Below are positions 1 to 20,634 of a stretch of 20,634 bases of DNA, one piece after another. How positions within the stretch are numbered: the stretch's first letter is position 1; every line of letters starts with the position of its first letter. The notes below the pieces were generated by a model. The model saw only the letters and a program-made list of their open reading frames with translations. It was not told where the DNA came from and did not search any database. The stretch is taken from positions 1 through 20,634 of the IMG/VR virus record IMGVR_UViG_3300047319_001270, one strand, 5' to 3'. Made by a program: the position numbers and the translations under genes. Origin of the DNA: a virus.

Positions 1-1
1 A

Positions 2-100
2 GCGCCGACGCATGACACGCATAAGGATTGGATCAGCGATCGCTTTGATGCCAGCGTGGACCGCACCATCGACGCAGCAATGGAGCGAGCAAATGACTGA
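2..100 (+). CDS. 3' end of an unidentified phage gene (partial)
   Basis: An open frame runs in from the left edge and stops at a TGA at 98-100. The visible C-terminus includes KDWISDRFDASVDRTIDAAM. Its stop overlaps the next gene's ATG at 93 by 8 bp, the same coupled packing seen across this region, which is why I read it as coding. There are no Cys residues or membrane segments in the visible part. The product and true length cannot be judged from this fragment. Confidence 0.5.
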   Translation, partial: APTHDTHKDWISDRFDASVDRTIDAAMERAND

Positions 101-491
101 AGAACTGAAGCCGTGCCCGTTCTGCGGCGGAGAGGCGTACATCGAGCAGCCCGGAACGCGTCGGCAATCGTGCATCGTTGAGTGCGGCTCTTGCGGATTG
201 CGGCACGAAAGCGGCGACGAAGGCGACAGGTGCGGAACGTCATGGAATCGTCGCGCCCTCGAATCCCGCGTATTGGCGGAGAGGAAGGAGCCGGTAGCAT
301 GGCACATCGGAAACGCTGACGGAACGATCAATCCTATCGGTGCCGTCTACATTCGCCGGTCGCTTGCCGAGAAACACATCGAGAGCTACGAGGGCGAATT
401 GAATGCCGCTATCGTGCCGCTATTCACCCACCCCACGCCGGATGATGCAAGCGACGCAGCTATGAAAGAACAGAAGGAGAGCGGGGAATGA
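93..491 (+). CDS. Lar-family restriction alleviation-like zinc-ribbon protein
   Basis: The 132-residue protein opens with LKPCPFCGGEAYIEQPG and carries a second knuckle CGSCG, so Cys8, Cys11, Cys31 and Cys34 can form one zinc ribbon. This is the hallmark of the Lar/DUF restriction alleviation family, whose Rac-prophage founder reduces type I restriction. The second half, from about EPVAWHIGNADG to VPLFTHP, resembles a tail common in small phage proteins and has no assigned role. I chose the ATG at 93 over an upstream in-frame ATG at 12 because GGAG lies 7 bp before it and it overlaps the previous stop. An anti-restriction role is inferred from family only; many Lar-like proteins are untested. 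Confidence 0.75.
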   Translation: MTEELKPCPFCGGEAYIEQPGTRRQSCIVECGSCGLRHESGDEGDRCGTSWNRRALESRVLAERKEPVAWHIGNADGTINPIGAVYIRRSLAEKHIESYEGELNAAIVPLFTHPTPDDASDAAMKEQKESGE

Positions 492-583
492 CCATCATCC
501 GAGCCGCGTTCGAATGGGCCGAAGCGATCTATCTCGCGCTGTTCAAGCCCCGCAAGCCGTTCAGCGAGCGGGACATTCGCTAA
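488..583 (+). CDS. 31-residue small phage protein
   Basis: The ATG at 488 overlaps the stop of the Lar-like gene in an ATGA arrangement, and AGGAG lies just upstream within that gene. The product begins MTIIRAAFEWAEAIYLALFK and ends RKPFSERDIR: an amphipathic or weakly membrane-seeking helix followed by a charged tail. Its stop overlaps the convergent stop of the DUF6378 gene by 4 bp, so no space is wasted. I do not recognise a function. The coupling and packing are the reasons for calling it real. Confidence 0.55.
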   Translation: MTIIRAAFEWAEAIYLALFKPRKPFSERDIR

Positions 584-837
584 ACCAGCCGATCGGCAAC
601 CAGACGCGCATACCCCTGTATGTCGTGCCAGTTGTCGTGATAGTCCGGGTCGCCGTTCAATATCCGCGCGATCTTGTCGCCGATGACCTCTAGCGCCTGC
701 TTCTGATCCGGTTGCAGGCGCGTCCATCCTGGCGCCTGCCACATCACTTCCTTAAGCCCCTGCGCGATCACCGCGTGATCAGCAAACACGCCATATCGAG
801 CGCCGCGCTCGGCGAGTGTGTGCGCGATGTCGGTCAT
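580..837 (-). CDS. DUF6378-like phage protein
   Basis: This 85-residue protein has the features I associate with DUF6378: an N-terminal ERGARYGVFADHA segment, a central LQPDQKQALEVIGDKIARIL and a closing GDPDYHDNWHDIQGYARLV. The family is widespread in phages and resembles small MazG-like or dATP/dGTP-sensing helical proteins in outline, but its activity is not known to me. GGGAGA lies 8 bp before the ATG at 837. It is divergent from the gene at 949 across the shared operator at 859-884, so it is probably expressed early and repressed in the lysogen. Confidence 0.75.
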   Translation of the reverse strand: MTDIAHTLAERGARYGVFADHAVIAQGLKEVMWQAPGWTRLQPDQKQALEVIGDKIARILNGDPDYHDNWHDIQGYARLVADRLV

Positions 838-858
838 CCGGGTTTCTCCCTAGCAAAT

Positions 859-905
859 AACAGCGAAAATAGTTGTTGACTGTTCGAATTTCTCGACGGT
901 ATGAT
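859..905 (+). promoter_or_regulatory. Promoter P1 with repressor-type operator O1
   Basis: The -35 is TTGACT (876-881) and the -10 is TATGAT (900-905), with an 18-bp spacer. An imperfect dyad, AACAGCGAA (859-867) and TTGACTGTT (876-884) around AATAGTTG, covers the -35, so a bound protein would block RNA polymerase. The same dyad recurs at three other promoters in the window. The minus strand of the dyad spacer reads TATTTT (866-871), a possible -10 for the divergent DUF6378 gene. Confidence 0.75.
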
Positions 906-948
906 TCATCCCATGCGCTGAACGACGCGCACCAACCGGAGAGAAGAA

Positions 949-1089
949 ATGAACGCAGCCCTGATCGCAGAAATGATGAAGAACTTCGCGGCAATCGAAG
1001 CAAATGTGCGCGCGGCTTACCCGGACGCCAGCGAAGAGCAGGTCTATCAGATCACGAAGGCGGCAATGAACGCCTCGCTGTCCATCTAA
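949..1089 (+). CDS. 46-residue small early protein
   Basis: This is the first gene after promoter P1. CCGGAGAG lies 7 bp before the ATG. The product starts MNAALIAEMMKNFAAIEANV and continues with RAAYPDASEEQVYQITKAAM, which predicts two amphipathic helices and no membrane segment. The leader matches that of the gene at 4303, including the words CCCATGCGCTGA and CAACCGGAGAGAA, so the two genes belong to one repeated expression cassette. The function is unknown. Confidence 0.65.
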   Translation: MNAALIAEMMKNFAAIEANVRAAYPDASEEQVYQITKAAMNASLSI

Positions 1090-1129
1090 CAACACCGCGC
1101 CCGGTACGCCGGGCAAGCCGAGGCAGACC

Positions 1130-1303
1130 ATGAACAACTTCGAACTGAACACGATCGAGCAAGCCGCAGCGATGATTGCCCGCCTGAACGCTTTCATCCT
1201 CGCGAACGGCCTGACGATGGAGAACGCAGCGCTGACCGGCGAGGCGGAAGCCCGCGCCAAGACGCTCGCCATCATCGCCAAAGCGCATCGCGAGACGGCC
1301 TGA
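1130..1303 (+). CDS. 57-residue small phage protein
   Basis: GAGG sits 7 bp before the ATG, and a GCCCGG/CCGGGC hairpin (1099-1114) separates it from the gene at 949. The product begins MNNFELNTIEQAAAMIARLN and is helical with an alanine-rich second half ending in IIAKAHRETA. There is no Cys, membrane segment or known motif. Its TGA overlaps the ATG of the next minicistron (TGATG), consistent with one P1 transcript running to about 1427. Confidence 0.6.
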   Translation: MNNFELNTIEQAAAMIARLNAFILANGLTMENAALTGEAEARAKTLAIIAKAHRETA

Positions 1304-1341
1304 TGCGCTACCTAAACAAACCGGAGCCGCCCATAATATGA
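1303..1341 (+). CDS. Possible 12-residue coupling minicistron
   Basis: The frame MRYLNKPEPPII starts at the TGATG overlap with the gene before it and ends at the ATGA overlap with the gene after it. It may exist only to carry ribosomes from one gene to the next, or be a chance frame. Such a short peptide cannot be identified by sequence. The double overlap is the only evidence. Confidence 0.25.
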   Translation: MRYLNKPEPPII

Positions 1342-1427
1342 GCCGACTCGCGTACTATCGACACCTGAGAGCGCAGGGCTTCGCGGCCCTTGACGCGTAT
1401 CGATACATCAAGCATTGGCGCGCGTGA
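1338..1427 (+). CDS. 29-residue basic aromatic phage peptide
   Basis: The product begins MSRLAYYRHLRAQGFAALDA and ends YRYIKHWRA. Short peptides of this Arg/Tyr-rich style are common in Burkholderia-type phage accessory regions, which supports translation. The start overlaps the minicistron stop (ATGA), and CCGGAG lies about 12 bp upstream. The 3' end overlaps the convergent gene at 1408-1575 by 20 bp. The function is unknown; the net positive charge would suit nucleic acid or membrane binding, which is inference. Confidence 0.5.
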   Translation: MSRLAYYRHLRAQGFAALDAYRYIKHWRA

Positions 1428-1575
1428 CCGGATCGCAGCACACCGCGTCAGGGCGCTCCTTCCGGTGATCGCACCAGAAGCATCGAACCTCGCGCGCGTC
1501 TTGGGGCTGATTCGCGTGCGCGCGCGGGCAATTAGTGACTCGGTAGCGAATCGCCTGCCTTAGCTCGTCATTCAT
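1408..1575 (-). CDS. 55-residue Cys-rich putative zinc protein
   Basis: The start at 1575 lies inside the end of the upstream gene (8-bp overlap) with a purine-rich GAGAG before it. The product starts MNDELRQAIRYRVTNCPRAH and has a Cys pair in VRCFWCDH plus VCCD near the end, giving five Cys and several His that could hold one zinc ion. It closes a four-gene minus operon running from 2120. The family is not recognised. Confidence 0.5.
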   Translation of the reverse strand: MNDELRQAIRYRVTNCPRAHANQPQDAREVRCFWCDHRKERPDAVCCDPVTRANA

Positions 1576-1795
1576 CACTCTCTCGCGCCTTCAGCATTGC
1601 CGCGGCAATCCGGTAAGCATCGCGCGCTACGGTATCCGCATTCGCGAGCATCCAATCCGCCTCTGCGACGATCGACTGCATCGCCCTTGCCGCGAAGTAA
1701 TCGCGCAGCGTCACCTCATCCCGCAGCGCCTTTACCTCGCGCATGATGTCTTCGAGCGTGACGGGTTCGCGCAGCAGAATGTCGTCGTCGCTCAT
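1568..1795 (-). CDS. 75-residue helical phage protein
   Basis: The ATG at 1795 overlaps the previous stop as TGATG, so I prefer it over the GTG at 1798. The product, MSDDDILLREPVTLEDIMRE onward, has an acidic head, an EVKALRDEVTLRDYFAARAM helix of coiled-coil type and a helical end. It has no Cys or membrane segment. It is the third gene of the operon 2120-1408 and its function is unknown. Confidence 0.6.
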   Translation of the reverse strand: MSDDDILLREPVTLEDIMREVKALRDEVTLRDYFAARAMQSIVAEADWMLANADTVARDAYRIAAAMLKARESDE

Positions 1796-1917
1796 CACAT
1801 ATCCCTAATCATTGCCCGCGCAGCAACGTAGGCGAACGTCAGCAGCACACCGCACACGCCAGCGCCGCCGCAATAGATCGCAGCGACCGACGCAAAGGTG
1901 AAAGCCTGGTCGATCAT
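1795..1917 (-). CDS. 40-residue single-pass membrane protein
   Basis: The product opens MIDQAFTFASVAAIYCGGAG and continues VCGVLLTFAYVAARAMIRDM. Residues 5-34 are almost wholly hydrophobic or small, so it should be an inner-membrane protein with a short basic cytoplasmic end. The ATG overlaps the previous stop (ATGA) and its own TGA overlaps the next ATG. The position in an early accessory operon would suit a host-envelope or exclusion function, but nothing in the sequence proves that. Confidence 0.55.
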   Translation of the reverse strand: MIDQAFTFASVAAIYCGGAGVCGVLLTFAYVAARAMIRDM

Positions 1918-2120
1918 CCGAACCTCGCAGCACGCATGAACAGAATGTGCGCGTAGTCGCGCATGTGGCTCAATTGCCGGTCGAGCAAGTGACGGTCGGT
2001 GTCGGGCAGGGCGCGGTATGCGTCGCTTTGCAGGAACGCGCAGAGCTTGCCGATCCTGGCGTCAAGTTCAGCTTTCTCGTCGATCACGCGTTGTTGCCAG
2101 TCGGGGCGGGCGTCGCTCAT
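1914..2120 (-). CDS. Conserved-looking 68-residue phage protein
   Basis: The sequence DWQQRVIDEKAELDARIGKL followed by ALPDTDRHLLDRQLSHMRDY matches a small helical protein type seen in many temperate phages (WQxRVxxEKxxLDxRIxKL), whose role is unknown to me. GGAGA lies 5 bp before the ATG at 2120. It heads the minus operon and faces the gene at 2209 across operator O2. If the minus strand of O2 supplies the -10 TATTTT (2139-2144), the leader would be only about 12 nt. Confidence 0.7.
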   Translation of the reverse strand: MSDARPDWQQRVIDEKAELDARIGKLCAFLQSDAYRALPDTDRHLLDRQLSHMRDYAHILFMRAARFG

Positions 2121-2131
2121 CTTTTTCTCCG

Positions 2132-2177
2132 AACAGCGAAAATAGTTGTTGACTGTTAAATCTCGCAGGGATAGTAT
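2132..2177 (+). promoter_or_regulatory. Promoter P2 with operator O2
   Basis: TTGACT (2149-2154) and TAGTAT (2172-2177) are separated by 17 bp. The dyad AACAGCGAA/TTGACTGTT (2132-2140 and 2149-2157) is identical to O1, including the AATAGTTG spacer. It lies between the divergent genes at 2120 and 2209 and so can control both. Confidence 0.75.
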
Positions 2178-2208
2178 TCACACATCGACAACGCAACCGG
2201 AGAGCAAA

Positions 2209-2433
2209 ATGAACCTCACGCAAATCAGCCGCCAGATGGAAAAGACGATCGCCGACGCAGGCGTTGCGAACATCGAAGTGACGTTCTGCCGCGACGATAT
2301 GTTCAGCCTCGCAGCGCTCGACGAAGCCAGCTTGACCGCAGCGCGCGCGGTGCTGGCGAAAGTCTCGAACGCACGGCTCGACGACATAGAGATTGACGAC
2401 GAGTGCGGCGCCTTCGCCTACTACCGGTTCTAA
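2209..2433 (+). CDS. 74-residue small early protein
   Basis: CCGGAGAG lies 5-6 bp before the ATG at 2209. An upstream alternative start at 2146 would fall inside promoter P2, so it is rejected. The product begins MNLTQISRQMEKTIADAGVA and ends DDIEIDDECGAFAYYRF, with an acidic alpha/beta look and only two Cys. A strong terminator follows 6 bp after the stop, making P2 to 2459 a single-gene unit. The function is unknown. Confidence 0.7.
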   Translation: MNLTQISRQMEKTIADAGVANIEVTFCRDDMFSLAALDEASLTAARAVLAKVSNARLDDIEIDDECGAFAYYRF

Positions 2434-2439
2434 GCAGAC

Positions 2440-2459
2440 AGCCCCGAAAGGGGCTTTTT
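2440..2459 (+). terminator. Rho-independent terminator
   Basis: AGCCCC, loop GAAA, GGGGCT and a T run at 2455-2459 form a compact intrinsic terminator directly after the gene at 2209-2433. The stable GNRA-type loop and the close placement make this a strong call. Confidence 0.9.
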
Positions 2460-2590
2460 CATTTCCCGCATCCCCTCACCGTCGAGCACATCGCCGATAG
2501 CCGATCTAGCTCGATCGACCAGAGCCACGCCGCGCGAGCATAGGCGTTCGCCAACAGGCTGATGCTCTCGAATACGTCGGTGAGGTACAT
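2459..2590 (-). CDS. 43-residue putative membrane-associated protein
   Basis: I place the start at 2590, where AGGA lies 6 bp upstream, rather than at 2710, because the region 2611-2685 is an inverted repeat. The product, MYLTDVFESISLLANAYARA then AWLWSIELDRLSAMCSTVRG, is mostly one hydrophobic to amphipathic helix. Its end overlaps the T run of the opposing terminator. The leader contains the hairpin at 2611-2685, which could affect expression. No family is recognised. Confidence 0.45.
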   Translation of the reverse strand: MYLTDVFESISLLANAYARAAWLWSIELDRLSAMCSTVRGCGK

Positions 2591-2610
2591 GCGAAGTCCT
2601 GTAGGGGTGC

Positions 2611-2685
2611 GCGCCGGCCCTGTGTGTGTTCTGCGTAGCTGACCTACGCGGAGCGCAGCGCGCAAGGGTAGAGAGTGGCCGGCGC
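2611..2685 (-). repeat. Nested inverted repeat in the leader of the 43-residue gene
   Basis: GCGCCGGCC (2611-2619) pairs exactly with GGCCGGCGC (2677-2685). Inside, GCGTAG (2633-2638) and CTACGC (2644-2649) form a second perfect stem with a 5-nt loop. In minus-strand RNA this structure would end about 20 nt before the start codon at 2590 and leave the AGGA site just outside it. A regulatory leader, or the last domain of the structured RNA upstream, are both possible. Confidence 0.5.
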
Positions 2686-2707
2686 TGAGTCCTATGATCC
2701 GGCATGC

Positions 2708-3032
2708 CAAAAAGGGCGTTAGCGTCGGGTTACATCACGTATAGGCGTTTCCGCCGCCCCGATATTCTGCGACCGCATAGCGCATCAGCCTGCGCATTCA
2801 CTCTCACAGCGTGGCCCGTAGTCCACAGGGAGCGACCCTGCGCGGTGCCTGTTTCCGTCCGGACGGTATAGGCACAGGCCACGCTGTGAGAGCGGCGCTC
2901 CGGTCTGTTTCCCGGCATATCTATGCGCGCATCACTCTCATGCGCGGCGACTGGTTTACGCCTCTTTCGCAAGCCGTTCCGCTTGTTATGGAGCCAATCG
3001 CCGCGCATGAGAGAGCCGGATCTAACCGGCTG
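2708..3032 (-). ncRNA. Candidate structured non-coding RNA with two tandem modules
   Basis: No credible gene covers this stretch, but it folds extensively. Reading the minus strand: hairpin AGCCGG/CCGGCT (3031-3014), a 20-bp stem (3013-2994 with 2954-2935), a palindrome ATGCGCGCAT, hairpin CCGG/CCGG, a perfect 16-bp stem (2892-2877 with 2816-2801) enclosing two further hairpins (2875-2845 and 2840-2826), hairpin GCGCA/TGCGC, hairpin GGCG/CGCC, and finally GGGCG/CGCCC with a T run at 2713-2709. Two positions pair as G-U only on the minus strand (they are A-C on the plus strand), which favours minus-strand RNA. It follows the gene at 3039-3260 by 7 bp. It could be a long 3' UTR instead of a separate RNA, or DNA-level repeats. 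Confidence 0.5.
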
Positions 3033-3038
3033 ATTGCC

Positions 3039-3260
3039 TTACTTGGCGGGCGCAGTGAGGCCGCGCCATTCCACGCATTGAAAACGGGATTTGCGCCACA
3101 CAGCCTCCGGGTCAGCCGCCGCCGCTTCATAAGCCGCGTAGCCGCCCCAATACTTGCCATTCCAGTATTGGAATCGACCGTCAAGCGCATTTGTCAGGTA
3201 CACACCAACCCGAACCGGCTTAACGTTCGGCGGATACCACTCCGTCATTGCTTCCATCAT
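3039..3260 (-). CDS. 73-residue Trp/Tyr-rich phage protein
   Basis: MTEWYPPNVKPVRVGVYLTN, GRFQYWNGKYWGGYAAYEAA and FQCVEWRGLT form a pattern I know from small uncharacterised phage proteins (WYPP..KPVR.GVY ... G.F.YW.G..WG ... WRGL). It should fold as a small beta-rich domain. Two ATGs sit at 3260 and 3257; GGAG is 4 or 7 bp away, so either may be used. It is the last gene of the minus operon starting at 3864, and the structured RNA region begins right after its stop. The function is unknown. Confidence 0.7.
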   Translation of the reverse strand: MMEAMTEWYPPNVKPVRVGVYLTNALDGRFQYWNGKYWGGYAAYEAAAADPEAVWRKSRFQCVEWRGLTAPAK

Positions 3261-3397
3261 CTCTCTCCAGGTAGGGGCAAAGCGCCAAGCGGCGCGCGAT
3301 CTTATCGCCGCGACCGGATAACAACTCGCCCGGCTCCCGACGGCGGAACGGTCAAGCCGTCACTCGCGCAACTCACGCTCGACGCCTCGCCCCATGA

Positions 3398-3505
3398 TCA
3401 GCAGTGAAACAGCAGTTCTTGCGCGCACCATGCGAGCGTGACCGCGCCGGCGAACCACACGCAGCCAATGAACAGTCCGTCCAATACCGCGGTGATCAGC
3501 TTCAT
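3398..3505 (-). CDS. 35-residue single-pass membrane protein
   Basis: The ATG overlaps the stop of the 120-residue gene (ATGA). The product, MKLITAVLDGLFIGCVWFAG then AVTLAWCAQELLFHC, is a single hydrophobic helix of about 24 residues after a short basic start, so it is expected in the inner membrane. Between its end (3398) and the gene starting at 3260 lie about 135 bp in which I see no gene or clear promoter. The function is unknown. Confidence 0.5.
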   Translation of the reverse strand: MKLITAVLDGLFIGCVWFAGAVTLAWCAQELLFHC

Positions 3506-3864
3506 TTCGTCACCGTCACGTCGCCGGGCTTCTTCGCCTCGCGCTTGTGCGGAGCTTCGCGCAGCAAATCCTTTTCCGAATATCCCGGCTTGCGGTCGGG
3601 ATCGGCGATTTCCGGCTCTTCGTATGCGCCGCCAGGTGTGATAGCGACGAGAATCGGCAGGGCGATCCGACCGGCCGCGCCGAGCGTATCAGCGAAGTCT
3701 TCAGGGTCGAGCTTGCCCGCCATGACCTGACCGATCAGACCTTCCATCGCCTCGCGATAGTGCGGGTGTTCCTGCGACCACATCGGCGCTGCTTGACGCC
3801 CGGTGTCGATCTGCCATTGGCGCACTACCTCGTGCGTTATCTGCGCGAATATTCTCGTCTGCAT
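3502..3864 (-). CDS. 120-residue phage protein with weak RyR-domain resemblance
   Basis: The N-terminal half reads FAQITHEVVRQWQIDTG, then PMWSQEHPHYREAMEGLIGQ. The order H-E-x-x-R, G, P-x-W, R and G resembles the short RyR-type domains found in phage and bacterial proteins, but several usual residues differ, so this is a weak hint. The second half is proline and charge rich and ends in KKPGDVTVTK. GGGGA lies 9 bp before the ATG. The gene heads a minus operon facing the gene at 4095 across operator O3, with a leader of about 150 nt. Confidence 0.6.
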   Translation of the reverse strand: MQTRIFAQITHEVVRQWQIDTGRQAAPMWSQEHPHYREAMEGLIGQVMAGKLDPEDFADTLGAAGRIALPILVAITPGGAYEEPEIADPDRKPGYSEKDLLREAPHKREAKKPGDVTVTK

Positions 3865-3906
3865 TTATCTGATTCCCCGTAGCGGCGTGAGGTGCAGGGG
3901 ATGCCC

Positions 3907-3960
3907 GAAGGGAACTTTCCCTTCCGTCGGATACCCCGCATACCTTAAGACAAATCTTAA
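3907..3960. repeat. Two short perfect inverted repeats in the leader of the 120-residue gene
   Basis: GAAGGGAA/TTCCCTTC (3907-3924, 2-nt centre) and TTAAGA/TCTTAA (3945-3960, centre CAAA) lie between operator O3 and the gene at 3864. The first is a natural RNA hairpin near the ribosome site. The second has the size and AT-rich look of a protein-binding dyad. A GCTTCAGAAGC palindrome follows at about 3975. No known regulator can be assigned. Confidence 0.4.
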
Positions 3961-4016
3961 CACACCTTCGGGGTGCTTCAGAAGCGCAAAAAGCATCGGT
4001 GTAACCCCTATTTGAT

Positions 4017-4063
4017 AACAGTCAAGATAGTTGTTGACTGTGATGCTCTCTCATCGGTATGAT
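4017..4063 (+). promoter_or_regulatory. Promoter P3 with operator O3
   Basis: TTGACT (4034-4039) and TATGAT (4058-4063) have an 18-bp spacer. The dyad AACAGTCAA (4017-4025) and TTGACTGT (4034-4041), spaced by GATAGTTG, overlaps the -35. On the minus strand it reads TATCTT (4029-4024) as a possible -10 for the gene at 3864. Confidence 0.75.
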
Positions 4064-4094
4064 TCACGCATACACCAACACCGCGAGGGACCAA

Positions 4095-4211
4095 ATGATC
4101 CGCTACTATCACGAACTGGACTACGCCGATAACTACGACGAAGAAGAGATGACCGCCGAAGAGCGGGAAGAGGCCGAAGCCGAACGCTATCTTTCGCGGC
4201 TCGACGATTAA
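4095..4211 (+). CDS. 38-residue highly acidic protein
   Basis: The product is MIRYYHELDYADNYDEEEMT followed by AEEREEAEAERYLSRLDD, with 15 Asp/Glu against 4 Arg. It should be a largely helical acidic peptide. Such charge patterns occur in DNA-mimic inhibitors, but also in many neutral small proteins. GAGGGA lies 4-6 bp before the ATG. Its TAA overlaps the left arm of operator O4, so P3 and P4 cassettes are directly abutted. The function is unknown. Confidence 0.6.
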   Translation: MIRYYHELDYADNYDEEEMTAEEREEAEAERYLSRLDD

Positions 4212-4255
4212 CAGTCAAATTTCTCTTGACTGTTGTTTTCTCCGGGTGGCATGAT
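4210..4255 (+). promoter_or_regulatory. Promoter P4 with perfect operator O4
   Basis: AACAGTCAA (4210-4218) and TTGACTGTT (4226-4234) form a perfect 9-bp dyad with the 7-bp spacer ATTTCTC. The -35 is TTGACT (4226-4231) and the -10 is CATGAT (4250-4255), spacer 18. Unlike O1-O3 there is no divergent gene here, and the spacer lacks the minus-strand TATNTT. Confidence 0.75.
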
Positions 4256-4302
4256 TCAACCCATGCGCTGACGAATTAGCGCGCCAACCGGAGAGAATAA
4301 AA

Positions 4303-4560
4303 ATGTTCCTGAACCACGCACAATACGTCGAATTCATTGCTCGCAACATCGAGGGCGCAACCGCCGCCGCTGCTCATGCTCAAGGCGCTCGCGGAGGCTT
4401 TGACATCAACGCTCGCGATGGCGACGGATACTTGCGGGGCTTTCTTGATTTCATGGATCGCATAGACGAGCAGCCGAATTGCGACATAGCCGCGACTCTC
4501 TCAACCTTCACCGCGGAGCTTCGCGAGTGCATCGAAATCGCGGCAGCAGACGTTGATTGA
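4303..4560 (+). CDS. 85-residue small early protein
   Basis: CCGGAGAG lies 8 bp before the ATG, in a leader almost matching that of the gene at 949. The product begins MFLNHAQYVEFIARNIEGAT and has a central GGFDINARDGDGYLRGFLDF and an acidic end. It appears as a soluble helical protein with two Cys. A short hairpin with four T follows the stop. Despite the shared leader the protein does not resemble the 949 product. The function is unknown. Confidence 0.7.
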   Translation: MFLNHAQYVEFIARNIEGATAAAAHAQGARGGFDINARDGDGYLRGFLDFMDRIDEQPNCDIAATLSTFTAELRECIEIAAADVD

Positions 4561-4564
4561 AACC

Positions 4565-4582
4565 AGCCCGCACAGGGCTTTT
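4565..4582 (+). terminator. Weak intrinsic terminator
   Basis: AGCCC, a 5-nt loop and GGGCT followed by four T form a short stem just after the stop of the gene at 4303-4560. The stem is only 5 bp, so read-through into the next gene is likely, which fits the absence of a new promoter there. Confidence 0.45.
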
Positions 4583-4596
4583 ACATAGGCCCACGC

Positions 4597-4938
4597 ATGA
4601 ATCGACCGCAACTCGCCGCACTACCAAAACACATGCTCGTCGAGCTTTACCGACGGGCGATCGGAGCGCCGGGCGACTATGCCCGGAACCCGAAATCGTT
4701 CTACCTAAAGGCGCTCGACGCCAGGGAGGGAGCCGAACTGATCCAAATACTCTCGACCATCGAGCGCAAGCCGCGGAAAATCTCACGGCCGACGCTCGAA
4801 AAGCAGAACGCACTAAAGAATGCGAAGGAATACCGCGCAATCTGTAAGGCGCTCGTTACATGGGGCGATGACCTGCTAGAGAACCGCGAAGCCCTGCGCA
4901 AGCTACAGGATCGCGCGCGTATAGCACTAGATGAATGA
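4597..4938 (+). CDS. 113-residue basic helical phage protein
   Basis: The protein starts MNRPQLAALPKHMLVELYRR and ends KLQDRARIALDE. It has about twenty Lys/Arg and a helical make-up, with RKISRPTLEKQNALKNAKEY as a basic middle. The ribosome site is poor (AGG 8 bp upstream), so translation may depend on read-through from 4303. I recognise no family. Strong terminator hairpins lie downstream. Confidence 0.6.
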   Translation: MNRPQLAALPKHMLVELYRRAIGAPGDYARNPKSFYLKALDAREGAELIQILSTIERKPRKISRPTLEKQNALKNAKEYRAICKALVTWGDDLLENREALRKLQDRARIALDE

Positions 4939-4946
4939 TTCGGCTT

Positions 4947-5038
4947 GCCCGACCGCCAAATCGGGCTTCCGACCTTTCTGCATTAGGATCATGGGTGGCA
5001 ACCCGATCCGCCGCGCCGCTCGCTTGAGCGGCTTTTTT
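4947..5038 (+). terminator. Three hairpins ending in a strong intrinsic terminator
   Basis: GCCCGA/TCGGGC (4947-4966), GGATC-GGGT/ACCC-GATCC with a 2-nt bulge (4986-5009) and GCCGCTC/GAGCGGC (5015-5032) follow the gene at 4597. The last is followed by six T (5033-5038) and is the true terminator. The first two may be part of a structured 3' UTR or of a short RNA. Confidence 0.85.
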
Positions 5039-5144
5039 ATTGCACAACTGGATTCGCGCGATCGCGCATGATTGCATCGGCCCATCGGGGGGATAGGTTG
5101 TCGACGCTTGGCCCTTCTACTTCACCGCTCTTTGAGCTTGCCGC

Positions 5145-5237
5145 TCGGGTTTCATGCCTCCCGCCGATCGCGCGGGGAGAGGACGCGCGGAAAGGGCGGC
5201 TCATCGCATTGCGCGACAGACGAGGCATGAAACCCGA
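5145..5237. repeat. Branched long inverted repeat between converging terminators
   Basis: TCGGGTTTCATGCCTC (5145-5160) pairs perfectly with 5222-5237. Inside are a nested arm, CCGCC/GGCGG (5161-5165, 5195-5199) around CGCGCG/CGCGCG (5169-5174, 5184-5189), and a second arm TCGC/GCGA (5204-5216). The result is a three-way junction of 93 nt. It lies between the plus terminator at 5015-5038 and the minus terminator at 5301-5339, so neither flanking transcript should cover it. No gene or good promoter is seen in 5039-5300. Confidence 0.55.
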
Positions 5238-5300
5238 AGGGCGCCGCTTACGCCGGCGAGTCGGCCTGATGTTGACTCAGGACTTGTGTTTTCGCGGAGC

Positions 5301-5339
5301 AAAAAGAAAGGGCGCCGAGGTGTGACCCTGGCGCCCTTT
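5301..5339 (-). terminator. Strong intrinsic terminator for the minus strand
   Basis: AAAGGGCGCC (5307-5316) and GGCGCCCTTT (5330-5339) form a perfect 10-bp stem. On the minus strand it is followed by CTTTTTGC, giving the U tail. It ends the minus transcripts that start near 5640 and 6230. On the plus strand the tail is only TTTAA. Confidence 0.8.
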
Positions 5340-5444
5340 AACCACTGCTACGGAGAGATTTTGCGGACTACTTGAACATGACAGAATTGTACTTTAGCGT
5401 AACGCTACCTGTCAATACCCTCAGGAGATGAAACACACCGAAAT

Positions 5445-5600
5445 TTAGTGCGTTGCGTTCAGGCAACGCAAAAACTCCATCCGCTCGTCGTGGCTCAACT
5501 TCGATACCGCTATCAAAAACTCCTGCTCGCTCATCACCGTCGGCTCACCGATCGGTGCGAGATCGTTACCATTCGAGCTATTCTTTTGCTGGCTAAACAT
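5445..5600 (-). CDS. 51-residue small protein downstream of the HTH regulator
   Basis: I place the start at 5600 (MFSQQKNSSNGNDLAPIGEP) because the longer alternative at 5654 would lie within the promoter -10. AGGA is 12 bp upstream, which is far. The second half, MSEQEFLIAVSKLSHDERMEF then LRCLNATH, reads as an acidic helix pair and may itself be the translated part, starting at the internal Met. It is the last gene before the minus terminator. The function is unknown. Confidence 0.5.
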   Translation of the reverse strand: MFSQQKNSSNGNDLAPIGEPTVMSEQEFLIAVSKLSHDERMEFLRCLNATH

Positions 5601-5649
5601 GATCTTCGTCTGTCCTGGGGGTCGTGTCGGCACGGCACCGACGGAATTG

Positions 5650-5679
5650 ATCATACCCCTACTCGCAAACGTATCACAA
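5650..5679 (-). promoter_or_regulatory. Promoter for the 51-residue gene
   Basis: On the minus strand TTGTGA (5679-5674) and TATGAT (5655-5650) are spaced by 18 bp. A direct repeat of GTGTAAAA lies about 25-45 bp further upstream (around 5700-5720), possibly a regulator site. Confidence 0.5.
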
Positions 5680-5754
5680 GAAAATTGTAGCCGTTGTTTT
5701 ACACATTTTTACACGGACACAGGAAACAATTACCGTAGCTTTTGTGGTAGGCGC

Positions 5755-6180
5755 TTACTTGTCGTACTTGCTCGACATCACTTGCAGCAAGGCCGTCTGC
5801 GCGCGCAGCGGGTTGTCGCGGTAGAGCTTGATCGCCGTTTCGAGGAACGCCAGTTCGTCGGCGTCGGTCGGTTCAGCCGATGCGTCTTGCGGGGCCGACT
5901 TTTCGACGCTCGCGCGCACTGGCTGCTTCTTGTCGTGCGCCTGATCCATCCAGCCATGCGGCAAGCCTAGAGCTTGCTCGATCTGCCGTGCGGCGGTCGG
6001 CCCGATGTTCTTATATCGGGTGTTGATGTGCGACATATACGCCTGGCGGATGCCTAGCTTCTCACCAAACAATTTAAGCATTCCCTTCTCTGGCGCACCC
6101 GGATCATCCTGCCGGGTAGTTTCTTTGAATCGCTCGAATAGGTGTTGGTAATTTCGGAATCGAATCTCTGAGATGTCCAT
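5755..6180 (-). CDS. Cro/CI-type HTH transcriptional regulator
   Basis: The 141-residue protein has a helix-turn-helix at about residues 34-80: KLFGEKLGIRQAYMSHINTR, then NIGPTAARQIEQALGLPHGW. The GWMDQ ending of the HTH domain is typical of repressor-like proteins of betaproteobacterial phages. The C-terminal 55 residues carry no S24 peptidase serine/lysine motif, so RecA-driven self-cleavage is not expected. GGGA lies 7 bp before the ATG. It is divergent from the early gene at 6389 and probably acts as the lysogeny repressor or a Cro-like antirepressor at the sites around 6324-6357. Confidence 0.75.
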   Translation of the reverse strand: MDISEIRFRNYQHLFERFKETTRQDDPGAPEKGMLKLFGEKLGIRQAYMSHINTRYKNIGPTAARQIEQALGLPHGWMDQAHDKKQPVRASVEKSAPQDASAEPTDADELAFLETAIKLYRDNPLRAQTALLQVMSSKYDK

Positions 6181-6232
6181 TTTCTGTCCCGTTCAGCAGT
6201 GGTTTTATGGTTTCTGTGCAGCTATGAGAAGA

Positions 6233-6262
6233 ACCATACCACGCAGGTAAGACTTCCCGCAA
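6233..6262 (-). promoter_or_regulatory. Probable promoter of the HTH regulator
   Basis: On the minus strand TTGCGG (6262-6257) and TATGGT (6238-6233) are spaced by 18 bp, placing the transcript start about 45-50 nt before the regulator ATG. The match is fair, not strong. Confidence 0.4.
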
Positions 6263-6323
6263 CACCTCAACACATAAAACAGACAGTTCGCGTCCCGTTT
6301 TCTCATACCTAAAACTATCAAAA

Positions 6324-6357
6324 TGAGCTTGCATGCTCACCATAGGATAGCTATACT
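6324..6357 (+). promoter_or_regulatory. Early rightward promoter with overlapping dyad
   Basis: TTGCAT (6329-6334) and TATACT (6352-6357) have an ideal 17-bp spacer. The -35 is enclosed by the dyad TGAGC (6324-6328) and GCTCA (6335-6339), a natural repressor site. This promoter drives the replication genes from 6389 on, in the position of a lambda PR. Confidence 0.75.
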
Positions 6358-6388
6358 CTCCACATCGAATCTCGGAGAGGGGTTAAAC

Positions 6389-6727
6389 ATGCAGGGCAAT
6401 CAGAACATGTACGGCGTCGCGCCAGAGCTTGATGAACAGATGCGCGGTCTTCCAATGCTGACCGCTCACCGGGTATGGAAGCAAGCCGGCACGCCAGTCA
6501 TGCGGGTGATCTGCGAGACGGCGGGCGTCCGTTACGAGAGCTTTGCGCTCGTTCGCATCGGAAAGAAGAATTTCACGTACACGAACGGCCGGCTCTTGCA
6601 GTACGCGATTTTCATGGCGCTCGGCGTCGTCGTGAACCTCGACACCCTTTGCAATGCGATCGCCTATCGCGAGCACGAGGAAAGCGAAGAGAGGCGCGCA
6701 TTCGAAGCCGCAAAGGTGTCGGCGTGA
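6389..6727 (+). CDS. 112-residue early protein opposite the repressor
   Basis: I choose the ATG at 6389 (GAGAGGGG 6-7 bp upstream) over one at 6323 that lies within the promoter. The product starts MQGNQNMYGVAPELDEQMRG and contains HRVWKQAGTPVMRVICETAG and LLQYAIFMALGVVVNLDTLC. Its position just after the early promoter is that of a cro or cII gene, and the segment VWKQAGTPVMRVICETAGVR might hold a helix-turn-helix, but I cannot confirm a fold. The stop overlaps the GTG of the DUF1376 gene. Confidence 0.65.
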   Translation: MQGNQNMYGVAPELDEQMRGLPMLTAHRVWKQAGTPVMRVICETAGVRYESFALVRIGKKNFTYTNGRLLQYAIFMALGVVVNLDTLCNAIAYREHEESEERRAFEAAKVSA

Positions 6728-7575
6728 ACTACTACCAACACCACATCGGCGATTTCAATTCGGGAACCGTCCGTATGCCGCAGCTTGCCCGCTGGCTCTA
6801 TCGGGACATGATCGAAGTCTACTACGACACAGAGAAGCCGCTTCCGGCCGATTTCGAGGTTCTTTGCATGAGCATAGGCGCAGTCGGCGAAGAACAGCGC
6901 GCCGCGGTCAAGATCGTTCTGACGCTGAAGTTCAAATTGCAAGACGACGGCTATCACCATGATCGGTGTGATAGCGAGATAGAGAAATATCGCGCAAAGG
7001 CTGACTCAGCAAGCGTTCGCGGGAAACTTGGAGGAAGGCCGCGCAAAGCCGACGCAAAGCTACAGGAAAGCTATAGCTTTCCTGTAGCTAACCAACAGGA
7101 TAGCAATAGCCAAGCTAACGAAACCTATTCGCAAGCAAACCAAGAACCAATAACCAATAACCAAGAACCAGAAGAAAAGCAGAAAAGCACTGCGCGCTCT
7201 TCGATCGCTCGCGCTACGCGCTTTGACGCCCGCAAATGGCTGATCGAGCAGGGTGTCGATCCGAAAGTCGCGGATGACTGGCTAAAGGTCCGCAAGGCGA
7301 AGCGCCTGGCGAGCACGGAAACCGCCTTTGCAGACACCGCGGAGCAAGCGGCGCTCGCAGGGTTGTCGATGGATGAAACGATCCGGTTGTGCGTGGTGCG
7401 CGGATGGGGCGGGTTCAAAGCATCGTGGGATCGCGACGACGGCGCAACGTCGATCGCCCTGCAAGCGCAACGAAAAGCCGGGTCGCGGGCGGGTGCGAAT
7501 ACTACCCAAAAGAGCAGATTTGATTTAAAATCGACGACATACGACGGCCCCGTTGATGCGCCGTTCGACTTCTGA
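6724..7575 (+). CDS. DUF1376 phage replication protein
   Basis: The GTG start at 6724 overlaps the previous stop (GTGA). The N-terminus NYYQHHIGDFNSGTVRMPQL, LYRDMIEVYYDTEKPLPADF and the later CDSEIEKYRAKADSASVRG are the core of DUF1376, found in phage replication proteins next to DnaC-type loaders. A Gln/Asn-rich linker (about residues 112-150) joins it to a C-terminal helical domain with WLKVRKAKRLASTETAFADT, similar to regions that bind DNA or the loader. The linker is encoded by the palindrome and 7-bp repeats described separately, so the gene may carry the origin, as lambda O does. Length is 283 residues. Confidence 0.8.
   Translation: MNYYQHHIGDFNSGTVRMPQLARWLYRDMIEVYYDTEKPLPADFEVLCMSIGAVGEEQRAAVKIVLTLKFKLQDDGYHHDRCDSEIEKYRAKADSASVRGKLGGRPRKADAKLQESYSFPVANQQDSNSQANETYSQANQEPITNNQEPEEKQKSTARSSIARATRFDARKWLIEQGVDPKVADDWLKVRKAKRLASTETAFADTAEQAALAGLSMDETIRLCVVRGWGGFKASWDRDDGATSIALQAQRKAGSRAGANTTQKSRFDLKSTTYDGPVDAPFDF
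7058..7172. repeat. 32-bp palindrome and 7-bp tandem repeats: candidate lytic origin
   Basis: Positions 7058-7073 (beginning AGCTACAGG) are the exact reverse complement of 7074-7089, giving a 32-bp palindrome with no loop. From 7138 to 7172 there are five 7-bp units of the AACCAAG/AACCAAT type, four exact in their first six bases. The stretch is AT-rich against the GC-rich surroundings. All of it lies inside a replication gene. Confidence 0.55.
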
Positions 7576-7587
7576 CCGGGAGAGGAA

Positions 7588-8367
7588 ATGAAGGCAATCG
7601 AAACGGAACGCTTGAACTGCGAAACGCACGGCGAATATTTCGCCCGCGCCATCCTCGCGCGTGACGGCACGCCGATCCTGCGCATCGCGCACTGCGGCAA
7701 GTGCGCCCAGGTCGAAGCCGATCAGCGCGAGTCGGAAGAAGCGGCGAAAGAGGCGGCAGCGCGTCAAGCGCGCATCGAAGCGCGGTTTGCGCAGTCGGGC
7801 ATTCCGGGCGGGTTCGTCGATCGCACTTTCGACACGTTCGCGGCAGAAACGGACGATCATCAATTGGCGCTCGACCGTTGCAAGCGATTCGCCGACGGCT
7901 TCCAAGCGGCACTGTCGAGCGGCGCATCGATTGTCATGCTCGGCAACATCGGAACCGGAAAGACGCACCTTGCGGTCGCAATCGCGCATCAGGTCATGGC
8001 GCGCGCGCATACGGTCATGTACAGCACGGCGATGGAACTCGTCGCCCGGATTCGCGACACGATGCGGCGCGACGCGACGGTGAGCACGACGGAGCTTGTC
8101 GACATGGCCGGCGCGGTCGATCTGCTGATTCTCGACGAGTTCGGCGTTCAAGGCGCGACCGAAGACGTGCGCGCGCACCTGACGAACGTGCTCGATCGCC
8201 GCTATCGCAACGCGAAGCCGACGATTCTGATTTCGAACATGACCGGCCCGGAGTTCGCCGAGTACGTCGGCGATCGAGTTGCCGACCGGCTGCGCGAGCG
8301 ATCCCGCGCGATCCAGTTCAATTGGGAATCGCAGCGCACGAAAAACCGTCTCGCCGCTGGCTTCTGA
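7588..8367 (+). CDS. DnaC/IstB-like helicase loader ATPase
   Basis: The 259-residue protein has Walker A GNIGTGKT (119-126), Walker B LLILDE (179-184), sensor-like PTILISN (211-217) and the arginine-bearing DRVADRLRE (229-237), the standard DnaC-type AAA+ order. The N-terminus carries Cys11, His14, Cys36 and Cys39, a likely zinc ribbon as in many phage loaders. It would load the host replicative helicase at the phage origin together with the DUF1376 protein just upstream (12-bp gap, GGGAGAGG ribosome site). Length and domain order are normal for the family. Confidence 0.88.
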   Translation: MKAIETERLNCETHGEYFARAILARDGTPILRIAHCGKCAQVEADQRESEEAAKEAAARQARIEARFAQSGIPGGFVDRTFDTFAAETDDHQLALDRCKRFADGFQAALSSGASIVMLGNIGTGKTHLAVAIAHQVMARAHTVMYSTAMELVARIRDTMRRDATVSTTELVDMAGAVDLLILDEFGVQGATEDVRAHLTNVLDRRYRNAKPTILISNMTGPEFAEYVGDRVADRLRERSRAIQFNWESQRTKNRLAAGF

Positions 8368-8594
8368 TGACATGGGAGCGGCGGGGCGACACCCGCGATC
8401 CAGTCGACATTTTGATTGAGCGCGAGCAGCGCGACCCGCAATGCAAACACTGCCTTTGGTCGATCGGCAAAACGGAACTGTTAGGGGATTGGATATGCGC
8501 GAAGCAACGAGTAATGCGTCGGCGGTGCAGCGAGTGGCGGTCTTTGCAAGCGTACATCGAGCACTCGAAAGCGTATTCGAAACGATCGCTCTAG
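8367..8594 (+). CDS. 75-residue Cys-containing small protein
   Basis: The ATG overlaps the loader stop (TGATG). The product MTWERRGDTRDPVDILIERE is followed by QCKHC (Cys26, Cys29), WICAK (Cys44) and RRCSEW (Cys54), so a four-Cys zinc site is possible. The end is Arg/Lys rich. The last 100 bp overlap the start of the next gene in another frame. The family is not recognised, but similar small zinc proteins often sit between loader and late-regulator genes in phages. Confidence 0.6.
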   Translation: MTWERRGDTRDPVDILIEREQRDPQCKHCLWSIGKTELLGDWICAKQRVMRRRCSEWRSLQAYIEHSKAYSKRSL

Positions 8595-9100
8595 CGTCGG
8601 CCGTCAAGGTTCCCGGCTATTCCGAATCCGTCGCGCGCAGCACTGTCACCGAGAAACGGGATTGGACGGACCGCATTACCGATGCGGCATGGGCGATGCA
8701 AGCCATCGACTCGACACTGAGCGCCATCGAGCGCGCCGCAGTCATCGCGCGCTATCACCGCGACCCTGGCACGCTGCGCAAGTACGAGGGGCGCCGGTGG
8801 AGCGCGGAGAAGGCCGACGACGCCGATCAGAAGCACGCGCACGCGCTCGCATTGATCAAGTTCCACCTCACCCATATGCACGCGAACGCGGCGCTTCTGG
8901 AAGCCGTTATAGAGCGCGAATTCACGTTCGGCGAGGCGTATATGGAAACGACGCGGCAGATCGGCGACCGGCTCGGCGTCTCCGCAATGGCCGTCTCGCG
9001 CCTCGCGCAGAAAGTCGCGCGCGCCGTGCATGCGCTCGAAGTGCGCGCGCACCAGGCGCTAAAGGAGCGTTTCGCCGAGCTTGGCTTTGTGCCGAACTAA
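8495..9100 (+). CDS. HTH protein, possible Q-like late regulator
   Basis: AGGGGA 6 bp before the ATG at 8495 sets the start; the gene overlaps the previous one by 100 bp. The C-terminus has ETTRQIGDRLGVSAMAVSRL, a clear helix-turn-helix of the sigma region 4 type, followed by a long helix. The middle has DAAWAMQAIDSTLSAIERAA and VIARYHRD, as in some phage antitermination Q or late-regulator proteins. Position at the end of the replication operon fits a late or middle regulator. I cannot separate this from a sigma-like or repressor role. Confidence 0.6.
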   Translation: MREATSNASAVQRVAVFASVHRALESVFETIALASAVKVPGYSESVARSTVTEKRDWTDRITDAAWAMQAIDSTLSAIERAAVIARYHRDPGTLRKYEGRRWSAEKADDADQKHAHALALIKFHLTHMHANAALLEAVIEREFTFGEAYMETTRQIGDRLGVSAMAVSRLAQKVARAVHALEVRAHQALKERFAELGFVPN

Positions 9101-9114
9101 TTTCATCTCTTGTT

Positions 9115-9154
9115 GGTGAAAAGTGCTTGACACCGCTCACCGACAAGGTATGAT
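9115..9154 (+). promoter_or_regulatory. Promoter P5 of the recombination operon, with its own dyad
   Basis: TTGACA (9127-9132) and TATGAT (9149-9154) are spaced by 16 bp. A 27-bp dyad covers the -35: GGTGA (9115-9119), GTG (9123-9125), CAC (9131-9133), TCACC (9137-9141). It is unlike the AACAGTCAA operators, so this operon answers to another regulator, although the -10 context TATGATTCA is shared. Confidence 0.7.
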
Positions 9155-9197
9155 TCATCTCAGCAGCACAACACACACCAGCGAAAGGAAACACGAT

Positions 9198-9425
9198 ATG
9201 AGCCAGTCCAAAACTCCCGCGCAGTTCGCAGAAGTGATCGCCGCCGCGCGATTCTCCGCACAAGCAGGCGTCGAAGTCGCACAAAGGCTGATCCAGTCCG
9301 AAGGCGGCGACGTCCGATCGAATCACATTCACTTGCGCCAGCAGCAAGAGCGCGCCGCAGAAATCGAACGCCAGATCGAAATAATAGAACGGATGGTCGA
9401 CTTCTTCGCAAAGGTGTCGGCATGA
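9198..9425 (+). CDS. 75-residue helical protein, first gene of the recombination operon
   Basis: The product MSQSKTPAQFAEVIAAARFS has a long helical end, RQQQERAAEIERQIEIIERM, of coiled-coil type. AAAGGA lies about 10 bp before the ATG at 9198. An earlier in-frame start at 9123 falls inside promoter P5. It leads the operon that carries ERF and SSB, so a role in recombination or its control is possible but unproven. Confidence 0.65.
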   Translation: MSQSKTPAQFAEVIAAARFSAQAGVEVAQRLIQSEGGDVRSNHIHLRQQQERAAEIERQIEIIERMVDFFAKVSA

Positions 9426-9511
9426 GCGAGAGCATGTTTGATTGGATTCTCGCTATCGGCTTTGGCCTGTTTCTCGGTTATTGCGCCGCACAGGGGATTT
9501 ATCCGATATGA
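9422..9511 (+). CDS. 29-residue membrane peptide
   Basis: MSESMFDWILAIGFGLFLGY and CAAQGIYPI form a single hydrophobic segment of about 20 residues. The start and stop both overlap neighbours (ATGA on each side), so translation is coupled. The function is unknown. Confidence 0.55.
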   Translation: MSESMFDWILAIGFGLFLGYCAAQGIYPI

Positions 9512-9603
9512 GCGACGACGACCGCGAAGCGCAGCAATACCTTGAAGAACAAGAGCAGCAATATCTCGAACTTAGCGGAGAGAACGAAAATGAAAACGTC
9601 TGA
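9508..9603 (+). CDS. 31-residue acidic Gln/Glu-rich peptide
   Basis: The product MSDDDREAQQYLEEQEQQYL ends LSGENENENV. It starts on the ATGA overlap with the membrane peptide and overlaps the ERF start by 14 bp. Its end carries the GGAGAG ribosome site of the ERF gene, so it may act as a leader that couples ERF translation. There is no known family. Confidence 0.45.
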   Translation: MSDDDREAQQYLEEQEQQYLELSGENENENV

Positions 9604-10228
9604 AAGCATCAGCAAGATCGCCCCGGCCCTGTTGCAAGCTCAGCGCGCGATCGGATTCGCCGCGAAGGGCGCGAACAATCCGCACTTTAAGAGCAAGTAC
9701 GCCGACCTTCCGGCCGTCATCGACGCCGTGAAAGGGCCGCTGAACGAGGCGGGCATAATCTTCATCCAGTCGCCGGCGCCGTCCGATGACGGCAAGCTCC
9801 ACCTCACGACTCGCTTGATTCACGAATCGGGCGAATGGATCGAATCGACGGCCGTTACGCCGCTGCAAAAGTCCGATCCGCAAGGCGTCGGAAGCGCGAT
9901 CACGTACATGCGCCGCTACTCGCTGGCAGCGATTACGGGTCTGTATCAAGACGACGACGACGGCAACGCCGCATCGGGCGTCGGGCAACAGCAGCACCGC
10001 CAGCAAGCGCCGCAAGCGAAGCAAGCGATGAAACCCGTCGACGTGAAGCGCCATATCGCCGCGATCAAAGGCGCCAAGACCGGCGAAGCACTGAAGGCAG
10101 CGTTCGCCGCCGCGCGCACACAAGCGGCCGAATTGAACGACGAAGCAGCGTTCGCGCAGTTCCAAGCGGCGAAGCAAGAGGTGATCGACGCGCACACGAA
10201 GCAAGAGCCGGCCGAAGCCGCGGCATGA
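9590..10228 (+). CDS. erf: ERF-family single-strand annealing protein
   Basis: The 212-residue protein has the ERF core in residues 15-125: QRAIGFAAKGANNPHFKSKY, ADLPAVIDAVKGPLNEAGI, then QGVGSAITYMRRYSLAAITG and the acidic DDDDGN. This recombinase class anneals complementary single strands, as P22 Erf does, and serves phage recombination and genome circularisation or repair. A Gln-rich linker and an Ala-rich helical tail follow, a normal layout. GGAGA lies 7 bp before the ATG at 9590. SSB is two genes downstream, the usual partner. Confidence 0.9.
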   Translation: MKTSESISKIAPALLQAQRAIGFAAKGANNPHFKSKYADLPAVIDAVKGPLNEAGIIFIQSPAPSDDGKLHLTTRLIHESGEWIESTAVTPLQKSDPQGVGSAITYMRRYSLAAITGLYQDDDDGNAASGVGQQQHRQQAPQAKQAMKPVDVKRHIAAIKGAKTGEALKAAFAAARTQAAELNDEAAFAQFQAAKQEVIDAHTKQEPAEAAA

Positions 10229-10428
10229 TCCGCAACCGCCCATCCTTCCGCGCCATGCTCGAATCAATCGACGCACTCGGTCGCGGAAGGGAATCAACGA
10301 CCGCGCTGCTGCATGCGGCATGCGCGGATTTTGCTGAAACGATCGCGGAGCTATCCGGGCAGCGATGCGAAGTTAAGATCGGCTCAGTTCCAATTACCCG
10401 AAACCCGACGCGCCAAGCGCGCGCTTAA
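10225..10428 (+). CDS. 67-residue unknown protein between ERF and SSB
   Basis: It starts on the ATGA overlap with the ERF stop. The product begins [20 protein letters not shown] and runs through [20 protein letters not shown] to a basic end, NPTRQARA. It is a helical protein with no clear motif. Placement between two single-strand DNA proteins suggests an accessory role in recombination, which is inference only. Confidence 0.6.
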
Positions 10429-10451
10429 TTGAAGCAGAAGAGAGGAACGAT

Positions 10452-10910
10452 ATGGCTAGTTATCAACGCGTGATCATCGTCGGCAATTTGGGCGCGGACC
10501 CTGAAACCCGCTACCTGCCGAACGGCGATGCTGTGACGAACATGCGCATCGCAGTGTCGGAACGCTGGAAGAACGCCAGCGGCGAGCCGCAGGAGCGCAC
10601 CGAATGGTTCACGGCGGTCGCATTCAAGCGCCTCGCGGAAATCGCAAATGAATATCTGCGCAAGGGTTCGTCGGTGCTCGTTGAAGGCAAGATGCAGACG
10701 CGCAAATGGCAAGCGCAGGACGGCAGCGACCGCTACACGACCGAGCTTCGCGTCGACAACCTGACGATGCTCGGATCGCGCGCGGAAGGCGAGCAGCAGC
10801 GCGGCAACCCGAGCACCGGAGCGCCGCGCCAGCAGCGCACGAATCAGCGCCAGCAGCCGCAGCAGCCGAGCGGCGGGTTCGATGACGACGACTCGGATAT
10901 TCCCTTCTGA
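10452..10910 (+). CDS. ssb: Single-stranded DNA-binding protein
   Basis: The 152-residue protein has the OB fold of bacterial [23 protein letters not shown] at the start, [20 protein letters not shown], then [21 protein letters not shown] Gln/Arg-rich linker leads to the acidic tip DDDDSDIPF, the standard tail that recruits recombination and replication partners. AGAGGA lies 6 bp before the ATG. It would protect single strands in phage replication and work with ERF. Confidence 0.96.
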
Positions 10911-10955
10911 CGATCAATCGCCCGGCCCCGCGCCGGGCATCACCCGAGCCAAATA

Positions 10956-11174
10956 ATGACCGAATACACGAAGAACAGCGCCGAAGCATCGATCGAACTG
11001 CGTGCGGCCCTGCACAAGCTCGAACAGACGATGACGAGCGGCGTAAACAGCGCGACCGTCGGCCTAGCGATGACCGTGCAACGCCTGGCGGTGACGCTGC
11101 TCGAATCGATCGTCGAAGAGCGATGCGCTCAGATCGGCGCGAATCTGACGCTCAAACACGCGCGAAACGCTTGA
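10956..11174 (+). CDS. 72-residue helical protein
   Basis: The product starts MTEYTKNSAEASIELRAALH and is helical throughout, with VGLAMTVQRLAVTLLESIVE as an amphipathic stretch. A GCCCGGC/GCCGGGC hairpin (about 10920-10940) separates it from ssb. Its stop codon lies inside the -35 of the next promoter. The function is unknown. Confidence 0.6.
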   Translation: MTEYTKNSAEASIELRAALHKLEQTMTSGVNSATVGLAMTVQRLAVTLLESIVEERCAQIGANLTLKHARNA

Positions 11175-11199
11175 CGGTATCGCACCGCGAGGGTATTCT
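11171..11199 (+). promoter_or_regulatory. Promoter before the exonuclease operon
   Basis: TTGACG (11171-11176) and TATTCT (11194-11199) have an ideal 17-bp spacer. Transcription would start near 11206, only about 15 nt before a terminator hairpin at 11220. Confidence 0.65.
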
Positions 11200-11219
11200 A
11201 GCAACGTGGTGAGAACGCA

Positions 11220-11245
11220 GGCGTCTTTAGAGGCGCCCTTTTTTT
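11220..11245 (+). terminator. Intrinsic terminator or attenuator
   Basis: GGCGTCT and AGGCGCC (11220-11237) form a 7-bp stem with a TTAG loop and one G-U pair, followed by seven T (11239-11245). It ends the SSB transcript and also stands about 15 nt after the start of the promoter at 11171, so it may attenuate that promoter. Confidence 0.75.
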
Positions 11246-11276
11246 GGCCCTATAAAACTACCTAGGAGAGAGCAAA

Positions 11277-12095
11277 GTGAGCCAATTAGAGATTGTGGTC
11301 GATATTGAATCGATCCCCTCGCAGCGCCCGGAACTGATCGAAGAAATCCGCGCCGACCTGCGCGAGAACTTCAAAGCGCCGTCGGACATGACGAAGGATC
11401 GCGCCTGCAAAGAACTCGGCATGACCGACGCGAACGAAATCAAGTTCACGTCGAAGGATCGCGCGTTGGAATTGTGGGTCGAGCGGTTCCGTGATGAAAA
11501 GCTCGAAGAGACGGCGCAAGACAAGCTCGCGAAGACGTCGTTCGACGGCGCGCAAGGGCAGGTCGCGGTGATCGGCTTTGCGATTGATGATCACCCGGCA
11601 ATCGCGATCAAGGTTGCGGACCTGACGCCGCGCAGCGAAATCAATTTGCTCGAAGAGTTTTTCGAGAGGATCGCCCGCCTTTACGCGCCCGCGCTCATGC
11701 GCAATCCGGTGTTCATCGGTCACAACATCGCCGGCTTCGATCTGCCGTTCATTTTCAAGCGCGCGGTGATTCTCGGCATCAAGCCGCCCGCGTTTATTCC
11801 GTTCGGCGCGGCGCCGTGGTCCGATCACATTTACGACACGATGACGCGGTGGGATTCGCGCAACAACGTCTCGCTCGACAAGCTGTGCAAGGCGCTCGGC
11901 ATCGCGGGCAAGACCGAAGGCTTGTGCGGCGCTGACGTTTGGCCGCTGATCAAGCAAGGCCAGATTCAAGCGGTCGCGGATTACTGCATCGACGATGTGT
12001 GCGCGACGCGCAATGCGTATCGCCGCATGACGTTCAGGCCGCTCGTCGAAGCCGAATCGTTCGTGCTGGAAACGGCCGACGCTCTGCCGTTTTGA
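11277..12095 (+). CDS. PolB-type 3'-5' exonuclease
   Basis: The 272-residue protein has the three exonuclease motifs of the DnaQ-like fold: VVDIES with Asp9 and Glu11, GHNIAGFDLPF with Asp155, and YCIDDVCATRNAY with Tyr236 and Asp240. The whole matches the predicted exonucleases related to the PolB proofreading domain, stand-alone proteins that trim 3' ends in phage replication or repair. AGGAGAG lies 6-7 bp before the GTG start at 11277. It has its own promoter at 11171 and leads the nuclease operon. Confidence 0.85.
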   Translation: MSQLEIVVDIESIPSQRPELIEEIRADLRENFKAPSDMTKDRACKELGMTDANEIKFTSKDRALELWVERFRDEKLEETAQDKLAKTSFDGAQGQVAVIGFAIDDHPAIAIKVADLTPRSEINLLEEFFERIARLYAPALMRNPVFIGHNIAGFDLPFIFKRAVILGIKPPAFIPFGAAPWSDHIYDTMTRWDSRNNVSLDKLCKALGIAGKTEGLCGADVWPLIKQGQIQAVADYCIDDVCATRNAYRRMTFRPLVEAESFVLETADALPF

Positions 12096-12277
12096 GCGAG
12101 CAACAGCGCGCGGAATGCTTCGAGCGGTTTCGCACGGCGGTTAAAGACGGGCGTCAAGGCTATTACGCGAAGGCTAAGGCGCTCGTCGAGAAGGTGAGGA
12201 AGGAGCACGGCGATAAGGCCGCGCAGATAGCGCGGAAGGAACTGGACGCGTATATCAGGAGCGACAAGCGCATATGA
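12092..12277 (+). CDS. 61-residue basic helical protein
   Basis: A TTG at 12092 overlaps the exonuclease stop (TTGA), and no ATG or GTG is available further down except inside the domain. The product reads SEQQRAECFERFRTAVKDGR then QGYYAKAKALVEKVRKEHGD and ends DAYIRSDKRI. It is helical, basic and without Cys pairs. The absence of a ribosome site suggests translational coupling. The function is unknown. Confidence 0.55.
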   Translation: MSEQQRAECFERFRTAVKDGRQGYYAKAKALVEKVRKEHGDKAAQIARKELDAYIRSDKRI

Positions 12278-12762
12278 AGCTGATACCGCTGACGCAAGGC
12301 AAGTTTGCGATGGTCGACGACGAGGATTTTGACGCCCTCAACGCCCACCGATGGTCAGTAGACAAAGGGTACGCAAAGCGCAATATCCCTCACCCAGAAG
12401 GCGGCGTATTGCCGAACGGGAAAGCTCGGCGGTGCAAACAACTCATGCACAGAGTGATTATGGGTCTTGGCTTCAGGGGCGAACTCGAAGTCGATCATAT
12501 CGACGGAAACACGCTCAATAACCAGCGATCGAATTTGCGCATTGCCACGCGAGTGCAGAACGCCCGGAATGTTGGAATGCGCCGCAGCAATACGTCGGGA
12601 TACAAGGGCGTAATGCGGCACAAGGGAAGATGGACGGCAGTCATCAGGCTCAACGGAAAGCAGAAGCACATCGGCTATTACGACGACCCTGCGGTTGCGT
12701 TTGAAGCATACAAGCGCGCCGCAACAGAGATTCACGGCGAATTCGCGAACTTCGGGGAATGA
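12274..12762 (+). CDS. HNH endonuclease with AP2 DNA-binding domain
   Basis: This 162-residue protein has MHRVI (58), VDHIDGNTLNNQRSNLRIAT (73-92) and a later Asn, the HNH catalytic core, then an AP2 domain at 108-160: SGYKGVMRHKGRWTAVIRLN and FEAYKRAATEIHGEFANFG. That pairing defines phage and intron-linked homing-type endonucleases. It sits between two operon genes with ATGA overlaps on both sides and uses more AGA/AGG-free but AT-richer codons (ata, tta-like) than its neighbours. It is likely a mobile free-standing gene that has settled in frame with the operon. Confidence 0.88.
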   Translation: MKLIPLTQGKFAMVDDEDFDALNAHRWSVDKGYAKRNIPHPEGGVLPNGKARRCKQLMHRVIMGLGFRGELEVDHIDGNTLNNQRSNLRIATRVQNARNVGMRRSNTSGYKGVMRHKGRWTAVIRLNGKQKHIGYYDDPAVAFEAYKRAATEIHGEFANFGE

Positions 12763-13160
12763 CATTGGCAAAAGAAGCGAAGCGCGGTGTTGAACATGTG
12801 CCGATGGAGTCCACGGAGCAAACGATGCTCTTTCAATGGATTCGTGCAGCGTTTCCGGGCTTGATCGCATACGCCGTGCCGAACGGAGGCAAGCGGTCAC
12901 TCAAGACGGCCGTGCGCATGAAAAAGGAAGGTGTGACCGCTGGTGTGCCCGATGTTGTGATCAACAAGGCGCGCGGCATCTATCACGGAATGTTCATCGA
13001 GCTTAAACGACGCAAGGGTGGATCGTTGAGCGAAGGCCAGAAGGAGATGATTCGATCGCTGCGGAACGAGGGCTATCACGTCGTCGTCGCGAAGGGCTTT
13101 GACGAGGCTCGCGACGCGATTCTCGCGTATCTCGAAATGGGCGAGCCGATCAATGGATGA
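12759..13160 (+). CDS. VRR-NUC domain nuclease
   Basis: The 133-residue protein shows E20/Q21, GVPDV (Asp65), FIELKRRKGG (Glu81 and Lys83) and LSEGQKE (Gln94), the active site of the VRR-NUC branch of PD-(D/E)XK nucleases, standing alone as in many phages. These enzymes cut branched or single-strand-containing DNA. It overlaps the HNH stop and the NinB-like start, so it belongs to the same transcript. An alternative start is Met16. The length is typical. Confidence 0.88.
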   Translation: MTLAKEAKRGVEHVPMESTEQTMLFQWIRAAFPGLIAYAVPNGGKRSLKTAVRMKKEGVTAGVPDVVINKARGIYHGMFIELKRRKGGSLSEGQKEMIRSLRNEGYHVVVAKGFDEARDAILAYLEMGEPING

Positions 13161-13569
13161 ATGCGCCGTCATATTGAACGAGCGGACGCGCGCACAAGCG
13201 GCACGCGCCGTTGTGACAGCGCCGGAAGGATGGAGCGCCGTTATCAAACCCGCCACGCGCTCATTGCAGCAGAACGCGCTTCTTCACGCGCTGTTCTCCG
13301 ATCTGAGCAAGCGTGCGAAGTTTCACGGCCGCACATTGAGCGCGGCGCAATGGAAGGTGCTGATGATCAGCGGTCACTCGGTCGCGACTGGCGGCGGCGC
13401 TGACATCGTGCCGGGAATCGAGAGCGAATGGGTCAACCTGCGCGAATCGTCCGCAGGAATGTCGATCCGGCGCATGAACAGCCTGTTGGAATACGTAATC
13501 GCCTGGTGCGTCGAGAACGACATTCGACTGCCGGCCGGAAAGGGATACGAAGAATATGGCAGTCACTAA
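13153..13569 (+). CDS. ninB: NinB-like recombination protein
   Basis: The 138-residue product has KPATRSLQQNALLHALFSDL, then SAAQWKVLMISGHSVATGGG and SAGMSIRRMNSLLEYVIAWC, the pattern of NinB (Orf) proteins. NinB binds single-stranded DNA and SSB and helps load recombinases in lambda. I choose the ATG at 13153, which overlaps the VRR-NUC stop by 8 bp, and not the longer form from 13099. With ERF, SSB and the nucleases it completes a recombination set. Confidence 0.85.
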   Translation: MDECAVILNERTRAQAARAVVTAPEGWSAVIKPATRSLQQNALLHALFSDLSKRAKFHGRTLSAAQWKVLMISGHSVATGGGADIVPGIESEWVNLRESSAGMSIRRMNSLLEYVIAWCVENDIRLPAGKGYEEYGSH

Positions 13570-14107
13570 CAAAGGCGAAACGCATCGCCATTTGCTCGAA
13601 CTCATGGGCGCGACGCGCCGCATGTTGTCCGAGAAGGAAATCCGCGAAATGCTCGGCGTCGCAAAGGCTACATCGTGGACGGTCATCAACCGCGCGCACG
13701 AGAACCGCGAGATTTACATTTGCCGCTGGCGCGTGACCGATAACGGAACGCTAGAGCGCCTTTACCGCGCCGGATCGCGCAAAGACGCAGAGCGCCCGCC
13801 CGTAATGACCGACGCAGAGCGCCAGGAGCGCACCCGCAACCGCAGGAAGGTCGCAAAGCTCGAAGCCGAAGCCGCGGCGCGCAGAAAGCTGAACTGGAAG
13901 GCGCGGCGCGCAGAAGGTCGACGCATCGCCCGCGAGATGCGCGAGGCGCAAAAGGTCGAAGCCGTTGAGCTTGCGATGCTCGAAGCCGATCGCGCAGTCA
14001 AGAAGGCGTCCGAGAGCGCGAGGAACGAGACGGTCGCGCGGCTTCGGTCACTCGTTGCGCAACAGCCGGCGAATCCGTTCGCGTCGCTGATGGTTCAGGT
14101 CGCGTAA
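13556..14107 (+). CDS. 183-residue winged-helix and coiled-coil protein
   Basis: Residues 1-75 look like a winged helix: EIREMLGVAKATSWTVINRA then REIYICRWRVTDNGTLERLY. From about 85 to 165 there is a highly charged Arg/Glu/Ala helix, likely a coiled coil. It overlaps the NinB-like gene by 14 bp. A DNA-binding role is inferred, perhaps in replication or regulation. The family name is unknown to me. Confidence 0.65.
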   Translation: MAVTNKGETHRHLLELMGATRRMLSEKEIREMLGVAKATSWTVINRAHENREIYICRWRVTDNGTLERLYRAGSRKDAERPPVMTDAERQERTRNRRKVAKLEAEAAARRKLNWKARRAEGRRIAREMREAQKVEAVELAMLEADRAVKKASESARNETVARLRSLVAQQPANPFASLMVQVA

Positions 14108-14148
14108 AAATTTGTCTCGGAATACTACCTTTTAGCGATGAAACACGG

Positions 14149-14154
14149 TATTAT
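14149..14154 (+). promoter_or_regulatory. Possible -10 element before the Ref-like gene
   Basis: TATTAT is a good -10, but the best -35 at 17 bp (TACCTT, 14126-14131) is weak. The AT-rich gap of 68 bp between genes is unusual in this operon, which is the other reason to suspect a promoter. Confidence 0.3.
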
Positions 14155-14175
14155 CAATCCCAATGAGGTAGCAGA

Positions 14176-14508
14176 TTGAGCAAGGCGACACCGGCAGCAG
14201 AACGCCGCTACATGGGTCACGTCGCGGCGCGCGGTTGCATCGTGTGCCGTCGGATCGGATACGACGTCGACGGCATGCAGGCGCTAGTGCATCACCAGAT
14301 TCACGCGCGCGGCGGATGGGGCAAGGCATCGAACTACCGAACGATACCGCTTTGCCATCACCACCACGCCGACAGCAGGGAAGGCGTTCACGGCCTGAGC
14401 GCCGAAGCATTCGAAGAGATGTACGGATTCACAGAACAAGAGTTGATCGAAGAGACGCAGCGCGCCCTTATCGATCACGTTCCACCAAACGAGCGAGTCT
14501 TTCAATGA
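14176..14508 (+). CDS. Ref-like HNH/zinc nuclease
   Basis: A TTG start with GAGG 7 bp upstream gives 110 residues. Cys21 and Cys24 in GCIVCRR, His39-His40 in VHHQIHARGG, and Cys60 with four His in PLCHHHHADS lie in the order seen in P1 Ref, a RecA-dependent nuclease, and its phage relatives. The tail EMYGFTEQELIEETQRAL is also typical. It lacks the long N-terminus of P1 Ref, as most phage homologues do. A role in recombination or site-directed cutting with RecA is inferred from the family. Confidence 0.8.
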   Translation: MSKATPAAERRYMGHVAARGCIVCRRIGYDVDGMQALVHHQIHARGGWGKASNYRTIPLCHHHHADSREGVHGLSAEAFEEMYGFTEQELIEETQRALIDHVPPNERVFQ

Positions 14509-14906
14509 AGTCCATAAGCACCGAAGAGATATTGCAGTTCATGCAGGAGGGGCGGGGATACTCGCGCGCATCGTTTTACAGCGCGTTTCCCGACGTCGAG
14601 CAACGCATGATCAATGATGCTCTGCTGCTGCTCACGCAGCGCGGCGAGGTGTGGAACGGGAACATGACGACTTACGTCAAGTTCGCGCCGAAGATCGAGG
14701 GAAAGGGCGAAGAGCCGATCATCTGCCCGTCGCACAAATGGGCCGATCTGAGCGGATACGACGACACCCTGCGCGGCTTCCGTCGAGCGGCAGAGGCGAC
14801 ACGCGGCGAAGGTTACAAGGCGCCGGAATACGCCGGCAATGTGCTGTCGGGCAAGCATCGCGAGAGCTTTCAGCATCGCGCCGAAGCGATTCGGGGTTTG
14901 CAATGA
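14505..14906 (+). CDS. 133-residue protein with a possible winged helix
   Basis: The start overlaps the Ref-like stop (ATGA). The first 70 residues, MKSISTEEILQFMQEGRGYS, SAFPDVEQRMINDALLLLTQ, resemble a small winged helix. The second half, WADLSGYDDTLRGFRRAAEA and KHRESFQHRAEAIRGL, is helical and basic. There are similar hypothetical proteins near Ref in phages, but I cannot name the family. Confidence 0.6.
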   Translation: MKSISTEEILQFMQEGRGYSRASFYSAFPDVEQRMINDALLLLTQRGEVWNGNMTTYVKFAPKIEGKGEEPIICPSHKWADLSGYDDTLRGFRRAAEATRGEGYKAPEYAGNVLSGKHRESFQHRAEAIRGLQ

Positions 14907-14974
14907 TCGCCGCCGTGATTTGGGCGTGTTTTTCCGCCCTAGTGCTCATCTTCAATCGAGGCGCGAACAAGTGA
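14903..14974 (+). CDS. 23-residue membrane peptide
   Basis: MIAAVIWACFSALVLIFNRG with the ending ANK is a single hydrophobic helix with a basic end. ATGA and GTGA overlaps on both sides support coupled translation. The function is unknown. Confidence 0.45.
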   Translation: MIAAVIWACFSALVLIFNRGANK

Positions 14975-15168
14975 CAGACGCAGAAATCATCGCCGACGCG
15001 CTCAAGCACTACGCGGCGCGCGCAATCGGCGAGGCCGGCGCAATGAAAGACCCGGCGTTTCACTTTCCGGGCGGCGGCAGGCCGACGGCGAAGCAGGTTA
15101 GCAACGCGTTCCGGCTCGCGGAGCGCGCGCGGCAACTATGGCTCAATCAACGGAATAAGGTCGGTTGA
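14971..15168 (+). CDS. 65-residue protein, last gene of the rightward operon
   Basis: The GTG start at 14971 overlaps the membrane peptide stop. The product reads TDAEIIADALKHYAARAIGE then GGGRPTAKQVSNAFRLAERA, a helical protein with a Gly-rich turn. No T-rich terminator follows; the next 80 bp are the DnaA-box region. The function is unknown. Confidence 0.55.
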   Translation: MTDAEIIADALKHYAARAIGEAGAMKDPAFHFPGGGRPTAKQVSNAFRLAERARQLWLNQRNKVG

Positions 15169-15170
15169 CA

Positions 15171-15237
15171 TAAGGTTAATTAACATTCATTCGGAAGAAT
15201 GATTATCAACAGGGTTACACACTGTTTTTGTGGATAA
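15171..15237. other. AT-rich region with DnaA boxes: candidate origin
   Basis: An exact DnaA box TTATCCACA lies on the minus strand at 15229-15237, and a near match TTATCAACA (one change) at 15203-15211 on the plus strand. Before them are the palindrome GTTAATTAAC and a TCATTC/GAATGA hairpin. The block is clearly AT-richer than its surroundings and lies between the ends of two converging gene sets, close to the RepL gene. Confidence 0.55.
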
Positions 15238-15251
15238 GTCCGGCGCGCGAA

Positions 15252-15440
15252 TCATCGCTCGGCGGCTCTCAATCCGCGAACCGAGTTGATGAGCGGGGCA
15301 AGTTCCTGATACGCAAGGAGCAATCTCTCTAAGCCGGCCTGATTTTCCTGCCAAGTGCCATCCTCAATGCGCCGGCAAAACTCCTGAGAGCCTTGCTTTA
15401 TTTCGTCCGCAAGCCGCTGTATCTCGTACATTGGACTCAT
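15252..15440 (-). CDS. 62-residue helical protein after RepL
   Basis: GAGGG lies 6 bp before the ATG, which overlaps the previous stop (ATGA). The product starts MSPMYEIQRLADEIKQGSQE and ends LINSVRGLRAAER, mostly helix. It is the last gene of the minus operon led by RepL or ParA. A copy-control or accessory role is a guess from position only. Confidence 0.55.
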   Translation of the reverse strand: MSPMYEIQRLADEIKQGSQEFCRRIEDGTWQENQAGLERLLLAYQELAPLINSVRGLRAAER

Positions 15441-15703
15441 GGCGTACCCTCTTGCTGTTTAGGCATCAGCGCCGCCAAACCCGGGAAATACACGTCGCAT
15501 CGCTCGCTCCATGCGGGCGACGCACGGCGCGGACAGTCCGCCAGTTCGCCGGCAAGATCGGTCATAGCGAAGTCAGCGCCGAGCCGCGCGACGAGCTTCG
15601 TCAACTGATACCGGCCGCGGCGCTCGCAGCGCGTACAGGCGATTTCGATATGGCTCGCGCGTGCAGCGACTTCGCCGAGCGCGACGGCTCCGGGTCGCTT
15701 CAT
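15437..15703 (-). CDS. 88-residue zinc-ribbon-like protein
   Basis: The product has IEIACTRCERRGRYQLTKLV with a CxxC knuckle, then DCPRRASPAWSERCDVYFPG with two more Cys, a spacing that fits one zinc ribbon. This form is common in alpha- and betaproteobacterial genomes and phages with unknown role. The ATG overlaps the RepL stop, so it is translated with RepL. Confidence 0.65.
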   Translation of the reverse strand: MKRPGAVALGEVAARASHIEIACTRCERRGRYQLTKLVARLGADFAMTDLAGELADCPRRASPAWSERCDVYFPGLAALMPKQQEGTP

Positions 15704-16176
15704 CAGGCAACCCGCCGCAATGCCTGCGGCTTCGCTGCGGCCGGCGCATCCTCGTCAAAGAGGTCTTTCTGCTTCTCGTTCTTGTAGCGGATCAGTACTG
15801 ACATGCGCTTGTTGTGATCGCCCTTAAAGATGACGTCAGGGTTCAGGCGCCATACGCTCCGGCGAACCTCGCTGATGACGTTCGCCGACTTCAGTTTCGC
15901 CATCAGCGCCGAGACTGTTGTGCGCCCGACATCGGTGCCTTCGGCTATTTCGGCCCACGTTGCATAGATGCGGTTCTGTGCGTCAGCATGGCTCAGGAGC
16001 CACATCAGCACCTTCATCTTCGCATTGCCGACCTCATCCACAAGATCGAGGATTTCGTGAAGCCAGATTTTGTGAAACCCGATGTCGCCGACGGTCTTCT
16101 CGACAACCTGAGTGTCGATAATCTCGCCGGTTTCCATGTCCTGCAACTGCCGCGCACCTTTGAACACCGTCGCCAT
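15703..16176 (-). CDS. repL: RepL-family plasmid replication initiator
   Basis: The 157-residue product carries the winged-helix core of the RepL family: KIWLHEILDLVDEVGNAKMK, YATWAEIAEGTDVGRTTVSA (HTH, about 71-97) and the highly typical RLNPDVIFKGDHNKRMSVLI. Proteins of this family start replication of small plasmids and of plasmid-like prophages. I choose the ATG at 16176, with GAGG 6 bp before it, over a GTG at 16188. An iteron-like array begins right behind the gene start. It is likely autoregulated by binding there. This gene is the main reason to call the element a phage-plasmid. Confidence 0.82.
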   Translation of the reverse strand: MATVFKGARQLQDMETGEIIDTQVVEKTVGDIGFHKIWLHEILDLVDEVGNAKMKVLMWLLSHADAQNRIYATWAEIAEGTDVGRTTVSALMAKLKSANVISEVRRSVWRLNPDVIFKGDHNKRMSVLIRYKNEKQKDLFDEDAPAAAKPQALRRVA

Positions 16177-16188
16177 GTTCACCCTCAC

Positions 16189-16322
16189 GGTTCGTTATTT
16201 ACAGGACCGTAGGGTACACCGAGAACCGGTCGAATGGGTGCGAAAAATTGACCCGAAAGGTACGGTCGTTAGCGGACCGATAGGTGCGAAAAAACGGACC
16301 TTTTGGTCCGAAAAAACGGACC
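16189..16322. repeat. Six iteron-like units with 22-24 bp period upstream of repL
   Basis: Units start at 16189, 16213, 16237, 16259, 16283 and 16305. Each begins with GGT followed by NC and most carry GGACC or a near form 14-18 bp later. The last two, GGTGCGAAAAAACGGACC and GGTCCGAAAAAACGGACC, are nearly identical, and the latter is a perfect dyad. The period is close to two helical turns, so bound RepL proteins would line one face of the DNA. The first three or four units are diverged. Confidence 0.6.
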
Positions 16323-16439
16323 GCGCTCTATATGGAATAAGGCTTTGCGGGCGATTTCTCTTGATCTGCCTCATCGGGGTTCGGACTTTGACTTTCTCTC
16401 TCATTGAGGCAAGCGCCGAAGGCGCGCGTCAGGCTCAAG

Positions 16440-16507
16440 TGTGGGTAACTGCCGAACCCGTTAGGGCCGTCCACACCCTTGCGGTGTGGGCGGGGCAGTT
16501 ATCCATA
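16440..16507. other. DnaA-like boxes flanking a strong hairpin
   Basis: TGTGGGTAA (16440-16448, minus-strand TTACCCACA) and TTATCCATA (16499-16507) each differ by one base from TTATCCACA. They belong to an inverted repeat around TAACTGCC/GGCAGTTA. Between them CCACACC and GGTGTGG (16471-16489) form a perfect hairpin with a 5-nt loop. With the array at 16189-16322 this is the probable plasmid origin. The rest of 16323-16525 holds no gene; TGCCTCA/TGAGGCA and GCGCC/GGCGC repeats are seen. Confidence 0.5.
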
Positions 16508-16525
16508 CGGGGATGATCGACGACC

Positions 16526-16807
16526 TTAATCGCCCCCGCCCTGCTTTCTCAGCCGTGCAAGCTCGCGCCGCGCACCTTCGACCAGCACATCAGACATCGG
16601 CACGTCGGTCAGCTTCATGTATGCGCGCAACTCTTCATAAAGCGCCTTCGGCATGTTCACGGTCATTTTCTGAAACGTCTCGCGCTCGCGGAACAGCGGC
16701 CGGGCTTCCTGCGAGTGAACGATGTTCGACGGCTTCGGCGGTGCTTCATGGGCCGGCGTTCCGGCGAATGCGTCGACCAGGTTGCGATTTAGCGGCGGGT
16801 TAGCCAT
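16526..16807 (-). CDS. Ribbon-helix-helix partition partner (ParG-like)
   Basis: Of 93 residues, 46-85 make a ribbon-helix-helix: QKMTVNMPKALYEELRAYMK, then DVPMSDVLVEGARRELARL. The N-terminal 40 residues are Pro-rich and flexible, as in ParG, where the arm stimulates the ParA ATPase. The ATG overlaps the parA stop by 8 bp. It would bind the centromere, most likely the ATACGTAT palindromes upstream of parA, and also repress the operon. Confidence 0.78.
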   Translation of the reverse strand: MANPPLNRNLVDAFAGTPAHEAPPKPSNIVHSQEARPLFRERETFQKMTVNMPKALYEELRAYMKLTDVPMSDVLVEGARRELARLRKQGGGD

Positions 16808-17453
16808 TGAGCACCCCCGCGAGCAGCGTTGCGAATTCGTCAGACGCTTTCCCGTCCCGGTATTCGGGCGGCAATTCGAGCACCGACAGACCGAGTTTCG
16901 AGCCTTTGCGGTACGCGGCGCGATCGACGAGCGTCGGGCCGAGTTCGAAATCGTCGCTCATCTCTTTGATCAGTTCAATCGACTCGTCGAGTTCCGCCTT
17001 GATGTAGTGCGGAACGGCATTCACGAACGCGATGGCGCGCACTGGCGTTGGTACGGACGCCCTTCTCTCTCTGACTACCTGCGCGGTCTGCGCAAGGCTC
17101 CACGCGTCGAATTGGCCGATCCTGAGCGGAATCAAGATGACGTCAGCGACGCCCATTGCGGTTCGCGTTTCGACTCGTAAATCGGGCGGGCAATCAATGA
17201 CGATGTGATCGAAGTTCGGTTCATCGGCCGCGACCGCATGCCCGTAGTTCTGATCGACCCGCACCACGCTTAGGTTCGGCTGCACGCCGGCACCGACGCG
17301 CACTTGCCCCCATTGATACGAACTGCTCTGAAACGGGTTTGCATCGTACAGGCGCACACTCGCGCCCTGCGACGCAAGCGCCCCGGCGACATTGGTTGCG
17401 GTCGTCGTCTTACCTACCCCGCCCTTCTGCATCACGACGGCGATGATGGTCAT
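16800..17453 (-). CDS. parA: ParA-family partition ATPase
   Basis: The 217-residue protein has the deviant Walker A KGGVGKTT (10-17), Asp37 in LYDANP and the Walker B-like IVIDCPPD (84-91). The short length and lack of an N-terminal HTH place it with ParF-like type Ib partition ATPases. The usual YDADPQGS is YDANPFQS here. It would move phage-plasmid copies apart along the nucleoid. GGGAGAGGG lies next to the ATG, and TTGAAG/TACCCT with 17 bp may be its promoter (about 17480-17510). Confidence 0.92.
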   Translation of the reverse strand: MTIIAVVMQKGGVGKTTTATNVAGALASQGASVRLYDANPFQSSSYQWGQVRVGAGVQPNLSVVRVDQNYGHAVAADEPNFDHIVIDCPPDLRVETRTAMGVADVILIPLRIGQFDAWSLAQTAQVVRERRASVPTPVRAIAFVNAVPHYIKAELDESIELIKEMSDDFELGPTLVDRAAYRKGSKLGLSVLELPPEYRDGKASDEFATLLAGVLNG

Positions 17454-17525
17454 ACCCTCTCCCGGTTGTGTTTGCCGGTAGGGTAGCGGGTGCGCGCCCG
17501 AACTTCAAGTGATGCGTGAGTGGAT

Positions 17526-17597
17526 CAATACGTATTGACGCCCATACGTATTGACGACCGTGCGTAAGTGCGTCATGATGGCCGTCCATACGTATGG
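17526..17597. promoter_or_regulatory. Three ATACGTAT palindromes: candidate parS/operator
   Basis: CAATACGTATTG (17526-17537), CCATACGTATTG (17542-17553) and CCATACGTATGG (17586-17597) share the core ATACGTAT; the first and third are perfect 12-bp palindromes. The first two are 16 bp apart. They lie between parA and the divergent HNH gene and are natural targets for the RHH protein. An imperfect direct repeat TGCGTRAGTG occurs at 17513 and 17561. Confidence 0.65.
17551..17579 (+). promoter_or_regulatory. Promoter of the HNH gene
   Basis: TTGACG (17551-17556) and CATGAT (17574-17579) have an ideal 17-bp spacer. The -35 overlaps the second palindrome and the expected start lies at the third one, so the partition protein probably represses this gene. 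Confidence 0.6.
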
Positions 17598-17611
17598 GTC
17601 CACGGGGAAAT

Positions 17612-18385
17612 ATGAACACAACGACATACCCGGAACTGCGGGAAGACGCGATTAGACTTGGGCTGATGTTTTACATGGGCGAGGTGCAGTGCAAGCACGG
17701 CGCAGTCGGCCCCAGATATGTATCAAAACGAGCTTGCGCATGCGTAGACTGTAAAGAAGAGCGGCGCTTGTTCACGAAGGCATATCGAGAAGGGGGCAAG
17801 GGAGACGGCGCTGCGAGGGGCGCTCGGCCACGCGAGAAGAGGATGAGAATCGGAGTCGAGGCGGTGGAGTATCCGAAGCTTCGAGCCGATGCGATCAGAC
17901 TCGGCTTTTCTCGGTATATCGGAGAGGTGCCATGCAAATATGGATCAATGGGGCCGAGGTATGTCTCCACTCGCCAGTGCACCTGCGATCACTGCAAAGA
18001 AGAAGAGAGCCGAAAAAAACGCGAACATCGCGCCAGAGGAGCGCGCCCGATCGACGTTGATTCCGCGATCGGAAAGAACCCGAGAAGAGCGGCGGCGACC
18101 GCAAGAGAGATCAGCTACATTCGGCGCAAACTCAGAGAGGCGCGCGCGCTGCCTAAATGGTTCGGGGAGTTCGACGAACTCGTAATCATTGAGGCGAACG
18201 ATCTGTCGAGGCGGAGAGAGGATGCGACCGGAATCAAGTGGAGTGTGGACCACCTGATTCCGATCCAGGCGCAGCAGGCTTGCGGTCTTCATTGCGCGAG
18301 CAATATCTCGGTGATCCCTCTGAAAATGAACATGCAGAAGGGAAACCGGATGAAGTACACAGAGCCTTTCGAGTGGCTTCGCTAG
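17612..18385 (+). CDS. HNH endonuclease with duplicated zinc-binding module
   Basis: The start at 17612 follows GGGG by 5 bp. The 257 residues contain two copies of one module (6-50 and 87-130): YPELREDAIRLGLMFYMGEV and YPKLRADAIRLGFSRYIGEV, each followed by CK-(H/Y)-G, GPRYVS and a CxCxxCK knuckle. The C-terminus has the HNH core WSVDHLIPIQ, CGLHCASNISVIPL and KMNMQKGNR (210-246). It uses many AGA/AGG Arg codons, unlike its neighbours, and lies alone on the plus strand between minus genes, so it was probably acquired separately. The substrate is unknown. Confidence 0.8.
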   Translation: MNTTTYPELREDAIRLGLMFYMGEVQCKHGAVGPRYVSKRACACVDCKEERRLFTKAYREGGKGDGAARGARPREKRMRIGVEAVEYPKLRADAIRLGFSRYIGEVPCKYGSMGPRYVSTRQCTCDHCKEEESRKKREHRARGARPIDVDSAIGKNPRRAAATAREISYIRRKLREARALPKWFGEFDELVIIEANDLSRRREDATGIKWSVDHLIPIQAQQACGLHCASNISVIPLKMNMQKGNRMKYTEPFEWLR

Positions 18386-18774
18386 GCCGCAGTCGGTGCG
18401 CCCTTCCAGTGGGACCCGCCGCCGCCAACGCGGACGCCCGCCCACAAGAGCGCCGCTCTCCACGCCGGCACGCCCGACGCTATCGCCGCCTCGCGCAGCA
18501 CCGCGTCGGCGACATCGCGCGTCACCGGGTGCGCGGTGTACAGCCAGTCATGCAGAGCCGACGCTGCGTGTGCCGTGTCGCCGCACAGCACGAACGCGAA
18601 CGCGGCGCGCGGCACGCTCGCGAAGTCGGTTTCGAACCCGGCCGGGACGACGAACACCCGCCCCGCCGTGTCGGAGTCATACACGAGGGGCGACGTCAGG
18701 CGCCACGTTCCGCGCCCGTCGTTTGTCGCGTCGCTCACAAGCTCGACGCGTAGATCGGTGAGAAAGCGGCTCAT
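18382..18774 (-). CDS. DUF1353 phage protein
   Basis: The core VVPAGFETDFASVPRAAFAF with ASALHDWLY and ADAVLREAAIASGVPAWRAA is diagnostic for DUF1353, a small family found in tail or lysis regions of many phages. The His-Asp-Trp of HDWLY and the DFASVP loop are the conserved points. The role is not established. The length of 130 residues is normal. Its start overlaps the lipoprotein gene stop (ATGA). Its end overlaps the HNH gene end by 4 bp on the opposite strand. Confidence 0.85.
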   Translation of the reverse strand: MSRFLTDLRVELVSDATNDGRGTWRLTSPLVYDSDTAGRVFVVPAGFETDFASVPRAAFAFVLCGDTAHAASALHDWLYTAHPVTRDVADAVLREAAIASGVPAWRAALLWAGVRVGGGGSHWKGAPTAA

Positions 18775-19187
18775 TGTGCGTTCGCGATGGCGGTTGCGAG
18801 CGCGACTTGCGCGGCGGTCACGGCGATTTCGGCGGCGGTCTTCTGCGATTGATCCATCGCCGACGCGTCGATCACTTTGATCAGCGCCGGGATCGCGTCA
18901 TTCGCGAAGGTCTGCACGTCAGCGAGCGAGAACGAGGCGCCCGAAGAACTGGCGAACGCGCACGCGGTCGATACCTTGCCCGATACGTCGGAGAGTTTGG
19001 CGATCGCGTCAGGCGACAATTGCGACTGCATCGCGAGCATCGAGGAGAGGAACGGCTGCACGACGATGCACTGCTTCTTTGCCTGCGCTTGCAGGGTTGC
19101 CGCGGCTTGCGCCGGCGCGACGGTCGCGCATGCGGAGAGAACGAGCGCGGCGAAGCCTGCCGCGAGCAGCATCAGAATGCGTTTCAT
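18771..19187 (-). CDS. Phage-encoded lipoprotein
   Basis: MKRILMLLAAGFAALVLSAC is a clear lipoprotein signal with lipobox LSAC and Cys20. The mature part, about 119 residues, is Ala/Ser/Gln-rich and helical, with Cys near KKQCIVV and TACAF that could form a disulphide in the periplasm. I place the start at 19187 with AAAGG upstream. Phage lipoproteins can serve in superinfection exclusion or lysis; nothing here decides between these. It is coupled to the DUF1353 gene. Confidence 0.75.
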   Translation of the reverse strand: MKRILMLLAAGFAALVLSACATVAPAQAAATLQAQAKKQCIVVQPFLSSMLAMQSQLSPDAIAKLSDVSGKVSTACAFASSSGASFSLADVQTFANDAIPALIKVIDASAMDQSQKTAAEIAVTAAQVALATAIANAQ

Positions 19188-19212
19188 GGATTGCCTTTCG
19201 AGAGGGGAGGGG

Positions 19213-19521
19213 TTACGAGACGCCGTTGATGACGCGCGTGCCGACCGGAACTTGCATCGTTCGGCTGTCTGTGCGCGATTGCGTCGTGACAGTGATTTCG
19301 ACGTCGTATGTCGTGCCGCGCGTGCCGCCGCCGAGCCAGAAGGTGACGACGCCGCCACTGACCGACGTCGCCTTGCCGGTCGGATTGACGGTTACGCCGG
19401 CGTCAGCGGTGACGGTTGCGCTTACGATGGTTTCGCCCTGCGCGAGCCAGGCGGACCAGTCCATTTGATAGTCGAGGATTGCGGCCGGCGACTTTGCCGG
19501 GATCGGAACAGGTAACGCCAT
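19213..19521 (-). CDS. Phage fibre-tail adaptor protein
   Basis: The 102-residue product reads AILDYQMDWSAWLAQGETIV, then TVTADAGVTV, VVTFWLGGGTRGTTYDVEIT and RTDSRTMQVPV. This is the immunoglobulin-like fold of phage fibre-tail adaptor proteins: LDYxxDWSxWL, WLxGGxxGxxY and GRxDxRxxxxxV. It links the tail fibre to the tail. GGAGT lies 3 bp before the ATG, so spacing is short. The fibre gene lies just upstream on the same strand. Confidence 0.82.
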   Translation of the reverse strand: MALPVPIPAKSPAAILDYQMDWSAWLAQGETIVSATVTADAGVTVNPTGKATSVSGGVVTFWLGGGTRGTTYDVEITVTTQSRTDSRTMQVPVGTRVINGVS

Positions 19522-19531
19522 AGGACTCCGT

Positions 19532-20634
19532 TTATGGTGATGCCGCGACTCGTCGAGTCTCAGCAGGAACGACGAAGCGGCGCGATTCAGGCGTCACGCG
19601 CGCGGCGCGAATCTCCGGCGACGCAGCAAGCCGCCGAGCGTCAGGGCCGACCAAAACAGCGCGCACTTCAGCGGGAACCGAGACGCGCGTCGGGCTTGGC
19701 GTGCTCGTGTCGATCGACGTCGCGTAGAGAAGCCCGGAGACGCCCGCCAGAGAGCCGCCGATTGTTGCGACGGGGTTCGCGTAGGTAAGCGCCGAGAACG
19801 CGCCAGAGACGCCCGCCAGCGCGCCGGAAATGGCGCTGATAGCGATGCTCTCGGATGCCGCGAGCGAGCCGCCGACGCCATCGAGCCGACCGGCGATGAG
19901 CGCAGCCGATCCGTTAAGCGTCGATGCGGAGAACGCGCCGGATACGCCGGCGAGCGAACCCGCAAGCGATGCCGCGATGACTTCGGATGCCGCGAGCGCG
20001 CCACTGATGCCAGCGAGCGAGCCGGAGAGGGAAGCGCCGGAGCCGGAAGACGCGACGAACGAACCCGTCAGGCCGGAGAGCGCGCCGGCGAGTGATGCCG
20101 GGATCGACTGCGATGCGCCGAACGAGCCGCCGACGCCTCCAAGCGCGCCCGATAGCGACGCACCGACCGATTCGGATGCGGCGATGCTGCCGGAGACGCC
20201 CGCGAGCGAACCGCCGACAGTCGCGCCGATGGATTCGCCGCCAGTGATCGCGCCGGTCATCACGCCGAGGATCGCAGCGAGAGCAGCAGGGAGAGATTCG
20301 GAGCCGGAGAGCGCGCCGGTCGCGTTGCCGAGCGAGCCGGAAATCGTTGCAGTCGTCGCAACCGGCGTATAGGTGATGACGATCACGCCTTGCGCGCCAG
20401 TACCGCCGCCCGCATAGTTAGCGCCGGTCGAGTTATACCCGCCAGCGCCGCCGCCGCCGCCATACAGACCGCCGTTTCCGCCCTTGCCGACTGGCGCGAT
20501 GCTCGAGCCCGCACCGCCAGCACCGCCGCCGCCGCCCGCACCCGCAGAGCCGCCTGCCATGTCTGAGCCGGGACCGCCCGCGCCAGGCGTGCCGTTCGTG
20601 CCGGTTCCGCTTGCGTCGCCGTAAGCGCCGCCGC
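19532..20634 (-). CDS. Tail fibre protein with Gly-rich domain and C-terminal repeats (5' end outside window)
   Basis: The frame is open to the window edge, so the N-terminus is missing; the ATG at 20560 is internal. The visible part has a Gly-rich domain (GGAGGAGSSIAPVGKGGNGG ... GGGGGAGGYNSTGANYAGGG) ending in GAQGVIVITYTP, which is typical of phage tail fibre ends. About ten repeats of 21-23 residues follow, of the type GSLAGVSGSIAASESVGAS, and then an Arg-rich tail with VSVPAEVRAVLVGPDARRLA. The repeats should form a beta-helical or fibrous shaft or a host-binding region. The adaptor gene comes directly next. Confidence 0.8.
   Translation of the reverse strand, partial: GGAYGDASGTGTNGTPGAGGPGSDMAGGSAGAGGGGGAGGAGSSIAPVGKGGNGGLYGGGGGAGGYNSTGANYAGGGTGAQGVIVITYTPVATTATISGSLGNATGALSGSESLPAALAAILGVMTGAITGGESIGATVGGSLAGVSGSIAASESVGASLSGALGGVGGSFGASQSIPASLAGALSGLTGSFVASSGSGASLSGSLAGISGALAASEVIAASLAGSLAGVSGAFSASTLNGSAALIAGRLDGVGGSLAASESIAISAISGALAGVSGAFSALTYANPVATIGGSLAGVSGLLYATSIDTSTPSPTRVSVPAEVRAVLVGPDARRLAASPEIRAARVTPESRRFVVPAETRRVAASP

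Follow-up and report, generated by a model that had tools for sequence, protein, structure and literature searches.

The closest known relative of the element analysed here is STnc100 (Rfam RF02076), a small RNA (sRNA) of gammaproteobacterial prophages whose function is unknown. STnc100 is transcribed, and one copy has been verified by Northern blot (PMC5331693). PasD1 and PasD2, prophage sRNAs of pathogenic E. coli located near the antiterminator Q, are structurally homologous to STnc100 (PMC13192938), and PasD is an Hfq-dependent, Hfq-bound sRNA with RIL-seq targets (PMC8550237). The phage RNAs GOLLD and ROOL are often found near tRNA islands and form kissing-loop nanocages; the linkers of GOLLD sometimes hold tRNAs (PMC12286853).

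The window (the whole stretch of DNA analysed, 20,634 nt of IMG/VR virus record IMGVR_UViG_3300047319_001270) carries on its minus strand an element that shares the core plan of STnc100: GGUG and then AAU, hairpin A, a middle section, and hairpin B stacked without a linker on CACC. Its order (GUG-AAU-hairpin A-insert-hairpin B-CAC) matches the STnc100 alignment, with AGUG in place of GGUG. The two nevertheless differ. The STnc100 model misses both the window and most of its relatives, and hairpins A and B are different in sequence and loops. When the whole window is scanned against Rfam 15, no family reaches its threshold, and for positions 2500-3300 matches at E-values up to 10 are chance ones only (miRNA models and one viral pseudoknot). 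STnc100 has no match in the window at its gathering score (47 bits), nor in positions 2500-3300 at E-values up to 10. Because the window falls below Rfam's own score for STnc100, it can be classified as a new variant with a common plan and not as STnc100 itself. Among eight genomes with the new module, only Klebsiella phage Magnus reaches the gathering score (52.9 bits). The third module of phage P1 has a sub-threshold score of 33.9 bits, in the same place and register as the match of the new model, and in both of these phages an STnc100 copy lies beside the new module. The new module also has an upstream arm (C1, of stem P0) that is absent from the STnc100 Rfam model, and for this reason the properties of STnc100 may not carry over to the window. 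It ranges beyond the Gammaproteobacteria, for example into the Burkholderiales. Its likeness to PasD (prophage-borne and STnc100-related) is drawn from the published description.

A preliminary description of this locus had proposed a minus-strand structured phage RNA of repeated modules, without an Rfam family, between positions 2708 and 3032. Homologues, covariation and the Rfam scans all agree with this proposal. The two long stems are present at the sites described (Table 1): that of module 1 has 20 nt per arm and is 95% complementary, while that of module 2 has 16 perfectly complementary nt and extends to 19 nt at 95% complementarity. As had been noted, each long stem contains one odd pair, which reads G-U on the minus strand but A-C on the plus strand. 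The fold of the 325-nt stretch is much stronger than that of shuffled sequences (z of -7.55 for the minus strand and -7.24 for the plus strand; 0 of 100 shuffles as good). The boundaries first given require correction. The whole element occupies positions 2666-3031 of the minus strand, and its conserved core lies partly outside the earlier range, such that hairpin B and the 3' strand of stem P1 fall beyond the proposed end at 2708. Model R1 scores the core at 67.1 bits. Model R2, from whose construction the window was excluded, matches 2666-2811 (-) at 59.8 bits (E-value: 6e-14), and it is this held-out match that extends the core past 2708. The GGGCG/CGCCC stem with its T run, once taken as the end of the unit, instead sits inside the non-conserved insert and is not listed by the terminator scan. 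Near the short core of module 1, models R1 and R2 reach only 7.6-8.7 bits; as this module goes unmatched despite its long stem and short CCGG hairpin, it is either degenerate or of a different kind. The 5' arm of the module 2 long stem likely also serves as the 3' partner of the module 1 G strand.

Table 1. Features of the element in the window (minus strand; positions numbered from the first nucleotide of the window).
Feature	Positions	Strand	Evidence or remark
Conserved core, order P1 - hairpin A - variable insert - hairpin B - P1'	2666..2811	-	models R1, R2; alignments A1, A3
Stem P1 3' strand CACUCUC (C3)	2671..2677	-	coordinates and held-out model
Hairpin B GCCGG...UCAGC...CCGGC	2678..2703	-	stem covaries; loop complementary to loop A
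Variable insert between hairpins A and B, includes GGGCG/CGCCC stem and T run	2704..2779	-	unalignable among homologues
Hairpin A GCGC-AGGCUGAU-GCGC	2780..2795	-	stem covaries among homologues
Stem P1 5' strand GAGAGUG (G strand), overlaps P0 3' arm	2799..2805	-	pairs with 2671-2677
Long stem P0 of module 2, 3' arm	2801..2816	-	inverted repeat I2
P0 loop of module 2, two inner hairpins	2817..2876	-	predicted fold
Long stem P0 of module 2, 5' arm (C1)	2877..2892	-	inverted repeat I2
Module 1 short core, hairpin B-like CCGG/CCGG hairpin at 2897-2916	2893..2934	-	sequence and coordinates
Upstream module 1 long stem, 3' arm	2935..2954	-	inverted repeat I1
Upstream module 1 long stem, 5' arm	2994..3013	-	inverted repeat I1
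5' hairpin AGCCGG/CCGGCU	3014..3031	-	predicted fold

No near-identical DNA to the whole window was found in phage records. A search for distant relatives with 861 bases around the element gave a 26-base minus-strand match (GAGUGAAUGCGCAGGCUGAUGCGCUA) in Pseudomonas phage D3 and its kin; the matches in an Erwinia phage and in Burkholderia phage CSP3 were longer. Relatives occur in hundreds of phages or prophages. They are present in no fewer than 158 phage records (among them HK620, HK633, mEp460, P1, PAJU2, IME207 and the 158-kb Magnus), 301 plasmid records (mostly of Escherichia and Salmonella), more than 120 IMG/VR contigs and 81 stretches of bacterial genomes, nearly all of these from Proteobacteria. 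Of 5,426 complete genomes of E. coli, 153 contain the HK620-like form. Even samples of species genomes from two proteobacterial families gave 6 of 99 and 5 credible cases of 100 (about 5-6%), each sample including the genome on which it was centred. Three copies of the core are arranged in tandem in phage P1, where the stretch from tRNA-Asn and tRNA-Thr to tciA (L220:2900-3811) consists of three modules, the last being STnc100-type. In Magnus, two kinds of module are separated by about 1.3 kb on one strand.

Nearly all relatives have the sequence GUGAAUGCGCAGGCUGAUGCGC, an insert, the hairpin GCCGG-AGAUCAGCR-CCGGC and then the complement of the bases preceding GUGA. The insert between hairpins A and B can be any sequence, is unalignable among homologues and is mostly 30-160 nt long. 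Stem P1, both hairpins, the GAAU joint and complementary loops (GCUGA in loop A and UCAGC in loop B) are all found in the window. In the first set of relatives (68 sequences gathered by an exact 19-base seed), 93.8% of stem P1 cells are paired and 7 of 9 pairs show two-sided changes (0 of 500 shuffles). Hairpin A was invariant in this alignment because the seed selected for it. Model-based genome searches and further copies in phages P1 and PAJU2 solved this artefact: other hairpin A stems among the model-found copies are GCAC/GUGC, GCUC/GAGC, GCUA/UAGC and GAGC/GCUC. In a 50-row alignment from which the window was left out, two-sided changes affect 8 of 9 pairs in stem P1, 3 of 4 in hairpin A and 3 of 5 in hairpin B. 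Each covariation measure is equalled in 0 of 500 shuffles, and the score is 0.356 versus at most 0.134 for slid partners. Covariation had originally been claimed from the two modules of the single locus; that comparison is on its own only suggestive, but real covariation was later found across loci. Loops A and B are complementary in about 98% of cells and show no two-sided changes because they are nearly invariant; a kissing contact between them is a likely, though not a proved, part of the predicted fold. Core pairs other than the outermost include 44 G-U cells versus one A-C cell, which indicates selection on the RNA of the window's minus strand and fixes the strand. That the element is a structured RNA, and that it is read from this strand, is near certain. 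Model R1 recovers held-out loci at about 30-92 bits. Matches below about 34 bits (L250-L254), which are apparently inside coding genes, were rejected as chance, and one at 33.6 bits (L237) is a CRISPR spacer.

The long stems are upstream hairpins (P0), the 3' arm of which doubles as the 5' strand of stem P1, and in the window these two strands have bases in common. Among 136 loci, 84% have a long upstream stem using at least five of the seven G-strand bases, compared to 26% for a control with swapped upstream sequences. A duplex score of at least 36 is reached by 68% of the loci's own upstream sequences and by 2% of the swapped ones, with the duplex search fitted identically to both. (This hairpin test with swapped partners replaces an earlier longest-run pairing test, whose discrimination was weak, since chance alone yields short runs.) An average of 7.2 nt of the G strand could pair with either C1 or C3. 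The 31 loci with seven contiguous C1 pairs have 17 different G sequences, with both arms paired. Because the G strand is common to P0 (with C1) and P1 (with C3), the two pairings would never be complete together, and this predicted exclusivity may reflect either a switch or folding in sequence. In the window, C1-G and G-C3 are each 7-bp duplexes with a predicted energy of -9.2 kcal/mol. Folding of the whole element gives -190.2 kcal/mol with full P0 versus -179.5 kcal/mol with P1 enforced, a difference of about 11 kcal/mol favouring P0 in which the loop-loop contact is unscored. In phage P1, the stem is CACAAC-A-GGUAAGGGUA / UACCCUUACC-GUUGUG, followed by GUUGUGAUGA / UCAUCACAAC.

The structural features described here (a core closed by stem P1, hairpins A and B with complementary loops, an insert, P0 and the shared G strand) are supported by sequence comparison and are almost certainly correct. 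Taken as a whole, the element is best explained as a stand-alone minus-strand phage noncoding RNA with the STnc100 core plan, a reading that is fairly probable. Most likely, it would serve as a regulatory RNA or a decoy, refolding from the P0 to the P1 pairing. The trans-acting mechanism by which it might do so is offered tentatively. P0 would fold first during transcription. When C3 is available and loops A and B have made contact, stem P1 would displace the outer part of P0, leaving C1 unpaired (7-9 nt that are different in each phage). Either the free C1 arm or the displayed insert could then work in trans. Its target would be an RNA of the host or of the phage, or an RNA-binding protein, and it would act chiefly in lysogens or at late stages of infection. 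Because one strand has two partners, refolding of the RNA is clearly predicted and can be tested in a tractable laboratory phage.

Despite decades of work on phages P1, HK620 and D3, the same covariation-supported RNA is unannotated in all three and in phages of many other Proteobacteria. This phage and prophage RNA is missed by public RNA catalogues, and the orphan sRNA STnc100 is now tied to a much wider family. No description was found in the literature searched by sequence and by terms; subscription papers were mostly outside the coverage of this search, and an earlier report is possible. Deposited genomes contain 'hypothetical proteins' annotated over the RNA, including L005, D3 orf86 (AF165214.2), PMG1 and Klebsiella phages, and one such annotation covers part of the three-module run of phage P1. 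Those in D3, PMG1 and the Klebsiella phages are probably mis-annotations.

A broader reading, possible if unlikely, is that these RNAs form a large unnamed phage superfamily in which STnc100 is a single narrow branch. The module would then be an exchangeable scaffold directed against host translation or RNA-based defence. It would combine a three-strand switch and a loop-locked core with interchangeable inserts, tRNA-like and tmRNA-like ones included, in many unrelated phages.

The genomic position of the element bears on whether it acts in cis. The late-leader 6S RNA of lambda is a terminated late-promoter transcript located between Q and the lysis genes. The HK620 element is flanked by the annotated pR'/qut on one side and the late terminator tQ on the other; this likeness to 6S is one of position and concerns only one of several sites of the new RNA. 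PAJU2 has one copy after Q and a second downstream of cI on the cI strand, and the mEp460 element follows the repressor gene (cI), also on its strand. In phages P1, D3 and Magnus the element is beside tRNA genes. A tRNA occurs within 600 nt in 17 of 147 relatives, always on the same strand. In the window, where no tRNA was found, the element shares its strand with a repressor-like ORF (5755-6180, -). An intrinsic terminator, which is a 3' feature of STnc100, is found within 120 nt downstream of 16.7% of loci, against 2.1% on the antisense strand and 1.7% for random windows. The element is likely to be made as a separate RNA, as far as can be predicted from sequence. Attenuators classically use mutually exclusive pairing, and the P0/P1 arrangement has this layout. 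The element could accordingly be a leader switch in which the choice between P0 and P1 sets termination or processing into downstream genes, either those of the late operon or the one that follows cI. The HK620 and PAJU2 elements, between Q/qut and the lysis genes, fit such a switch, as does the terminator following about one locus in six. However, the terminator scan shows none directly after the window core, and because the sites beside tRNAs, after cI and in virulent phages have no common downstream gene, a cis-acting role is rather unlikely.

The stand-alone reading can also be set against one in which the element is a decoy that mimics translation RNAs (the tRNA T-arm or tmRNA) and occupies host factors or defence nucleases. 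Eight T-arm-like hairpins were found in inserts or P0 loops versus about 0 expected (shuffled sequences, tRNA genes masked; loci L003, L015, L043, L061, L085, L144 and L206). In eight enterobacterial relatives (L021, L031, L040, L071, L076, L155, L219 and L222), a resume codon and tag frame resembling those of tmRNA precede the core by about 200-360 nt. The frame has a conserved lead-in (CACAAAGAYAAAT) and keeps its ends while its middle varies (ANDDVVLMAA*, ANDEQFLAVA*, ANDDLMLMAA*, ANDDAVLMAA* and ANEEMYLAVA*). Scores of these relatives with the tmRNA models (RF00023 and RF04321) are sub-threshold. A host ssrA copy was ruled out by comparison, and the tag region is possibly a divergent phage tmRNA. 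In Magnus (L222:2177-2339 and 4050-4264), a tmRNA-like tag, the new module and an STnc100 copy lie within about 2 kb on one strand. A decoy of this kind is nonetheless quite improbable: T-arm and tag parts occur in a minority of relatives and could be captured fragments, and the window has neither, with no tmRNA match by ARAGORN or Rfam.

Kinship with GOLLD and ROOL was suggested in the preliminary description. Tandem modules, kissing-type loops, variable inserts and the tRNA-rich surroundings of some relatives would suit a scaffold or assembling RNA of this type, with the variable insert displayed on it or enclosed within it, and a place near tRNA islands and kissing-loop nanocages are known for GOLLD and ROOL. 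The tRNA-adjoining site and predicted loop-loop contacts of these relatives are an analogy only. Neither Rfam model matches window positions 2500-3300 (E-values up to 10) or the relatives, and the nearest known family is STnc100. GOLLD and ROOL have other sequences and another plan and are much larger, with a single module here being just about 150-400 nt, and oligomers have been demonstrated for them. Proximity to phage tRNA genes, moreover, is a feature that the window lacks. A scaffold function is likewise quite improbable.

The two remaining alternatives have little to recommend them. Long perfect inverted repeats, and the near-direct repeats C1 and C3, could suggest a DNA element (a cruciform, transposon-like repeat or recombination cassette), but this is highly improbable given that one RNA strand is selected, that the stems covary at fixed positions inside a conserved core and that the window record has a single copy. 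That the region codes for protein, with stems arising by chance, has a negligible probability: a 92-aa ORF (-) and a 198-aa ORF (+) overlap the element, but ORFs across it have no convincing Pfam or PHROGs match, neither strand has an open frame in 45 of 147 cores, and homologues keep base pairing, with strong covariation, while frames are not kept because inserts are of any length.

Among neighbouring ORFs of the window, a 53-aa ORF without a family match is located just downstream of the element (2430-2591, -). The longer ORF calls (2430-2705 and 2459-2710), which start within hairpin B or adjacent to it, are probably spurious. An ORF at 12-491 (+) encodes a Lar-like restriction alleviation protein (PF14354, E-value: 4e-11). 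Hairpin A is copied by spacers of two unrelated CRISPR arrays, in Ca. Magnetaquicoccus (L208:2340-2417; spacer AGAAATTGGTGAATGCGCAGGCTGATGCGC) and Halomonas olivaria (L157:1130-1160), and bacteria have therefore sampled the element from invading DNA.
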